Origin: Desulfocapsa sp. | GTDB lineage: Bacteria; Desulfobacterota; Desulfobulbia; Desulfobulbales; Desulfocapsaceae | Assembly (NCBI GenBank): GCA_022712895.1 | Contig: JAFLJS010000042.1 | Span: forward strand, 1 to 64,000 | Length of the DNA: 64,000 bases | Direction: 5' to 3' | Part shown: positions 1 through 64,000 of the stretch, in pieces | How positions within the stretch are numbered: the stretch's first letter is position 1 | How the letters are laid out: every line of letters begins with the position of its first letter | The notes under the pieces: generated by a model | The model's database searches: none | What the model was told of the DNA's origin: nothing | What the model saw: only the letters and a program-made list of their open reading frames with translations | Made by a program: the position numbers and the translations under genes

Positions 1-15
1 TTCAAGGGGTATACT

Positions 16-1791
16 ATGAAAGTTCTGGTTGTTGGTTCTGGTGGTCGTGAACATGCACTGGTCTGGAAGATTCGGCAAAGTTCCCAGGTAAAGCAGATTT
101 TTTGTGCTCCCGGAAATGCAGGGATCAAGCGAATGGCAGAATGTGTTGACATCAGTGCCACTGATGTTGATGCTCTGCTGAGTTTCGCCAAAAAAGAAAA
201 AGTTGATCTCACGGTTGTTGGCCCCGAACTCTCTTTAACCGCAGGAATTGTAGATGCTTTCGAAGCAGAAGGCTTACGAATATTTGGTCCGACTCAAAAG
301 GCTGCTATTCTTGAAGGGAGCAAAGTCTATACAAAAGAATTTCTTGAAAAATATAATATTCCCAGTGCAGCATTCAAGGTGTTCACAAGCCGTAAAAAAG
401 CAAAGAAATATATCGAGAAGTGTGGCGCTCCTGTTGTGGTCAAAGCCGATGGCCTTGCCGCTGGTAAGGGTGTAATAGTAGCCGTAAGCGTCGCTGAAGC
501 GAAAGAGGCTGTAGACCTTATTATGAAAGACAAGGCCTTTGGAGAAGCTGGCAATAAACTTATAGTTGAAGAGTGTCTGGTTGGAGAAGAGGCATCTTTT
601 ATCGCTTTTACTGACGGAAAAACAATATTACCACTTCCGACTTCACAGGACCATAAAGCTGCTTATGACGATGACAAAGGGCCCAATACAGGCGGTATGG
701 GTGCTTACTCACCTGCTCCAATTGTTACTGAAAAGATTGCTGATTATGTAATGCAAAATGTGATGTTACCAACAATTAAAGGTATGGCTAAAGAAGGTCG
801 TCCTTACAAGGGTATGTTGTATGCCGGACTGATGATTGACGGTGATAAAGTGAATGTCCTCGAATTTAACTGTCGCTTTGGTGATCCAGAGGCACAACCC
901 TTGTTGATGCGACTTAAAAGTGATGTCGTTGATATTTTTGAAGCTGTAATAGATGAAAGACTTGATCAGATTGAGATGAAAATTGATCCAAGACCTACAG
1001 TTTGTGTGGTAATGGCATCGGGTGGGTACCCTGGAAAATATGAAACAGGTAAAGCAATTCGTGGATACAAAAAGGCCTCTGAAGTTAATGGAGTAGTTGT
1101 TTTTCATGCAGGAACGACCACCCGTAATGGAAGGGTCTCTTCTGCTGGAGGTCGTGTTCTCGGTGTTACAGCTGTGGGAAAAGATCTGCAAACTGCAATG
1201 AAAAATGCTTATAAAGCAACTTCGATGATTTCCTGGACAGGATCTTTTTATCGAACAGATATTGGGGCGAAAGCACTTACCAAGAGAAACGAAATAGATT
1301 CAAGACCACTAGTTGGGATTGTTATGGGCAGTGATTCAGATCTGCCTGTTATGCAGGCCGCTGCCGATTTCCTGAAAAAGATGGCTATCCCTTACGAAAT
1401 GACCGTTGCATCAGCTCACAGGACTCCCGAACGCGCAGCTAATTATGCTATTACTGCTCAGAAACGCGGGCTAAAAATGATCATTGCTGGTGCGGGCATG
1501 GCTGCCCATCTTGCCGGTGTTCTTGCGGCTCACACAGATCTTCCTGTTATTGGCATCCCTATTGATTCTTCTCCTTTAAATGGGATGGATGCATTGTTGG
1601 CTACGGTACAGATGCCTCCTGGAGTTCCTGTTGCTACCATGGGAATTGGCAAAGCCGGGGCTAAAAACGCCGGTGTCCTTGCTGCTAAGATCTTAGCCCT
1701 TGAGGACAAAGCTATTGGCAAACGTCTCGTTCAGTTTAAAGCGGATATGGTTGCGGAAGTAGAGGCCAAAGCTAAACGTATTGGCGGCTGA
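16..1791 (+). CDS. purD/purE: Bifunctional GAR synthetase / PurE (PurD-PurE fusion)
   Basis: A 591-residue fusion of two purine enzymes. Residues 1-425 are phosphoribosylamine-glycine ligase (PurD, ATP-grasp), with GGREHAL at the N-terminus, ADGLAAGKGV in the ATP-binding region, GPNTGGMGAYSP and the metal-site stretch EFNCRFGDPEAQ. Residues 430-591 are a complete PurE domain with GSDSD, the catalytic-loop motif SAHRTPE, and VQMPPGVPVAT. PurD joins glycine to phosphoribosylamine; PurE makes CAIR, by family resemblance as a class I N5-CAIR mutase. Having both on one chain ties an early and a middle step of IMP synthesis together. An AAGGGG Shine-Dalgarno precedes the ATG. The next gene starts 2 nt after the stop. 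Other purine genes (purN and an IMP cyclohydrolase) lie near 56 kb. Confidence 0.95.
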   Translation: MKVLVVGSGGREHALVWKIRQSSQVKQIFCAPGNAGIKRMAECVDISATDVDALLSFAKKEKVDLTVVGPELSLTAGIVDAFEAEGLRIFGPTQKAAILEGSKVYTKEFLEKYNIPSAAFKVFTSRKKAKKYIEKCGAPVVVKADGLAAGKGVIVAVSVAEAKEAVDLIMKDKAFGEAGNKLIVEECLVGEEASFIAFTDGKTILPLPTSQDHKAAYDDDKGPNTGGMGAYSPAPIVTEKIADYVMQNVMLPTIKGMAKEGRPYKGMLYAGLMIDGDKVNVLEFNCRFGDPEAQPLLMRLKSDVVDIFEAVIDERLDQIEMKIDPRPTVCVVMASGGYPGKYETGKAIRGYKKASEVNGVVVFHAGTTTRNGRVSSAGGRVLGVTAVGKDLQTAMKNAYKATSMISWTGSFYRTDIGAKALTKRNEIDSRPLVGIVMGSDSDLPVMQAAADFLKKMAIPYEMTVASAHRTPERAANYAITAQKRGLKMIIAGAGMAAHLAGVLAAHTDLPVIGIPIDSSPLNGMDALLATVQMPPGVPVATMGIGKAGAKNAGVLAAKILALEDKAIGKRLVQFKADMVAEVEAKAKRIGG

Positions 1792-1793
1792 TC

Positions 1794-2441
1794 TTGGCCC
1801 ATCAATTACCTGTGCTGCCCAACTCTAAAGAATATGCGTTGGCAGTGCAGGCCCTAAATGATGGCGGAATTGTGGCTTACCCCACGGAGACTTATTATGG
1901 ACTGGCAGTCGATCCTGCAAATCCTAAGGCTGTAGCAGCACTGTATCGTTTAAAACACCGCGAATCCAATAAAGCCCTTTCCCTTATCGTTGAAGATCGG
2001 TTAACTCTTTCCAGGTATTCGTCGCAGTTTCCCGCGGTCTATAAACTTCTCACCGACAAATTCTGGCCCGGTCCACTGACCCTTATTTTCACCGCTGCGG
2101 AGAGTTGCAAACTATCGCTAAAAAAAGATGACAATACCCTCGCAATTCGAATTTCATCTCATCCCATCGCTCACAGACTTTGCAGCCTTTGGGGTAATGC
2201 AATAACTGCAAGTTCAGCAAATATTAGTGGTAAACCAGCATTGAGTAGTGCAGAGGACGTGAAGAAACAGTGGGGGGCGAAGATCAGTTATGTGCTGGAT
2301 GGAGGAACAACTACAGGAGGCAAACCGTCCACAATCGTGCGTTGTGAAAAAAATAGCTGCAAAATTATTCGCAACGGCGTTGTTACTGAAATTGATATCC
2401 GTAAGGTCTTGCCAGACTGTTATAAAATTTGCAAAACTTAA
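1794..2441 (+). CDS. tsaC: Sua5/YrdC/TsaC family threonylcarbamoyl-AMP synthase
   Basis: A 215-residue YrdC-domain protein. The family forms threonylcarbamoyl-AMP from threonine, bicarbonate and ATP for the t6A modification of tRNA position 37. Visible signatures are YPTETYYGLAVD near the N-terminus, LKHRESNKALSLIV (basic substrate-binding patch), FWPGPLT and SSANISGKPA. It lacks the C-terminal Sua5 domain, so it is the short TsaC-like form. The reading frame opens with TTG at 1794, two bases after the purDE stop, which suggests translational coupling. A YciO-type paralogue of unclear function cannot be excluded from sequence alone. Confidence 0.8.
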   Translation: MAHQLPVLPNSKEYALAVQALNDGGIVAYPTETYYGLAVDPANPKAVAALYRLKHRESNKALSLIVEDRLTLSRYSSQFPAVYKLLTDKFWPGPLTLIFTAAESCKLSLKKDDNTLAIRISSHPIAHRLCSLWGNAITASSANISGKPALSSAEDVKKQWGAKISYVLDGGTTTGGKPSTIVRCEKNSCKIIRNGVVTEIDIRKVLPDCYKICKT

Positions 2442-2523
2442 TTAATCTGTGATAGCCTGATCTAAGAAAGTTGAGGCTAGTTTAAACAGTATCGTTTTCA
2501 GGTATGCATAAAAGGAGTTTAGC

Positions 2524-2847
2524 ATGAGTGACTTAAGATGGAATAAAGCTTTCGCATTAGAACAAGTAGCAGACGACGAAGAATTACTACAGGAACTAAT
2601 TGAAATTTTTAAAGAGTCATCTGCCTCTGATCTTGCCAACCTGCAACAGAGTGTCGAGAAAGGAGACACCGCAATGGCAAGGGCACATTCTCATTCGATA
2701 AAAGGAGCAGCAGCCAGCCTCGGTATGGACGGTATCCGTGAGATCACGGATCTCATAGAAAGTGATTGCAGGGAAGGGTCATTAACTGTTGCAGTTGAAG
2801 TGTTGCCACAACTCGAAAAACTCATGACTCTTCTTCAGGATTTATAA
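2524..2847 (+). CDS. Stand-alone histidine phosphotransfer (Hpt) protein
   Basis: A 107-residue all-helical Hpt protein. The phosphoacceptor is His57 in HSIKGAAASLG, which matches the family pattern HxxKGxxxxLG. Hpt proteins relay phosphoryl groups between receiver domains in multistep phosphorelays. The upstream sequence AAAGGAG sits well before the ATG at 2524. The hybrid kinase on the opposite strand immediately downstream carries a C-terminal receiver and is a plausible partner; this is inferred from proximity only. There is no output domain. Confidence 0.85.
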   Translation: MSDLRWNKAFALEQVADDEELLQELIEIFKESSASDLANLQQSVEKGDTAMARAHSHSIKGAAASLGMDGIREITDLIESDCREGSLTVAVEVLPQLEKLMTLLQDL

Positions 2848-2949
2848 TTTACCTGACATTGCTTAATGAGGGATGTGCTGCTTTTTAACTAAGACGTATA
2901 ACCCTCATATTCCACCCACTATGTCCTCTGTGTGTGCTATTCAGTGCAA

Positions 2950-5181
2950 CTAATGGCTCAGAACCTTTTGAACTGTGCTGAGCAATAGCTCGCGTTTAAT
3001 GGGTTTGTATAAAAAATTAGTAGGATATTCCTTTTTACTATTTTCTTCCCCAAAAGAACCCACATGCCCCGTACAGATGATGACCTGAAGATTTTTATTT
3101 TTTTGAACCATCAATATTGCCAGTTCACTCCCGTCAATATCTGGCATAATAAAATCTGTCAGGAGAAGATCGTATTTTGTCGGATTCTTAACAAAATGAA
3201 GTAACGCCTTTCTGCTACTATCAAAAAAAGTCGTGCGATATCCCGCTTTGTTGAGGACTCTTCTTAATATTTCGCCAACTGCAGTTTCATCATCTACAAT
3301 TAATATCTGTGCTCCAGGCCTGACAGGTTTTTGGGCCCCTTCAACAGTTTGCGGATTATCCTCTTCAGGGATAGCAGGAATGCGGATAGTAAAAGTACTC
3401 CCGTCCATTTCCTTACTCTCTAACTCTATACAACCATAATGGTTTTCAACAATACCATGAACAATCGCAAGTCCTAACCCAGTTCCTTCACCAACGGCCT
3501 TTGTTGTAAAAAATGGATCAAAGATTCTGTTTCTATCTTTTTTGTTTATCCCTTTCCCACTGTCTCGTATTGTAAAGACAATGTGAGGCTCATTTAATTG
3601 GATAGTAGCGGGACTGTTTGTTAAAGACAGGGATAGGCGACCACCTCTATCTTCCATGGCATGGATTGCGTTACTGGCAAGATTCATAAATATCTGACTA
3701 ATTTGATTCGCATCAGCGTTTATATAATGACAATTTTTAACATAATCGAGATTCAACTTAATCGTGGGTGGTACTGAGGCTTGAAGCATCTTGAATGTTT
3801 CTTTTAGGATGCTTACTGGTTGCAGAGGTGAAAAATTTGCATCCTGTTTTCTGGAGTAGAGTAAAATCTGTTTGACAAGATCTGCGGCACGATCTGCGGC
3901 AGTAAGTACTTGCTGCAAATCGTCATAGGCCTCTTGCTTAGGCGATAGCGTGTCCATAGCAAGGATTGTAAAGCCATTAATTGTGGTGAGGATATTGTTG
4001 AAATCATGCGCTATCCCCCCAGCCAGAGTACCGATAGCTTCCATTTTTACGGCATGTTGAAGTTGCTCCAGAAGTTCCAGTTCCCTGGTTATATCCTGCT
4101 TGACAGCAACATAATTTTGAATTTCATCATTTACTGAGAGTACCGGGGAAATACTAGCATCTTCTGTGAAGAACGTCCCATCTTTGCGCTTATTATGTAT
4201 CCTGCCTTTCCAGACCTTGCCACTTGAAATCGTTGCCCACATATTCTCGTAAAATTCTTTTGAGTGTATTCCGCTATTAAGAAATTTTGGGTTACTTCCA
4301 ATCGCCTCCTGCTGACTGTATCCCGTCAGTTTTTCAAAAGCTGGATTTACATATTGAATATTTCCATTTGCGTCAGTTATGACAATGGTGTCAGCCGTTT
4401 GTTGGATGGCGGTTGTCAGCCGCAGATGTTCTTCTTTAAGCTTTTCCTGCCCGGTGACGTCAATGGTTGATATCGCAAGAAACTGTTCATCACTGGAATC
4501 ATCTTTTATGATTACTCCTGTCATAAGCATGATCAGTTGTGCACCATTCTTATGAATATGATGTACCGTCTGTGGTAGGAATTTCTCTTCGTTTTTGATT
4601 CCTTCCAAGATAAGCCTTACTTCCTTAAGTTGTGACGGGCTATGTAGGATAGCAAGGTTTTCACCGATCAAATTCTCACATTGATAGCCATGAATTTCGG
4701 CAAAATATGGATTAACATAGGTAAGTTTTCCATCAAGATCAGCTATCGCATGGCCAAAGAGTGAGGTGTCAAATAAAGTTTTAAACGTTTTTAGTTCCAG
4801 TGCATCTCGCTGATTTTTAGTGATATCGTTAAAAATCAACACGATATTATTGTCAAGTTTGGATATAGAAATGGTCGCCCAGAAAGCTCGCCCCTGAGCC
4901 TGATAAGCAGCAACGGGGTGTTCTATGGGGTTTCCATTCAGGCAAACTTGTCCCATCTGGCTAAGAAGCCCTGTTGTTTCAATTCCAGGAAATAATTCCT
5001 GTATGCTCATTCCTATCACGGTTTTTTTGCAAATATTACAAATGCCTTCCAGCGCAGTGTTTCCGTCAGTCATAATAAAGTTCTTATCACTGCTGCTAAT
5101 GGGTTTATAAATTGCAACAGGACAAGGGATCAGATCGAAGAGACTTTGGTAAAAACTGGAAAGGGAGGAATTATTTTTCAT
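2950..5181 (-). CDS. PAS-domain hybrid sensor histidine kinase
   Basis: A 743-residue soluble sensor kinase without membrane segments. Domain order is three PAS domains at about 10-125, 134-245 and 255-368, then the dimerisation/phosphoacceptor helix with H-box GGIAHDFNNILTTI (His392), the ATP-binding domain with N-box around Asn504, DSGKGI and GTGLGLA, and a C-terminal receiver at about 626-741 with acceptor Asp676 and Lys727. The AHDFNN box places it with the large group of delta-proteobacterial PAS kinases that end in a receiver. The signal is unknown. It is convergent with the Hpt gene at 2524, which could accept phosphate from the receiver. Confidence 0.9.
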   Translation of the reverse strand: MKNNSSLSSFYQSLFDLIPCPVAIYKPISSSDKNFIMTDGNTALEGICNICKKTVIGMSIQELFPGIETTGLLSQMGQVCLNGNPIEHPVAAYQAQGRAFWATISISKLDNNIVLIFNDITKNQRDALELKTFKTLFDTSLFGHAIADLDGKLTYVNPYFAEIHGYQCENLIGENLAILHSPSQLKEVRLILEGIKNEEKFLPQTVHHIHKNGAQLIMLMTGVIIKDDSSDEQFLAISTIDVTGQEKLKEEHLRLTTAIQQTADTIVITDANGNIQYVNPAFEKLTGYSQQEAIGSNPKFLNSGIHSKEFYENMWATISSGKVWKGRIHNKRKDGTFFTEDASISPVLSVNDEIQNYVAVKQDITRELELLEQLQHAVKMEAIGTLAGGIAHDFNNILTTINGFTILAMDTLSPKQEAYDDLQQVLTAADRAADLVKQILLYSRKQDANFSPLQPVSILKETFKMLQASVPPTIKLNLDYVKNCHYINADANQISQIFMNLASNAIHAMEDRGGRLSLSLTNSPATIQLNEPHIVFTIRDSGKGINKKDRNRIFDPFFTTKAVGEGTGLGLAIVHGIVENHYGCIELESKEMDGSTFTIRIPAIPEEDNPQTVEGAQKPVRPGAQILIVDDETAVGEILRRVLNKAGYRTTFFDSSRKALLHFVKNPTKYDLLLTDFIMPDIDGSELAILMVQKNKNLQVIICTGHVGSFGEENSKKEYPTNFLYKPIKRELLLSTVQKVLSH

Positions 5182-5297
5182 GCGATCTCGTTACCATTTA
5201 CAATATAATAAGAGTGGAACTTCTTTTCGGGAAAGATATTCAAATCGTATGGGGTAAAGAATGCTAAAGTTAAAAATACTCGCCAGGGAGACAAGGG

Positions 5298-6905
5298 CTA
5301 GGAGAGTGAAGCCTGAAACAGTCTTTGCGTGTAGGGGTGTTGGGGGTTGTTAAATATTTTGTCGGAGGCTCCAACCTCTACAATTGCACCATTCTGCATC
5401 ACGACAACCTGATCTGCCATGGCTCGAATAACACGCAAGTCATGGGAAATAAAAAGATAGGTGATAGTGTATTTCTTTTGCAGAGATTGTAATAAGCTTA
5501 TTACCTGTTTTTGAATTGTCATGTCAAGGGCTGAAGTCGGCTCATCAAGAATGAGAAACTCAGGATGCAACACGATGGCTCTTGCAATGGCAATACGTTG
5601 TCGTTGTCCTCCTGAAAACTCGTGGGGATACCGATGGATCATATCGTCTGACAGTCCTACTTCAAGGAGCGTCTCTGCAATTATCCCCTCCTTCTCTGCT
5701 TTTGAGTTTCCTATCCCATGGATATTCATACCTTCAGCAATAATCTGACCAACGGTGAGTCTTGGGGAGAGGGAAGAAAAAGGATCTTGAAACACTACCT
5801 GCAAATGTTTTCGGAGAGGACACATCTCTTTGTTTGATAATTGCTGCAAATCCCGTCCCTTAAAGATCATTTTTCCTGTGGAATTGTTAAGCTTTAGCAG
5901 GGACATACCAAGGGTTGTTTTTCCGGAACCGGATTCGCCTATCAGACCACAGGTAGTTCCTCGATAAATGGTGAGACTTACATTATCAATAGCTTTTATG
6001 GTCTTTTTGTTTCTCTTGAAAAAGCCACTCCAGTTACCCTTTAAATGGAAATGACAGCTTAAATTCTGAATCTGAAAGAGGGGAGTAGTACCTATGTTAG
6101 ATTTTTTTTGACCGGAGGGAACAGAATCCATAAGGTGGATGGTGTAAGGATTTTCAGGCTTAGCAAAGATTGATTCGGTCTCGCCATGTTCAACAATTTT
6201 ACCGTCTTTCATGATATGGATATGATCACTGATACTTCGAACCATGCCAAGGTCATGGGTGATAAGCAGCAGTGCCATACCGAATTCTTCTTGCAAGTCT
6301 CTTATAAGGTCGAGTATTTGTGCCTGAATAGAAACATCAAGAGCTGTGGTAGGTTCATCAGCTATCAGCAGTGACGGTCTGCATGCAAGTGCCATGGCAA
6401 TCATCACTCGTTGTCGTTGGCCACCAGAGAGCTGGTGAGGAAATGCTTTCATGCGGCTTGCCGCTTCCTGAATGCCGGTACGCTCAAGAAGGTGAATCGC
6501 CTCCTTGACAGCCTCTTTTTTAGACATTCCACGATGCAAAAGCAAAGGCTCAATCAGTTGATTGCCAATGGTGTATACGGGATTTAAGGAGGTCATTGGT
6601 TCCTGAAAAATCATGGCAACACGATTGCCCCGTAGCTTTCGTAATTCTTTTTGGTTCAGTGAAAAAACATCTTTACCATCAAATGTGATTTCTCCACTGC
6701 ATCGAATATCGGAGGAATCTTCAAGCAATCTCAAAATAGAGAGCGCTGTAATCGACTTACCAGAGCCCGACTCACCAACCAATGCGACTGTTTCTCCTTT
6801 GTCGATCGTCAGTGAAACATCAAAAAGAACCTGTTTTTCAATAGGTTGACGTAATCCAGTGTCGGTATGAAAGCTGAGATTGAGTTTGTTTATATTCAGT
6901 AACAT
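5298..6905 (-). CDS. Oligopeptide/nickel-type ABC transporter, double ATP-binding protein
   Basis: A 535-residue fusion of two DppD/DppF-type ATPases, like YejF. The first half has Walker A GESGSGKS at 44-51, signature LSGGQRQRV near 159 and Walker B LLIADEP; the second half has GESGSGKT at 323-330 and FSGGQRQRI near 430. Both end with the oligopeptide-family C-terminal extension ([12 protein letters not shown] and HPYTQRLF). It would power uptake of peptides or similar solutes. No permease or binding-protein gene lies beside it in this window, so its membrane partners must be elsewhere. It is divergent from oleB. Confidence 0.9.
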
Positions 6906-7023
6906 GAAGATGTTTTGCAGGAGTTAGGCGAAATTTGTTAAACTCTTTTTTCTGTAAAGTTTACTATACAGGATAATCAAATCGTGGCAAAGGGAATAGG
7001 GGGTATAAACGTATTGAAAAGAG

Positions 7024-7052
7024 TTGACACTTTCAGGTACTAACCGTAAGTT
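7024..7052 (+). promoter_or_regulatory. Possible sigma-70 promoter of the ole operon
   Basis: A perfect TTGACA at 7024-7029 is followed after 17 nt by TAAGTT at 7047-7052, a weak -10 match. It lies 53 nt upstream of the oleB start in the 199-nt region between divergent genes. The -35 is convincing; the -10 is not, and a TATAAG at 7059 is too far for normal spacing. Confidence 0.35.
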
Positions 7053-7104
7053 TCAGATTATAAGACCCGCCTGTTTATTAATTCAACAAGAGTAACTATA
7101 TAAC

Positions 7105-7959
7105 GTGTATCCTGACTATCCCTTTAACTCAAACTATTTTTCAGTACAATCCCATCGCATGCACTATATCGACCAGGGACAGGGTGATGTTATTGTCATG
7201 GTACATGGCAACCCAACTTGGTCATTTTATTATCGAAAATTAATCACCTTGCTATCAAAAACGCACAGAGTGATTGCAATTGATCATATTGGTTGTGGAA
7301 TGTCTGACAAACCACAGGATTACGATTATTGTCTACAGAATCATATCAACAATTTAGATTCTCTTTTACACCATCTTCAAATTGAGAAGTTTTCCCTCTG
7401 TGTTCACGATTGGGGTGGGGCAATTGGAATGGGTGTTGCTGCTCGAAGGGTTGATGATCTGCAGCGTGCCCTGGTCCTCAATACTGCTGCCTTTCGTTCC
7501 AGTCAAATTCCACAACGTATCCAGATTTGCCGTTGGCCTGTTATTGGAGACCTTCTGGTACGAGGTTTGAACAGTTTTGCTGGCAGTGCCGTGTCCATGG
7601 CTGTCACTAAAACCATGAAGAGAGCTGTTGCTGATGCATATATTGCACCATACGATTCATGGGAAAATCGGATTGCTGTAGCTGCATTTGTGAAAGATAT
7701 TCCACTGGATTCCCAACATCCATCATACGATACCCTGGTAAAAGTTGAACAGGGCCTGGAAAAGTTACAGGAAAGGAATTTACCCATGCTCATCTGCTGG
7801 GGCGCAAAGGACTTTTGTTTTAACAAAGATTTTTATGACGAATGGTGCGCTCGATTTCCTCAGGCTGAAAAACATTATTTTGAGAATGGTGGACACTATA
7901 TTTTGGAAGATGAGTTTGCTGCTATTGCCCCTCTAGCCCGTAGGTTCTTTGAAAAGTAA
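7105..7959 (+). CDS. oleB: OleB, alpha/beta hydrolase (beta-lactone decarboxylase)
   Basis: A 284-residue alpha/beta hydrolase of the haloalkane dehalogenase-like branch. It has the oxyanion motif HGNPTW at 34-39, nucleophile Asp102 in HDWGG, and the catalytic His264 in GGHYILEDE. In the head-to-head hydrocarbon pathway OleB removes CO2 from the beta-lactone made by OleC, giving the olefin. Sequence alone would also fit a haloalkane dehalogenase; the operon with oleC and oleD decides the call. The start is a GTG at 7105. It is followed after 3 nt by oleC. Confidence 0.85.
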   Translation: MYPDYPFNSNYFSVQSHRMHYIDQGQGDVIVMVHGNPTWSFYYRKLITLLSKTHRVIAIDHIGCGMSDKPQDYDYCLQNHINNLDSLLHHLQIEKFSLCVHDWGGAIGMGVAARRVDDLQRALVLNTAAFRSSQIPQRIQICRWPVIGDLLVRGLNSFAGSAVSMAVTKTMKRAVADAYIAPYDSWENRIAVAAFVKDIPLDSQHPSYDTLVKVEQGLEKLQERNLPMLICWGAKDFCFNKDFYDEWCARFPQAEKHYFENGGHYILEDEFAAIAPLARRFFEK

Positions 7960-7962
7960 ACA

Positions 7963-9600
7963 ATGAGTATCAATATTGGTCAAACCCTGGCAGAATGCGC
8001 TCAAAAATTAGGAAAGCAGCCTGCACTGATTGAAGCTGCCACTGGCCATACCTTAACTTTTAATGAACTGAATACTCGGGCAGATGCATTCGCCCATATT
8101 TTAAGTGATGGTGGGGTTAGACCGGGAAAAAAGGTTATGTTGATGGTGAAACCGTCAGCTGATTTTATATGTCTTACCTTTGCTCTATTCAAGATTGGAG
8201 CTCCTGTCATTTTAATTGATCCCGGTATGGGCTATAAAAATCTGCTTCGCTGCGTAAAAGGCGTTAACCCAGAATTCTTTATTGGTATACCAAAGGCCCA
8301 GATATTTCGTCTATTGTTTCCCAAAGTATTCAGCACTATTACAAAGAGTTTCTGTTGCGGGAATTCATTTGGCCTCTTAGGTGTTGATATCTGTAAAAAG
8401 GCTCGAACTCATCGTGGCTTATATGCCGCCTTCAATCCTGTCGCAGATGACTTGGCAGCAATCATTTTCACCACTGGCTCCACAGGTCCTCCCAAAGGAG
8501 TGAGATACGAACATTCAATCTTTTATGCTCAGCTTCGTCTTATTCGTGACTATTATAAAATTGGTCCCGGAGAAATAGATCAGCCAGCTTTTCCACTGTT
8601 TGCATTATTTTCGACAGCCCTTGGTGCCAAGGCTGTCATCCCTGATATGGATCCCACAAGACCTGCAAAAGTAGATCCTGAACGCTTTATCCGTTCAATT
8701 GAAAAATATGGCGTAACCTATTCTTTTGGATCACCAGCTATCTGGAATGTAATTGGCAACTTTTGTGAAAAACGTGATACCAGAATACAAACGCTAAAAA
8801 AAGTCTTAATGGCTGGTGCACCAGTGTCTGGTGACTTGTTATGTAGAATGTATGATGTGCTGCCCCGTGATGCTGAGATACACACTCCCTATGGTGCTAC
8901 CGAAAGTCTGCCAATAGTCTCGATTGAAGGCAAGGAAATCACAGAAGACACATGGGCTCTCAGCAAAAAAGGGAAAGGAACCTGCGTCGGAAGGAGTCTT
9001 CCCGGAATTGAAGTACAAATTATTGCCATACGAGATACTATTATTGAAGGGTTTGATTCCTCATCTTTTTTGAAACAAGGTGATATTGGTGAAATTATTG
9101 TTCGGGGTGATGTCGTAACTCGTGCCTATGAAAACAATGCACAGGAAAATGAGATGGCCAAAATCCCTGATGGAGATACTTTTTGGCATCGTATGGGTGA
9201 TGTGGGCTACCTTGATTCTCAAAACCGACTCTGGTTTTGCGGAAGGCGAGCCCATAGAGTGGTAGATGTAAGCTCAAAAAAAATCTATTATTCCATACCT
9301 TCTGAATCTGTTTTAAATGTTCATAACGATATTTATCGTTCTGCATTGGTAGGAATATACTCATCCAAAAAGAAAGGCATTATTCCTGCCATGATCATTG
9401 AACCTGAAAAGAATATCTCCACGCCTGAGAAACAACTCCTGGCAGAGGCCAAAGAATTAGGTGCCAAGAGTTCTCTTATTAAAGAAATTGAACATTATTT
9501 GATTCATCCTGATTTCCCTGTGGATATACGTCATAATGCTAAGATATTTCGTGAAAAACTAGCTGTATGGGCTGAAAAAAAACTTGAGGCAGAACTTTGA
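7963..9600 (+). CDS. oleC: OleC, AMP-dependent beta-lactone synthetase
   Basis: A 545-residue member of the ANL (acyl-CoA synthetase-like) superfamily. It shows the phosphate-binding loop TTGSTGPPKG at 170-179, the adenine motif YGATES at 310-315, and the hinge region GDVGYLDSQNRLWFCGRR. OleC adenylates the beta-hydroxy acid produced by OleD and closes it to a beta-lactone. The ATG follows the oleB stop by 3 nt, and the stop overlaps the start of oleD. Position and length match the known oleBCD arrangement. Confidence 0.88.
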   Translation: MSINIGQTLAECAQKLGKQPALIEAATGHTLTFNELNTRADAFAHILSDGGVRPGKKVMLMVKPSADFICLTFALFKIGAPVILIDPGMGYKNLLRCVKGVNPEFFIGIPKAQIFRLLFPKVFSTITKSFCCGNSFGLLGVDICKKARTHRGLYAAFNPVADDLAAIIFTTGSTGPPKGVRYEHSIFYAQLRLIRDYYKIGPGEIDQPAFPLFALFSTALGAKAVIPDMDPTRPAKVDPERFIRSIEKYGVTYSFGSPAIWNVIGNFCEKRDTRIQTLKKVLMAGAPVSGDLLCRMYDVLPRDAEIHTPYGATESLPIVSIEGKEITEDTWALSKKGKGTCVGRSLPGIEVQIIAIRDTIIEGFDSSSFLKQGDIGEIIVRGDVVTRAYENNAQENEMAKIPDGDTFWHRMGDVGYLDSQNRLWFCGRRAHRVVDVSSKKIYYSIPSESVLNVHNDIYRSALVGIYSSKKKGIIPAMIIEPEKNISTPEKQLLAEAKELGAKSSLIKEIEHYLIHPDFPVDIRHNAKIFREKLAVWAEKKLEAEL

Positions 9601-10586
9601 AACGCGTTCTGGTGACAGGTGGCGGTGGTTTTGTTGGCTTACATATTGTGAAACAGCTTCGTGCTGCTGACATCGACTGTATAGTACTGGGTCGCAACAC
9701 ATATCCAAAAGCAGAGCGCCTGGATGCCCTCTGTGTTCCGTGTGATATACGAGATGCAACTGCTGTTAAGCAGGCAATCAAAGCTGTTGATACAGTTTTT
9801 CATGTTGCAGCTCTTGCTGGTATCTGGGGGGAGTGGGAGGACTACTATCAGATTAATGTATGCGGCACAGAAAATGTAATTGCGGCCTGCGTGGAGAATG
9901 GAGTGCAGAATCTTGTCTACACCTCAACACCATCGGTGGTATTTAATGGTGATGATATTGTAGGTGGCAATGAATCGCTGCCCTACGGGAAAAAAGTTCT
10001 CTGTAACTACGCAAAAAGTAAAATAATTGCTGAAAAAAATATTCTGGCCAGTAACAGTGATTCCTTAAAAACCTGTGCCCTCAGACCACACCTTGTCTGG
10101 GGACCTGGTGATCCGCATCTGATCCCAAGGCTCCTGGAAAGGGGAAGAAAAAGAGAACTTAAAAAGGTTGGTAATTGCAATAACCTGGTAGATATAAGCT
10201 ATGTCGAAAATGTTGCTACCGCTCATGTACTAGCGGCACAGAATCTTGAGACAACTAGTACGGCAGCAGGGAAGGCGTACTTTATCAGCCAAGGCGAACC
10301 CGTGAACCTCTGGGATTGGGTGGATGAACTGTTCGCAGCTTTTGAAGTACCGGCACTGACAAAACGAGTTCCATTTTCTGTTGCATACAGTGCGGGTGCG
10401 ATCTTGGAAGTAATGCATAGAGTTTTTGCACCTGCAAAGGAACCCAAAATGACCCGATTTTTAGCTGAACAATTGGCAAAATCGCACTGTTTTTCAATAG
10501 ATAATGCAAAACGTGATCTAGGTTACAAAGTAGAGATAAGTACCAATGAAGGTATGAAACGACTGCTTACAGGAGGCCCTACGTGA
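9597..10586 (+). CDS. oleD: OleD, NADPH-dependent 2-alkyl-3-ketoacid reductase
   Basis: A 329-residue extended SDR of the 3-beta-HSD type. It carries the Rossmann motif TGGGGFVG at 7-14 and the catalytic pair Tyr138/Lys142 in YAKSK. OleD reduces the 2-alkyl-3-oxoalkanoate condensed by OleA to the hydroxy acid used by OleC. Translation appears to begin at a TTG whose last two bases belong to the oleC TGA stop (TTGA overlap), a tight coupling. The gene overlaps the next one by a GTGA. OleA, the condensing enzyme, is not in the window. Confidence 0.87.
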   Translation: MKRVLVTGGGGFVGLHIVKQLRAADIDCIVLGRNTYPKAERLDALCVPCDIRDATAVKQAIKAVDTVFHVAALAGIWGEWEDYYQINVCGTENVIAACVENGVQNLVYTSTPSVVFNGDDIVGGNESLPYGKKVLCNYAKSKIIAEKNILASNSDSLKTCALRPHLVWGPGDPHLIPRLLERGRKRELKKVGNCNNLVDISYVENVATAHVLAAQNLETTSTAAGKAYFISQGEPVNLWDWVDELFAAFEVPALTKRVPFSVAYSAGAILEVMHRVFAPAKEPKMTRFLAEQLAKSHCFSIDNAKRDLGYKVEISTNEGMKRLLTGGPT

Positions 10587-12001
10587 AACAATTTGTTCAT
10601 AAAATTGTACTCTTTTTTACAATTTTTACACTCCTGCAGGCAACCTGTGTCAACAAAAGTTATTCGTTCACTGTAGGTGAAGAGCGTGAAATGGGAGAGC
10701 AACTTCTTTATCAGATCCGCCTTGCCTTTCCCCTACTTGATGATCCAGACATCACACAGTACATTAACAGGTTAGGTGCTGACGTCCTCGAAGTCGCTGG
10801 TTTTCAGTATTTTGATTATCATTTCAATATCATTGAGTCATCCCAATTTAATGCCTTTGCAGCACCATCCGGTTTGATCTTTTTCTATACCGGGTTGATT
10901 GAACAGATGCATCACGAAGACGAATTGGTTTCTGTTCTTGCCCATGAGATTGGCCACGTAGTTGCACGACATATTGCCAAGGGAATGGATCAAAGTATGA
11001 AACTCAGTGTAGCCACATCACTCCTTGCTCTTGCCAGTATCGCCCTTGGAGCTGGTGCCTTGAGCCAGGCTCTCTTAACCGGCTCTCTTGCAGCAGGTCA
11101 GGCTACAAATCTGTATTTTTCAAGACAGGCAGAGGAAGAAGCTGACCTTCTTGCCTACGGTTGGATGAAAGAGATGAAACGTCATCCCCGAGGGCAGGAG
11201 GCCATGTTACGCTCCATGCGTCGAATCAGCCGGTATTCCATGGGGAACAATGTCCCACAATATCTCCTCACACATCCAAATCCCTCTGCTCGCCTTGATT
11301 ATGTACAGGGCCTGGTTGCATACGAAGCGGATCAGTTAGAAGACTTTGGAAACACCGATGATTTCCAGTTTTTGCGTATGCGATATCGAATGTTATCCTT
11401 GGTTAAAGATGGTAAACAATTTCGAAATATGTTGGTGAGCAAACTCAAGGATAGTTCTTTGAGTGCATCAGAGCATATGATGCTTGAATATGGCTTGTCC
11501 CAACTTGACCGTAGGGAAAACAATTTTTCTTCCAGCAGGAAATTGCTGAAGAAGGTTATAAAATTCTATCCAGAGCGATCAATCTTACAGGTTGACCTGG
11601 GTATAGTAGAAATGCAAGATGGCCATAAAGACCGTGCCCTGGCACTTATACAAAGTGCATATGAGCGTAACAGAAACGATCATTGGGCGATTTTTCAACT
11701 TGCCAGAGTCTGGCTTAGTCTAGGGAATCTCAAAAAAGCTGAAAAGTATTTCAACGAACTCCAGGCAGCGACACCTGCATATTCAAAAATTTATTATGAG
11801 CTTGGCAGACTCAAGGCAGGGCAGGGTAAAAATGCTGAATCATCATATTTTCTCGGAAAATACTACCTCTATGAAGGGAAATTAAAATTTGCGAGAGAAA
11901 ACATGGTGAAAGCAAAACGAAAAGCAATACTTTCGAAAAAGCAAGAAGATGATATCGACAGGATGCTCGGTATTATTGATCGCCTTGAAAAGGAGATGTG
12001 A
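10583..12001 (+). CDS. BepA-like M48 metalloprotease with TPR tail
   Basis: A 472-residue secreted protease. An N-terminal signal peptide (hydrophobic stretch 7-20) is followed by the M48 domain with zinc motif HEIGH at 121-125 and the third ligand in the AEEEAD stretch near 185, then C-terminal tetratricopeptide helices from about residue 300. BepA-type proteins act in the periplasm on outer-membrane protein assembly. The GTG start overlaps the oleD stop by four bases, so it is co-translated with the ole genes. Its last 29 bases overlap the end of tlyA on the other strand. Confidence 0.88.
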   Translation: MKQFVHKIVLFFTIFTLLQATCVNKSYSFTVGEEREMGEQLLYQIRLAFPLLDDPDITQYINRLGADVLEVAGFQYFDYHFNIIESSQFNAFAAPSGLIFFYTGLIEQMHHEDELVSVLAHEIGHVVARHIAKGMDQSMKLSVATSLLALASIALGAGALSQALLTGSLAAGQATNLYFSRQAEEEADLLAYGWMKEMKRHPRGQEAMLRSMRRISRYSMGNNVPQYLLTHPNPSARLDYVQGLVAYEADQLEDFGNTDDFQFLRMRYRMLSLVKDGKQFRNMLVSKLKDSSLSASEHMMLEYGLSQLDRRENNFSSSRKLLKKVIKFYPERSILQVDLGIVEMQDGHKDRALALIQSAYERNRNDHWAIFQLARVWLSLGNLKKAEKYFNELQAATPAYSKIYYELGRLKAGQGKNAESSYFLGKYYLYEGKLKFARENMVKAKRKAILSKKQEDDIDRMLGIIDRLEKEM

Positions 12002-12719
12002 TTTTCAAGAGAAATTCACAGTTTCCCTTAGGCCCTAAGATTGGACTCTTCACAGGTGTTGACACATGAAGCCCCAGTTCCTGGGCAAATGATACAACCT
12101 TATCAATTGCCTGTTGATGATGTTCCGGATTCGTAATTACCCCGCCTTTAGGAATGAGCTCTTTTGGCAGTTCAAATTGAGGTTTTACCAAACAGATAAT
12201 GGTGACAGTCTTACCAAAGAGTGGCAACAGGGGAGGCAGTAGTTTGGTCAGCGAGATAAAGGCTGCGTCTATCACTGCCAGGTGTATCTGCTCAGGGATC
12301 TGTTCTTTAGTGATTTTCCTGGCATTAAAACGTTCAATAACCACAACCCGTTCGTCCTGACGAAGCTTCCAGTTCAGCATGCCATAGGCAACGTCCACGG
12401 CATATACTTTTTTAGCACCATGCTGTAGTAAACAGTCTGTAAAACCGCCACTTGAGGCTCCTACATCCAGGCATATAAGGCCCTCTGGGGAGTAGGACAA
12501 ATCACGCAACCCACCAGCAAGTTTATAGCCACCTCGCGAAACATAAGGACATTTCTTTTTAACATGCAATAGAGTATCGGCAGGATATAGGCTACCAGCC
12601 TTATCAACTCTATCGCCTGAAAGAGTAACTTCACCAGCAATGATGAGTCGCCTGCCATGCACGATATTGTCACAAAGCTTTAAGCGAAGCAGCAGCTCAT
12701 CAAGGCGAATTTTCTTCAT
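11973..12719 (-). CDS. tlyA: TlyA family rRNA methyltransferase (S4-FtsJ)
   Basis: A 248-residue protein with an N-terminal S4 RNA-binding domain (RLDELLLRLKL, then GRRLIIAGEV) and a Rossmann methyltransferase domain with the SAM-binding motif LDVGASSGGFTD. TlyA proteins 2'-O-methylate cytidines in rRNA; the older hemolysin name is historical. It is the last gene of a long minus-strand run that begins in the lipid cluster near 23.1 kb. It is convergent with the M48 gene, overlapping it by 29 nt. Confidence 0.9.
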   Translation of the reverse strand: MKKIRLDELLLRLKLCDNIVHGRRLIIAGEVTLSGDRVDKAGSLYPADTLLHVKKKCPYVSRGGYKLAGGLRDLSYSPEGLICLDVGASSGGFTDCLLQHGAKKVYAVDVAYGMLNWKLRQDERVVVIERFNARKITKEQIPEQIHLAVIDAAFISLTKLLPPLLPLFGKTVTIICLVKPQFELPKELIPKGGVITNPEHHQQAIDKVVSFAQELGLHVSTPVKSPILGPKGNCEFLLKITSPFQGDQ

Positions 12720-12739
12720 AAAAGCTGAAACAATCCTGT

Positions 12740-13750
12740 TTACTGTAGTGCTGAAAGACGTTTTTGAGCGGTTTCAGCTTCTGGTGAGGTGGAATATGCC
12801 CTTGTCAACTTCTTGTAAATAATTTTTGCTGTTTCTCTATCAGAGAGTTGTTCAAAGGATTCTCCCTGTCGCAGCAGAGCTTTTGCGGCCTGCGGATTTC
12901 CCGGATAAGTGCTTATAATCTGCTGATATTGAATAATAGCCTGATCGTACTCGCCTTGTTTATACAAGCATTCGCCCATCATATAGCGTGATCTGATAGC
13001 GGTGTCTTTGTCCTTTTTGTTTGAGGCACTTTTTTCAAACAGACCATAGGCAGCTTTGAAATCGCCGTCTCTATACTTCTGTTGACCTTCTGAATAACTA
13101 TCGAGAACTGGGGTAACCGTTTTTACTACTGTAGGAGTGGCAACAACTCCAGAAGCAACTTTTTGTGCTGGTACTGATTGAACCGCTTTTTGATTAACAA
13201 TAACCTTTCTGCTCAATGGTTGAATACGAATTACACCAGATTTTATTGCTGGAGTATTGGCACGAGCACGTTTTGCAGCTTGAGCTTTACGCATAGCATC
13301 GTCAGCTGCTTTTGTAGCAGCCCGGGATCTTCTTTCAGCTTCGTGAACCCTTGCCTGTTGAATAGCAACCAGTGATTCATTCTGTAAAGCAATTTTAGAA
13401 TTTAAATCACTGATGGTCTTGTTAATTTTTTCATCTTGCTGCGAGGAAAGTGTTCGAACTGCAAGTTGCAGTTCTTTGTTCTGTTCCTGCAACATACGAT
13501 TCATATGGGCATTTTCTTCAAGTTTTCCTTTGAGCTCTAGTAAATCCCTTTGTATCTGATCAAGTATACCTGACGAATCAGCCTGACGCTGTTGCATCTG
13601 ATCAACAGTATTGACCTTCATATCATCAAGTTTTTTATTGATACTACGGACGTGATAGCCAAGTGTCTGTACTTCCTGCTGAGAAGCACAACTGCTGAGC
13701 AGAGGAATAAGACTTAGGAGAAGGAGTGGAGTAAGGTATCTCTTTTTCAT
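12740..13750 (-). CDS. cpoB: CpoB/YbgF-like Tol-system protein, predicted lipoprotein
   Basis: A 336-residue envelope protein. The N-terminus has a short hydrophobic signal ending in the lipobox LLSSC, so Cys21 is likely lipidated; classical CpoB is a soluble periplasmic protein. A coiled coil follows (about 30-165), then a Pro/Val/Lys-rich linker and three TPR units from about residue 215 to the end. CpoB coordinates the Tol system with septal peptidoglycan synthesis. It lies 36 nt downstream of tolB, exactly where pal would normally be. Confidence 0.85.
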   Translation of the reverse strand: MKKRYLTPLLLLSLIPLLSSCASQQEVQTLGYHVRSINKKLDDMKVNTVDQMQQRQADSSGILDQIQRDLLELKGKLEENAHMNRMLQEQNKELQLAVRTLSSQQDEKINKTISDLNSKIALQNESLVAIQQARVHEAERRSRAATKAADDAMRKAQAAKRARANTPAIKSGVIRIQPLSRKVIVNQKAVQSVPAQKVASGVVATPTVVKTVTPVLDSYSEGQQKYRDGDFKAAYGLFEKSASNKKDKDTAIRSRYMMGECLYKQGEYDQAIIQYQQIISTYPGNPQAAKALLRQGESFEQLSDRETAKIIYKKLTRAYSTSPEAETAQKRLSALQ

Positions 13751-13786
13751 GTGATTGCCTGTGAAATGTGTCTATTTTGATAAAAA

Positions 13787-15073
13787 TTAGTTTTGAGTGG
13801 AAGCCCAACGAGGATATGTTTGATTGCCAGTAATTGTAAAAAGCTGACGAAGATAGTTACCATTCTTCATAATAGCATAAATTTTCTGTTTATTGTTTAT
13901 CCTTAGTGAGAAAAGAATCTGTTTACCATCTGGAGACCAGCTCGGAGACTCATGGTGCCCTGGCCCTGTTGTGATCTGGTTTGGATTCGAACTTGGACGT
14001 GGAGCAATGGTAAAGATCTGGTAGGCTCCATCCACAAGACTTGAATAGGTGATTAAGTCTTCAGTGGGAGACCAGTCGGGTTCAGCATTCTCACGTCCTT
14101 TAAAGGTAATACGCTGTACACCACCGGTTTTCAGGTTCATGATATAAATTTGGGGTCTTCCACTTCTGTCTGAGACAAATGCGATCTGTTTACCATCGGG
14201 GGACCATGTTGGGGAAACGTTAATACCGGATCTTCTGGTGAGCTGTTTGATGATTTTCCCTTTACGATCCATTAAGAACATATCAGGATTTCCGTCTTTA
14301 CTTAAGGTCAGGATCATACGGCGGCCATCTGGAGACCAGGCAGGGGCAAGGTTCATCCCATTTCTTCGTGAGAGTGGACGTGTTGTGCTGGACTGTTTAA
14401 GATCGGTAATATAAAGGTTCTGATTTCCTGAATGGTAGGAGGTGTATGTCAGATACCTGCCGCCCGGAACAAATCGTGGAGAAACAACCAGGTTTTTGTG
14501 GCGTGTAATCTGTCGGACTTGGGTACCAAGTATGTCTGTAAGATATACTTCTTTGGCTTTGCTTCTGTCAGAAATATAAGCAATTTTACTAAGAGCAATA
14601 CCATCAGTGCCAGTCATCTCCTTGATAACTGCATTGGTAAAACGAAAAAGCATATCGTTTTTCTTGTTTGTCGTTCCATTGTAGCGTTTGCCCATCAACA
14701 TATCACCGGCAGCAACATCAAGGAGTCGGATCTCAAGAATTATTCCATTTGCGGAGTTTGTGTAGCTTCCTTTTACCACAAAATCAGCACCCAATGTTTT
14801 CCAGTTGCTCCCCTGGCGGTTTCCGTATTCTTCACCTGGGATGAGTGTAATGATACCGTGAAAAACGAGAGCTTTTCCAAGGATATCCGCAAGTTCTCTA
14901 CCAAATACCTGTAATTTCGCAGGTTGATCACTATTCACAAACCATGGGACAGCAATATTTACCTTTCTTGCAACAGGGGATGTGATATCCAAATAGACAA
15001 GTTCTTTCGTCTGACTTAGGGCTGGAATGGCCAGAAAAACGAGAAGCAGAATATATAAAAATCGAGATTTCAT
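13787..15073 (-). CDS. tolB: TolB, periplasmic beta-propeller of the Tol system
   Basis: A 428-residue protein with a signal peptide ending at ALS near residue 20, an N-terminal TolB domain (to about 170) and a C-terminal six-blade WD40-like propeller. The repeated blade signature SPDGKQI/WSPDGRRM occurs several times. TolB shuttles between the inner-membrane TolQRA complex and Pal at the outer membrane during division. It follows tolA by about 90 nt. Confidence 0.95.
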   Translation of the reverse strand: MKSRFLYILLLVFLAIPALSQTKELVYLDITSPVARKVNIAVPWFVNSDQPAKLQVFGRELADILGKALVFHGIITLIPGEEYGNRQGSNWKTLGADFVVKGSYTNSANGIILEIRLLDVAAGDMLMGKRYNGTTNKKNDMLFRFTNAVIKEMTGTDGIALSKIAYISDRSKAKEVYLTDILGTQVRQITRHKNLVVSPRFVPGGRYLTYTSYHSGNQNLYITDLKQSSTTRPLSRRNGMNLAPAWSPDGRRMILTLSKDGNPDMFLMDRKGKIIKQLTRRSGINVSPTWSPDGKQIAFVSDRSGRPQIYIMNLKTGGVQRITFKGRENAEPDWSPTEDLITYSSLVDGAYQIFTIAPRPSSNPNQITTGPGHHESPSWSPDGKQILFSLRINNKQKIYAIMKNGNYLRQLFTITGNQTYPRWASTQN

Positions 15074-15166
15074 AAGCGTTCTATTATTAAATTTGATTAG
15101 AGAATGATATTGGATAATTATAAATGTTTAGCCTTGTCAGTCAAGTTGTTTAGGGAAGAAAACAGT

Positions 15167-16090
15167 TTATTGTATTTGGTCTGGGCTAAACTTAAGGCCA
15201 AGGGATAATTGTTGCTCCTTTAAAGCCCTTGGAATTGCTGGGAAGGGGTTAGCTTCTTGAATAGTTCTACTAACGAACTGATCAAACGCCCTATCGCCTG
15301 ATCGCTTTTGAAAGTTATAGTCTGTGACTCTGCCATTTTGAGCAATAGTTATAACTACAACAGCAAGAAGTTGTGGATCCCACTGCTTGAATTCAGGCAG
15401 TGACCAGTACTGATGCAAGTGTCCGAAAATTGCGGAATAGTATTGCGCCTCAAGGGCACTGGAACTGCCACCGGAACGACTAGTACGGCGAGAATCATTT
15501 CTAGCAGTGTTCGCAGCAGCGTCGGCGTGTAAGGATTGTTTTAATGCTGCCATAGCCGCGCTTGCAGCAATCTTGGCTTCTGCATCAGCAATGGCTTTTT
15601 GCCGCTTTGCCTCTTCCTGTAGTTGCTGACTCCTGGCATCGAGTTCCTGTTGTCTGGCCAAAGCTTTTCGTCTCTCAGCAGCTAGATTTTTTCTCTCTAT
15701 ATCTTCGGTACTGCTGCCTGGTGGGACTTTTCTTTTTAGCTTTCGTTTTAAAGGTTTAATTGATATTGCTTTGGCTGGAACTGGTGCTGGCTGAGTTTTC
15801 TCAATTTCTGCAATGGGGGCAGTACTTTTGGGAGTTATTTTTGGTTCCTTAACGGTCACAGCAGGGGTTGCTACTGCCGCAGGAGGTAACGTCTTCACAG
15901 GGGCAGGGGGAAGTAAATCTGCAATATTTACCAAGTTGACGGATGTGAAATCCGGCAGCTTGGGCCTGGTGTGAATATACTTCGGAACTATGATGGCAGA
16001 GGAGAGCAACAGAACGTGGAACAGTATTGCAAGATTAAAAGGAAGTTTCCAACCCATGGAGAATGTCGTTGTGCTATATTCTTTAGCCAC
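15167..16090 (-). CDS. tolA: TolA-like protein with TonB-type C-terminal domain
   Basis: A 307-residue protein. One transmembrane segment (about 14-35) anchors it in the inner membrane; a Pro/Ala/Lys-rich stretch (45-125) and a charged helical region (125-200) should span the periplasm; residues 215-307 form a TonB/TolA C-terminal domain (YWSLPEF ... VVVITIAQNGRVTDYNF). It couples TolQR energy to the outer membrane. Operon position between tolR (2-nt gap) and tolB supports TolA rather than TonB. Confidence 0.88.
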   Translation of the reverse strand: MAKEYSTTTFSMGWKLPFNLAILFHVLLLSSAIIVPKYIHTRPKLPDFTSVNLVNIADLLPPAPVKTLPPAAVATPAVTVKEPKITPKSTAPIAEIEKTQPAPVPAKAISIKPLKRKLKRKVPPGSSTEDIERKNLAAERRKALARQQELDARSQQLQEEAKRQKAIADAEAKIAASAAMAALKQSLHADAAANTARNDSRRTSRSGGSSSALEAQYYSAIFGHLHQYWSLPEFKQWDPQLLAVVVITIAQNGRVTDYNFQKRSGDRAFDQFVSRTIQEANPFPAIPRALKEQQLSLGLKFSPDQIQ

Positions 16091-16092
16091 TA

Positions 16093-16512
16093 TCAGTTTG
16101 TAATTTCTTTCGGTTCTGTGATCATACCAAGTTTTTCAAAACCTGCGGCCTTTATTTCAGCCATGATATTGACCACTACACCGTAGGTGATATTTTTGTC
16201 AGCTTTTAGAAAAATTGGTTGTTGATTGTTTTCGGCATACAGCTTTTTAAGTTGCTGACGAAGGAGTGCTTCTCCAACCTCGATTTTTCCTAATGTGATT
16301 TTACCTGTTTTATCAAGAGTGATAATTAAAGGATCTTCATTTTGTCGTAGCGATTTCGCTGTGGTCTCTGGTAAATCAACATCCAGGCCCTGAGTCATCA
16401 TGGGAGCTGTAACCATAAAAATGATCAGGAGCACCAGCATGACGTCGACCATCGGGGTCACATTGATTTCTGAGACAAATCCGGAACGAGATCTACCTGT
16501 ACTAAAACCCAT
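16093..16512 (-). CDS. tolR: TolR/ExbD-type proton-channel subunit
   Basis: A 139-residue ExbD/TolR family protein. It has a single N-terminal membrane helix preceded by EINVTPMVDVMLVLLIIF, which includes the essential membrane Asp (Asp23). The C-terminal periplasmic domain carries LPETTAKS and the usual KADKNITYGVVV element. Together with TolQ it uses the proton gradient to energise TolA. It lies 11 nt downstream of tolQ. Confidence 0.94.
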   Translation of the reverse strand: MGFSTGRSRSGFVSEINVTPMVDVMLVLLIIFMVTAPMMTQGLDVDLPETTAKSLRQNEDPLIITLDKTGKITLGKIEVGEALLRQQLKKLYAENNQQPIFLKADKNITYGVVVNIMAEIKAAGFEKLGMITEPKEITN

Positions 16513-16523
16513 TAGAATGTCCT

Positions 16524-17225
16524 TTATACACGGCTGAGCAAATCTCTTTCCACAAGGTTAAGGAAGTCTGTGGAAAAATTCTGCATTTCATTTTCAATTT
16601 CGATCAATTTATTCGCGTAAAAATTATAGGCTATGACTGCTGGGATGGCAACGGCAAGGCCTGCTGCTGTAGCAACCAGTGCTTCTGAGATACCAGGAGC
16701 CACAACTGCCAGGGACGCAGAACCTCGCTGTCCAATTTCATGAAATGAGGCCATAATTCCCCACACTGTTCCAAACAACCCAATAAAAGGTGCAGCTGAG
16801 CCTGTCGTGGCCAGAAACTGTAAATTGCTCCCTAACTCTGCAATTTCCATGGATTCAGCTTTGCGAATGGCTCGCTTTAAGTTATCCATGGTAGCAAGTT
16901 GCATTTCAAGTGGCTCATTACTATGAGTACCGTCTTTAATGTTACGAATCTTGTTGATCTTCTGAAGTTCGGCAAATCCTGCAGAAAACACGGCGGCTTC
17001 AGGGCTCAAGGGGAACTTTTGTGCGGCTTCTTCCGCATCATTGAGTGTTTTTGAAGACCAGAAGGCTTCCATAAAGTCATCTGTCTCACGTACTGCTTTA
17101 CGAAACAAACGGTTTTTCATAAAAATGATCGACCAGGAGGCGAGTGAGAACAGGAGCAGAGTAAGCATAACGGCCTGTCCCATAGGACCAGCCTGGAGAA
17201 TCATGTCAGAGATAGAAAGTTGCAC
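16524..17225 (-). CDS. tolQ: TolQ/ExbB-type proton-channel subunit
   Basis: A 233-residue MotA/TolQ/ExbB protein with three membrane helices: about 16-36, then a pair near 130-155 and 175-200 containing GLFGTVWGIM and ISEALVATAAGLAVAIPAVIAYN. It forms the pentameric channel around TolR. It is preceded by a 78-nt gap after the small UGA-containing ORF, and through that ORF is contiguous with the acyl-chain gene cluster upstream. Confidence 0.94.
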   Translation of the reverse strand: MQLSISDMILQAGPMGQAVMLTLLLFSLASWSIIFMKNRLFRKAVRETDDFMEAFWSSKTLNDAEEAAQKFPLSPEAAVFSAGFAELQKINKIRNIKDGTHSNEPLEMQLATMDNLKRAIRKAESMEIAELGSNLQFLATTGSAAPFIGLFGTVWGIMASFHEIGQRGSASLAVVAPGISEALVATAAGLAVAIPAVIAYNFYANKLIEIENEMQNFSTDFLNLVERDLLSRV

Positions 17226-17303
17226 TTCGTGTTCCTTTGGGAATTAAAAGAAAAAGGGATTAAAAAAACTATTCTTTTTTTATAATTGGCTTCACAAAAA
17301 AGG

Positions 17304-17495
17304 TCAACAACAGGCGAGTATACATAGACGATCAATGTGTTTTTGCATTTGATCGTCATATTGAGCAATAGGGGTTTCCATATGGCACTCTGAACAGAGT
17401 ACTGTAGCATTCTGTCAACGTCCCTGAACAGTTGCACTGACTTTGTCGCAGAAAATACAGGTAAAAAGCGGATCGAGTTCTTCTGTTTCTGTCAT
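17304..17495 (-). CDS. Small zinc-ribbon ORF with in-frame UGA (possible selenoprotein or recent nonsense)
   Basis: Conceptual reading gives 63 residues if the in-frame TGA at 17415-17417 is read through. The N-terminal 26 residues carry Cys13-x-x-Cys16 (TCIFC); the TGA is codon 27; the distal part has Cys34-x-x-Cys37 (LCSEC) and ends in a Cys-Cys pair. Both halves of a four-Cys zinc-ribbon pattern lie in one frame across the stop, so the distal part is clearly part of the gene. The ATG forms an ATGA overlap with the upstream FabZ-like gene. Starting 12 nt after the UGA, the RNA can fold a 7-bp stem (17402-17396 with 17391-17385) closed by the loop GUUC, 19 nt from the UGA; that fits the bacterial SECIS pattern (G first in the loop, 16-37 nt spacing). 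A simple point mutation (for example from TGG) is equally possible, because the Sec would be extra to the four Cys. Confidence 0.6.
17385..17402 (-). promoter_or_regulatory. SECIS-like hairpin after in-frame UGA
   Basis: Seven-base-pair stem GUACUCU/AGAGUGC (one U-G pair) with a four-base GUUC loop. It sits 12 nt downstream of the TGA at 17415-17417. A Sec-insertion role is inference; random hairpins of this size are not rare. Confidence 0.35.
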
Positions 17496-17932
17496 GACAT
17501 GCTGGCTAACGTACAGCAGAAGTTTGTTCTTACTGCAACTTTTTCCTTAACACGCAGTATACCTTTTAAGAACCATACTCCACTAAATGTCTCTTTCAGA
17601 GTTACCTGCATTTGAATGATATCGCCCGGGCCAACGGGGCGTTTAAATTTAGCATTTTCAACACGCGTGATTACAGGAACGCCAAGTGGAGGGGGCACTG
17701 CATCTTTCATCAGTAAAGATATAAGAAGAGCCCCTGTTTGAAAAAGGGCTTCGCAAAGCAAAACACCTGGTAAAATAGGGTGCTGTGGATAGTGACCTTT
17801 AAAAACATCCAGATCTTCTGGTATTTTCTTTTCTGTAAGAATAGAAGTTGTGTCTGACTCAAGTATGGAGTCTACCCAGAGAAATGGTGGCCGATGGGGG
17901 ATAAGGTCTGTGACTTTTAAATTCTTATGCAC
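17492..17932 (-). CDS. FabZ-like 3-hydroxyacyl-ACP dehydratase of the lipid cluster
   Basis: A 146-residue hot-dog fold protein. It has HRPPFLWVD near the N-terminus and the catalytic site FKGHYPQHPILPGVLLCEAL with His47 and Glu61, as in FabZ. The predicted reaction is dehydration of 3-hydroxyacyl-ACP to the trans-2-enoyl form. It lies 4 nt after the FabG-like gene and overlaps the next small ORF by ATGA. Placement beside a dedicated KAS, ACP and CrtI-like enzymes suggests a specialised pathway rather than bulk fatty acid synthesis. Confidence 0.85.
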   Translation of the reverse strand: MHKNLKVTDLIPHRPPFLWVDSILESDTTSILTEKKIPEDLDVFKGHYPQHPILPGVLLCEALFQTGALLISLLMKDAVPPPLGVPVITRVENAKFKRPVGPGDIIQMQVTLKETFSGVWFLKGILRVKEKVAVRTNFCCTLASMS

Positions 17933-17936
17933 CGGA

Positions 17937-18677
17937 TTACAAACCTCCGTTTACTTCAAGCACGCTGCCACTGATATAGGCTGCTTCCTTAGAGGCTAGA
18001 AAAAGAACTGCTGCGGCAACTTCCTCAACTTTACCAAAGCGTCGCATAGGGATCGTTTTCTTGTAGGCTTTTACTTGCTCAGGAGACAGATCTGCAATCA
18101 GTTCTGTCTCTATAAATCCAGGTGATACACAGTTAACAGTAATCTTTTTTCGTGCAGTTTCTTTACATAAACTTCTGGTAAACCCTATTTGTCCAGCTTT
18201 TGAAGCACCGTAATTTGTTTGCCCGGCAATGCCTATGGAGGCAACTGGGGAGGTTATATTGATAATCCGTCCGTATTTTTGCTTGAGCATAAGCAGAACT
18301 GCATGTTTACACATGTTAAAGGTACCGCCCAGATTTATATCAATAACCTGTTGCCAGCTTTCATGATCCATCAATGCCAGCAGCTTATCTTTACGAATAC
18401 CCGCATTATTAATGAGGATATCTATAGTATCGAAACGTTCTTCAATATTTACAAAAAAAGCTGCTACTTGGGCCGGGTCAGAAACGTCGCACTGGTGAAG
18501 CTCTAAACGTTCTCCATAGGCTGCACATTCAAGCTGAAACCCGTCTGCACTTTCTTTGTTGCCACCGTAGATACCAATGACCAAAGCTCCTTCCTCAAGA
18601 AAAGCGAGACTAAGAGCCTTGCCAATTCCTCGGCTGGCCCCGGTTATAACTACTTTCTGTCCACTATATTTTTTCAT
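17937..18677 (-). CDS. FabG-like 3-oxoacyl-ACP reductase of the lipid cluster
   Basis: A 246-residue classical SDR. It has the cofactor motif TGASRGIG at 12-19, NNAG at 90-93, Ser143, and the catalytic YGASK with Tyr156/Lys160. The predicted role is NADPH-dependent reduction of 3-oxoacyl-ACP. Its ATG overlaps the stop of the upstream CrtI-like gene by four bases. It has the C-terminal ISGSVLEVNGGL element typical of FabG. Confidence 0.88.
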   Translation of the reverse strand: MKKYSGQKVVITGASRGIGKALSLAFLEEGALVIGIYGGNKESADGFQLECAAYGERLELHQCDVSDPAQVAAFFVNIEERFDTIDILINNAGIRKDKLLALMDHESWQQVIDINLGGTFNMCKHAVLLMLKQKYGRIINITSPVASIGIAGQTNYGASKAGQIGFTRSLCKETARKKITVNCVSPGFIETELIADLSPEQVKAYKKTIPMRRFGKVEEVAAAVLFLASKEAAYISGSVLEVNGGL

Positions 18678-20089
18678 GTAATAGTTCTCATATACGCATC
18701 GACATCATTTGAGACGATAACACCATAATTAATAGCTCCAAGCCAGCCAGACATGATAATTCCAACAGACCCAACATGGAACAGTCCACTGACTTCTTTA
18801 AAAATATTACGGGAGATATCAAGGCCTTCAAACTTCGTTCCAAAAGATGTCCCCTGAGTGTGCAAGGTGTAGCGGTTAAATGTCTTTGGGGTTGCTGCTT
18901 CTATCCAGTCCATTTTGTCTTTTGCACCTGGCAGATAGCGATCAAGGTCAATAAGGGCTCTGTCGATAAGGTTTTGTTTTTCAATTGCGTAGGTTTCTTC
19001 CGATAAACTGTTCCAGTCTTCAAAGTTGGAGTTCATGGAAGCGACAATGGTGTAGCGATCGTGTCCGGGGCGTGTTTTGGGATAATAAACAGAAAAAGTT
19101 TTTGATTTGGTGGTAAAATCACACAACTCTGAAGAATCAAATTCTTCAGCAGTGGATGTAAAAAGAAGGTCGCCAATATCATCAATCTTTTCTTCTTTTT
19201 TGATACCCATATAGACTTGGCAGGAGGAGTTATTGACCCGTATCTTGTCAGCTTTCGCCATGAAATCATCACTGAAGGAATCAATTCCGGCAAGGTTGTA
19301 GATGGTATTGGTAATACCGGAGTTAGAAACTACAGAACCACACTCAATCAACTTTCCCTGAACCTCAACGCCTCGTACCACGCCATTATCAACAACGATG
19401 CGATCTACTTTTGCGGAGGTACAGATGGTAACTCCATTTTTCTCAAGCTCATCGGTCATCATACCGATTAATTTATCTGTGCCACCTTCAAAGGTAAACA
19501 CTCCTTTATTCATAAAGTTGGAAAAAACAATACCATATGTGATAGCAGGATCGTTAAGGGTTGAGCCATTGGCATAACTGATGGGTTCCATGAGCAGTCG
19601 ATGCACATCAGATCGCCCTGGGAAGAACTCTTCAAAAAGTTCCCTTGTGGTCATTGACTGATCATCGTAAAAATTCATTCCAGCTACCCTGCTGAAAAAA
19701 GCATTAATCGTAGACTCTGGAATCTTGAATTGTTTATTGAGTTTTTCAGTAAAATCTAAGCGGTCAAAGGTGGTTTCAAGGTGGAACTGAGGATTATCAA
19801 AGACAATATTTTTTAACTGAACAATGGAATTCATAATTTCCTTGTTCCAGTATTTTTTACAGGTCTTGACCATGCCATAAGGGAAACCATGCAAAGAAAC
19901 ATCAAAAATATGCCCTTTGCGTTTGAACCAGGTAGCAAGTCCACCAAGTTGGGTATGGTACTCAAGAAGCAGAACCTTGTAACCGCAGTAAGCGAGGCGA
20001 TTAGCTGATGTGAGTCCACCGAGTCCTGAGCCTATAATGATTACGTCATATCTATTTGCAAGTGCTGCTTTAGCGAATGAAACTGGCAT
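18674..20089 (-). CDS. CrtI/phytoene-desaturase-like FAD oxidoreductase 1
   Basis: A 471-residue flavoprotein. The N-terminal dinucleotide-binding motif is VIIIGSGLGGLTSANRLAY followed by LLEYHTQLGGLATWF, the pattern of the phytoene desaturase / retinol saturase family. The C-terminal FAD motif region is LFHVGSVGIIMSGWLGAINYG. The family isomerises, saturates or desaturates polyene or acyl substrates. It is sandwiched between a second CrtI-like gene and the FabG-like gene, so an acyl- or polyenyl-ACP substrate is a reasonable inference; the actual reaction is unknown. Confidence 0.82.
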   Translation of the reverse strand: MPVSFAKAALANRYDVIIIGSGLGGLTSANRLAYCGYKVLLLEYHTQLGGLATWFKRKGHIFDVSLHGFPYGMVKTCKKYWNKEIMNSIVQLKNIVFDNPQFHLETTFDRLDFTEKLNKQFKIPESTINAFFSRVAGMNFYDDQSMTTRELFEEFFPGRSDVHRLLMEPISYANGSTLNDPAITYGIVFSNFMNKGVFTFEGGTDKLIGMMTDELEKNGVTICTSAKVDRIVVDNGVVRGVEVQGKLIECGSVVSNSGITNTIYNLAGIDSFSDDFMAKADKIRVNNSSCQVYMGIKKEEKIDDIGDLLFTSTAEEFDSSELCDFTTKSKTFSVYYPKTRPGHDRYTIVASMNSNFEDWNSLSEETYAIEKQNLIDRALIDLDRYLPGAKDKMDWIEAATPKTFNRYTLHTQGTSFGTKFEGLDISRNIFKEVSGLFHVGSVGIIMSGWLGAINYGVIVSNDVDAYMRTIT

Positions 20090-20124
20090 AGTGTGAATGA
20101 AGTAAGAGGGTAGTACTCGTACCT

Positions 20125-21510
20125 TCAGATACGAGTCAGAATATGTTGATTAATAATGGAAACACCACTGAGCATGGCGCCAACAATCCCTAAAAAACCC
20201 TGGTCTGTACCAGCCAGGAAAAGATTGTCATATCCAATGTCGCCATCTTTGATTTTGCTTGGATTGCCGTAAATCGCACCTTCTTTTTTTGCAGTAAATC
20301 GCTCAATTGTCAGTGGTGTGAAAGTATCACGATATACTATATCTTCGGCAAAATTACCAAGGATTTTCTCAGCAACAGCAAGAGAAGAACGTGCAGTGTC
20401 GTCTTTTACTGAATTATATACAGATCTATTTTCAGCATGTTTTTTCCACAGCTTATAACTGGCAAGGTGCGTGGTTCGTATTTCTTTATATGGCAAGGAG
20501 GCCAGATTTTGAAAATTCTGGGGCATACAGATGACTCCAGATCTGAAATCGACGGTTTCCTGCGGGCTACTGTAATTAAATGTTGCAGCAGTATTAAAAA
20601 ATATAATGGTATTATCTGCTGCTTTTTTAAGTTTTGTAGCCGGTGGGATTTCAAAAATTGTTTCTACAAAGCCAAGTCTCGGTAATTTTTTAATTTTTGA
20701 AGATTCACCAAGTAATTCAAAAGTTTCTTCAGACCCTGCGGTTGAGAGCATGTAATCACACCGTATCTCCTCACCACTGGTCAGTTCAACGCCCAGGACC
20801 TTCTTGCCGTCTGTGAGTATTCGTTGCACGCAGGACTTTGTACGGACTTTACCGCCATACCCTTTGTAATGATTCTCAAGGAGGTCCAGCAGATCTTTAA
20901 TGGTACCGCCGGGCCGAAACATACCTTCCAGGAAAATAGCTCTGAACATAATGACAAACTGACCAAGATCCATATCATTTTCTATGGATGAACCGTAATA
21001 CATTAACGGACAGAGCAACATATCTGTCAGTAAATCATTGTGTAGCTTGTCCTGAATAACCTTTCTTGCTGAGATGAAATCTGCTGGCGCAAATGGATCG
21101 TAAGCATCTATCAGGGTCAAAAGCTCTGTGAAACCAGCGTAGCTTGATGGAAACTTCAGTTCGATTTCTCTACAAAACAATGAGAAATCATTGGAAAAAC
21201 GTAAGGACTCCTGGCCCTGAAAAAGAATTTCACTATGGACCTGTTCGTGTAAATCCAGTTCCTTTCGTTTGATTTTTAGTTGTCTCAGAAGACGATTCAG
21301 CGGTGCTTTTTTATCTTTAGGATTTGCGTAGTTAGTGATAGCGTGGAGGCCAGTTTCGAAAAGTCTTTTATTGCGGTAGTAGTAGGAATTAAGGCCACCA
21401 AGTCGGGAATGCTGTTCAAGGATAAGTACATCTGGAATGAATCGGGCAAAACGTAGAGCGGCGGCAAGCCCCGAAAGACCGCCGCCGATAATAAGAAGTG
21501 GGACGTGCAC
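20125..21510 (-). CDS. CrtI/phytoene-desaturase-like FAD oxidoreductase 2
   Basis: A 461-residue paralogue of the preceding enzyme. It has LLIIGGGLSGLAAALRFAR and LEQHSRLGGLNSYYY at the N-terminus and LFLAGTDQGFLGIVGAMLSG at the C-terminus. It lies 3 nt downstream of the ACP gene. Two divergent CrtI-like enzymes next to a dedicated ACP and KAS is uncommon and suggests sequential oxidation/isomerisation of an ACP-bound chain. The function is not established. Confidence 0.82.
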   Translation of the reverse strand: MHVPLLIIGGGLSGLAAALRFARFIPDVLILEQHSRLGGLNSYYYRNKRLFETGLHAITNYANPKDKKAPLNRLLRQLKIKRKELDLHEQVHSEILFQGQESLRFSNDFSLFCREIELKFPSSYAGFTELLTLIDAYDPFAPADFISARKVIQDKLHNDLLTDMLLCPLMYYGSSIENDMDLGQFVIMFRAIFLEGMFRPGGTIKDLLDLLENHYKGYGGKVRTKSCVQRILTDGKKVLGVELTSGEEIRCDYMLSTAGSEETFELLGESSKIKKLPRLGFVETIFEIPPATKLKKAADNTIIFFNTAATFNYSSPQETVDFRSGVICMPQNFQNLASLPYKEIRTTHLASYKLWKKHAENRSVYNSVKDDTARSSLAVAEKILGNFAEDIVYRDTFTPLTIERFTAKKEGAIYGNPSKIKDGDIGYDNLFLAGTDQGFLGIVGAMLSGVSIINQHILTRI

Positions 21511-21513
21511 CTT

Positions 21514-21765
21514 TTAAGCGTCTTTTAACAGTGGTTCCAGATAGTTTACACAGGAATCAAGGGTTGCAAGTTCTGGATAATCTTCTTCTGGAATCTGTAA
21601 TTTGTGACGTTTGCGAAGTTCCATGACAATATCCAAAAAATCCATGGAATCAAGGTCTAACTGATCGCGCAAGGGCTTGTCTGACTCAAGGGTATCAAAA
21701 TCGGCATCTTCGTCAATATCTTCTATAATTTCAAGGACTAGATCCTTAATAGCATCGCGTGTCAT
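21514..21765 (-). CDS. Acyl carrier protein of the lipid cluster
   Basis: An 83-residue acidic four-helix ACP. The phosphopantetheine attachment site is Ser40 in LDLDSMDFLDIV. The acidic helix II around it matches type II ACPs. It sits between the KAS gene and the CrtI-like genes, so it is probably the dedicated carrier for this pathway rather than the housekeeping AcpP, which normally sits in a fab operon. Confidence 0.92.
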   Translation of the reverse strand: MTRDAIKDLVLEIIEDIDEDADFDTLESDKPLRDQLDLDSMDFLDIVMELRKRHKLQIPEEDYPELATLDSCVNYLEPLLKDA

Positions 21766-21904
21766 ATGTTTCTCCGGCCATGGCCTGTATTCAATTAGAA
21801 AAAGTACTTAATACATAGGGCAAACTAGGGTTTATACCATACCTGAAGAATCTTTTTAACTACTTTTTTGAAAAACCGACCAAATTTGTACAGCTTGCTG
21901 TTTA

Positions 21905-23140
21905 TTACACTTTTTTAACAATAATCACAGAGTTTATGCCAATCATACCAAAAGAGTTGTTGAGGATTGTATTAACTGAATCCAGTTGTATGGCATCTCC
22001 AATGACCAAATTATTCAGTTCACATTCCGGATCAAGATCGGTAACGTTAATAGTTGGGTGAACTTTATTGTCAGTGAAGGCGGAAAGATTACCGGCGAGT
22101 TCTAATACGCCAGCAGCCCCCATGGCATGGCCAATGATTGATTTAGTATTGTTGATATAGGTGTTCTTTGAGTTTCCAAAAACGGTGCGTATTGCTTTAC
22201 ACTCCTCAATGTCACCCTGTTTGGTTCCGGTGGCATGGGTGTTGACTATATCAATATCTTCTGCCTGTAAACCAGCTCTTTCCAGGGCAAGTTCCATGCA
22301 TTCTGCCTGTCTCTTACTGTATGGCAGCACGTAATCACGGGCATCGGAATTCATGGCATAACCAACAATCTCTGCATAAATAGTTGCACCACGTTCAAGG
22401 GCATTCTCAAGGGTCTCAAGGACATAAATACAGGCGCCTTCTGAAACAACAATACCATCCCTTGATTTATCAAAAGGCCTACAGGCCTGTCGTGGGTCAT
22501 CAGCAGAACCAAGTGCTCCCTGAGCCTGAAAACTTGCAAAGATACCAAAAGAGCCGGTGGACTCGGATATCCCTCCAGCAAGGGCCATGTCAACCTCTCC
22601 AAGGCGCATCATCTGCACTCCCTGAATAAGCGATGCGTTACCGGCAGCGCAAGCTGCACCGATGGAATAATGAGGTCCGGTTATACCAAGATTCATGGTT
22701 ATTTCACCAGCCGGATTATTTAGAACTGTGCGGGGATTATGGTGGTGAGTCCAGTAATCTACGTCGTAATCATATTGACTGATATTGTAGACCTCGTTTT
22801 CCGTTTCAACGGTTCCGTGTTCAGTTAGACCTACGTAGACACCAATTCTTGATTTTCCGTAATGCTCAACAGTTAATCCTGCGTCCTGTAGAGCTTCATT
22901 GGCACAATAGACCCCAAGGCACCCTGCACGTGTACCACGTTTATTTTCTTTCTTTTTTCTATAGCGAGTTTCATCGAATGTACAGATCCCTGCTGGTGCC
23001 TTTCCAAAATAACGCAGGTCGACTTCTGTTATTTCACTGATGCCTGCCAGGAGTTTTTCTCGATAACTTTCGAGGTTATCGGCATTCGGAGCTGCGAGTC
23101 CTACCCCTGTAATAACAATTCTATGATTTTTAATGGACAT
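21905..23140 (-). CDS. FabF-type beta-ketoacyl-ACP synthase of the lipid cluster
   Basis: A 411-residue KAS of the FabF/KAS II type with an intact Cys-His-His triad: Cys164 in GAACAAGNAS, His302 in NTHATGTKQGD and His338 in KSIIGHAMGAAG. It should perform decarboxylative Claisen condensation on ACP-bound chains. It is the first gene of the minus-strand run KAS-ACP-CrtI-CrtI-FabG-FabZ. An active-site Cys distinguishes it from chain-length-factor or decarboxylase homologues. Confidence 0.9.
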   Translation of the reverse strand: MSIKNHRIVITGVGLAAPNADNLESYREKLLAGISEITEVDLRYFGKAPAGICTFDETRYRKKKENKRGTRAGCLGVYCANEALQDAGLTVEHYGKSRIGVYVGLTEHGTVETENEVYNISQYDYDVDYWTHHHNPRTVLNNPAGEITMNLGITGPHYSIGAACAAGNASLIQGVQMMRLGEVDMALAGGISESTGSFGIFASFQAQGALGSADDPRQACRPFDKSRDGIVVSEGACIYVLETLENALERGATIYAEIVGYAMNSDARDYVLPYSKRQAECMELALERAGLQAEDIDIVNTHATGTKQGDIEECKAIRTVFGNSKNTYINNTKSIIGHAMGAAGVLELAGNLSAFTDNKVHPTINVTDLDPECELNNLVIGDAIQLDSVNTILNNSFGMIGINSVIIVKKV

Positions 23141-23329
23141 GGTGGCTGATTGACGGATGTTGAGTGGCTGGTTATAGTGCGTGATTACTCTTTCGGCTCT
23201 GTTTTACTCTTTATGTAAACAGGCTGTAAGATTTATGCCAAATTGATGGAAAATTCAAGAAGAATACAAAACACCACGTGGATTGCTGTTCTTTTTGTGA
23301 AATAATATTTTTTAGTGACAGGAGTATAA

Positions 23330-24244
23330 ATGATGAGTGATAAAAAAGATGTGGTGATTATTGGGGCCGGACCTGCTGGTATTCAAGCAGCTATCCATGC
23401 TGTGCGCAAAAAATGTAGCGTATTACTTCTTGGAAGGATTGAGAGAAGTGCTCTGTATTCTGCTCACGTAGAAAATTATGCATGTATCGAAGGCGTAATA
23501 AGTGGTGAGGAGCTTCTCACGGCAGGTTTGAATCAAGTTAAACAGTTCGGCGCAGAAGTGATGGATGATGATGTACTCAAAGTGCACCAGCTGAAAGGCG
23601 GTATTAAACTCGAACTCGAATCTGGAGTGGATATAGAAACCAGAACGCTTATCTTTGCCAATGGCACTTCACGAAAAAAGCTCAAAGTTCCAGGAGAAAA
23701 AGAGCTTTTTGGAAGGGGAGTCTCCTACTGCGTTGATTGCGACGCCAATTTTTTCAGAAATACCACCGTTGCAGTGGTTGGCAACGCCAGTGCTGCTATT
23801 GATGGAGCGCTCACCCTTACAGGCTACGCGACAAAAGTATACCTGATTAATCAGGAATTAGTTGCTTCTCCTGAGTTACAGGAAAAGTTAAAACAATCTA
23901 CAGTGGAAAACATCAGCGGTACATGGGTCTCAGAGATAAAAGGGGAGGGGGACGTTAAGAGTCTGCTGCTTGAAAATGGTAAAGAAATAGAGCTTGATGG
24001 CGTTTTCATTGAACTTGGTGCCAAGGGAGCCATGGAGCTGGCACTTGAGCTGGGCATCACACTCGATATGGAAACCATGAGTCATATTGAGACTAACAAA
24101 AAGACAGAAACCAATGTGCCAGGTGTGTATGCCGCTGGAGACATTACAGGACATCCTTATCAGATGGCGAAAGCCGTAGGTGAAGGATGTGTTGCTGGTA
24201 TGGAAGCGGCTACGTACGCAAAAAAGCAGAAAAGGAGTGAGTAG
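23330..24244 (+). CDS. Thioredoxin-reductase-like flavoprotein
   Basis: A 304-residue FAD/NAD(P) disulfide oxidoreductase. It has VVIIGAGPAGIQAA at the N-terminus and a redox pair Cys134-x-x-Cys137 (SYCVDCD) in the TrxR position. The C-terminal FAD motif is VPGVYAAGDITG. The second nucleotide motif is GNASAAIDGAL rather than the usual GGGDSA, so cofactor preference (NADPH, NADH or ferredoxin) is unclear. GACAGGAG precedes the tandem ATGs; the second (23333) is an equally likely start. It may reduce a thioredoxin encoded elsewhere. Confidence 0.85.
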   Translation: MMSDKKDVVIIGAGPAGIQAAIHAVRKKCSVLLLGRIERSALYSAHVENYACIEGVISGEELLTAGLNQVKQFGAEVMDDDVLKVHQLKGGIKLELESGVDIETRTLIFANGTSRKKLKVPGEKELFGRGVSYCVDCDANFFRNTTVAVVGNASAAIDGALTLTGYATKVYLINQELVASPELQEKLKQSTVENISGTWVSEIKGEGDVKSLLLENGKEIELDGVFIELGAKGAMELALELGITLDMETMSHIETNKKTETNVPGVYAAGDITGHPYQMAKAVGEGCVAGMEAATYAKKQKRSE

Positions 24245-24250
24245 ACGTTC

Positions 24251-24439
24251 TTACTTCTTCAAGGAATCCAGTAATTCCTGTGAAACGTTCTTATCGAGGG
24301 CCTTGATCTTTTCTTCAAGTTCCTCGCTAAGAGCAACTCTCCCTTCAACTACACATCCCCGCCTGCCAGGCACACATTCTCCGTGCAGACGTTTGCACTT
24401 GTCTTTCACAATATCATAGTTTTTGCAGTGAAATGTCAT
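24251..24439 (-). CDS. Small cysteine-containing protein of unknown function
   Basis: A 62-residue protein with Cys5, Cys15, Cys22 and Cys29 in its first half and a charged helix in its second half (about 38-62). A GAGG ribosome binding site lies 9 nt before the ATG. The Cys spacing suggests metal binding or a redox role. It is convergent with the thioredoxin-reductase-like gene, ending 7 nt after it, and follows the lipoprotein gene on the same strand by 18 nt. No family is recognised. Confidence 0.65.
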   Translation of the reverse strand: MTFHCKNYDIVKDKCKRLHGECVPGRRGCVVEGRVALSEELEEKIKALDKNVSQELLDSLKK

Positions 24440-24457
24440 TGTTTTAATCCTCTACTT

Positions 24458-25078
24458 TTACAGTATATCCTTACTCTTGAGATCACTTAAGAAAAGATCT
24501 ATGAGTTGCTGGTAGTATTTCCGCGTCATTACTGGATCAATGGACTCTGATCGGGCCGACCAGACACGTTTCTCGGAACTAACATCATAGAGTATGGTTT
24601 CAAGTACGATTTTAGTGGTGCTTACATAACTCCCACCTGAATAGACAGAGCGATAAATAAAGGGGTAGTACCCGTACAGACCATAGCTCCCTATATTATT
24701 GGTTCCGACAATTCGGTTATTGGGTTGGTAAAAATCTTTTTCAGAAGCACCAACCATATGGGTTATCAAAACAGAATCACAACCGGATTTTTTTACAATT
24801 TCACGTAGATGTTTTTCCGTTGGTTCTATTGCCTCTTTACTGGCAGTATAACTGGCCACAGCATCTACTTCCATACTAAGAAGGCTATCTGTAAATGTAT
24901 CCTCATAGATACGGCGCTTGGTCTCTTCCCTGGCCACACCAATGACCAGAACCTTCGCAGTATTGAATTGAGCAGCAGTGTCACTCTCCCAGGTGGAAAG
25001 TAATTTAGAAGCAGAGCAGGAAGAAAGAAACAAGAAACAGAGAGACAGGAGAACGATTTGTTTGATTATATTTTTCAT
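24458..25078 (-). CDS. Outer-membrane lipoprotein (DUF4136-like)
   Basis: A 206-residue lipoprotein. Translation from the ATG at 25078 gives MKNIIKQIVLLSLCFLF followed by the lipobox LSSC, a standard lipoprotein signal. A longer reading from 25189 would run through the tRNA-His gene and is rejected. The body contains STWESDTAAQF and KVLVIGVAREETKRRIYED, and a Tyr/Gly-rich loop near the middle, resembling DUF4136-type proteins. The function is unknown. Confidence 0.8.
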   Translation of the reverse strand: MKNIIKQIVLLSLCFLFLSSCSASKLLSTWESDTAAQFNTAKVLVIGVAREETKRRIYEDTFTDSLLSMEVDAVASYTASKEAIEPTEKHLREIVKKSGCDSVLITHMVGASEKDFYQPNNRIVGTNNIGSYGLYGYYPFIYRSVYSGGSYVSTTKIVLETILYDVSSEKRVWSARSESIDPVMTRKYYQQLIDLFLSDLKSKDIL

Positions 25079-25100
25079 TACTACCATATTCGTATTATGA

Positions 25101-25140
25101 AAAAAAAAGAGTTCCAGACAGGTTGTCTGAAACTCTTTTT
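25101..25140. terminator. Bidirectional Rho-independent terminator
   Basis: A 13-position stem (AGAGTTCCAGACA with TTGTCTGAAACTCT, one internal mismatch) flanked by A8 on the left and T5 on the right. It lies between tRNA-His and the lipoprotein gene, and can stop tRNA-His transcripts on the minus strand. Confidence 0.75.
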
Positions 25141-25146
25141 GTAAGA

Positions 25147-25224
25147 TGGGGTGAGTGATGGGACTTGAACCCACGACCTCCTGGGCCACAACCAGGTGCT
25201 ACCACCAGCTGAGCTACACCCACC
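25147..25224 (-). tRNA. hisT-like tRNA-His: tRNA-His (anticodon GTG)
   Basis: The minus strand folds as a full cloverleaf. The acceptor stem GTGGGTG pairs with CACTCAC; the anticodon loop TTGTGGC carries GTG; the T-arm is GTGGGTTCAAGTCCC. The His-specific extra G(-1) is encoded at 25224, opposite the discriminator C, and CCA is encoded at 25149-25147. Confidence 0.96.
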
Positions 25225-25288
25225 GCCTAAATTTGCGACCATTGTATACCCTTTACCAGGGGATTACGCAAGGGGTAAAAGTGATTAT

Positions 25289-25939
25289 TTACAAGTCGCT
25301 CTTACAATGCATACATTTTTTGGCCTGAGCTTTGATCAGTTCAGCACAAAAAGAACATTCTTTCTGGCAATTATCCTTAAGAAGCTTTTGAATGACAAGA
25401 TTTGTTGCTTGAGTAAATTCTGTTTTTTTGAAGGTATGATTTCTAATGGCATCAATGCAGGAGAGATCGTTAAAACGAACCAGCATCTCCACTGCTCTTT
25501 TTCTGCCGGCAGGAGTGGCAGCTTCATCAAGGATAAGTGTCATAACTGGTTTAATATCCTTGTCTGCAAGGCATGTATCAAGAGCAGCTAATGCTTCTTT
25601 CTCCTTTTTGTAGCGTACATTCTGCATCTTAATCTCTTCAAGATCAAGAATAGAGCCGGTAAATGCCATTTCGGATGCAACCATCATGACATTCAGTTCC
25701 TTAGAGCCTGGAAGTTGCATGTTACGGAATGTTCCTTTATGTCCATAATTGACATCTACTTTTTTCCAGCCATTGACAAATGGAGGGCATTCGTCGTTCA
25801 AACAGATAAAGAGCACTTCTGATCCCCAACCAAGGCCATCTCCGACATGAACAGGAGGCGCCTCACAAGGGGTCATGGGAGCATTACAATCAGGGCAGGT
25901 ATGTTCTTCATCGAGAACAGAAAGATTATTAAGATACAT
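25289..25939 (-). CDS. Zinc-ribbon protein with helical repeat-like middle
   Basis: A 216-residue protein with two metal-binding ends. Near the N-terminus CPDCNAP (Cys15, Cys18) with CLNDECPP forms one treble-clef-like cluster; the C-terminus ends in CSFCAELIKAQAKKCMHCKSDL, a zinc ribbon. The middle is helical, with AATPAGRKRAVEMLVRF resembling a HEAT-like unit. It lies 36 nt downstream of the candidate selenoprotein and probably shares its transcript. The function is unknown. Confidence 0.78.
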   Translation of the reverse strand: MYLNNLSVLDEEHTCPDCNAPMTPCEAPPVHVGDGLGWGSEVLFICLNDECPPFVNGWKKVDVNYGHKGTFRNMQLPGSKELNVMMVASEMAFTGSILDLEEIKMQNVRYKKEKEALAALDTCLADKDIKPVMTLILDEAATPAGRKRAVEMLVRFNDLSCIDAIRNHTFKKTEFTQATNLVIQKLLKDNCQKECSFCAELIKAQAKKCMHCKSDL

Positions 25940-25975
25940 GATAAAACTCCTTACGCTATGGGTAGTATTCTAATT

Positions 25976-26209
25976 TTATTCTTTAACAACTATGGGCCTG
26001 TCTACTTTTTGAAAACTTTCAGGAATGGCACACTGATCCCCTTCAGACTGAAGGAAGGATGGGCCTCAGCCCCCACCTTTGGAGGAGACAAAGATATAAA
26101 ACAGAAACCAACAGCCGATGATGATGAGAAATGTTTTATTTCCAGTCAGTTTTTTCTTTTTTTGTTCAGTCTCACCTGGGTTTTGATCTGATTCCACCTG
26201 GTCACCCAT
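25976..26209 (-). CDS. Candidate selenoprotein, small single-span membrane protein (in-frame UGA)
   Basis: A 77-residue product if the TGA at 26066-26068 is decoded as selenocysteine. It has a charged cytosolic start ending in QKKKK, a transmembrane helix at about 26-43 (KTFLIIIGCWFLFYIF), then a Gly-rich stretch SSKGGG, the UGA (codon 48), GPSFLQSEGDQC and a hydrophilic tail to a TAA. The frame stays open and protein-like on both sides of the UGA. The ATG overlaps the stop of the upstream PheA-TyrA gene (ATGGGTGA), showing coupled translation. Five nt after the UGA the RNA folds AUCC/GGAU, a two-U bulge, then CCUUCA/UGAAGG closed by GUC; the loop begins 17 nt from the UGA. A bulged U and a G-U in the loop are hallmarks of the E. 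coli fdhF SECIS. The layout (one helix then Gly-rich region with U) resembles eukaryotic SelK/SelS, probably by convergence. The selenoprotein call is inference; the ORF geometry is seen directly. Confidence 0.7.
26036..26060 (-). promoter_or_regulatory. Bacterial SECIS-like hairpin
   Basis: Lower stem AUCC/GGAU (26060-26057 with 26039-26036), unpaired UU, upper stem CCUUCA/UGAAGG and loop GUC. It begins 5 nt downstream of the in-frame TGA. Spacing, bulge and loop fit the known SelB-binding element. Confidence 0.6.
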
Positions 26210-27884
26210 TGGGTTTTGACAGTACAGAATCAACAGCTTTTGACCGTTTCATATGCTCAGCAAGAAATTGTGGGCTGAGATGAGATTTACTGTTGTCTAT
26301 TATGTCACAAAGTCCGGGAATATCCTGAGCTTCAGCCATTTTGATAACACGTAGTAAATTTTCGGCAAAACTCCGTACTATCTTTCTGCCATCCCCACCT
26401 GTGGACATGATTTCGGCGTAGGTTCGAGGGTTCTGGTTATGAATCCTGGCCATTGCTAAAATACCATACAGAGAGGTAAGGGTGGAGTGGGTTCCAATGT
26501 CTGCACATGCAATTTGATGCTGCTTCAGTGTCATGGCAAGCGCTGTGGAAATAGTGGTCGGTAGTTTTTGTCCAACACCCATTAATAAGTCATGTTTTGT
26601 CGGGCTGTCTTGGGTAATGGCAGCGCCATGTTTATATAAAAACGCCTCAAATTCAGAACAAAACGACCCACTACGTGGTGTACGAACCACTGTGGCATTT
26701 TTATCCTTCATGGTGAGCGCCTGTGGTCCCCACAGGTTATGAACCAGCATTACCTCTACACCTTTACTGGTGACTTCCGTAGCTGCGTGTAGGGTCTGTT
26801 CAGACTCTCCGGCTAGTAGGATGAGCGCCTGTCCATCTTCTAAAAGGGGGGCGTACTTTTGTATAGTGTCAACGGTTACAGAGATAGGCACACATATTAT
26901 GACTACATCCACCTGTGCAATCATTTCTTCGGGCGTCATAACGGTAGATCTTCCCGTGAGAAATGTTTGATATCCTTCATTTTCGAGACGATCAGCGAAC
27001 CATTCACTCATGGCACCCCTACCAATAAAACCAAAAGAGCGAATCTTTTTAACTCGCATATCAACACGTGGGAAAGAACCTAGTAGACGCACGCTGTCTT
27101 CTTCACGAATTACATCTTTCTCAATGGCTTTCAGGGCATCCTGAAGAAGATCGTTACCAATATGCCCCTCAATTTCGAGGTAGATTTGCAGTTTCTGGGT
27201 TTTGATATCATTTTCTGAGCGCAGATCGAGAATATTGATTCCACGTCTGGTAAATTCCCCCAAGATATCAACGAGCATTCCAACACGGTCTTTGAGCGGC
27301 TTGGTTATGACTGCTGTGGCGTCATAGCCAGTTTCCCCACTGAGATTGCCACCAATTATTGCGAAACGGGTACGGTTGTGAGCTGCGATCTCACGATCCA
27401 GTATCTCAAAACCATGTTCAACCAGAAGCTCTTCCGAATCGACAATGGCATAATTATTTCTATTGTTGCTTTTGATGTCATCCATCGCAACACTAATATC
27501 TGGAACTGTCATGAGTGTTGCATCGGGATAATGCTCACTGATGTAATCGACACACTGTTTAAAAACAGATCCCCGGCCAACAATTATATCAGGTTTAAAT
27601 GATGATTCCTGTTGAAGAGCGGCAAAAGAGAGGTGAATAGGAAGTACCAGATTATCTTCCCAGTACCCATCGTGAAGTAGTTCCTGAAGGCGGAAATATT
27701 CTTTAATCTCACCTTCTCGTGTATTGTAGATAGGGACAAATGCAAAATCCACATTTTCATTTAAAAAAGCATCAATTATATCAGGAACACGGCTGAAAAG
27801 TTTAAGCTCTGCCTCTGGGGAGTACTGCCTAGCAGCTCGATATCCGTCTGAACCGACTGGGCCTAATGTGGCGATTGTGATCAT
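26202..27884 (-). CDS. pheA/tyrA: Prephenate dehydratase-ACT-prephenate dehydrogenase fusion
   Basis: A 560-residue fusion for the last steps of both aromatic amino acid branches. Residues 1-180 are a prephenate dehydratase with the TRF motif at 172-174 (HNRTRFAIIGG); about 195-270 is an ACT regulatory domain (DRVGMLVDILGEF); about 282-560 is a TyrA-type dehydrogenase with NAD motif GFIGRGAM (285-292) and the substrate motif HNLWGPQ with His382. It turns prephenate to phenylpyruvate or 4-hydroxyphenylpyruvate. No chorismate mutase domain is present. Phenylalanine or tyrosine feedback through the ACT domain is likely by family analogy. Confidence 0.88.
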   Translation of the reverse strand: MITIATLGPVGSDGYRAARQYSPEAELKLFSRVPDIIDAFLNENVDFAFVPIYNTREGEIKEYFRLQELLHDGYWEDNLVLPIHLSFAALQQESSFKPDIIVGRGSVFKQCVDYISEHYPDATLMTVPDISVAMDDIKSNNRNNYAIVDSEELLVEHGFEILDREIAAHNRTRFAIIGGNLSGETGYDATAVITKPLKDRVGMLVDILGEFTRRGINILDLRSENDIKTQKLQIYLEIEGHIGNDLLQDALKAIEKDVIREEDSVRLLGSFPRVDMRVKKIRSFGFIGRGAMSEWFADRLENEGYQTFLTGRSTVMTPEEMIAQVDVVIICVPISVTVDTIQKYAPLLEDGQALILLAGESEQTLHAATEVTSKGVEVMLVHNLWGPQALTMKDKNATVVRTPRSGSFCSEFEAFLYKHGAAITQDSPTKHDLLMGVGQKLPTTISTALAMTLKQHQIACADIGTHSTLTSLYGILAMARIHNQNPRTYAEIMSTGGDGRKIVRSFAENLLRVIKMAEAQDIPGLCDIIDNSKSHLSPQFLAEHMKRSKAVDSVLSKPNG

Positions 27885-28008
27885 AAAAACAAAATATGTA
27901 TTTTCCGAATTACTGTGAGTGGTGGTGGTGATATTCTATTTCATCATTTACTAACGCGTAGAAGGTAGTCACTTAATACTGTTTAGGCAAGTGTTGCGTG
28001 TACAAAGT

Positions 28009-28042
28009 AAAAAAGCCACCAGTAGTGCAGGTGGCTTTTTTT
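28009..28042. terminator. Bidirectional Rho-independent terminator
   Basis: A6, stem GCCACC/GGTGGC, 9-nt loop and T7. It lies just past the end of the SH3 protein gene (minus strand) and upstream of the pheA/tyrA start; it probably terminates the SH3 gene. Confidence 0.8.
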
Positions 28043-28067
28043 GCTCATAAGAGTGTATTGCTGTTGT

Positions 28068-28523
28068 TTACGGCCAGAGCAGCGGATTGTAGATCCAGCC
28101 AATGGTTCCCTGGCTGTGTTTTACTTTTGTCCACTTTCCCTTTGTTGAGAGTTTTGTTAATACTACCCCACGATCTACGGTGGCTACCACCGTGGCGTTT
28201 GTGGACGGTTTGGTACGCATATTGATAGATTTCTTTCCATTCACAATAACGGTGTTTCCAGGAATAACCAGTTTTGAGTAAATCCACCCTTTATCATTTT
28301 CAAAATCACGAATCTGTAACCAGTCACCTTTTTGCTGAATGACTCGTAATGGGTATCCTCTAAAGAGTTCCATGTAGACAGGGAAATTTGTACCAGGTCC
28401 TGTCCTCACGTTGACATTGTCTTTCTTTACACTCACATTCTTTGCTGCAAAGCTGATAGCAGGAACGGTAAAAAGAAGCAGAAGGGAAATGCAAAGTAGA
28501 CGCGTAAGGTATTTAAAATTCAT
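28068..28523 (-). CDS. Secreted protein with two bacterial SH3 domains
   Basis: A 151-residue exported protein from the ATG at 28523, which has AGGA 6 nt upstream; an in-frame start at 28571 would add 16 residues before the signal peptide and is less likely. The signal peptide is the hydrophobic stretch FKYLTRLLCISLLLLF ending in ISFAA. Two SH3b repeats follow (VNVRTGPGTNFPV and INMRTKPSTNATV, each with a GWIY end). Such domains bind peptidoglycan or other envelope ligands. No enzyme domain is attached. Confidence 0.82.
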   Translation of the reverse strand: MNFKYLTRLLCISLLLLFTVPAISFAAKNVSVKKDNVNVRTGPGTNFPVYMELFRGYPLRVIQQKGDWLQIRDFENDKGWIYSKLVIPGNTVIVNGKKSINMRTKPSTNATVVATVDRGVVLTKLSTKGKWTKVKHSQGTIGWIYNPLLWP

Positions 28524-28780
28524 AGTAATCCTGATAGCTAATAAAGTGATAGGAAATTCTGGCTCCAGCAATTGCTAGAGATTTATCGTATGAGGAACAA
28601 GGTTATAGCATCATTGTTTTTTGAAGTCAAACAGGATAGGATTTTTGCATCTATTGTTCTAGGTGATCAACGTAAATTTCTTGAAAGCTCTTTTAAAAGA
28701 CGATACTCTATAACTCATGAATAGTTACTTTAGCAGATCTCATCATTCAAATATCTCAAAATTAGGATCATTATAGCCGT

Positions 28781-29539
28781 ATGAATTGTAGCGAAATTTT
28801 GTTCTCTAGAAAAATTCTCATTGTCACTTTAGTCCTGTTTTCCCTAGCTCTTCCCTCGGTTCCCTTTGCAGAAACTGAAACGCTGCTAAGTACTGCCAAA
28901 AGGTATTATTATGGAATCGGTATCCCACAAAACATAAACAAGGCCTTTAGGTTATATTTAAAAGCTGCCAATCAGGGTGACGTAGACGGTATGTTCATCG
29001 TTGGTGGTTTATATATGCAGGGGCATGGGACAGTAACAAACCAAAGAGAGGCATTTAAATGGTTGTATCGAGCTGCGCTTAACGGACGTAGTTCTAAAGA
29101 GTCTCAACGAATTCTTGGCCAGTTTTTCCTGTCTGGAACGAATGTTCCACAGAATTACGAGGAAGCCCTTCGCTGGTATGAGCTTGCTGCCATGGGAGGA
29201 GATGCTGAAGCACAGAGTGAACTGGCATTTCTTTATTTTACCGGAAAATTTGTAGGGAAGGATTATGACAAGGCAGAACACTGGTTCAATATAGCAGCCA
29301 GAAATGGATATCCACAGGCCCAGTACAATATGGGAATTCTCTGGTATACTGGAAATGGTGTCCCTGGAGTTGATAACAAAAAGGCATATGCGTGGTTTAA
29401 TCTTGCTGCAGCAAACGGGCATCCCAGTGGTGTTGCTGCGAAGAGTTTCCTTGAAACTGTTCTTTCAGCTGAAGAGCTCGCGAGTGCCCAGCGATACTCT
29501 ACGGAGTTATACTTACAAATTAAACAGGTGAGGAGGTAA
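28781..29539 (+). CDS. Exported Sel1-repeat protein
   Basis: A 252-residue protein with a signal peptide (LIVTLVLFSLALPSVPFA) and about five Sel1-like repeats, a TPR subclass (for example AFRLYLKAANQGDVDGMFIVG, YEEALRWYELAAMGGDAEAQ). Sel1 proteins serve as adaptors. Its 3' end overlaps the kinase gene on the other strand by 20 nt. No partner can be named from context. Confidence 0.82.
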   Translation: MNCSEILFSRKILIVTLVLFSLALPSVPFAETETLLSTAKRYYYGIGIPQNINKAFRLYLKAANQGDVDGMFIVGGLYMQGHGTVTNQREAFKWLYRAALNGRSSKESQRILGQFFLSGTNVPQNYEEALRWYELAAMGGDAEAQSELAFLYFTGKFVGKDYDKAEHWFNIAARNGYPQAQYNMGILWYTGNGVPGVDNKKAYAWFNLAAANGHPSGVAAKSFLETVLSAEELASAQRYSTELYLQIKQVRR

Positions 29540-31334
29540 GTTGTGACTCGTTTAGGGGCAGGTTGAAATGAAAGATCGTTTCATCAGCAGTTCCGTTTGT
29601 TGCCCATATATTACAGTTGTGATCAGCAAGAATTTGACGTGAAATTGCGAGTCCCAAGCCAGTACCGCCTGCTCCTGTATTTGTAGCTGAGGACTGGGTA
29701 AATTCACCAAAAATTAAATCAAACTCATCTTCAGGAATAGTTATCCCATAGTTACTAATGGTAACTTTTTGTTTGTCGCTCCCATCTGTTTCATAGAATC
29801 TATCACAATTTATTCGTATTTCAGTCTGTTCGTCACTGAACTTAATAGCATTGAAAAGTATATTGCGAAGAACTTGCATTACTTTTTCAGGATCACAATA
29901 GACAGGGATTTTTGTTTCATCATTTTCTATAGTAAAATGCAGTTTTTTTTCCATGGCCATGGGTGTCAGTTCCTCTGTGATCTGGTGAATGCACGGAAGA
30001 AGATTAAAACTTTTCATACTGTAGCGCATCTTTCCAACTTCAAGTTTTGAAAAATCGAGAAGATTATTGAGCAGGTCCATGAGCCTGTAGCCTGATTCGT
30101 GAATCATTGAAAAGTACTCACTCACTTTTTCTTTACTTAAGGAATCAGCCCTTTTCATACCCAGGCGGGCGTAGCCGAGAATACCATGCATGGGAGTACG
30201 TAACTCGTGGGACATGTTTGCTATAAATTCAGACTTTGCACAATTGGCGGCGAGTGCTGCCTCTTTAGCACGTGTCTGCAAGGTGATGTCACGGACAGTG
30301 GCAATAACCACAGACTCCTCTCCCCACAATGTTCTATGTAAATTTACCTGTGCGCTGAAGGTAGTCGCCTGATCTTGTCTTGTGGCTTTCCACTGGAATT
30401 CCTGATCTTCACCTGACAAGGCTTTTTTCCATATCTTATGTAAGTTAATCTTACGATTTGCCAGGGAGGCATAGTTCTTCTTAATGGTGAACTGAAGCGC
30501 AACTTCTCTGCTTACGCCAAACAAATCCAACACGGTAGCGTTAACATCAATTACTTTACCGTCAAGGCTATAGATGAATACAGCGTCGTGAGCAGCATTG
30601 AAAATATCTTCGAGTTGTTTGCGACTGACGGCAATAGCTTTGGCCGTTTTTTTATGACTCGTAATCTCCTGAGCAAGTTCTTTTGAGTTCTTTTTCACCA
30701 GAAATATATTGGTAAGAGAGACCCAGTAATTGTCATTCCAATGCTTAGCCTGGGCAAGGTTAAAGACAAGAAAACTTGACATTGCTAGTCCGATCGGAAC
30801 GGTAACATTATTTCCGATATGAAAATCTACAAAAATGGTGGGAAGAAGAATAGTCAGCAAATATGCATAGGCGAGGCTTTTCCAGATACAATAACTAGCC
30901 ATCGACCCTCCACTGATTCCTGCAATAAGGATAATTATGAGAGTTATGGAGAGTGAGTCGTGGTAGAAAAATGTAGCTGAGGCGGAAAAAGCACCCCAGA
31001 TGATAGCAATCGAAAGATTTGACCAAAAGAAAATTGGTAACCAAAGTTTTTTAGAATAACAGCTGTTTTTTGTAAAAATATAAATCGTTGTAACTCTAAA
31101 TAACAGAGCAAGTGCTAAAGCGAAACCAAGGAACACAAAAAGTATTGGGTGTTCGGTTGAATAGTCAGTGGCTATACCACCTAATAAAAAGGCAAGAGGA
31201 ACGATGATTGCCCCGGCTATATTTCTGTTCTTCAGGTCTTTTATGGCATGATTCTGTAGCTCAAGAAGCTCATTGTCTTCTAGCGCAATTCCAAGACGTT
31301 TCCAATAATGTTTTATCTCTTGTTGAAAAAGCAT
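29520..31334 (-). CDS. Membrane sensor histidine kinase with PAS domain
   Basis: A 604-residue kinase. About five hydrophobic segments between residues 40 and 195 form a membrane sensor; a PAS domain spans about 240-350; the HisKA box NMSHELRTPMHGI has His376; the ATPase domain has DEFDLIFGEFTQ and GTGLGLAIS. It lies 18 nt downstream of a receiver-kinase gene on the same strand and likely works with it in one phosphorelay. It lacks its own receiver. The signal is unknown. Confidence 0.88.
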   Translation of the reverse strand: MLFQQEIKHYWKRLGIALEDNELLELQNHAIKDLKNRNIAGAIIVPLAFLLGGIATDYSTEHPILFVFLGFALALALLFRVTTIYIFTKNSCYSKKLWLPIFFWSNLSIAIIWGAFSASATFFYHDSLSITLIIILIAGISGGSMASYCIWKSLAYAYLLTILLPTIFVDFHIGNNVTVPIGLAMSSFLVFNLAQAKHWNDNYWVSLTNIFLVKKNSKELAQEITSHKKTAKAIAVSRKQLEDIFNAAHDAVFIYSLDGKVIDVNATVLDLFGVSREVALQFTIKKNYASLANRKINLHKIWKKALSGEDQEFQWKATRQDQATTFSAQVNLHRTLWGEESVVIATVRDITLQTRAKEAALAANCAKSEFIANMSHELRTPMHGILGYARLGMKRADSLSKEKVSEYFSMIHESGYRLMDLLNNLLDFSKLEVGKMRYSMKSFNLLPCIHQITEELTPMAMEKKLHFTIENDETKIPVYCDPEKVMQVLRNILFNAIKFSDEQTEIRINCDRFYETDGSDKQKVTISNYGITIPEDEFDLIFGEFTQSSATNTGAGGTGLGLAISRQILADHNCNIWATNGTADETIFHFNLPLNESQLTSSPV

Positions 31335-31352
31335 AGATCGCCGGATGACCCG

Positions 31353-32417
31353 CTAATTAACCATGGTTGACAAAGGTAAGGTAAAGACAAAAGTTGCGCC
31401 TTGACCAGGAATTGATTCTGCAACTAAGTTACCATTATGAAGGTTGAGGATCTTTTGGCCAATAGCGAGACTGAGAGCAGTTCCCTTGGAATGACTATCC
31501 AAGTTCTGCGAATAAAATTCATCAAATATTCGCTCGATCAATGCGGGATCAATACCGGGCCCCTCATCTTTTACACGAAGGTAGACATGTTTATCATCGT
31601 ATTTTACTGATATGTAAACAGTACCGCCAATTGGTGAAAACTGTATTGCATTCTGTATTGATGCGTAAAAAGCTTCATGAAATAATTTCCAATCAACTTC
31701 AAGGTTGAAGTCTTCAGGGCATTCAATTTCAATGGTGTACTCAGCCGCTAATGGATACGTAATTTTGGGAATGACACTTTCAATATATTGGCGGACAGGC
31801 TGAACACCAACGTTTAAAGAACGTCTGTTTTTGAGGCTGGAGAGCAATAGTATTTTTCGCACAAGATCATGAATTCGCTCTCCGGATATTTTAATAAGTT
31901 TCGCATATTCAATAATTTTGTCTGGCAGGGAAGGGGTGTCGAGAATAAGCTGGCTTCCAAGAAGGATTCCATTAAGTGGTGTCTTTGTTTCATGAGAAAA
32001 GAGCTGCAGGATACCGGTTTTTAACTCATCAATCTCCTCAGTTTTCTTTAGATCGGAAAAGACCTTCAGTTTTGCCAGGAGTTCATCGTCTACAAATGGT
32101 TTGGTAATATAATCATCAGCACCAGCGCTATACCCTTCAAGACGCTCTTCAACCAGTGATTTACCACTTACCATCAAGATTTTTGAGAATTTATGCCTGT
32201 CCCGTTTCTTGATCTCCCTACAGACGTCGTAACCGTTCATGCCAGGCATCATAATGTCGAGGATGATAATATCAGGATTATACTCGTCGAGAATTGCCAA
32301 AGCAGCTTCACCGTCCATGGCAGACCGATGTTGAAAACCGTCCTCGTATTGAAGGATTTCTTCAATCAGTTTAACATTGATTGTTTCATCATCAACTATG
32401 AGCACTTTGATTGTCAT
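31353..32417 (-). CDS. Receiver-histidine kinase
   Basis: A 354-residue protein with an N-terminal receiver domain (VDDE, acceptor Asp54 in IIILDIMMPG, Lys106 in YITKPF), followed by HisKA with His142 in LFSHETKTPLNG and an ATPase domain with DEGPGI and GTALSLAIG. Receiver-first kinases take phosphate from another kinase and reset or pass it on. It is the first gene of the two-gene unit with the membrane kinase. Confidence 0.87.
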   Translation of the reverse strand: MTIKVLIVDDETINVKLIEEILQYEDGFQHRSAMDGEAALAILDEYNPDIIILDIMMPGMNGYDVCREIKKRDRHKFSKILMVSGKSLVEERLEGYSAGADDYITKPFVDDELLAKLKVFSDLKKTEEIDELKTGILQLFSHETKTPLNGILLGSQLILDTPSLPDKIIEYAKLIKISGERIHDLVRKILLLSSLKNRRSLNVGVQPVRQYIESVIPKITYPLAAEYTIEIECPEDFNLEVDWKLFHEAFYASIQNAIQFSPIGGTVYISVKYDDKHVYLRVKDEGPGIDPALIERIFDEFYSQNLDSHSKGTALSLAIGQKILNLHNGNLVAESIPGQGATFVFTLPLSTMVN

Positions 32418-32699
32418 TTAAAACCTCGAGTCGCCGATAAGAGTAAGTACTACATACATTTAATTGCTTAATCTTATATGTCATTGATGAGAAAGTAAAA
32501 CAGTATTGCTCTTTTTGTGTACTAATCCAGACTAATTTTCATTTGCTTGCATTCATTTTAGCACTATGCTAATTTCACGATTTTTAACGACTCACAGGGA
32601 CTGTCGGCTCCAATTATTATTTTCTTTTGGCATAAAACATTCTGATTTTTTTCATTAGCTCAGATTTCTTTCTATTGTCAATTTCTGCGAAAACAACAT
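32418..32699. other. Intergenic region before the cobalamin cluster
   Basis: An AT-rich 282-nt region between the divergent kinase unit and the cbiG remnant. It should hold the cobalamin-cluster promoter. I looked for a cobalamin riboswitch (B12 box) and did not recognise one. Confidence 0.4.
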
Positions 32700-32843
32700 A
32701 TGAAAACAGCCATTATCGCACTAACAGTTGGTGGAAATACGCTAGCTGAGAGGATTTGTGCCGTACAGAATAACTGCTATATCGATTCGAGGAAGATACC
32801 AGTTATTGAAAAGTTGAAAGTTGAAGTCTCTGTGGCAGAGTGA
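32700..32843 (+). pseudogene. cbiG: cbiG remnant (N-terminal fragment)
   Basis: A 47-codon frame starting MKTAIIALTVGGNTLAERI, which matches the N-terminus of CbiG (cobalt-precorrin-5A hydrolase). It ends at a TGA after SVAE. CbiG is normally well over 300 residues, so nearly all of the gene is missing. What follows directly is the tail of a different cobalamin gene, so an internal deletion has joined the two. The identification rests on a short stretch. Confidence 0.6.
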
Positions 32844-33091
32844 TGTGGATGCTGTCATCTGTAAAATACTTTTGCGTTACCGCAAAAAAAGAAACTCCGG
32901 TTGGGATTGTGACCGCAGCGTCACATGAAAATGAAGTGGTTACACTCACAACGCTTGAATCCATGCTGGATGGAGATATTAACATGCAATCTACTGTTAT
33001 TATTGGAAATTCAAATACTTTCTCCTGGAATAACTATATGATTACCTCTAGAGGATACAGGGACAAATACAAATTGGATTCTTCTTCGTGA
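32840..33091 (+). pseudogene. cbiH: cbiH/cobJ remnant (C-terminal fragment, frameshifted)
   Basis: The C-terminal part of precorrin-3B C17-methyltransferase: ETPVGIVTAASHENEVVT, then TTLESMLDGDI, then STVIIGNSNTF and MITSRGY, all typical of the CbiH/CobJ end. Upstream the family-like stretch CKILLRYRKK is in another frame, broken at the A7 run at 32882-32888. The first two-thirds of the gene are gone. The stop still overlaps the cobC start as GTGA, a relic of the operon layout. Confidence 0.75.
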
Positions 33092-33675
33092 GTCAGAAGA
33101 AAACACTCTTTTTAGTGCGTCATGGCAAAACAGGATTTCCCGGGTGCTATATTGGTTCACGTAATGTACCTTTAGCCCCCGAAGGGATAGTGCAGATAGA
33201 AACTTTGCAAGAATCATTGCAGGCGCAGACTTTTGACAAGATTTTTGCAAGCCCTATGTTGCGGTGCCGACAAACTTGTGAAATCTTATTCCCAAACACT
33301 GCGGTAACCTATCACGACAAATTAAGGGAAATCGATTTCGGTCTATGGGAAGGTTTGGATTTTGAACAAATATCTAGGCAAGACCCTGAAATAGTAAATA
33401 AATGGGTAGCTGAACCATCAGGGTTCACCTTTCCTGAAGGCGAATCTGTATCCTCTTTTGTTGAACGTGTACAGATAATGGGCACAGAATTGAGTCAAGC
33501 AGAGGGTGAAAAAATACTGGTAGTTTGTCATGGTGGAGTCATTCGCGGGTTACTTTGCCACTTTCTTGGAATAGATCCTCTCAATTACTTATTGTTTCAA
33601 GTAAAAAAAGGAACGTATTCAACCCTGGATCTGTTTGGCGCTCAGGGCGTCCTAACTGGATTTAACCTACACTGA
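33088..33675 (+). CDS. cobC: Alpha-ribazole phosphatase (histidine phosphatase family)
   Basis: A 195-residue histidine phosphatase with the catalytic motif LVRHGKT near residue 9-15, the second Arg in SPMLRCRQT, and the second His in VVCHGGVIRG. In this setting it should dephosphorylate alpha-ribazole-5'-phosphate or adenosylcobalamin-5'-phosphate in nucleotide-loop assembly. The GTG start overlaps the cbiH remnant stop. The gene next to it is cobU, which supports the role over other phosphoglycerate-mutase-like functions. Confidence 0.85.
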   Translation: MSQKKTLFLVRHGKTGFPGCYIGSRNVPLAPEGIVQIETLQESLQAQTFDKIFASPMLRCRQTCEILFPNTAVTYHDKLREIDFGLWEGLDFEQISRQDPEIVNKWVAEPSGFTFPEGESVSSFVERVQIMGTELSQAEGEKILVVCHGGVIRGLLCHFLGIDPLNYLLFQVKKGTYSTLDLFGAQGVLTGFNLH

Positions 33676-33690
33676 ACACCATTCAGCAAT

Positions 33691-34254
33691 ATGGCAAAAT
33701 TAATATTTATCACAGGTGGCGCCAGAAGTGGAAAAAGCGATTATGCACAGATGCGTGCTGAAGAGCTCCCTGGAGAACATTTTTTTCTTGCTACCTGTCC
33801 TGCGGTCGATCGGGAAATGGATGATCGGATAAAACGTCATCAGCAGGATCGACAGAATGGGATGTGGCAGACGATTGAAGAAGAAATCAATATTCCTTTA
33901 ATACTTGATGAACTCCCAGCCAGTTCTGTATGTCTCGCCGACTGCTTAACGTTGTGGGTGAATAATCTTATGTATCAGGCTGAACTTGCGAAGATTAACT
34001 TCACTGAAGATGCCATGTGTAGTCACACCGAACTCTTACTGAAATCTGCTGCAACGTATGAGGGAACCCTTATCTGTGTGAGTAATGAAGTGGGTATGGG
34101 CATTGTTCCAGATGACCCAATCACCAGAAAGTATCGGGACTGTGTTGGACGTTGCAATAGGCTGGTAGCTGCGGCTGCAGATGAGGTTATTCTTGTCAGC
34201 TGCGGCTTGCCTTTGTTTTTGAAAGGAAAAGGCAAAGATACGACGCCACCTTAA
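33691..34254 (+). CDS. cobU: Adenosylcobinamide kinase / guanylyltransferase
   Basis: A 187-residue CobU/CobP protein with P-loop GGARSGKS near residue 8-15, the CobU signature ADCLTLWVNNLM, and VSNEVGMGIVPD. It phosphorylates adenosylcobinamide and transfers GMP to give AdoCbi-GDP. The gene appears intact. It is followed after 31 nt by the interrupted cobT. Confidence 0.93.
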   Translation: MAKLIFITGGARSGKSDYAQMRAEELPGEHFFLATCPAVDREMDDRIKRHQQDRQNGMWQTIEEEINIPLILDELPASSVCLADCLTLWVNNLMYQAELAKINFTEDAMCSHTELLLKSAATYEGTLICVSNEVGMGIVPDDPITRKYRDCVGRCNRLVAAAADEVILVSCGLPLFLKGKGKDTTPP

Positions 34255-34285
34255 TTAAAATTCTATATAAACTACAGGATACATA

Positions 34286-35350
34286 ATGAGTTTACTCAAA
34301 CAAACAATACAAGAGATCTACCCGCAAGACAGTGATTTCCGGGACCAGGCAAAAGAACGACTGGACCAACTGGCCATACCACCTTGGGCCCTTGGCGATC
34401 TTATGGATCTTGCCATTGATCTTGCCGGGATTTGTCGTTCAGTCACGCCAAATGTTACAAAAAAGGTCATTGTTACAATGGCGGGTGACCATGGGGTTGT
34501 GGCAGAGGGCGTCTAAAAATTCCCTCAGGAAGTGACTCCTCAAATGGTTTATAATTTTGTGAATGGTGGAGCAGGGATAAATGCTCTTGCTAAGCAGGCT
34601 GGAGCAGATGTGGTGGTGGTTGACATGGGTGTTGCCGCCGACTTATCTGATCTTGTTGCAAGCGGTAAAATTATAGATAAAAAAATCGGTTCCGGAACAA
34701 ATAATATTGCAAAAGGTCCCGCCATGTCAATTGCTGCCGCAACCAGAGCTGTTGAGGCTGGAATTGAAATTGCAAAAGATCTTGGAAAAACCGTAGATGT
34801 TTTTGGCACTGGAGATATGGGTATTGGAAATACCACTCCATCCACAGCAATTGCTGCAGTTATCACAGGAAAACCTGTCGAAGAACTCACCGGCCGTGGA
34901 ACCGGACTGGATGATGAGCAACTTGCCCACAAACAACAGGTTATAAGAGATATTCTAAAAAGAAACCAACCAGATCCTAAAAATGGTCTTGAAGTGCTGG
35001 CCCAGGTTGGAGGTTTCGAGATTGGTGGTATTGCCGGGTTGATCCTTGGCGCTGCCTCTCTCAAAAAACCTATTGTGGTTGATGGTTTTATATCATCTGC
35101 CGGAGCCCTCATAGCCATAGCCATAGAACCTTTTGCAAGAGACTATATCGTGTGTGCTCACCGCTCCATGGAGCCGGGACATCGTGCCATGCAGGAAAAA
35201 CTTGGCTGTAGGCCATTGCTTGATTTAAACCTTCGACTGGGAGAAGGAACTGGTGCGGCACTTGCCATGAATATTGTGGAAGCAGCGGTTGCGGTTCTCA
35301 CGGAAGTTGCCACATTTGAAGAGGCAGCAGTTGCCGGAGCAAATAAATAA
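34286..35350 (+). pseudogene. cobT: cobT with in-frame ochre stop (DMB phosphoribosyltransferase)
   Basis: The frame from 34286 to 35350 reads as a full-length CobT except for a TAA at codon 77 (34514-34516). The stop falls inside the well-conserved DHGVVAEGV-[stop]-KFPQEVTPQMV stretch, where Ser is usual, so a single TCA to TAA change explains it. Downstream features are intact, including TGDMGIGNTT and the catalytic-region GEGTGAALAM. CobT makes alpha-ribazole-phosphate from dimethylbenzimidazole. Both halves remain in one frame without other damage, so the lesion is young, or it is a sequencing error. Confidence 0.88.
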
Positions 35351-36157
35351 ATGGTTGGCAGTAATGCATCAGCTGTATCATCATGGCGATTGGCAGCTCA
35401 GTACCCATTACGTTCTTTTCTTACCGCCCTGCGTTTTCTCACCATTGTTCCTGTTTCATGGAAGAGTGATGAAGACGGAAAGTTCTTTCAGGCCAGTGTT
35501 GTATGGTTTCCTTTGGTGGGACTTTTTATAGGTTCTTTCGTGGCTTTTTTTGTTTTTTTAGTATCACCCTTTTTCAGTTCCTCCATGTTGGCTGTTTTTG
35601 CGGTGTTGCTACTCAGTGGCTTTTCTGGATTTCTGCATCTTGATGGCGTTGCTGACAGCGGCGATGGTCTGCTTTCCAGTCGCCCAAGAGAACAGGCACT
35701 GACCATCATGCGAGACAGTAGAAGTGGTGCCATGGGAGTAATTGTTCTAGTTTTTCTAATACTTGGCAAATATGCAGCTCTTTCAAGCCTTTCAATAGAG
35801 AGTATGATACCGCTTCTTATACTTACGCCTGTTGCAGGGCGTACCGCAATTTTAATCAGCATGGCAATTCTGCCCTATGCCCGTAAAGCAGAGGGCGGTC
35901 TTGGTCAACTCTTCTACAGCAAAGAACGGTACTCCATCGCAGGTGTAGCACTCCTCATTTTTATCATTTGTTGTCTCCTTATATCAACACAATCCGCTCT
36001 TGTTACTCTGGTTGCATTATTACTGACAGTGTTACTGTTTTCCCGTTGGTGTTTTGTCAAAATTGGTGGTGCGACAGGAGATACGCTGGGCGCTGTTTGT
36101 GAATATTCCGAATTATCTGTTGCTATTGCCGCTCTTTGTATTCAAGGTGTAATTTAA
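35351..36157 (+). CDS. cobS: Adenosylcobinamide-GDP ribazoletransferase (cobalamin synthase)
   Basis: A 268-residue integral membrane protein with about six helices. The Asp-rich active-site motif LDGVADSGDGLLSSRPREQALTI is split by two Asp as in CobS, followed by MRDSRSGAMG. It joins AdoCbi-GDP and alpha-ribazole at the membrane. The ATG follows the cobT stop directly. Confidence 0.93.
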   Translation: MVGSNASAVSSWRLAAQYPLRSFLTALRFLTIVPVSWKSDEDGKFFQASVVWFPLVGLFIGSFVAFFVFLVSPFFSSSMLAVFAVLLLSGFSGFLHLDGVADSGDGLLSSRPREQALTIMRDSRSGAMGVIVLVFLILGKYAALSSLSIESMIPLLILTPVAGRTAILISMAILPYARKAEGGLGQLFYSKERYSIAGVALLIFIICCLLISTQSALVTLVALLLTVLLFSRWCFVKIGGATGDTLGAVCEYSELSVAIAALCIQGVI

Positions 36158-36161
36158 AACA

Positions 36162-38732
36162 ATGGTTAGTAAACAAACATCTTACGAGCATGGTGGCAAT
36201 ATATACAATGCTGCCAAAACGAAAGACATTCCCGTACAGGAGATCCTTGATTTTAGCGCAAACATCAATCCTTTTGGCCCACCGGAATGGTTACGTTCCT
36301 GTGTAAGCATTGGTGTTGATAGGTTGTTACATTATCCCGATCCCTATGCCGATGAACTTACAAAAGTCATTGCAGAGCGACATGGGGTTGACGTTGAAAC
36401 TGTTATTGTCGCTAATGGCTCTACGGAACTGTTATATCAGTTACCAAGAGTTGTGGACTGCAAACGGGCTGTAATCCCTGTCCCTTGCTACATTGACTAC
36501 AGTAAAGTAATGGAGCTGGCAAGTATTTCAGTGATTCCCGTTCTGTTATCAGAAAAAGATAATTTCGCACCAGATCTCGCTGAGATTGCGACAATGTTGC
36601 AACCAGGTGATCTTCTTGTGCTGGGGAATCCCAATAATCCCACCGGAGCACTGCTTGATGCGGAAAAATGCAAAGCATTGGCAAAGAACAACCCCGAGGT
36701 TACATTTCTCATAGATGAAGCATTCCTCGAATTTGTAGCCCCTAAAAGCAGCCTTGCTGGAAGTACAGACAACTGCATCACTCTCCACTCTTTAACTAAA
36801 TTTTATGCAATTCCCGGACTGCGCCTGGGTTACGGTATTTTTCCTGTGGAAATTGCTCAAAAGCTTAAAAAAATTCTTCCCCCCTGGACAGTGAATAGCC
36901 TTGCTCAGGATGTCGGATTAAAATGTATTCAGGACTTAGAGTATCAGAAAGATTCAAGGACTTATTTCAAAATTTGCAGAAAATCCTTTGTTGAAAGGTT
37001 GGCATCTTTTTCAGAGTTAACCGTTTTCCCGTCGGCTGCCAATTATTTGTTGATTAAATTAACAGGGAAAACCACCGTCGCAACTCTTTTCAAAGAGTTG
37101 CATAAGAAAAATATCCTCATCCGAAATTGCAGTAATTATCAGAATCTTGGAGATAGATACTTCCGAATTGCCATTCGTAATGAACAGGATAATGAGACCT
37201 TCCTCGCTGAACTCGCTAACATCCTAACGCCCATCAAAAAAATCCCAAAAATTTCCAAAACCCCGGCAATCATGTTTCAAGGAACTTCATCCAATGCCGG
37301 AAAATCCGTCCTGACCGCTGCACTATGTCGGATTTTACTTCAAGATGGAGTTCGTGTAGCACCCTTTAAGGCGCAGAATATGTCCTTAAATTCATATGTC
37401 ACTCATGATGGACTAGAGATGGGGCGGGCACAGGTTGTACAGGCACAGGCGGCACGTCTTGATCCTGATGTACGTATGAATCCTATTTTGCTTAAACCTA
37501 ACTCCGACACCGGAAGTCAGATCATTGTTCGTGGAAAACCTGTCGGTAATATGGGAGTTTTTGAATATGTGAAATATAAAGCCACTGCCATGGATGTCGC
37601 CTGTGAATGTTATGACGATCTTGCATCTGACTTTGATACAATTATCCTCGAAGGAGCAGGCTCTCCTGGTGAGGTGAATTTAAAAAAGCATGATATTGTC
37701 AATATGCGCATGGCTCGTTACGCTGAATCTCCAGTAATCCTTGTAGGGGATATTGACAGGGGTGGTGTTTACGCTTCTTTTGTAGGTACCATGGAAGTGC
37801 TTAACCATTGGGAACGTGCACTTGTCGCCGGGTTTCTGGTAAATAGGTTTCGAGGAGATGCCAAACTCTTAGAGGATGCACACGACTATGTCAAAATGCA
37901 TACCGGTAAAGAGGTGCTCGGTGTTATTCCTTATCTTGCAAATCATGGAATCCCTGAAGAAGACTCAGTATCCTTTAAAGAAGGGCTGTTTGAAGGGGAG
38001 AAGCCTGACCAGGACCATATTGAAATTGTTGTTATCAGTCTCCCCCATATTTCAAACTTTACAGATATTGAACCATTTATTGCTGAGCCCGATGTCTACC
38101 TGCGAATCGTAGAAGAACCTGCTGATTTGGGTAACCCGGATGTTATTATTATACCGGGATCAAAAAATGTGATTGGGGATCTACAGGCAATAAACGGGGT
38201 CGGTCTTTCCGCACAGATACAACAGAAAGCCGATGATGGCGTTGAAATTGTCGGTATTTGCGGCGGGTATCAGATGCTTGGGAAAAATATTCATGATCCG
38301 CAAAACATAGAATCAAATTTAGGCCAGATTAAAGGGCTGTCTCTGCTTGCCATGGATACTGAGCTGGCAAAGGATAAAACATTAATCCGTAGAAAAGGTG
38401 TGCATAAACAATCTGGAAAGGATGTATATGGATATGAAATTCATCATGGACAGACAAAGAGCAATGAATCTCCGCTCTTTGCATACGATGATGAAAGCGC
38501 ATGTGGTATTTCTTCTTTAAGCGGTAACATCTGGGGCTGTTATCTGCATGGTTTGTTTGATGCCGATGGTTACCGCAGGGCCTTTATTGACTCTATCAGG
38601 CTGCGTAAAGGATTAGCCGCTTACCAAGGCACAGCAACCCTGTATGATCTTGAGCCTGCCTTCGATCGACTGGCCGATACGGTACGGGCTGGTCTTGATA
38701 TGGACCGTGTGTACAAACTTCTGAATCTGTAA
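36162..38732 (+). CDS. cobD/cobQ: CobD (L-Thr-O-3-P decarboxylase)-CobQ/CbiP fusion
   Basis: An 856-residue fusion. Residues 1-360 are a PLP fold-type I enzyme of the CobD family, with NPNNPTG at 156-162, Asp185, and PLP Lys213 in SLTKFYAIPGLRLG; it would make aminopropanol phosphate for the side arm. Residues 366-856 are cobyric acid synthase, with the P-loop-like GTSSNAGKS at 374-382, FKAQNMSLNS, and a glutamine amidotransferase domain with nucleophile Cys700 in VGICGGYQMLG and a GYEIHHGQT His region. Fusing the two steps on either side of CbiB is unusual. Both halves look intact. Confidence 0.92.
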   Translation: MVSKQTSYEHGGNIYNAAKTKDIPVQEILDFSANINPFGPPEWLRSCVSIGVDRLLHYPDPYADELTKVIAERHGVDVETVIVANGSTELLYQLPRVVDCKRAVIPVPCYIDYSKVMELASISVIPVLLSEKDNFAPDLAEIATMLQPGDLLVLGNPNNPTGALLDAEKCKALAKNNPEVTFLIDEAFLEFVAPKSSLAGSTDNCITLHSLTKFYAIPGLRLGYGIFPVEIAQKLKKILPPWTVNSLAQDVGLKCIQDLEYQKDSRTYFKICRKSFVERLASFSELTVFPSAANYLLIKLTGKTTVATLFKELHKKNILIRNCSNYQNLGDRYFRIAIRNEQDNETFLAELANILTPIKKIPKISKTPAIMFQGTSSNAGKSVLTAALCRILLQDGVRVAPFKAQNMSLNSYVTHDGLEMGRAQVVQAQAARLDPDVRMNPILLKPNSDTGSQIIVRGKPVGNMGVFEYVKYKATAMDVACECYDDLASDFDTIILEGAGSPGEVNLKKHDIVNMRMARYAESPVILVGDIDRGGVYASFVGTMEVLNHWERALVAGFLVNRFRGDAKLLEDAHDYVKMHTGKEVLGVIPYLANHGIPEEDSVSFKEGLFEGEKPDQDHIEIVVISLPHISNFTDIEPFIAEPDVYLRIVEEPADLGNPDVIIIPGSKNVIGDLQAINGVGLSAQIQQKADDGVEIVGICGGYQMLGKNIHDPQNIESNLGQIKGLSLLAMDTELAKDKTLIRRKGVHKQSGKDVYGYEIHHGQTKSNESPLFAYDDESACGISSLSGNIWGCYLHGLFDADGYRRAFIDSIRLRKGLAAYQGTATLYDLEPAFDRLADTVRAGLDMDRVYKLLNL

Positions 38733-38734
38733 TT

Positions 38735-39745
38735 ATGTTGTTTTTTGAATTTCAATTGTTGCTAACCATAGTGCTTGATCTGCTGTTTGGAGACCCACGA
38801 TGGTTTCCCCATCCTGTTAAAATTATAGGTTTCTTCTGCAATACCTTTGAAAAACTTTTCAGGATGGTTTGTTCCTCTTTTAGTCTTGCCGGATTTTTTA
38901 CTGTCGTTTCAGTATTGCTTGTGACTATTGGAGGCACAGCATTTATACTTGCAGTGCTGCACCAATTTTCTCCATTTTCTGCACAAATTTTTGCTGTTTT
39001 TCTCCTCTACACAACGGTTGCCATCCGTGATCTTCTGAAACATTCTAAAGCGGTGTACAAACAGCTAGTAGGGAAGGGTGCGGTGCATCTTAATCCTGCC
39101 AGAAATGCTGTGGCAATGATAGTAGGACGGGACACCTCGGTTCTGGATAAAAAAGGGATTGTCAGGGCAACCATAGAAACGGTTGCCGAGAACATGGTCG
39201 ACGGAATAACAGCACCACTTTTTTACGCAATTTGTGCGACTTTGCTTTCCCCTGTAACGGGAATCAGTCCCATATACCTTGCAGTTTCCGGTGCCATTGG
39301 CTACAAAGCTGTTAATACTATGGACTCAATGATTGCATACAAAAATGAACGCTACCTGGTATTTGGGAAATGGGCTGCCTGGCTGGATGATCTCATTAAT
39401 TTTCTTCCTGCACGGATCAGTGGTCTTATTTTGATTCCTGCGGCAGCTCTTTGTGGCGATGATTGGCGTTCTGCCTTTGCCGTGTTTAAAAAAGACCGGC
39501 TTGCGCATGCAAGTCCTAATGCTGCTCATACAGAAGCTGCGGTAGCCGGGGCTTTAGGCCTTGAGCTGGGAGGAACCTCAGTTTATTTTGGGGAAGAAGT
39601 GGTCAAACCTGTAATTGGCGTGGATGTGGAAACAATTCAAGCAGAACATATTTTACGAACCAATAAACTTATTGTAAGGGGATCATTACTTTTTGTCATT
39701 CTCATGCTTCTTCTCCGTGTCCTTCTTCTGCAAATCATTCAATGA
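38735..39745 (+). CDS. cbiB: Adenosylcobinamide-phosphate synthase
   Basis: A 336-residue membrane protein of the CbiB/CobD family with DLLFGDPRWFPHPVKIIG at the N-terminus, VGRDTS, VAENMVDGITAPLFYA, and GYKAVNTMDSMIAYKNE. It condenses aminopropanol phosphate with adenosylcobyric acid. Its stop overlaps the start of the cbiA remnant (ATGA). The gene is intact, in contrast with what follows. Confidence 0.94.
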   Translation: MLFFEFQLLLTIVLDLLFGDPRWFPHPVKIIGFFCNTFEKLFRMVCSSFSLAGFFTVVSVLLVTIGGTAFILAVLHQFSPFSAQIFAVFLLYTTVAIRDLLKHSKAVYKQLVGKGAVHLNPARNAVAMIVGRDTSVLDKKGIVRATIETVAENMVDGITAPLFYAICATLLSPVTGISPIYLAVSGAIGYKAVNTMDSMIAYKNERYLVFGKWAAWLDDLINFLPARISGLILIPAAALCGDDWRSAFAVFKKDRLAHASPNAAHTEAAVAGALGLELGGTSVYFGEEVVKPVIGVDVETIQAEHILRTNKLIVRGSLLFVILMLLLRVLLLQIIQ

Positions 39746-40156
39746 ATCGACAAGGTGCATTTCTTCTAGCTGGCACCAGTAGTGGTTCTGGCAAGACATT
39801 CATCACCCTTGGTATACTTGCGGCTTTAAAAGCACGAAACATACGTGTCCAGCCGTTTAAGTGCGGTCCGGACTTTATAGACCCATCACTGCATCAGATG
39901 GTCACCGGTACAGTTTTATCAAATCTTGTTATCCTGAACTTTTCGCCAGTACACTGAGTGGTAACCATAGTATGCTGGATTCATTTGCAAAATTTTTCCG
40001 AAGACCGATACTCGCTAGGAACTTGCTGATCAACAAAGGGAAGGCTACAGCTATAAAAATGTGATTGGAGGGTATCTGCATTTTCATTTTGCAAGGAGTA
40101 GAAAAAATATAGCTCTTTTTATCGAAACCCTTGAAAAATCAGACGTGAGTACTTAA
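39742..40156 (+). pseudogene. cbiA: cbiA remnant (cobyrinate a,c-diamide synthase), heavily deleted
   Basis: Three pieces of CbiA survive in order. The N-terminal P-loop part (LLAGTSSGSGKTFITLG, CGPDFIDPSLHQMVTG) is in frame from 39742. A piece from the amidotransferase domain (YPELFASTLSGNHSMLDSF) is in another frame near 39921-40000. The C-terminal piece (EGYSYKNVIGGYLHFHF) ends at the TAA at 40154-40156. CbiA is about 450 residues, and about two-thirds is missing. The gene cannot make an active enzyme. Confidence 0.85.
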
Positions 40157-40171
40157 ATGATAATAATGATC

Positions 40172-40349
40172 CTGTGTACAGCAGTGTGAACCCGATCTGA
40201 TAGTTGGTGTCCCCGTTGGTTTTGTGAACGCTCCTGAATCAAAAGAAATATTGTTTGAACAGGATTATCCATTTATTACCTGTTTGGGACGAAAAGGGGG
40301 TACAACTGTTTCAGTTGCCATAGTAAATGCACTTTTACGATTGAGTTAA
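40172..40349 (+). pseudogene. cbiC: cbiC/cobH remnant (precorrin-8X methylmutase C-terminus)
   Basis: One open stretch encodes PDLIVGVPVGFVNAPESKE and then FITCLGRKGGTTVSVAIVNAL, the C-terminal signature of precorrin-8X methylmutase. The first two-thirds are absent, and the reading frame ends at the TAA at 40347-40349. It is the last trace of the cobalamin cluster on this side. Confidence 0.8.
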
Positions 40350-40357
40350 AAAAATCT

Positions 40358-40858
40358 ATGAAAAGAGTCTATCTCAAAATTGCTGGTCTGCTTCTTTTGT
40401 GTTTCATCAGTCCTGCAACTGTTACTGCCATTGAGACATCGACACGCTGTCTTTCCTGTGAAGCGATTCAACACGCAGTTAATCTTGCCGAAATTGAACG
40501 ATATTTAAAGCAAGGAAATCCGCAGACTGTCGCCCAGCTTGATAAAGAAGCCAGGGAGTGGTTCAGTACTTTTCAGGACGGTGGTCTACTGTTTGATGGT
40601 TGGAAGGATATCAGCGATATGGTGACCAACAGTGTTCCTGACAGTGAAAAAGTGCAGACCAAATTGCAAATGCTGGCTCTTGGTGTACGTATGGGCTGTG
40701 AGTGGAGCAAAGAAAATGAAATTCGAAAGATATCCACTAAAATGCTCAAAAACTGGGGCGGAGAAATCCGGAAGGTTGTGCGTGAACATCCCGCCGATAT
40801 CCCCCATGTAATTAATAAAATTGAAGATGAAGTGGATGCGCTTTTATTGCTTATCTAA
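40358..40858 (+). CDS. Exported hypothetical protein
   Basis: A 166-residue protein with a signal peptide (hydrophobic 8-22, cleavage after VTA) and a Cys-x-x-Cys pair just after it (TRCLSCEAI). The remainder is helical and charged, without recognisable motifs. The start follows the cbiC remnant by 8 nt, and the end overlaps xseA on the other strand by 15 nt. No function is proposed. Confidence 0.7.
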   Translation: MKRVYLKIAGLLLLCFISPATVTAIETSTRCLSCEAIQHAVNLAEIERYLKQGNPQTVAQLDKEAREWFSTFQDGGLLFDGWKDISDMVTNSVPDSEKVQTKLQMLALGVRMGCEWSKENEIRKISTKMLKNWGGEIRKVVREHPADIPHVINKIEDEVDALLLLI

Positions 40859-42208
40859 TAAAACCTTACTCACCTCGCACTCGATTTTCCCCTTATGGAG
40901 ACGCACTTCAAGCTGATCGCCTCTCTGCAATTCGTCACTTCTTTGTACAACATTCCTTTTTCCGCTAACTGGGTCTATTTTGCTGGAGATAGAATATCCA
41001 CGCGCCAGAGTGGCCAGTGGACTAACAGCATCCAGTAAGGCAGCGTGACGGCCAAGTTTTGTCTGCCAGTCGTTAATCGATCTGTGCATATGGAAGTGCA
41101 ATTTTTCAGCAACAAAAGTCAGCCGCTGCTCCTGGAGTCTGAGCCGTGAAATTGGAGAATTGTTTTGGAGTTTGCTTGCAAGCTCATTGCTGCGATTCTG
41201 CTCTCTTTCGAGTCTCTTTGACATTCCAGATAACAACCTGTCTGTTACATGGTCGAGGCGCAGGGAAACATTGGTAAAGAGAAAATCAAGATCACCGAGC
41301 AATCTTCTGTTTTGGTTAACTCGATACTGGTTATTATCGATCAATGTGGTAATAAAACCGGAAAGGTTGCTCTTATATCGCTGTATCTGTTCCTTAATAT
41401 GTGAGACGTCAGGGATTAGCGCTTCTGCAGCGGCTGTGGGGGTGGCTGCTCGCATATCTGCACAAAAATCACTAATGCTAAAATCAACCTCATGGCCAAT
41501 TGCAGAGACTACCGGCAACTCAGATCTGGCAATGGCACGAGCAAGTATCTCTTCGTTGAATGGCCACAGATCCTCAAGGGAACCACCACCTCGACAGAGA
41601 ACAACCAGATCACTCTCTGGATACTCTCTATTAACAGTCATTAAAGCGCTGGCTATTTCACTTGCAGCTTCCGCTCCCTGCACTCGTACAGGATAAATGG
41701 TAATATTTGTAGGAAAAGCCCTTTTGCGCCAGATTTTTAAAAAATCATGGATCGCTGCACCACTGGGGGAAGTAAGAATAACAATTTCCTTAGGAAATTT
41801 TGGTAGTTGTTTTTTACGCTCGGCCGCAAACAAACCTTCTTGAACTAATTGACTCTTCAGCTTTTCAAAACGTTGCTGTAGGAGCCCAGCTCCCTGAAAA
41901 TCGACACTGTCAACAATCAGTTGATAGTCACCTCGAGGTTCATAAATAGACAACCGGCCATGACATACTACCTGCTGTCCATCTGCTATATCTTGGTCAA
42001 GGTATCTGGCACTTCCTTTAAACAATACTGCTTTTAATTGAGCGGACTCATCTTTCAAGGTGAAGTAGGAATGTCCGGAAAAAGGGCGTTTCAGTCCTGA
42101 TATTTCGCCTTGAACTCTGACGAATCGATATTTGTTTTCCACAAGATTCTTTAGTTCTCGAGTCAGGCTCCCTACGGTATAAACGGTATCGTTTGTTGTG
42201 AAATTCAT
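40844..42208 (-). CDS. xseA: Exodeoxyribonuclease VII large subunit
   Basis: A 454-residue XseA. It has an N-terminal OB fold (about 1-105), then the catalytic core with CRGGGSLEDLWPFNEE and ISAIGHEVDFSISDFCADMRAATPTAAAE (conserved Asp and His), a long coiled coil (about 270-400) and a short C-terminal domain. Exonuclease VII degrades single-stranded DNA from both ends. The small subunit XseB is not beside it. Confidence 0.95.
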   Translation of the reverse strand: MNFTTNDTVYTVGSLTRELKNLVENKYRFVRVQGEISGLKRPFSGHSYFTLKDESAQLKAVLFKGSARYLDQDIADGQQVVCHGRLSIYEPRGDYQLIVDSVDFQGAGLLQQRFEKLKSQLVQEGLFAAERKKQLPKFPKEIVILTSPSGAAIHDFLKIWRKRAFPTNITIYPVRVQGAEAASEIASALMTVNREYPESDLVVLCRGGGSLEDLWPFNEEILARAIARSELPVVSAIGHEVDFSISDFCADMRAATPTAAAEALIPDVSHIKEQIQRYKSNLSGFITTLIDNNQYRVNQNRRLLGDLDFLFTNVSLRLDHVTDRLLSGMSKRLEREQNRSNELASKLQNNSPISRLRLQEQRLTFVAEKLHFHMHRSINDWQTKLGRHAALLDAVSPLATLARGYSISSKIDPVSGKRNVVQRSDELQRGDQLEVRLHKGKIECEVSKVLLDKQ

Positions 42209-42385
42209 TTATCTTTTTGACTCGGCAATGATGATTTTAGAAAAGCGGTAATAATCGTGTTTGGCAATAGACATGGGCGATAGGATAGGGTAAATTAGTG
42301 TTTATCGTAGGGACTTATTGTCCTGTAGTGGTAGCGAATTCTGCCAGAAAGTAAAGAAAAAAGAGAAATATTGCAGGGAGCAAAC

Positions 42386-43081
42386 ATGAGTGAAGAGAGT
42401 CCGTTTAATCTGAAACACGCATCCGAAGTAGCCTATGTGGAACCAAGTGGTGTGCTGGACCAATTAAATCTCCATCCGTCTATAGTTAGTTTCATCCGTA
42501 AAAACAAACGTATATTGCAAGTTACTGCAGTTGTAATTGTTGTTATGGTGATAGCTATATCACTCTACAAAAGTTATCGACAAAACAGGCTTGAAAACGG
42601 AGCAAGTAGTTTAGCTATCTCCCTCGAAGCAGAAGGTAACACAAAAATGGAAGCCCTTCAGCACGTGGCGACTGATTTCTCCGGTACCCCTTCTTCCTTA
42701 TGGGCAGACACTGAGCTTGGACATCTTGCTATAAAAGAAGGAGAGTATGAGAACGCTGCCAAACAGTACCAGCTGGTAAGAGATCAGATCAAAGAGTCTA
42801 ACCCTATGTATGGGCTACTCACCTTCGGTATTGCTCAGGCCAATGAGGCTGGGAAAAAATATAATCTCAGCTCTGCCATGTATTCAGAACTAAAGAATGT
42901 TGATGGCTATAAAGATGAAGGTTATCTTGGAATGGCAAGGGTTCTTGAGGCACAAAATGAGAAGCAGAAGGCTCAAGCTGTGTACGAAGAGTATCTTGGT
43001 ACTTTTCTGGGCGAGAATGTGAATGAACTGGCAAAACAGATGATTCAGGAAAAAATCACAAGACTACGCGTAGAGGAATGA
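42386..43081 (+). CDS. YfgM-like single-span TPR protein
   Basis: A 231-residue protein counted from the ATG at 42386, which has GGAG 5 nt upstream; an in-frame TTG at 42371 is less likely. One transmembrane helix lies near residues 45-63 (LQVTAVVIVVMVIAISLY), followed by periplasmic TPR-like helices (tetratricopeptide repeat-like domain of the YfgM type). The stop overlaps panC as ATGA. YfgM relatives work with the Sec translocon and periplasmic chaperones; that role is by analogy. Confidence 0.75.
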   Translation: MSEESPFNLKHASEVAYVEPSGVLDQLNLHPSIVSFIRKNKRILQVTAVVIVVMVIAISLYKSYRQNRLENGASSLAISLEAEGNTKMEALQHVATDFSGTPSSLWADTELGHLAIKEGEYENAAKQYQLVRDQIKESNPMYGLLTFGIAQANEAGKKYNLSSAMYSELKNVDGYKDEGYLGMARVLEAQNEKQKAQAVYEEYLGTFLGENVNELAKQMIQEKITRLRVEE

Positions 43082-43929
43082 AAGTAGTTACCACTCTCGC
43101 TGATATTCAGTCCATAGCTCAGCGTTTTCGAGATGAAGGGCTTCGTATAGGTCTGGTTCCTACCATGGGGTGTTTTCATGAAGGACACCTTTCCCTAATG
43201 CGTAAGGCTAAAGAGAAAACTGACAAAGTTATTACAACACTTTTTGTAAATCCCATACAGTTTGGACCATCCGAAGATCTTGACAGTTATCCCCACGATC
43301 TTGAGCGTGATAGAAAGCTTGCTGAAAAATGTGGAGTTGATATTCTATACGCCCCTGATAACAAAACTATGTATCCCAAAAGGTTTGCCAGTAACGTCCA
43401 CGTTGCAGGTCTAACAGATATACTCTGCGGTGCGTCAAGACCCGGGCATTTCGATGGTGTAACAACAGTTCTTGCCAAGCTTTTTAACCAAACCTTACCT
43501 CATGTCGCCATCTTTGGAGAAAAAGATTTCCAACAGCTCGCTATTATCAGACGTATGGTGACGGACCTTGATTTTCCCATTGATATTCTTGGTCACCCGA
43601 TCGTTCGCGAAACAAGCGGACTTGCCATGAGTTCCAGGAACACGTATCTTCGTGACAACGAAATGGAAGCAGCACTCTCATTGTCACGGAGTATTGCTTA
43701 TGCCCAGGACCTTGCCCGCCGTGAAAAGGTGGATGCTACTGCCATAATTCAAGCAGTGGAAAAAGAAATAACAAGACACAAAGAATGTAGCATTGATTAT
43801 ATTGAAATTGTTAACTGTAGAACATTATCAAGCTGTACAATTATAGATTCTGAGTCACAAATCCTTCTTGCGGTTAAAATTAACAACCGCATACGATTAA
43901 TAGATAATTCACAACTGTTGGGGAACTAA
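43078..43929 (+). CDS. panC: Pantothenate synthetase
   Basis: A 283-residue PanC with the nucleotidyl-transfer motif [14 protein letters not shown] (HxGH), [16 protein letters not shown], the pantoate site [22 protein letters not shown], and the KMSKS-like SGLAMSSRN. It condenses pantoate and beta-alanine using ATP. Its start overlaps the upstream TPR gene, and panD follows after one base, so the two coenzyme A precursor genes are co-expressed. Confidence 0.96.
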
Positions 43930-43930
43930 C

Positions 43931-44293
43931 ATGCATCGCCAAATGTTACGCGCTAAATTACACCGCGCTACAATCACAGAAGCCGACCTTGATTACGAGG
44001 GAAGTCTCACCATCGACAAAGACCTCATGGACGCAGTTGGCATAGTCCCCTTTGAACGCGTAAAAATATACAATATCAACAACGGTGAACGTTTTGATAC
44101 CTACGCAATTGAAGGGGAACGAGGAAGCGGGGTTATTGGATTAAATGGAGCAGCAGCCAGGAAAGGCATGGTTGGTGACTTGGTCATCATTGTCACCTTT
44201 GGCTTCTATTCTGAGGAAGACCTTAAAAGCTACCACCCTATGATAGCATTGCTAAACGAGAAGAACATGATCAAGGAGATGTTGACTAAATAA
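43931..44293 (+). CDS. panD: Aspartate 1-decarboxylase
   Basis: A 120-residue pyruvoyl enzyme precursor. The self-cleavage site Gly24-Ser25 lies in DYEGSLTID, as in characterised Pan[13 protein letters not shown] forms the second conserved element. It supplies beta-alanine to PanC, encoded immediately upstream. Confidence 0.96.
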
Positions 44294-44307
44294 TATTTAC
44301 CTGATTA

Positions 44308-44670
44308 TTACTTATAAAACTTGTGGCTACCGTATTGCTGAACAAATGTATAGTCACTGGCCCAGTAAGGGTTGACTTTGTCTAAATGATAATAGGTTGA
44401 GCCTGCTGTGACATCAATGGTGTTAAGGGCAATATAAACCGATTGCATACACGCTAAAAAGGCCTGCGGATCGTCTGGGATATAAGACTTTTTTTGCTGG
44501 ATCCAACTGAACTGATAGGGCTGGTTCACAACATTTTTTATTGTAAGATGTCTCTTGGCTGCACGATTTAATGTGACGTGAGCAACAGCAATCTGTCCGA
44601 TTTCCGGTTCTGACCGTGCTTCATGGTATACATTTAATGTGAGCCAAAGCAATCCTTCAAGAAAGGTCAT
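44308..44670 (-). CDS. SleB/CwlJ-type cell-wall hydrolase domain protein
   Basis: A 120-residue Hydrolase_2 protein with the catalytic-Glu motif NVYHEARSEPEIGQIAVAHV and NRA, QPYQFSW, and the C-terminal ASDYTFVQQYGSHKFYK. SleB-type enzymes cut spore-cortex or vegetative peptidoglycan; in Gram-negatives they act in wall remodelling. No signal peptide is seen from this ATG, so export or N-terminal completeness is uncertain. Confidence 0.78.
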   Translation of the reverse strand: MTFLEGLLWLTLNVYHEARSEPEIGQIAVAHVTLNRAAKRHLTIKNVVNQPYQFSWIQQKKSYIPDDPQAFLACMQSVYIALNTIDVTAGSTYYHLDKVNPYWASDYTFVQQYGSHKFYK

Positions 44671-44921
44671 ATGTTTTACCTTGATTTGGTGGTAGTGCTA
44701 ATGAACAATTTATTCATGCTTTACAGGTTATACGTCTAGAATTTGGACAAGCATACCCTGAAAAGACTCCCTTGGATACCATAATACTCATTACTAGTCA
44801 AGAAAACCCTTAATAAGCGATTGGGATGATGATTGCCCATTGGTTAAGCTTTCAGTATTCCATTGTTTAATAGCACCTACTAAGAGAATGGCTTATTTTC
44901 AGATAGTTAAAGTGACTAGAC

Positions 44922-47363
44922 GTGATTCCAGGACAAATACAAGAGACTCTCCAGGGCATAGTTGAACGCGTTACTTTCCATAACGAAAGTAACGGATGGA
45001 GTGTTCTGAAGGTTAAATGTGTTAATGATTTTGCCGTCACCAGCGTAATCGTTCATCAGACAAAAGTTTTCGCCGGTGCCACCATGAAATTCACTGGCAC
45101 CTGGTCAAACCATAAAATGTTTGGCCGTCAATTCACCGCCACCCATGCCGAAGAACAAAAACCTGCAAGCAGTGCTGCACTTGAAAAATATTTAGGGTCT
45201 GGACTCATAAAAGGGGTAGGTCCCAAAACCGCAAAACGCATCGTTGCCCATTTTGGCAAAAACACGTTGAAAGTTTTCGACGAATCCATTGAAGACCTTC
45301 TTCAGGTTCCTCGTATTGCCGAAAAAAAACTTCTGACTATTCGTGATGCCTGGGAGCAGCATAGTGCCATACGTGATGTGATGATTTTTTTGCAGGGGCA
45401 TGGGATCTCCACTCTGTTTGCTGTTCGTATCTTCAAGCAATACGGTCAGGATGCAATCAGAATTGTTACTGACAACCCCTATAGGCTTGCCAATGACTTC
45501 TATGGAATTGGTTTCTTTTCAGCAGATAAGGTTGCCTTATCATTGGGCATAGCGTTAGATGCTCACGTTCGAATATTTTCCGGTATCAGGCATATTCTTG
45601 CCGCATCCAGAGATCAGGGGCACTGTTATCTCTCCTTGGCCCAAATAGATGCTGAGATACGAAAACTCCTGGAACTGGCCTTGCCCAATTTGCCTCAGTT
45701 TCTCCAGCAGATGGAAGCTGAGAACCTGTTAAGAAAGCGTATCCTAAACTCCACCGATATCTGCTACTACTCCAAAACACTCTACTATGATGAGCTGAAC
45801 AGTGCTGATCGACTTTTGCATTTATGTCGCAAACTTCACATTGATCAGAAGCGTATGGAAGAGTGGATACAATCGTATAATTCAAAACAGGAGTTTAGCC
45901 TCAGCGAGGAGCAAATGGCGGCGATCACAGGGCTCGTATCTTGTGGCTGTGGCATTCTTACAGGAGGCCCCGGTTGTGGTAAAACCACCACCACAAAGAC
46001 TCTGGTGTCACTTCTGCTGGCGATGGGGAAAACAGTGCAGCTTGCAGCACCAACCGGTAGAGCGGCTCAGCGTATGGAAGAAGTGATTGGTCTTGAGGCT
46101 AAAACCATACACAGACTGCTGGGATTTCAAAACGGTGGTTTTAAACATAACCAGGACAATCCGTTACACACAGATGTACTCATCATAGATGAATGCTCAA
46201 TGCTCGACATTTCCCTTTCTGCTGCACTGCTCGCAGCAATGCCTAAAGAAGGACAACTTATTCTCATAGGAGACGCAGATCAGTTACCTTCCGTTGGTGC
46301 AGGCAATGTGCTTTCAGATTTGCTGCAATCAAAACGGATACCACATTTTCGTCTGCAAACTGTTTTTAGGCAAGCTAAAGAATCGTTTATCGTTTCCTAT
46401 GCCCATACGATAAACAGGGGAGAGGTACCAACCATTGACTCACCGTTTAAGAAGCCTCAGTTGTGGAAGCAGCGCTGTGACTGTCTCTTTATTGATTCCA
46501 ATGAAGCCACCCAGGAACAGCTCCGCATTATAAAAAATGCGAAAAAACAGATAGAAATCAATAAACGGGAAGAAACCTATGGAGAGGAAAATTTATACAG
46601 CGAACATGATTTTGAAGTAGAGGGTAACGCAATTAAGCATGATTCCGTTGCAGCAAAGTACGAACATATAAATTTTGGTTTATTACAAACAGCTGAAAAT
46701 AGTGCTGTTGAATTACGTGCAGTACTGAAAAAGACACATCCCTGGTCATCGCTATACTACGGATTAACCGCCAGCCAGGTAGTCATGCGACTCTACTCGG
46801 AGTGGATTCCCAAATACTATGGCAAGGATGCTGAAATTCAGGTCTTGTCGCCCATGACCAGAGGCAGCCTGGGTACCATGAAACTCAATCACAATTTGCA
46901 GAACTGTGTCAACCCTGCTGGAGCCTCTAAGGCAGAAATCAGCCTTGGGGACCGGGTTTTTCGGGTGGGGGATCGTGTCATACACCGGAAAAATAATTAT
47001 GATTTAGGCGTTTACAATGGAGATATAGGTGTCATTTTAGCAGTTAATGCGCTTGATCTCTGCTGTACAGTAAAATTCCTTTCGGGCCAGCGCCAGGTGG
47101 AGTACCAGAAAGAGCAAATCAGTGAACTGGACCTTGCGTATTCAATTACTATCCATAAGTCTCAAGGCAGTGAATTTGATTGCGTTATAATACCATTGCT
47201 CTCACAACATTTTAAAATGTTATTTAGAAACCTGATTTATACAGGATTGACACGTGCTAAAAAATTAGTCGTATTTGTAGGCACACGACAAGCTCTTGCC
47301 ATGGCGGTGCGTAATGTGGACACAGCAAAAAGGCAGACAGCACTTGCGGAGTTGCTTCGATGA
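44922..47363 (+). CDS. recD2: RecD2-type (RecD/TraA) DNA helicase
   Basis: An 813-residue SF1B helicase. It has N-terminal OB and helix-hairpin-helix domains (GSGLIKGVGPKTAKRIV), Walker A GGPGCGKTTTTK, APTGRAAQRM, DECSM (motif II), GDADQLPSVG, and the C-terminal UvrD-like part with TIHKSQGSEFDCV and YTGLTRAKKLVV. It unwinds 5' to 3' and acts in repair outside RecBCD. It starts at GTG 44922. A long polar insert (about residues 520-600, KKQIEINKREETYGE) between motif III and the C-terminal core makes it longer than usual. Confidence 0.92.
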   Translation: MIPGQIQETLQGIVERVTFHNESNGWSVLKVKCVNDFAVTSVIVHQTKVFAGATMKFTGTWSNHKMFGRQFTATHAEEQKPASSAALEKYLGSGLIKGVGPKTAKRIVAHFGKNTLKVFDESIEDLLQVPRIAEKKLLTIRDAWEQHSAIRDVMIFLQGHGISTLFAVRIFKQYGQDAIRIVTDNPYRLANDFYGIGFFSADKVALSLGIALDAHVRIFSGIRHILAASRDQGHCYLSLAQIDAEIRKLLELALPNLPQFLQQMEAENLLRKRILNSTDICYYSKTLYYDELNSADRLLHLCRKLHIDQKRMEEWIQSYNSKQEFSLSEEQMAAITGLVSCGCGILTGGPGCGKTTTTKTLVSLLLAMGKTVQLAAPTGRAAQRMEEVIGLEAKTIHRLLGFQNGGFKHNQDNPLHTDVLIIDECSMLDISLSAALLAAMPKEGQLILIGDADQLPSVGAGNVLSDLLQSKRIPHFRLQTVFRQAKESFIVSYAHTINRGEVPTIDSPFKKPQLWKQRCDCLFIDSNEATQEQLRIIKNAKKQIEINKREETYGEENLYSEHDFEVEGNAIKHDSVAAKYEHINFGLLQTAENSAVELRAVLKKTHPWSSLYYGLTASQVVMRLYSEWIPKYYGKDAEIQVLSPMTRGSLGTMKLNHNLQNCVNPAGASKAEISLGDRVFRVGDRVIHRKNNYDLGVYNGDIGVILAVNALDLCCTVKFLSGQRQVEYQKEQISELDLAYSITIHKSQGSEFDCVIIPLLSQHFKMLFRNLIYTGLTRAKKLVVFVGTRQALAMAVRNVDTAKRQTALAELLR

Positions 47364-47469
47364 AAGTAAGAATGTTCCCGAACATCTTTTAAGTGTAAGG
47401 TAACAAAAACTGGACACGCAATACCGCTTACAGTGTGCATTGTCTATCATCGAGAATAAAGGGTGGTAA

Positions 47470-47815
47470 ATGGAATACAGAACAGGTTCAATAGGGCGTG
47501 TACTAATGATACGCTTTGATGATGGTGATGATGTCTTGGAAGGACTAAAAGAAATCGTAATCAAAGAAAAGATAACGAGTGGATGGTGCCAGGGAAGCGT
47601 TTGGGACGGGTTCAATTCATTTTGAAGGGGATGATCCCCGTATCCATCTGCATTCAGCACTTGGGCATCATGACGGAACCATGACGGCATGCATTCGTGA
47701 ACACACTAAGGTCTATCTGGTTCTAGAGGTGATGCTGCTTGAACTCATGGATCTTCATGCAAGCCGCCCCTGGTTTGAAAAGGGTGGCTTCAATCAATTG
47801 ACTTTTTCCTCATAA
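47470..47815 (+). pseudogene. Broken PPC/DUF296 domain gene
   Basis: The first frame (from 47470) reads MEYRTGSIGRVLMIRFDDG and runs to TSGW; the remainder in the next frame has GTGSIHFEGDDPRIHLHSAL and ARP/GGFNQLTF, the second half of a PPC (DUF296) protein with its His-rich metal site. A block of about 45-50 residues from the middle is missing, and the frame shifts at the junction (about 47578-47590). PPC proteins are small trimeric putative DNA-binding proteins. It is damaged by an internal deletion. Confidence 0.8.
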
Positions 47816-47825
47816 GAGTAACAAC

Positions 47826-48374
47826 ATGGCAGAATATTTAAGCAGATCAGAAAAAAAGCGTATCTACAAACAAGTTGAGCAACTGGCTCAGGAAGTTGCC
47901 GATTTGTCAGACAAAGAATTAAAGGTATTTCCTGGTGGCCCTGTAATCAATGAAGAAATTCGAGCAACAAGAGGCTTGAAGGGTGGGTCAAGAAACCGAC
48001 AGATCAAATATCTGGCCAAAGTTTTACGACAAGGGCCCCTTGAAGATATTTATCTGTTTGTGACAAACAAAAAAGGGTCTCAGCTCCATGCAAAAAACCA
48101 GTTCCATGTCGCGGAACGTATTCGGGACACTTTGATAAATGAAGCAGTTGAACTCCACCAGAAGTGCCGCAGTGAACAGATTCCTTTCGAACCTGACTGG
48201 GACAGCCCATATATTGAGGCAGCCATAGAAGAGTATCCGAATCTAAACGAAAGTGAACTGAGAAAGATTGTGTATCAGTATGTTACTACACGTTATAAAC
48301 AACATTATCGGGAATTATTCAGGGTGATGAAAGCAGCTGTGGAACAGAAAGAACGTTTAGAAAAAAGTGAATGA
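47826..48374 (+). CDS. darP: DarP/YjgA, ribosome-assembly-associated protein (DUF615)
   Basis: A 182-residue DUF615 protein with YLSRSEKKRIYKQVEQLAQEVADLS at the start (shown here as a recognised family start), RATRGLKGGSRNRQIKYLAK in the middle and HYRELFRVMK at the end. DarP binds late 50S precursors and helps their maturation. It follows the broken PPC gene by 10 nt. Basic composition fits an rRNA-associated role. Confidence 0.9.
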   Translation: MAEYLSRSEKKRIYKQVEQLAQEVADLSDKELKVFPGGPVINEEIRATRGLKGGSRNRQIKYLAKVLRQGPLEDIYLFVTNKKGSQLHAKNQFHVAERIRDTLINEAVELHQKCRSEQIPFEPDWDSPYIEAAIEEYPNLNESELRKIVYQYVTTRYKQHYRELFRVMKAAVEQKERLEKSE

Positions 48375-48500
48375 GTAAGGTGTAGTTATTCATATCCGAT
48401 CGAACACCTTAAGCCTCTCAATCCTATTTGCATCCCTGCTTCTACAGGATAGAAAGAGGTGAGGTTGTCGTAGGGTCTTCTTGACCTCGCGCTAGACTTG

Positions 48501-48548
48501 GAGGGGCTGTCTGATGTGGCTTGCGACCAAACAACCCCTCGTTTTGTT
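48501..48548 (+). terminator. Possible terminator after darP
   Basis: GAGGGG(C)TGT at 48501-48510 pairs with ACA(A)CCCCTC at 48531-48540 around a 20-nt loop, followed by GTTTTGTT. It has one internal mismatch. It could also act for dodecin transcripts on the other strand. The same 200-nt gap holds other GC-rich partial repeats. Confidence 0.4.
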
Positions 48549-48570
48549 CATTTGAGACGCTCTCAGTTGG

Positions 48571-48780
48571 CTACTTAGCCCTATACTTGAAAGAAACAGC
48601 AACCCTTGTACGATAAGCTACTACTTTCCCTTTCTTAAGCTGCATATCCATCTTAATCACTTCGGCAATTCGCAGATCCTTCAAGTTTTTGCCTGTAGTC
48701 TCCACAGCGTTTGCAGCGGCATCTTCCCAAGATTTCTTGCTGACACCAACGATCTCTATAATTTTATACACACTGGCCAT
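48571..48780 (-). CDS. Dodecin (flavin storage/buffer protein)
   Basis: A 69-residue dodecin: MASVYKIIEIVGVSKKSWEDAA and the beta-strand end VVAYRTRVAVSFKYR, with the aromatic-rich strand for dimeric flavin stacking. It assembles as a hollow 12-mer that binds FMN, FAD or CoA. The ATG at 48780 has GGAG 7 nt upstream and is preferred to an in-frame TTG at 48786. Confidence 0.92.
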   Translation of the reverse strand: MASVYKIIEIVGVSKKSWEDAAANAVETTGKNLKDLRIAEVIKMDMQLKKGKVVAYRTRVAVSFKYRAK

Positions 48781-48786
48781 AGTCAA

Positions 48787-49262
48787 TCTCCTTTAAATAA
48801 GGTTGAAGTGGGAAAGGGTACTACCGTACCCAACTATTTCATTCTATAACGTTTTACCTGCAGAAACTAAAAAAAAATAATAAACTAAAATTTTATCGGG
48901 TCGATTTGCGCTGTGCCTCCCCCCTTCTTAAAACACCAGTTAATGATTTTAAGGTGGAATCTGGAGTTGTTTCGAAAAGATTGTATCGGCACCTTTATTA
49001 TTCAACATATCGGTTGACATAGATGTGTTATTGCCAGGACATCGACGAAAGAACAACGCTTCACCAGACGCTAACGAGTGGATTCCTTATAGACTATTTA
49101 TTCTATATTACGCTAATAACAATTACTTGAATTCAGCTGATCGCTACATCGTAGTATATAATTACTGATACAAAAGTTAAGGAAGAGTTGAGATACAGCA
49201 ACTATCAGTTGCCTGGAGCGATAGTGTCACACTCCAAGCAACTGAGGGATCAAATACTGGTA
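48787..49262. other. Long AT-rich intergenic region
   Basis: A 476-nt gap between dodecin and dctM. I see no credible gene: ORFs are short and without ribosome binding sites. Its left end holds the dodecin promoter area; its right end holds the hairpin at 49205-49245. Confidence 0.5.
49205..49245 (-). terminator. Stem-loop at the 3' end of the dctQM transcript
   Basis: TCAGTTGCTTGGAG and CTCCAGGCAACTGA pair over 14 positions on the minus-strand RNA, with a G-U pair where the plus strand would have a C-A mismatch, which points to a role in minus-strand transcripts. The loop is 13 nt. It begins 17 nt past the dctM stop. No U-run follows, so it may stabilise the mRNA 3' end rather than terminate. 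Confidence 0.5.
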
Positions 49263-50591
49263 TTATAGGCCGTAAATACCGGGAAAGATAATAATGGAGG
49301 CGAGTACCAATAGCTGGATGAGAATAAAGGGCATAACACCTCTGTAAATATCTACAGTACGCACTTCTGGTGGACAGACACCTTTCAAATAAAACAGTGA
49401 AAAACCAAAGGGTGGTGTCAGAAAAGATGTTTGCAGATTCATGGCAATCAATATCGCAAACCACATGGGGTTGATTCCAATTGTATCGGCAATTGGAAGA
49501 AGAATGGGAACAACAATATAGGAAATTTCTATAAAATCGATAAAAAATCCAAGAACCATGATGGAGAGCATGGAAAGAATAACAAAACCCCACTTGTCTC
49601 CAGGTAAGCTGATCATAAAATCTTCTACAATGTAATCAGCACCAGTATACACAAAAACCATGGAGAAGGCCGTGGCCCCAATAAGGATAGCAAACACCAT
49701 GGCCGTAATTTTTACGGTCTCCTGACATGATTCTTCTACAATCTTCCAGCTTAGTTTTCCATACATAGCGGCAAGTATCATTGAACCCAACGCACCCACA
49801 GATGCGGATTCAGTGGGGGTCGCGATACCAGCAAAAATAGAACCAAGTACCATGATAATCAGAGCGAGTGGAGGAATAATTGCAAGCAATGCTTTGCCAA
49901 CCATCCCATTTCGCTCTTCCTCGTTTACTTCAATTGACGGAGCAACTTCAGGCCGCAAATAGGAAATAATGAGGATGTAAATAATATAACATGTGACGAG
50001 AACGAGACCAGGCCATAAAGCTGCCTGAAAAAGATCACCTACTGGAAGTTGAAATACGTCACCCAGAATAATAAGGACAATGGAAGGAGGAATAATCTGG
50101 CCAAGTGTTCCGGCAGCGCAGATCGTCCCTGTTGCGAGTTGTTTTGAATACCCATACTTGAGCATAACGGGCAGCGAAATTACACCCATGGCAACAACTG
50201 ACGCGCCAACAACGCCAGTTGAGGCGGCAAGCAGGGTTCCGACAAGCACGGTACTGATGGCAACACCACCCCGTACCTTACCAAAAAGAACTCCCATGGA
50301 TTCCAGTAAGCGTTCAGCCAGTTGCGATTTCTGTAGCACTATACCCATCAAAATAAACAGTGGAACTGCCATAAGGATGGTGTTGTTCATAATGGAATAA
50401 ATACGAAAAGGCATCATGGAAAACATAAGAAAAAACTCTTCTGCTACCATGGCAAAACTGGGATCGGGAAGAAGTTCGATGACCACAGCAATAAGACCAA
50501 AAAGCATGGAGACGGCACCAAAAGAAAAAGCCACCGGATATCCGAGCGTCAGTAGGCAAAGTGCTGCAAAAAACATTACAATTCCGGTCAT
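49263..50591 (-). CDS. dctM: TRAP transporter large permease subunit
   Basis: A 442-residue DctM-type membrane protein with about 12 helices, beginning ALCLLTLGYPVAFSFGAVSM and including SMMPFRIYSIMNNTILMAVPLFILMG and the conserved loop GTLGQIIPPSI. TRAP systems use a sodium gradient and a periplasmic binding protein to import carboxylates. Its start overlaps the stop of dctQ (ATGA). Confidence 0.95.
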   Translation of the reverse strand: MTGIVMFFAALCLLTLGYPVAFSFGAVSMLFGLIAVVIELLPDPSFAMVAEEFFLMFSMMPFRIYSIMNNTILMAVPLFILMGIVLQKSQLAERLLESMGVLFGKVRGGVAISTVLVGTLLAASTGVVGASVVAMGVISLPVMLKYGYSKQLATGTICAAGTLGQIIPPSIVLIILGDVFQLPVGDLFQAALWPGLVLVTCYIIYILIISYLRPEVAPSIEVNEEERNGMVGKALLAIIPPLALIIMVLGSIFAGIATPTESASVGALGSMILAAMYGKLSWKIVEESCQETVKITAMVFAILIGATAFSMVFVYTGADYIVEDFMISLPGDKWGFVILSMLSIMVLGFFIDFIEISYIVVPILLPIADTIGINPMWFAILIAMNLQTSFLTPPFGFSLFYLKGVCPPEVRTVDIYRGVMPFILIQLLVLASIIIFPGIYGL

Positions 50592-51091
50592 TTTACTGCC
50601 TCCCGGTAGAGGCGGATATTTTGCAGAATATATCCGACAGCACTGAAGAGAAGAAAGGAAAAAGAGAGTGGAATCATGCCTTTTATCAACCAGCGATAAT
50701 GCAAACCGCCAGGATCTTCAGATATCTCCTGGGTGATATAGGCATCTTTGACGTACTCAAAAGAACCTGTGCTAATCAGCACAGCAAGGGGCATCAGAAA
50801 ACAGATGGTTCCAAATATATTGACCAGGGCCTTTTTTCGTTGACTGAAATTGTCATAAAGGAAATCGACACGTACATGTCCTTCCTCTTTAAGAGCAATG
50901 GGAATTCCAAAAAGAAAGATCACCGCAAAGAGATGCCATTCCATTTCCTGCATACCAACAGAAGAGTTATGGAAGACGTAACGCATCATCACATCGAATG
51001 AAACGTTAAGCACCATGAGGAGGAGGAGTACACCAACGACTTTAGCTAGAATATCAACTGTTCTGGATATAAAATTTTCTATGGAGTTCAT
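50588..51091 (-). CDS. dctQ: TRAP transporter small permease subunit
   Basis: A 167-residue DctQ with four membrane helices and the conserved EWHLFAVIFLFGIPIALKEEGHVRVDFLY. It is the membrane partner of DctM. It is 162 nt downstream of dctP with a terminator in between. Confidence 0.93.
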   Translation of the reverse strand: MNSIENFISRTVDILAKVVGVLLLLMVLNVSFDVMMRYVFHNSSVGMQEMEWHLFAVIFLFGIPIALKEEGHVRVDFLYDNFSQRKKALVNIFGTICFLMPLAVLISTGSFEYVKDAYITQEISEDPGGLHYRWLIKGMIPLSFSFLLFSAVGYILQNIRLYREAVK

Positions 51092-51181
51092 TAGTTGTAA
51101 CGTAGTTTCCTAATAATGTTTTATCATATGGATTTGTAAAAAAATCGTACCTTGCAGATAAAGACTTTTTCCAAATTAATC

Positions 51182-51223
51182 ATATAAAAAATCCGCTCAG
51201 TCATATAACTCATGACAGAGCGG
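51182..51223 (-). terminator. Rho-independent terminator between dctP and dctQ
   Basis: CCGCTC-A-GTCAT pairs with ATGAC-A-GAGCGG (one A/A mismatch), loop of 7 nt, then on the minus strand ATTTTTTAT. It is inside the TRAP operon. Partial termination would give more binding protein than permease. Confidence 0.78.
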
Positions 51224-51253
51224 AAACAAGGTAACTCTCAGGCGAAAATGGTA

Positions 51254-52324
51254 TTATTCTACGTCCATAGTAGTCTTAATATAATTGTAATCAGAGATGA
51301 TTGTCCATGCTCTCGCTTTTTTCATAAAGGTCCGCTGAGATTCAAGGATAGTCTTGAACTGCTCATCTTTGGCAGCATAACTGTCGAGAAGCTCATCAGT
51401 TGCCTTTTTCATTTCCTTTAGAACGGGAAGTGGGAAGGTTTTCACTTTAATATTCGGGAATTCGGATTTCATCTGTTCCCAGGCATTGGCACTTGCTGCA
51501 AAGTTTTCATAGTACATATCTGCAGAAGCTGCTTTCATGGCTGTTAACAGAATAGCTTTGTTTTCAGGAGACAGTTTTTCAAAAGCACGTTTGTTAATCA
51601 TAAACTGCATCTCGGATGCTGGTTCATGCCAACCGGTATAGTAGAAGGGAGCAACTTTATGGAATCCCATTTTAATATCCATTCCAGGACCGACCCATTC
51701 AAGGGCGTCAATGGTACCACGGTCAAGAGAAGTATACAGCTCGCCAGCGGGAATATTGGTTACATTGACACCAAGTTTGGCGAAAACTTCACCAGCAAGG
51801 CCGGGAATACGCATTTTGAGGCCTTTAAGGTCGGTAATAGAGTTGATTTCTTTTTTAAACCAGCCACCCATTTGTACGCCAGTATTACCACCAGGAAAGT
51901 TGAGAACATTAAAACGGTCATACACTTGCTGCATATACTTCATGCCTTCATCATAATAGAACCAGGCGTATTGCTCAGCAGTTGTCATACCAAAAGGTAT
52001 GGTTGTAAAAAAGATAGTGCTGATATCTTTTCCCTTCCAATAATAAGATCCTGAATGACCCATCTGGTACTGACCACCTTTGACCATATCAAGAATTCCA
52101 AGAGGAGCTTTGTGCTTCTCTTTTCCTTCGATACGAATAATAAATTTTCCACCACTCATTTCTTCAACAAGTTTTGCAACTTTTGCAGGGGGGGATGCAA
52201 GTGGGGTGAGAGTGGACGGCCATGTCATGGCCAATTTCCACTTTACAGTCTTTTCTGCCATGGCTGGGCTAACCATCATCGCCAATGCAACAGCAGACAG
52301 TGCAATTTTTGAAATGAACTTCAT
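51254..52324 (-). CDS. dctP: TRAP transporter periplasmic binding protein (TakP-like)
   Basis: A 356-residue DctP protein with a signal peptide cut after SPAMA and then EKTVKWKLAMTWPST. It has the DctP signature RIPGLAGEVFAKLGVNVTNIPAGELYTSL with the carboxylate-binding Arg, and IDALEWVGPGMD. The WVGPGMD-type stretch resembles the TakP group that binds 2-oxo acids, so a keto or hydroxy acid substrate is a guess. It is the first gene of the TRAP unit. Confidence 0.9.
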   Translation of the reverse strand: MKFISKIALSAVALAMMVSPAMAEKTVKWKLAMTWPSTLTPLASPPAKVAKLVEEMSGGKFIIRIEGKEKHKAPLGILDMVKGGQYQMGHSGSYYWKGKDISTIFFTTIPFGMTTAEQYAWFYYDEGMKYMQQVYDRFNVLNFPGGNTGVQMGGWFKKEINSITDLKGLKMRIPGLAGEVFAKLGVNVTNIPAGELYTSLDRGTIDALEWVGPGMDIKMGFHKVAPFYYTGWHEPASEMQFMINKRAFEKLSPENKAILLTAMKAASADMYYENFAASANAWEQMKSEFPNIKVKTFPLPVLKEMKKATDELLDSYAAKDEQFKTILESQRTFMKKARAWTIISDYNYIKTTMDVE

Positions 52325-52343
52325 GATTCCTCCAAAGGGTTAA

Positions 52344-52377
52344 GTAGTAATGTATCCTATAGCTGCCTGATTACTAC
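52344..52377. promoter_or_regulatory. Inverted repeat upstream of dctP
   Basis: GTAGTAAT at 52344-52351 and ATTACTAC at 52370-52377 are perfect 8-bp arms separated by 18 nt, starting 20 nt upstream of the dctP ATG. It could be an operator or a leader hairpin. There is no further support. Confidence 0.3.
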
Positions 52378-52594
52378 GATAGCATATAATTTCAAGGTTT
52401 ATTTTCGAAAACTCCGCTTATGCTTTTTTAACAAAAATGATACGTTTTTGTTCCTCCTTCCCCTTGTTTACATTTTGAATAACAACTGATATCATCTAAA
52501 GTTGTTTATGTCGTGCTTCTCCGAATATTTTCTCTCCTAAATAACAAAAGACCTTCCTGGTTAATTTCAGGAGATACAATTTTTCGCAGGAATA

Positions 52595-53389
52595 TTGTCT
52601 CACATGATTCATAAAACTGAAAGCAACCAAGATATATTGAAAGGTGCAAAAATCCTTCTCGTTGAAGATAACCTCATCAACCAGGATGTTGCCACAGCCA
52701 TGCTTACTCAACGAGGCATGGTTGTGGATATTGCGGAAAATGGTAAACAGGCCATCGAAAGGCTCAAAGGAAATGAATATGATTGTATTCTTATGGACAT
52801 TCAGATGCCCGTTATGGACGGCAGTACAGCAACTCGCATTATCCGACAGGACCAAACCCATTCCCATCTACCAATTCTTGCACTGACGGCCAAAGTTCAT
52901 GATTCTGACAGGAAAGAAGCAATTGCTGCAGGCATGAATTGTCATATAGCAAAGCCAATTAACCTTGAACTGCTGTTAGATAAGATGGCCTATTGGGTGA
53001 CGTGGTCACGGCAAATTAAGAGTAAGGGGAGGGAAACCTTTAACCATGACGATACAATGGCAGAATGTATCGAAAAAATAGGTGGCAATAAGCATCTCTT
53101 TTTGAAAATTCTATCGGTATTTGTTGAAAAACATCGTGACGATGATGTTCAAGTCATACAGATGCTTCAGAAAGGCAATAACGTTGACGCCAAGAAGCTC
53201 ATCCACTCATTGAAAGGTGTTGCGTTGGTTGTTGGCGCAAAAAAACTGCACGGTACAACTATTAAACTGGAAAAAATACTTTTGGAAGAAACAAGTCTGG
53301 AGCTAGCTCCTCTCCTGCGACAATTCGAAAAACACTTGCGAGACACCATATCCTGTCTTCAACGCTATATCACGAGCAGTGACAACTAG
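52595..53389 (+). CDS. Receiver-Hpt phosphorelay protein
   Basis: A 264-residue protein. The receiver domain (20-135) has LLVEDN, acceptor Asp68 in CILMDIQMPVMDG and Lys120 in HIAKPI. A Hpt domain follows (about 155-260) with His204 in LIHSLKGVALVVG. It has no DNA-binding or enzymatic output. It can act as a two-step relay module for a hybrid kinase encoded elsewhere. An AGGA lies upstream; the start could be TTG 52595 or ATG 52604. Confidence 0.87.
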   Translation: MSHMIHKTESNQDILKGAKILLVEDNLINQDVATAMLTQRGMVVDIAENGKQAIERLKGNEYDCILMDIQMPVMDGSTATRIIRQDQTHSHLPILALTAKVHDSDRKEAIAAGMNCHIAKPINLELLLDKMAYWVTWSRQIKSKGRETFNHDDTMAECIEKIGGNKHLFLKILSVFVEKHRDDDVQVIQMLQKGNNVDAKKLIHSLKGVALVVGAKKLHGTTIKLEKILLEETSLELAPLLRQFEKHLRDTISCLQRYITSSDN

Positions 53390-53405
53390 AAGCATTTATA
53401 AAAAG

Positions 53406-53603
53406 TGATAATCTCGTAAAAACCCAGAATTTAGATGGTTAAGTATTTATGCCCTTTGTTCGGGTGAAAAACTTCATATCCGAGGCGCAAATATTTTCTA
53501 TCCTTTCGGCGTACTAAGGTACGTCGTAATGATAGAAAATGTGCAGCAACGAAGGAGATGGAGAGTTTTCACCCTAACTACGGGCATAAATACGACACCA
53601 TCA
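53406..53603 (+). repeat. Palindromic intergenic repeat, long copy 1
   Basis: A 198-bp element that recurs at 61839-62015. It opens with the 37-bp module TGATAATCTCGTAAAAA...ATTTAGATGGTTAA, then an outer arm (TTATGCCC...CGGGTGAAAAACTTCATATCC), a central hairpin around TAAG with arms near TTTTCTATC/GATAGAAAA, and the matching outer arm (GGAGATGGAGAGTTTTCACCC...GGGCATAA). The whole element is a near-palindrome and contains no gene. It is MITE/REP-like. In this copy the left half of the central hairpin has mismatches (CCTTTC). Confidence 0.9.
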
Positions 53604-53636
53604 AAAGTAATTCTACCTATTGACGCGACATTTGTT

Positions 53637-54374
53637 TTAACGAATCTCGTTGGAATCTACATAGGCATATGCACTATGCTTGTGGATGGACTCAAAGCTC
53701 TCAACGCTTGCTGAAAACCATGTTATTTGGGGATTATCGAGAGCTGCGACGGCGACCTTCCGTACAACATCCTCCACAAACAATGGATTGTCGTAGGCTT
53801 TTTCAGTCACATATTTTTCATCGGGACGTTTGAGTAATGCCCACAATTCACATGAGGCTGAATTTTCAATCATACGGATAAGATCTTCAACCCAGATAAA
53901 TTTTTTAAATTTTACATTTAATGTGACTTCAGCCCGTTGATTATGGGCACCAGCATTACTAATCTCTTTGGAACAGGGACATAGGGTAGTGACAGGTACT
54001 TTTACCGTAAGAATAAAATCATCATCGGTACCAACTTCTCCAGTAAAACAGCATTCATATTCCATCAAACTGCGGGTGCCACTCACCGGTGCCTTTTTCT
54101 CTATAAAATAGGGGAAAGACATCTGTAAACGAGCACTTTCTGCGCATAAATCCTTTTTAACCTGGTTCAGTAATTCAGGAAAAATTGTAACACTCATCTC
54201 ATCCATATATTTATTAAGAACCGAGATAAAAGTATGGACTGATGAATGTGAATAAACCCCGGGCAAACTCACTTTAAGGGCAACTTTCGCAACACTATTC
54301 TGTAGTCCACCGTTTTTCTCACGGATACGAACGGGAATCTCTATATCTTGAATACCTACTGACTGGATTTCCAT
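53637..54374 (-). CDS. folE2: GTP cyclohydrolase FolE2 (type IB)
   Basis: A 245-residue FolE2 with the catalytic/metal stretch VPVTTLCPCSKEIS (Cys132), His144 in AGAHNQRAEV, and NPLFVEDVVR. The type IB enzyme converts GTP to dihydroneopterin triphosphate for folate and can work with metals other than zinc. It lies 11 nt downstream of metF, forming a one-carbon pair. Confidence 0.94.
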   Translation of the reverse strand: MEIQSVGIQDIEIPVRIREKNGGLQNSVAKVALKVSLPGVYSHSSVHTFISVLNKYMDEMSVTIFPELLNQVKKDLCAESARLQMSFPYFIEKKAPVSGTRSLMEYECCFTGEVGTDDDFILTVKVPVTTLCPCSKEISNAGAHNQRAEVTLNVKFKKFIWVEDLIRMIENSASCELWALLKRPDEKYVTEKAYDNPLFVEDVVRKVAVAALDNPQITWFSASVESFESIHKHSAYAYVDSNEIR

Positions 54375-54385
54375 AAGATAAGCAA

Positions 54386-55273
54386 CTATCGCAACTGGTT
54401 AGAATCTCTTACACCAAGGGACTGATAAATTTCCTGGGTGGCTGCCGAAGCATTAAGGGTAAAGAATTGTATTCCGCGAATATCGTTGTCAAGCAGGTCT
54501 CTGATCTGTTCTGTCGCCCAGTGGATACCAACCTTTTCGATATACTTATCATCTTGAGCACGGTAGACGGCCTTTAACAAACGGGCGGGAATCCTGGCAC
54601 CACCTGCCAGCTCTGCAGTTCGAATCATTCCACTTTTAGTACTGACCGGCATGATTCCTGCGATATTGGGAACGTGGATGCCTGCAAGTTCACAGCGTTC
54701 ACAATAGTCATAATAATCCCTGTTTTCAAAAAAGAGTTGCGTCACTATATAATCGGCACCTGCATCAACTTTCTCTTTTAAATAATCAATCTCTTGCAAA
54801 CGGTTTGGTGTGTTTGGGTGGCCTTCAGGAAAGCCTGCAACTCCAACACACATCTCAGGAAAATGCTTTTTGATATACGCTACAAGATCAGCAGCATAGG
54901 CAAAGCCATCTTTGGGGTGTACAAAATCGTCTTCACCTTTGGGTGGATCTCCCCGAAGGGCAAGAATGTTCTGAATCCCGGCCTCCTGATATTTATCAAG
55001 AATATTATGCATCTCTTCTCGACTCGATCCAACACAGGTGAGGTGTGAAACTACAGTTATATTGGTTTGCTCTTTAATGCGCACCACAAGATCATGGGTC
55101 CTGTCTCTTGTGGTACCACCAGCGCCGTAAGTTACACTCACATAAGAAGGCTCAAGGGGCATTAAATTGGCGATGGTATCCAGGAGTTTATCAGCAGCCG
55201 CGTCTTCCTTTGGCGGAAAAAACTCAAAACTAAAGGTTGTCTTCTGGCTTTTAAGAAGGTCTTTAACTAGCAT
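54386..55273 (-). CDS. metF: Methylenetetrahydrofolate reductase
   Basis: A 295-residue MetF with FSFEFFPPKEDAAADKL at the N-terminus, YVSVTYGAGGTTRDRT, ALRGDPPKGEDDF, and VTQLFFENRDYY. It reduces methylene-THF to methyl-THF using FAD. In sulfate reducers it can also serve the C1 branch of the Wood-Ljungdahl pathway; the window gives no evidence for that. It is followed by folE2. Confidence 0.95.
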   Translation of the reverse strand: MLVKDLLKSQKTTFSFEFFPPKEDAAADKLLDTIANLMPLEPSYVSVTYGAGGTTRDRTHDLVVRIKEQTNITVVSHLTCVGSSREEMHNILDKYQEAGIQNILALRGDPPKGEDDFVHPKDGFAYAADLVAYIKKHFPEMCVGVAGFPEGHPNTPNRLQEIDYLKEKVDAGADYIVTQLFFENRDYYDYCERCELAGIHVPNIAGIMPVSTKSGMIRTAELAGGARIPARLLKAVYRAQDDKYIEKVGIHWATEQIRDLLDNDIRGIQFFTLNASAATQEIYQSLGVRDSNQLR

Positions 55274-55474
55274 AGTAATCCTTATAGATGTAAAATGGTG
55301 TGCTTAAGCAGTGCCTTATTTACTCTTTTTTTTATCCTTTCACAAGATACAAATATCACTAAGTAGTGTTATCATAGGGCAGGTATGGTCTTTTTTAAGT
55401 GAAAAGTTTGCCATACAGTGTAAATTGCATGGCTCATTCAACGATTATGATAAAAAAGATAAGTGTAATTTAAT

Positions 55475-55867
55475 ATGAGTGACCAGGAAATACAGGTACG
55501 CATAGACAAATGGCTTTGGGCTGCACGGTTTTTTAAAACCAGAAGTCTTGCTTCCAAGGCAGTTTCAGGTGGCAAAGTCTATTTGAATGGACAACGTGTA
55601 AAAGCTGCAAAAGTCGTCTCCATTAACGATACAATCCATATTCGCAAAGGACAGCTTGAGTTTGATATCGTAGTTCTTGGTCTTTCTGGAAAGCGTGGCC
55701 CTGCCACTATTGCCCGTACACTATACGTAGAGTCTCAGGATTCCATAAATAAAAGAGAACAAGAACGACAGGAACGATCACTTTTTTATGCCAGTCAAAA
55801 AATGCCTGCCAAACGACCTGGAAAAAAAGATCGACGAAAAATCAGAGAATTTATTAGAAAGACCTAA
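55475..55867 (+). CDS. hslR: S4-domain ribosome-associated heat-shock protein HslR
   Basis: A 130-residue HslR/Hsp15 relative. The N-terminal S4 domain is VRIDKWLWAARFFKTRSLA with GGKVYLNGQRVKAAK; the basic C-terminal tail (PAKRPGKKDRRKIREFIRK) should bind RNA. Hsp15 rescues 50S subunits carrying stalled nascent chains. It appears to be a single-gene unit. Confidence 0.88.
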   Translation: MSDQEIQVRIDKWLWAARFFKTRSLASKAVSGGKVYLNGQRVKAAKVVSINDTIHIRKGQLEFDIVVLGLSGKRGPATIARTLYVESQDSINKREQERQERSLFYASQKMPAKRPGKKDRRKIREFIRKT

Positions 55868-55976
55868 CACTGATGATGAACTGTAAGCCGACATAAGTAT
55901 TTCATCAGAATGGTTTCTTCACAAATTAAGAAACATTCAGTAAAAGTATTAATAATCATAGCAAACGAGGTACACA

Positions 55977-56591
55977 ATGGCCAAAATTGAAAGGGCACTT
56001 ATCAGCCTGACTGACAAATCTGGAATTGAAGAATTTGCCAAAGAGCTTGCCGCTCTTGGCGTAGATATTCTATCCACAGGCGGGACAGCAGCCAAAATGC
56101 GTGAAGGTGGCATTGCAGTAATGGATGTTTCAGAATTCACCGGATTTCCAGAAATGCTTGATGGAAGGGTTAAAACTCTGCACCCAAAAGTACATGGTGG
56201 AATATTAAACCAACGTGCCAATACCGACCATCAAAAGCAGTGTGCTGAACATGGATTGAAAAATATTGATCTCATTGCTGTTAATCTCTACGCCTTTGAG
56301 AAAACGGTAGCAGACCCCAACTGTAGTCTTGGCGATGCCATCGAAAATATCGATATTGGCGGACCAACCATGCTTCGTGCTGCAGCGAAAAACTTTCATG
56401 ATGTAACTGTAATAGTTGATCCATCTGATTATCCTCAGGTGTTAAAAGAGATGAAAGAGACCGGAAATACCACACTGAAAACCAGGTTTCGTCTGGCGGC
56501 TAAAGTCTTTGCCCTTACTTCAACCTATGATACCACCATATCCGCCTGGCTTGAAAAGGTAGATGTGGACAGCAACGACTATTTTAAATAG
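55977..56591 (+). CDS. purH1: Stand-alone IMP cyclohydrolase (PurH N-terminal domain)
   Basis: A 204-residue protein equal to the N-terminal MGS-like half of Pur[52 protein letters not shown] and [15 protein letters not shown]. It closes FAICAR to IMP. The AICAR transformylase half is absent, with a clean stop after DYFK and purN 13 nt later, so this is a true split rather than a truncated assembly. The other activity must come from another gene. Confidence 0.9.
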
Positions 56592-56604
56592 AGGAATCTG
56601 ACTC

Positions 56605-57186
56605 ATGTTAAAGATGGCGGTTCTGCTCTCTGGAAGCGGAAGAACACTGGATAATTTTCATCAGCGCATTCAGGAAAAATGTTTGCAAGCTGAAATACAG
56701 GTTGTTATCTCCAATCGTAAAGATGTCCTTGGACTTACAAAGGCTGAGAAATACGGATATCCTGCATTCCATGCAAAGGATAACGATGCAATCAACGCAA
56801 TACTTGCCAAGTATGACGTGGATATTATAGCTCTTGCTGGGTTTCTTAAACTGTACCAACCGCCATCTGCTCTCGTACGATCAGTCATAAACATTCACCC
56901 GTCGTTGATCCCGGCATTTTGTGGAGATGGCTTTTACGGGTCAGCTGTTCACAAGGCCTTGAAGAAACGTGGTTGCCTTGTCAGCGGCTGTACCGTGCAT
57001 TTTGCCAATGCCGTTTATGATGAGGGCCCCATCATTCATCAAAAGGCAGTGAGTCTTGATTATGATGACACACCAGATGATATTGCAGAAAAAGTTTTTG
57101 CTGCAGAATGTGAAGCCTTCCCGGAGGCGATTAATCTTGTCGACAGTAAAGGGATAGACTTTTTCTGGCAGCGGGCACAGGAATAG
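56605..57186 (+). CDS. purN: Phosphoribosylglycinamide formyltransferase
   Basis: A 193-residue PurN with VLLSGSGRTL at the N-terminus, the catalytic triad Asn96/His98 in INIHPSLIPAF and Asp139 in VHFANAVYDEGPIIHQ. It adds formyl from 10-formyl-THF to GAR, the product of PurD. It is operonic with the IMP cyclohydrolase and pyrR (start 2 nt after its stop). Confidence 0.93.
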   Translation: MLKMAVLLSGSGRTLDNFHQRIQEKCLQAEIQVVISNRKDVLGLTKAEKYGYPAFHAKDNDAINAILAKYDVDIIALAGFLKLYQPPSALVRSVINIHPSLIPAFCGDGFYGSAVHKALKKRGCLVSGCTVHFANAVYDEGPIIHQKAVSLDYDDTPDDIAEKVFAAECEAFPEAINLVDSKGIDFFWQRAQE

Positions 57187-57188
57187 AA

Positions 57189-57722
57189 ATGACATCCAGC
57201 ACCTTACTCAATAGTGATGAGATAAAACTTGCCGTAAACCGTATCAGTCTTCAAGTCCTTGAGCATAATAATAGCCTAGAAAAGGTATGTATAGTAGGCA
57301 TTCATACCTGTGGTGTTTTCCTTGCTCAAAGGATACGATCGTTTATTGAACAACAGACATCGCATCTTGCACCCTACGGAAGCCTTGATATCAATCTCTA
57401 TCGTGATGACTGGTCTCTTATCACCCAGAACCCAGTGGTAAAAACATCGGACATCAATTTTTCCATCGAAGGTATGGATATTATTTTGGTAGATGATGTT
57501 CTCTTTACCGGAAGAACAATCAGGGCAGCCATGGAAGCCTTAATGGACTATGGCAGACCTCGTTCTGTGCAACTCGCAATTTTGATAGACAGGGGAGGGC
57601 GAGAGCTTCCCATACAGGCGGATTATGTCGGGCTCACTACCACAGTGCGCTCCCATGAACGTATTCAGGTAATGTTTGAGGAAAATGATGGCCGAGATGC
57701 TGTCGTTTTACAACAGAGTTAA
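57189..57722 (+). CDS. pyrR: PyrR-type pyr regulator / uracil phosphoribosyltransferase
   Basis: A 177-residue PyrR. The PRPP-binding motif is DIILVDDVLFTGRTIRAA, followed by RSVQLAILIDRGGRELPIQADYVG, specific to PyrR. It binds pyr mRNA leaders in other bacteria and has UPRT activity. No pyr biosynthesis gene lies nearby. The last codon and stop coincide with the edge of a repeat module at 57719-57755. Confidence 0.92.
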   Translation: MTSSTLLNSDEIKLAVNRISLQVLEHNNSLEKVCIVGIHTCGVFLAQRIRSFIEQQTSHLAPYGSLDINLYRDDWSLITQNPVVKTSDINFSIEGMDIILVDDVLFTGRTIRAAMEALMDYGRPRSVQLAILIDRGGRELPIQADYVGLTTTVRSHERIQVMFEENDGRDAVVLQQS

Positions 57723-57755
57723 CCATCTAAATCCCTAGTTTTTACGAGTTTATCA
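57719..57755 (-). repeat. Solo 37-bp end module of the palindromic repeat
   Basis: On the minus strand it reads TGATAAACTCGTAAAAA...ATTTAGATGGTTAA, exactly as long as the left end of the two long copies (37 bp), with only the central five bases and one other position differing. It fills the gap between pyrR and the U32 gene and includes the pyrR stop codon TAA. Confidence 0.8.
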
Positions 57756-57759
57756 AATA

Positions 57760-59970
57760 ATGGAACTATTAGCACCCGCCGGAAATACTGTAAACTTTCT
57801 CGCTGCCATGGAAGCAGGAGCCGATGCTGTTTATGTTGGCGCCCCAGCCATGAATGCCAGGAACCTTGCTCGTGACCTGTCCATGGAAGAAATTTTTGCC
57901 ATGGTGGATTATTGTCACAAAAACGACAAAAAAATATATCTTGCTGCCAACAGTTTAATCAGGGAGCAGGACCTTTCTCAGGCTATCAAAACCTTAGCCA
58001 CCCTAGAAGCTTTACAAACAGATGGTTTAATTGTTCAGGATCTTGGCCTTGTTCGTCTCATCCGAAAATATTTTCCTGAAATTCCTCTGCATGCATCCAC
58101 ACTTCTTTCTGCGAATAATTCGCTATCGATGCGGGGTTTTGCTGACTTGGGTTTTGAACGTGTTGTCCTTGCCCGAGAACTCACCTTGAAAGAGATAGAG
58201 ATTATATCGAGTAAAACGGATCTTGAGATCGAGGTCTTTGTTCACGGTGCCATGTGTTTTTCCTACTCAGGACTCTGTTTATTCTCATCCTTTCTCGGTG
58301 GTAAAAGTGGTCTACGGGGAAAATGCGTGCAGCCCTGCAGGCGCCATTACAGTTATAATGAGCAGACAAAAGGTAAAGGGAAAAACAAACAGAGCAGCAA
58401 AAGTTCTAAAGGAAAGTATCTCTTTTCCATGAATGACCTTTCTGGTCTTGAGGTTGTACCGGATTTGCAAAAGATTGGCGTTGCTTCTTTGAAAATTGAA
58501 GGTCGCCTTCGTTCAGTGAATTATGTGTCCCATATTGTGCAGGCGTATAGACTGGTTATGGATGCAACACCTGCCCAGTTTCCACACGCTCTGGCAGAAG
58601 CTGAGAAACTGAAAGATTTTGCCATGGGACGTAGCACGTCTTCCGGCTATTTCCTGACTCCTCAACCTGCTGACGCCATTACCCCCCATCACTCTGGAAA
58701 CATGGGGGATTTTCTTGGACGGCTGGGTGCGGCAAAGCCTTTTGAGGATAAGTTATATGCAAAGCTCTCTCTAAAGACAGTACTGGCAAAAGGTGATAGG
58801 GTCAGGTTACACGCAGAACCTTCCGGAGATCGTTTTGCCTTCACTGTGAAGGAATTGCGTATGGAAAACAAGGCAGTAGCTCTGGCTACTGCTGGCAGTA
58901 AAGTCCAAATTCTGGTTCCCGACTGGGAGCATCTTTTGAACTCCAAACATATAGATGTGTACCGTGTTGATGTGAAACAGGCTGGCAGTAAAAGCAAAGA
59001 CAAGCTGCTCAGCTTCGAATCCTGTCGCGAAGCATTACAGGGCATCAGTCAGAAAAACAGTACTCTTGTTAGCGAGATTCTTGAAGAAGCGGCACCAGAT
59101 CTTGAGGATGACGAGATACCAGGAATCACCAGAAAACCTCGAAGAACTGGGAAAAAGGGTGGTAAAAGCAGTAAAAAAGAAAAATTACCACTGGAATTCT
59201 GGCTGCGTATGGAGCAAGCCAAAACCCTGCTTGGTAAGCTTCCTTTTGTGCCCGATCGTTTCCTTCTTCCCATTACAAAAGAGAATCTGGCACTCACCGG
59301 GCAGCTAAAAGGATATCTTGGTCGACGCATGCGTGATCTTACCTGGTGTCTGCCTGCCATTGTCTTTGAATCAGAGCAGAGCAGACTGCAAAAACAGATA
59401 CAACAACTTATTCGTTCAGGTTTTAGAAGTTTTCAGATCGGTCATATCACTCAGTTCACTTATTTTGGTAAGGAACGGGTTTATCTCTCTTCAGATTTCA
59501 CCGTGAATCTAATGAACTCCCAGGCTTTACGCCTTATGGAAGAAGGTGGCATGGAGTATGCCCAACTCTCCATTGAAAGTGATAGGAAAATTATCACTGA
59601 ACTCATTGCTCGAATGCGAAGAAGACACTCTAATGTGAAATTTGGAATGACTGTATACGGTGCACCTGCATTGTTTACAGCAAGGCTTGCCCCCGAACAT
59701 TTCAATTACAACAAAACAATTACCAGTCCCAAGCAGGAACAGTTTTCCCTTATCAAAAAGGACAATGTTACTGCCACTGTTCCAGTGCGCCCATTCTCAC
59801 TGCTTCCCTATTTGTACGATCTAAAGGGAGTAGGTCTTGATTATGCGGTGATTGATCTGAGCAATATGTCTGCTGGCAGGAAACAACTGGAAGAGCTGGC
59901 GGGACGAATTTCAGGTGGCGGTAAATTCTCAAAATTACCCACTTTCAATTACCTTGGTACTTTGGAATAA
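57760..59970 (+). CDS. U32 peptidase-family protein (RlhA/TrhP-type RNA hydroxylase group)
   Basis: A 736-residue U32 protein with MELLAPAGNTVNFLAAMEAGADAVYVG at its start region (family hallmark LAPAG...GADAVY), and four conserved Cys (166, 173, 189, 193) in HGAMCFSYSGLC and GKCVQPCRR, which probably hold an iron-sulfur cluster. A Lys-rich linker near 204-218 and a C-terminal DUF3656-like portion follow. Characterised relatives hydroxylate 23S rRNA (RlhA) or tRNA (TrhP) using prephenate; the exact target here is not determinable. Confidence 0.85.
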   Translation: MELLAPAGNTVNFLAAMEAGADAVYVGAPAMNARNLARDLSMEEIFAMVDYCHKNDKKIYLAANSLIREQDLSQAIKTLATLEALQTDGLIVQDLGLVRLIRKYFPEIPLHASTLLSANNSLSMRGFADLGFERVVLARELTLKEIEIISSKTDLEIEVFVHGAMCFSYSGLCLFSSFLGGKSGLRGKCVQPCRRHYSYNEQTKGKGKNKQSSKSSKGKYLFSMNDLSGLEVVPDLQKIGVASLKIEGRLRSVNYVSHIVQAYRLVMDATPAQFPHALAEAEKLKDFAMGRSTSSGYFLTPQPADAITPHHSGNMGDFLGRLGAAKPFEDKLYAKLSLKTVLAKGDRVRLHAEPSGDRFAFTVKELRMENKAVALATAGSKVQILVPDWEHLLNSKHIDVYRVDVKQAGSKSKDKLLSFESCREALQGISQKNSTLVSEILEEAAPDLEDDEIPGITRKPRRTGKKGGKSSKKEKLPLEFWLRMEQAKTLLGKLPFVPDRFLLPITKENLALTGQLKGYLGRRMRDLTWCLPAIVFESEQSRLQKQIQQLIRSGFRSFQIGHITQFTYFGKERVYLSSDFTVNLMNSQALRLMEEGGMEYAQLSIESDRKIITELIARMRRRHSNVKFGMTVYGAPALFTARLAPEHFNYNKTITSPKQEQFSLIKKDNVTATVPVRPFSLLPYLYDLKGVGLDYAVIDLSNMSAGRKQLEELAGRISGGGKFSKLPTFNYLGTLE

Positions 59971-59987
59971 AACCTATTCAGCTTGGA

Positions 59988-61085
59988 TCAATTGCTACGA
60001 GATTTAGTTTCGTCAAGCCTGCGCATGCCTTCCATCAGCAGTTTCATGAAATATCCGATTTCCGGGATCTCAAAATCTTGAGTGGGAATGCCCGGTGTAA
60101 AACGAAAACGGCCTTCCTGCTCTTTCAACAGTTCGTAGAATGCAGACTCTCCCTCATGGGTGTCATACTTTGCTTTTATGAGTGAGCCTTGTCGAAAAGA
60201 AAATCGAGCCGTTCCTTTTTGCAGTTCACTTATAGTCAGTATACCAGTTTTCTGGTTCATGTTGAGTGTCTGAAAAAGTGCTTCGGCTGGAATTTCTGCA
60301 AGATTTCCAATCATACCGGAAGAGAGGTCCTCCGCACGGATAGTGTTGGATTTTGTCAGGCGTCTAGCCATCAGGCGAGTAAAATAAAGCTGAATAGCAG
60401 GATATTGTTCAAGAATTCTCTGGAAATTACGTCTGTCAATATAGAGGATGGAGGATGGCTCCTGCACCTGGATAGTTGCCCCCACAGAATCGTTACAGAT
60501 AAGACTCATCTCTCCAAAAACTTCACCTTTCGATAGGCTGGAGATAGTCATTCCCCTGTCGTTTATTACATTTACTGAGCCAGTAACAATGATGTAAAAG
60601 TTACCACCAGGATCTCCTTTACGAATTACGATATCACCTTTCTCAAGCTTGTTGAGTTTGAAAAATTGAACTACTTTTTCAAGATTGTCATCGTCAATAT
60701 TTTTGAAAAATGCAAAATCAGAAAGAAGATGTAGCATGGAGGCCAGTTCGTTGGCATATCCGTCCTCTTTGCCATTATCTTTGAGCTCAAGTGTTTTTGT
60801 GTATTCAAGACGAAGTGATCCTGTACAGCCACTGCAACTAACCATACAGACGGGTATTCTATCTGCACGCTCGTATTGAATAATTATCTTTGTAAGGTCC
60901 CCATTTAATATCTTACATTTTTCCTGTTCTAGAGGAGAGCGAATAATGGCGGTAACAACAAAAGTATTTTCCTCGTTAGAATTCATTGAGATAGTAATTC
61001 CCGTAACAGAAAAAAGATCACCGTAGCTGTAGAGCGGGCATTTTTTTGCTTCGATAACTCTAAAAACCGCTGTTGGGAAAGCCAT
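59988..61085 (-). CDS. Cyclic-nucleotide-binding protein with DUF4388 domain
   Basis: A 365-residue protein. The N-terminal part (about 1-110) has CPLY, and CSGCTGSLRLEY with a Cys-x-x-Cys, perhaps a small metal site. A cNMP-binding domain spans about 118-240 (KGDIVIRKGDPGGNFYIIVTGSV, GEVFGEMSL). A DUF4388 (PATAN-like) domain closes it (IPAEALFQTLNMNQKTGILTI). No helix-turn-helix is seen, so a signalling or adaptor role is more likely than a Crp-type transcription factor. Confidence 0.82.
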   Translation of the reverse strand: MAFPTAVFRVIEAKKCPLYSYGDLFSVTGITISMNSNEENTFVVTAIIRSPLEQEKCKILNGDLTKIIIQYERADRIPVCMVSCSGCTGSLRLEYTKTLELKDNGKEDGYANELASMLHLLSDFAFFKNIDDDNLEKVVQFFKLNKLEKGDIVIRKGDPGGNFYIIVTGSVNVINDRGMTISSLSKGEVFGEMSLICNDSVGATIQVQEPSSILYIDRRNFQRILEQYPAIQLYFTRLMARRLTKSNTIRAEDLSSGMIGNLAEIPAEALFQTLNMNQKTGILTISELQKGTARFSFRQGSLIKAKYDTHEGESAFYELLKEQEGRFRFTPGIPTQDFEIPEIGYFMKLLMEGMRRLDETKSRSN

Positions 61086-61327
61086 AGCAGAACCAGGATG
61101 TTGAGACGGGGCTTAAAATCCCCTTAACACATTAATATTTCTATAACATAGGTATATATCTACTATAGGGGGCAAGTCAAACAGAAAGTCGTTTACCTGC
61201 GCTAACTTTCCTCAACAAAAGATGAGAGTGAACTGCCATTGAAGTGGGATGCTTGAGAAAAGTGACTGCTCATTGGTAACAGGAGCGTTGTATTTGTTGG
61301 AATTTTATCAAATACATTTAAAATCTA

Positions 61328-61356
61328 TTGACTTTAGGCTGTTGTCGGATTAAAAA
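61328..61356 (+). promoter_or_regulatory. Likely rpsT promoter
   Basis: TTGACT at 61328-61333, a 17-nt spacer, then TAAAAA at 61351-61356. It is about 100 nt upstream of the rpsT start, in an otherwise gene-free stretch. Confidence 0.5.
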
Positions 61357-61408
61357 TAAATTCTTTTGTGGTTGAGAAAATCAATCAATTTTGAATGTAT
61401 AACAATAT

Positions 61409-61423
61409 CCGGTCATTGACCGG
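61409..61423 (+). promoter_or_regulatory. Leader inverted repeat of rpsT
   Basis: CCGGTCATTGACCGG is a 15-nt near-perfect dyad (stem CCGGT/ACCGG, loop CATTG) located 36 nt upstream of the GTG. A role in S20 autoregulation is only a suggestion. Confidence 0.35.
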
Positions 61424-61459
61424 TTATGAATATGTAAGCGAACATTACAGGAGGTATTC

Positions 61460-61732
61460 GTGGCCAATCATAAATCTGCTGAGAAACGGAATCGTCAGTC
61501 TCAGGTGCGTCGAGTACGCAATCGCGCAAATCGAACTCGCATGAGAAATGCAATTAAAGCAGTGGACAGTGCCATTGCAACCGGTGCTCAGGAAGATGCT
61601 CAAACTGCTCTGAAGACTGCCATACCAGTAATTGCTAAAACTGCTTCTAAGGGAACCATTCACAAGAAGAATGCTTCAAGAAGGGTATCCCGTCTAACCA
61701 AGCGTGTGAACAAGATGCAGGCTGCTGCATAA
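61460..61732 (+). CDS. rpsT: 30S ribosomal protein S20
   Basis: A 90-residue basic helical protein with ANHKSAEKRNRQSQVRRVRN and KGTIHKKNASRRVSRLTKRVN, typical S20. The GTG start has AGGAGG 6 nt upstream. It is a single-gene unit with its own promoter and terminator. The GTG (rather than ATG) start would fit the weak, regulated translation known for S20. Confidence 0.97.
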   Translation: MANHKSAEKRNRQSQVRRVRNRANRTRMRNAIKAVDSAIATGAQEDAQTALKTAIPVIAKTASKGTIHKKNASRRVSRLTKRVNKMQAAA

Positions 61733-61773
61733 AGACCACTTCCCTATGTGGAAAGGTTTTGTTCTGATGTTTG

Positions 61774-61815
61774 AAAAAAGGCCATAAAGTCTCATGACTT
61801 TATGGCCTTTTTTTT
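61774..61815. terminator. rpsT Rho-independent terminator
   Basis: A6, stem GGCCATAAAGTC/GACTTTATGGCC (12 bp, perfect), TCAT loop and T8. It is 41 nt past the rpsT stop and usable in both directions. Confidence 0.93.
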
Positions 61816-61838
61816 ATTCTATGGTAGACTAGTATGTA

Positions 61839-62015
61839 TGATAAACTCGTAAAAATACAGCATTTAGATGGTTAAGTAAAAAACTTCATATCCGAGACGC
61901 AAATATTTTCTATCATTACGGTGTACTAAGGTACGTCGTAATGATAGAAAATGTGCAGCAACGAAGGAGATGGAGAGTTTTCACCCTAACTACGGGCATA
62001 AACATGACGTCATCA
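61839..62015 (+). repeat. Palindromic intergenic repeat, long copy 2
   Basis: A 177-bp second copy of the element at 53406-53603. It lacks exactly 21 nt (the left outer arm TTTATGCCC...CGGGTG) but has a near-perfect central hairpin: TTTTCTATCATTACG and CGTAATGATAGAAAA around GTGTACTAAGGTACGT. It sits between the rpsT terminator and trpE, so it probably lies in or near the trpE promoter/leader. Confidence 0.9.
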
Positions 62016-62073
62016 TGTATACTTATACTTAAAACCGTTAAATCTATCTTAAAGCCTTATACAATCTAGTCCA

Positions 62074-63570
62074 ATGAGTCATCAGCCTGATTATCAAACA
62101 TTCCACAGTTTACAAAAAGAGTCTAGCCTAGTTCCTGTATACAGAACGATCATTTCTGATCTGGACACACCGCTTACTCTCTTTGCCAAAATCTGTACTG
62201 ACAAGCAGCATAGTTTTCTCTTTGAATCAATGGAAGGTGGTGAAAAGTGGGGACGTTACTCCTTTATCGGTTTTGATCCACTTCTCACATTTGAGTCATT
62301 TGACAGCGAAGTAAAGATAACATCTTACTCCACAGCTTTTGACGATCACCAACAATCGAATGTTAATCCTCTGGATTCCTTAAAAGAAATTCTTGAGAAT
62401 TTTAATGCCGCTGAAGATGCCAATCTTCCTAAGTTTTGTGGCGGAGCGGTAGGTTTTCTTGGTTACGATATGGTTCGTTTTATGGAGGAACTTCCAAAAC
62501 CGAATTCAAATCGCAATATGCCTGACTCCTCCTTTATGGTTCCACGCATCGTACTGGTTCACGACAGCTTTAAACAGACTGTTACCATTGTCTGCTGGGT
62601 ACCGGAGCAATCTGATAAGGACAGTGCGTTGCAATATGCTGAAGCAACGCAAAAGATAGACTCTGTAATCCGGTTGCTTCGTGCACCGGTCCCTTTTTCC
62701 TTCCATGAATCAAGCATTCACGGCTGTGCAACCAAACACACTTTCAAGTCAAACATGGACCAGAGCTTTTTCTATGATATGGTGGAAAAAGCTCGGGAAT
62801 ATATCAAAGCTGGTGATATTATCCAGGTCGTTTTATCGCAGAGGTTCCATACCAAAACGACCATTGACTCCCTAGTTTTATACAGGGCGCTGCGTCATAT
62901 AAATCCCAGTCCTTATCTCTTCTATCTGCAACTGGGAGATCTTGTTCAGATAGGCTCCTCCCCAGAAATACTGGTTCGAAAAGAAGAGGACATTATAGAA
63001 CTTCGTCCAATTGCCGGTACTCGCAAACGTGGAGCTACCGAAGAGGAAGACCAGGCGCTTGAAAAAGAACTTCTTGAAGACCCAAAGGAAATAGCAGAAC
63101 ACTTAATGCTGGTTGACCTTGGCCGCAATGATGTGGGACGTATAGCCAAAGGCGGAACTGTTGAAGTAACAGACTTGCTTGTTGTTGAACGCTACAGTCA
63201 TGTGATGCATATTGTTTCTGGGGTTAAAGGAATTATCGCCGATGACAAGGACCAATTTGATGTGATGAAGGCCTGTTTTCCAGCGGGAACTGTCAGTGGA
63301 GCACCTAAAATTCGGGCTATGGAAATCATTGATGAACTGGAACCTGACGGACGTGGTCCGTATGCCGGTGCTGTTGGTTATTTTGGCTTTTCCGGTAACA
63401 TGGACTTTTGTATAACCATTCGAACTTTTATCATGCAAAATGATAATCTTTGGATACAGGCCGGAGCAGGTCTTGTTTATGATTCCGAACCTGAAAAAGA
63501 ATATGAAGAAACAATAAACAAATCTATGGGCTTGCGGCGTGCTGTTGAGCTTGTAGAGAAGGGGTTTTAG
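62074..63570 (+). CDS. trpE: Anthranilate synthase component I
   Basis: A 498-residue TrpE. The N-terminus carries the feedback region FLFESMEGGEKWGRYSFIG; the chorismate-binding core has GDIIQVVLSQRF, PSPYLFYL, ELRPIAGTRKRGATEEED, LVDLGRNDVGRIAKGG and FPAGTVSGAPKIRAMEIIDELE. It makes anthranilate from chorismate with TrpG, which starts 2 nt later. No Trp-rich leader peptide is recognised upstream. Confidence 0.96.
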   Translation: MSHQPDYQTFHSLQKESSLVPVYRTIISDLDTPLTLFAKICTDKQHSFLFESMEGGEKWGRYSFIGFDPLLTFESFDSEVKITSYSTAFDDHQQSNVNPLDSLKEILENFNAAEDANLPKFCGGAVGFLGYDMVRFMEELPKPNSNRNMPDSSFMVPRIVLVHDSFKQTVTIVCWVPEQSDKDSALQYAEATQKIDSVIRLLRAPVPFSFHESSIHGCATKHTFKSNMDQSFFYDMVEKAREYIKAGDIIQVVLSQRFHTKTTIDSLVLYRALRHINPSPYLFYLQLGDLVQIGSSPEILVRKEEDIIELRPIAGTRKRGATEEEDQALEKELLEDPKEIAEHLMLVDLGRNDVGRIAKGGTVEVTDLLVVERYSHVMHIVSGVKGIIADDKDQFDVMKACFPAGTVSGAPKIRAMEIIDELEPDGRGPYAGAVGYFGFSGNMDFCITIRTFIMQNDNLWIQAGAGLVYDSEPEKEYEETINKSMGLRRAVELVEKGF

Positions 63571-63572
63571 TC

Positions 63573-64000
63573 ATGCTGGTGATCATAGATAATTACGATT
63601 CCTTTACCTACAATATTGTGCAAACCATTGCCGGCAATTTTTTGGATGAAGGGGAAAAAAGTGATATTCGTGTCTTTCGTAACGACAAAACCACTATCGA
63701 AGAAATAGCGGACTTACAACCGGATCAGATCCTTGTCTCACCCGGCCCCTGCACCCCGTCTCAGGCCGGAATTTCCATTGCGACCATTAAATATTTTAGC
63801 GGAAAAGTACCACTCCTTGGCGTGTGCCTTGGACATCAATCCATCGCAGAAGCATTTGGCGGCGAAGTTGTTCGTGCCAGTCGTATTATGCACGGGAAAA
63901 CCTCTCCTGTTTACCATGATAATAAAGGGGTGTTTTCCGGCCTTGAAAATCCTTTTGATGGCATGCGCTACCACTCACTTATTGTGAGGAAAGAAACTGT
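63573..64000 (+). CDS. trpG: Anthranilate synthase component II (glutamine amidotransferase), cut by window end
   Basis: The first 142 codons of TrpG/PabA: IIDNYDSFTYNIVQTI at the start, LVSPGPCTPSQAG, and nucleophile Cys in GVCLGHQSIAEAFGG. The frame is open to the last base of the window. It supplies ammonia to TrpE. The frame has no lesion. Confidence 0.95.
   Translation, partial: MLVIIDNYDSFTYNIVQTIAGNFLDEGEKSDIRVFRNDKTTIEEIADLQPDQILVSPGPCTPSQAGISIATIKYFSGKVPLLGVCLGHQSIAEAFGGEVVRASRIMHGKTSPVYHDNKGVFSGLENPFDGMRYHSLIVRKET

Follow-up and report, generated by a model that had tools for sequence, protein, structure and literature searches.

A probable new family of small membrane selenoproteins encoded upstream of a zinc-ribbon-like protein gene in Desulfobulbales

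The window analyzed here (the whole stretch of 64,000 nucleotides from Desulfocapsa sp. contig JAFLJS010000042.1) contains, on its minus strand, a short gene designated X (25976..26209) that is flanked by two genes of the same orientation. Upstream is a gene for a prephenate dehydratase–ACT–prephenate dehydrogenase fusion (26202..27884), which adjoins X in some families only; downstream is a gene (25289..25939), here called the partner, for a protein of 216 aa with an N-terminal CPxC motif, a helical and possibly HEAT-like middle, and a C-terminal zinc-ribbon-like motif. With TGA translated as selenocysteine (U), positions 26209 to 25976 (minus strand) give MGDQVESDQNPGETEQKKKKLTGNKTFLIIIGCWFLFYIFVSSKGGG-U-GPSFLQSEGDQCAIPESFQKVDRPIVVKE, a product of 77 aa with one U at codon 48 (26066..26068, minus strand), followed by TAA. 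The ATG of X shares nucleotides with the stop codon of the gene before it (ATGGGTGA), and 36 nt lie between the end of X and the next gene, which starts at 25939. The first-pass annotation had described a minus-strand frame of 77 codons plus stop with a single TGA at 26066–26068, starting within the stop of pheA/tyrA and ending 36 nt before the next gene; the coordinates hold on retranslation, as do the overlap and the gap, and prephenate dehydratase, ACT, and prephenate dehydrogenase domains are recognized in the upstream gene.

The X product has a Lys-rich N-terminal tail and a predicted transmembrane helix at approximately residues 26–42 (26084..26134, minus strand; hydrophobicity judged by eye). 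In an AlphaFold2 model built on the alignment of homologs described below (A1), a helix at residues 22–43 is the only confident element (mean pLDDT of 92 over residues 31–40; overall pLDDT 66). No Pfam or NCBIfam model matched the X protein, no PDB sequence matched A1, and no match in an Rfam scan of the region came near the gathering scores. A tRNA-His gene (gtg; window 25147–25223, minus strand) lies directly 3′ of the partner gene and is the sole tRNA found in the window. Elsewhere on the same strand (18674–23140), two FAD-dependent oxidoreductase-like genes lie beside acyl carrier protein-like and ketoacyl synthase-like genes, judging by eye from the list of open reading frames; this gene group perhaps belongs to a polyene or lipid pathway.

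Homologs were sought with a query and profile that carried Cys in place of U at codon 48, so that Cys homologs would outscore those with TGA. Matches at E ≤ 0.01 were obtained in 38 of 193 related genomes (its own counted), and an in-frame TGA was present at the site in all 39 loci read. The invariant columns of alignment A1 (37 rows) are the TGA, Cys60 (26030..26032, minus strand; both TGT and TGC are used), and Pro63. Among the 257 genomes of the order, 52 matched the profile, and a class-level search gave the same set; 44 of the matches are credible, and all 44 have TGA at the site. The remaining eight were judged to be due to chance, two of them upon reading and six (family f5) because the match was confined to the transmembrane segment, approximately profile positions 9–35, within frames of 376–390 aa; these six were dropped without reading. 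Matches that did not have TGA (G005:C208 and G084:C81) were dropped once read, as were the weak matches in G082, G012, G043, and G081 (L088–L091). One locus (L023, G015:C56) has a second in-frame TGA eight codons past the first that cuts the tail, although a recognizable tail continues beyond it; this could be a second Sec, a mutation, or a sequencing error. Both L023 and L041 (an additional copy, from the genome that carries L009) are excluded from A1 and from the 79 genes considered below, which are related sequences throughout, such that family counts are not independent.

The first-pass annotation had anticipated that orthologs might carry Cys at codon 48, and had regarded a random residue there as evidence against its proposal; TGA occupies the site in all loci read and in all credible profile-found genomes, and Cys homologs aligned at the Sec position, a customary mark of bacterial selenoproteins, were found neither among the genomes of the order, plasmids, and viral contigs nor at the partner locus. 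Of the 79 carrier genomes, 35 were found by synteny only; the profile missed these divergent carriers, and would therefore also miss divergent Cys forms located away from the locus. Thus, distant Cys forms may exist, and the description “Sec-only” holds for the collections searched (order, plasmids, and viral contigs) rather than for all bacteria.

The sequence beyond the UGA evolves as coding sequence. Across 34 of the 36 genes of the subfamily that includes the window gene (type A; L033 and L035 were left out because of indels), codon +12 always encodes Cys (TGT and TGC mixed), codon +15 always encodes Pro (four different codons), and codon +8 always encodes Glu. For codons +9 to +15 the median dN/dS was 0.25, calculated from the 293 usable pairs out of 561 (the 3′ hairpin arm reaches into codon +9); for codons −22 to −1, on the other side of the UGA, it was 0.48. 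The low dN/dS, together with invariant Cys and Pro residues that vary synonymously, indicates that the tail is translated protein. The C-terminal part, the absence of which from homologs would have spoken against the first-pass proposal, is present in type A and under purifying selection. The final stop codons of the 79 genes are mixed (45 TAA, 18 TGA, and 16 TAG), and so a general preference for TGA stops does not explain codon 48.

The partner gene is located 3′ of X on the same strand in 44 of the 45 sequence-found loci (39 read first and six later), at gaps of ~30 to ~310 nt; the exception is L033, a profile-found locus in which the partner is missing from the 3 kb read. A strict scan anchored on the partner found a small frame with one transmembrane segment and, a few residues after it, one in-frame TGA within 450 nt upstream in 86 of 182 non-redundant loci, compared with 2 of 182 when the opposite strand was scanned and 1 of 910 shuffled sequences. 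The same scan with other codons at the site gave sense/antisense counts of 5/3 (Cys), 1/2 (Ser), 0/4 (Trp), 3/2 (TAA), and 1/1 (TAG). As only TGA shows an excess of this kind, the signal belongs to that codon, and a Cys version is not visible at the locus; the five sense Cys frames look like chance on reading. By design the scan demands TGA, and it is silent about copies elsewhere in the genome; furthermore, the 182 loci are not a random sample (many were fetched as X carriers), and 86 of 182 is not a prevalence.

Ahead of the strict scan, more of the transmembrane–TGA frames had been found by reading upstream of the partner, first in 80 stretches from genomes with no credible profile match (tyrA was found in 66), and later in named GTDB records and in families for which tyrA was not seen in the 1.5–2.5 kb read. 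The frame was absent from all 14 loci read from outside the order (L297–L310). Among individual loci, the sense frame of L230 is probably due to chance but is still counted among the 86; X of L034 lies beyond the 450-nt limit and was scored negative; and L268 has a loose frame that failed the strict scan. In 20 genomes of family f1 without X (L092–L111), tyrA and the partner are kept 60–145 nt apart, and X is absent rather than replaced. Two loci of family f5 are unusual: upstream of the partner in L274 (G133) is a sequence resembling a decayed, frameshifted copy of X, and in L269 (G154), given readthrough of the UGA, X continues in frame into the partner gene with no stop, which could represent a natural fusion or decay.

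We assigned the 79 genes to subfamilies A–F and others (names coined in this analysis). Subfamily A (36 genes; family f1, genera g1, g5, and g9) typically has GxG-U-GPSxLRSEGTQCxxP, to which the GGG-UGA-GPS motif highlighted in the first-pass annotation belongs; that motif is present in the window gene but is confined to this one subfamily. Members from family f12 have a different tail (e.g., GTGSS-U-RPYPVAPGGGTQCALP), and include subfamily B (eight genes; e.g., GSS-U-RPFFIAPVGGTGCTLP), subfamily C (10 genes from genus g29 and Desulfobulbus rhabdoformis; e.g., RSGST-U-PISTLPPVGGPPCPLP), subfamily D (five genes from genus g59; e.g., FNGTGLS-U-HKQQKPQFSG), and subfamily E (two genes from genus g55). 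Subfamily F comprises six genes from genus g33 of family f4, and the others are 12 genes from families f3, f5, f6, f10, and f13, including two doubtful members from f5 (L269 and L271) that were retained. A tail Cys is present in every gene of A (36/36) and B (8/8), in 9/10 genes of C, in none of D (0/5), E (0/2), or F (0/6), and in 5/12 of the others, with L269 counted among these five only because its frame enters the partner gene. The residue preceding U is Gly in 32, Ser in 18, and Thr in 16 of the 79 genes, and U follows the best hydrophobic window by 4–10 residues. Almost the only features common to the subfamilies are the transmembrane segment, the Sec codon, and the hairpin, with the UGA present in all of them, by design in the case of the synteny-found genes.

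The RNA of 26068–26033 folds as proposed in the first-pass annotation for 26060–26036: a bSECIS-like hairpin (26036..26060, minus strand) of 4 bp, a UU bulge, 6 bp, and a GUC loop, with the apical loop 17 nt 3′ of the UGA. Published bSECIS constraints are a loop of 3–9 nt, a stem of 4–16 bp, G in the first two loop positions, a spacing of 16–37 nt, and an MFE ≤ −7.5 (PMC13188914, partial text), and the window element falls within the constraints given there (GUC loop, 4 + 6 bp stem with UU bulge, spacing 17, −9.0). The predicted energy of −9.0 kcal/mol corresponds to z = +0.39 relative to dinucleotide shuffles, 135 of 200 of which fold at least as well; being no better than shuffles, the single sequence proves nothing. 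Family-wide comparison with synonymous recodings also gave only a modest energy signal (significant at the 5% level in 23 of 79 genes, none of them in C, E, or F), with median z values of −1.28 (A), −1.48 (B), −0.74 (C), −2.18 (D), +0.78 (E), +0.22 (F), and −1.45 (others); we think that this signal is weak in part because the stem is already dictated by the residues encoded. Folding energy was too weak to serve as sole evidence for a SECIS, and a count of structured hairpins was used instead, defined as at least 4 bp with a loop of 3–7 nt starting 12–27 nt after the UGA and G[GU] from loop position one or two, with no energy limit. Such hairpins are present in 69 of the 79 genes (at 16–24 nt), vs. 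20.7 ± 3.3 (maximum 32) in 200 synonymous recodings and 7.5 (maximum 15) in 100 shuffles. The ten genes without one are all six F genes, the stem of which is interrupted by a C·A mismatch, L269 and L271 (also with an interrupted stem), L032, and L082. The stems are unrelated across subfamilies: CCUUC-GGUC(A)-GAAGG in A, GUUGCAC-CGGGCA-GUGCAAC and GUUCCAC-AGGAUA-GUGGAAC in B, CCGCC-GGUC-GGCGG in C, and CCCGC-AGUUCA-GCGGG in D. The two-U bulge described in the first-pass annotation is not characteristic of the family, most members of which instead share an apical loop that begins with G[G/U].

The Desulfocapsa sp. genome encodes the machinery for selenocysteine insertion, including both selB and selC, on which the first-pass annotation had made its proposal depend, as well as selA. 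Of 10 tRNA-Sec matches, a single one passed the Rfam cut-off (77.3 bits; ARAGORN anticodon tca); SelB was identified as a 644-aa open reading frame (PF09107, 73.1 bits), and SelA at 613.5 bits. With 222 of the 257 genomes in the order encoding it, SelB is nearly universal there, and its co-occurrence with X says little. The SelB wing domain was detected in 70 of the 79 X-bearing genomes, the other nine being fragmented assemblies of 70–730 contigs; for eight of these (G216 was outside this recheck), the full SelB model gave above-cut-off fragments in G001, G199, and G204, a partial match in G019, and nothing convincing in G003, G017, G090, and G092. In six genomes listed as lacking SelB for which the locus was read (G029, G060, G065, G098, G111, and G219), neither the TGA scan nor the Cys scan gave a frame.

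The partner combines an N-terminal CPxC motif accompanied by further conserved Cys residues with a Cys-rich, ribbon-like C-terminal motif. Its middle is helical, with weak whole-sequence matches to designed alphaRep proteins (E-values of 8.5e-6 and worse; no stretch passes alone), and AlphaFold2 predicts helices (overall pLDDT 60); the model had no Foldseek match at E ≤ 0.001, and the sequence matched no Pfam or NCBIfam model. Zinc binding, a HEAT-like fold, and any contact with X are putative. Of the 257 genomes of the order, 229 encode the partner, as do, at E ≤ 1e-8, 80 of 395 genomes of the phylum; the phylum search returned 35 matches at E ≤ 1e-50 covering nearly the whole profile, of which 16 are in the order.

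The conserved TGA, the coding constraint after it, the TGA-specific excess, and the excess of hairpins over recodings, along with the presence of the insertion machinery, support the earlier suggestion of a selenoprotein, and on the basis of this comparative sequence evidence X is in all likelihood a real selenoprotein in which the UGA at codon 48 is read as Sec. Conservation and machinery are consistent with decoding of UGA 48 by the ribosome as Sec, which would be delivered by SelB bound to the hairpin starting 5 nt past the UGA. If the UGA were instead an ordinary stop, X would be a 47-residue membrane protein followed by an untranslated leader with a hairpin. The upstream part is plausible as a protein on its own, TGA is a stop in translation table 11, and the window hairpin is unremarkable by itself; however, purifying selection extends past the UGA and the invariant Cys and Pro vary synonymously, and TGA alone occupies the site, with a TGA-specific excess, though the final stops are mostly TAA, making termination at codon 48 very improbable. 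UGA can also be read through by a near-cognate tRNA, a known process that would insert another amino acid such as Trp, but given that tRNA-Sec, SelA, and SelB are present, that a bSECIS-like hairpin lies at the expected spacing, and that TGG occurs at the site in none of 182 loci on the sense strand, we regard this as scarcely credible.

A further alternative is that Sec decoding at the UGA, via pausing or readthrough, sets the expression of the downstream zinc-ribbon-like gene, in which case X would be a selenium-sensing leader. This would account for the linkage to the partner even where tyrA is not the neighbor (in a scan anchored on the partner), for the shortness of a gene in which little is kept across subfamilies beyond the transmembrane segment, the UGA, and the hairpin, and for the frame of L269 that enters the partner gene. 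Yet a switch needs neither a transmembrane helix nor conserved tail residues, 96 of 182 partner loci do not have such a frame, and the gap between X and the partner varies across the 44 of 45 loci in which it was measured; we therefore consider a leader function improbable. Compatible with Sec insertion is a variant in which the tail is cytosolic and the selenol acts directly with the zinc-ribbon-like partner, by thiol or metal exchange. The partner is genomically linked and by eye has no signal peptide, and K + R residues are more numerous after the helix than before it in 17 of the 79 genes, but the opposite is true of 54 (eight have equal numbers) and the window protein has KKKK before the helix, predicting N-in/C-out, so that a cytosolic tail appears doubtful.

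Returning to the selenoprotein interpretation, the product would span the membrane once, with a Lys-rich N-terminal tail before the helix and a short hydrophilic tail after it, Sec lying a few residues beyond the helix, and the family would be fast-evolving within the order and encoded upstream of the zinc-ribbon/HEAT-like protein gene. From the positive-inside tendency we infer, with moderate confidence, an N-in/C-out topology that would place the Sec tail at the periplasmic membrane surface. The most likely role, which is a guess, would be that of a membrane-anchored selenol, as a redox or nucleophilic residue. Similarly speculative is that types with Cys ~12–14 positions downstream (A, B, and most of C) could join it to Sec in an intramolecular selenenylsulfide, and that types without a tail Cys could pair with a second copy or with some partner molecule, or hold sulfur or a metal. 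The carriers known by name are sulfur-cycle bacteria, a lifestyle that is suggestive only as a clue to the role.

As an undescribed family, as claimed in the first-pass annotation, X withstands the comparisons made here. NCBIfam 20.0 scans of 37 members and 10 representatives of other types matched no selenoprotein model, and no such small membrane family appears among the 119 prokaryotic selenoprotein families of Table 1 of PMC13188914 (partial text); for table entries lacking a model, this comparison used name and motif only, and names alone may fail to exclude every entry. A title and abstract search, with thin coverage of subscription journals and preprints, returned no description of such a family. 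X is thus very probably a new selenoprotein family, on sequence grounds. The deep-Sep study, in its available portion, states that Cys homologs now seem to exist for every known selenoprotein and that the method may miss those without (PMC12013277); its table lists 22 known and no new selenoproteins for Desulfolithobacter dissulfuricans GF1, and the X carrier G169 (L039) has the same base count as that strain (3,596,428). Tentatively, the family could be selenium-obligate, the first bacterial selenoproteins without a Cys counterpart, under selection on little beyond membrane helix, Sec, and hairpin, from Desulfocapsa to cable bacteria, and engaged with the zinc-ribbon-like protein in sulfur, selenium, or metal chemistry at the membrane surface; we hold this to be possible rather than probable, given that 35 divergent carriers escaped the profile, as divergent Cys forms off-locus would have done. 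If it is true, gene finders that require Cys homologs would miss the X family and possibly similar ones. A real family would mean that selenoproteomes are undercounted, and would offer a setting in which selenium was never seen replaced by sulfur, making it testable why cells need selenium over sulfur.

Among described proteins, the hypothetical selenoproteins DG, DW, and DF are likewise domain-less and from Thermodesulfobacteriota, but all of them have Cys homologs according to the available part of the deep-Sep report (PMC12013277), unlike X, for which none was found; their models (NF049953, NF041197, and NF049942, as listed in the partial text of PMC13188914) are absent from the NCBIfam matches of X members. 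FeoB-associated Cys-rich proteins are also small membrane proteins with Cys after the helix, but as relatives they were set aside, with one weak Pfam match in 1 of 37 members (PF12669, E-value 0.55). Selenoproteins K and S are small single-span membrane proteins with a Gly/Ser-rich stretch and Sec in the tail. X shares each of these features but has Sec just after the helix and the SECIS inside the gene; the likeness to SelK/SelS noted in the first-pass annotation extends to layout and not to sequence, Pfam scans of the X family having given no selenoprotein K/S match. Bacterial bSECIS selenoproteins of the fdhF type differ from X, which has no NCBIfam selenoprotein match, no Cys counterpart found, and no recognized fold; nevertheless, X resembles them in its in-frame UGA, in an apical loop that starts with G[G/U] 16–24 nt downstream in 69 of 79 genes, and in the presence of SelA, SelB, and tRNA-Sec in the genome.
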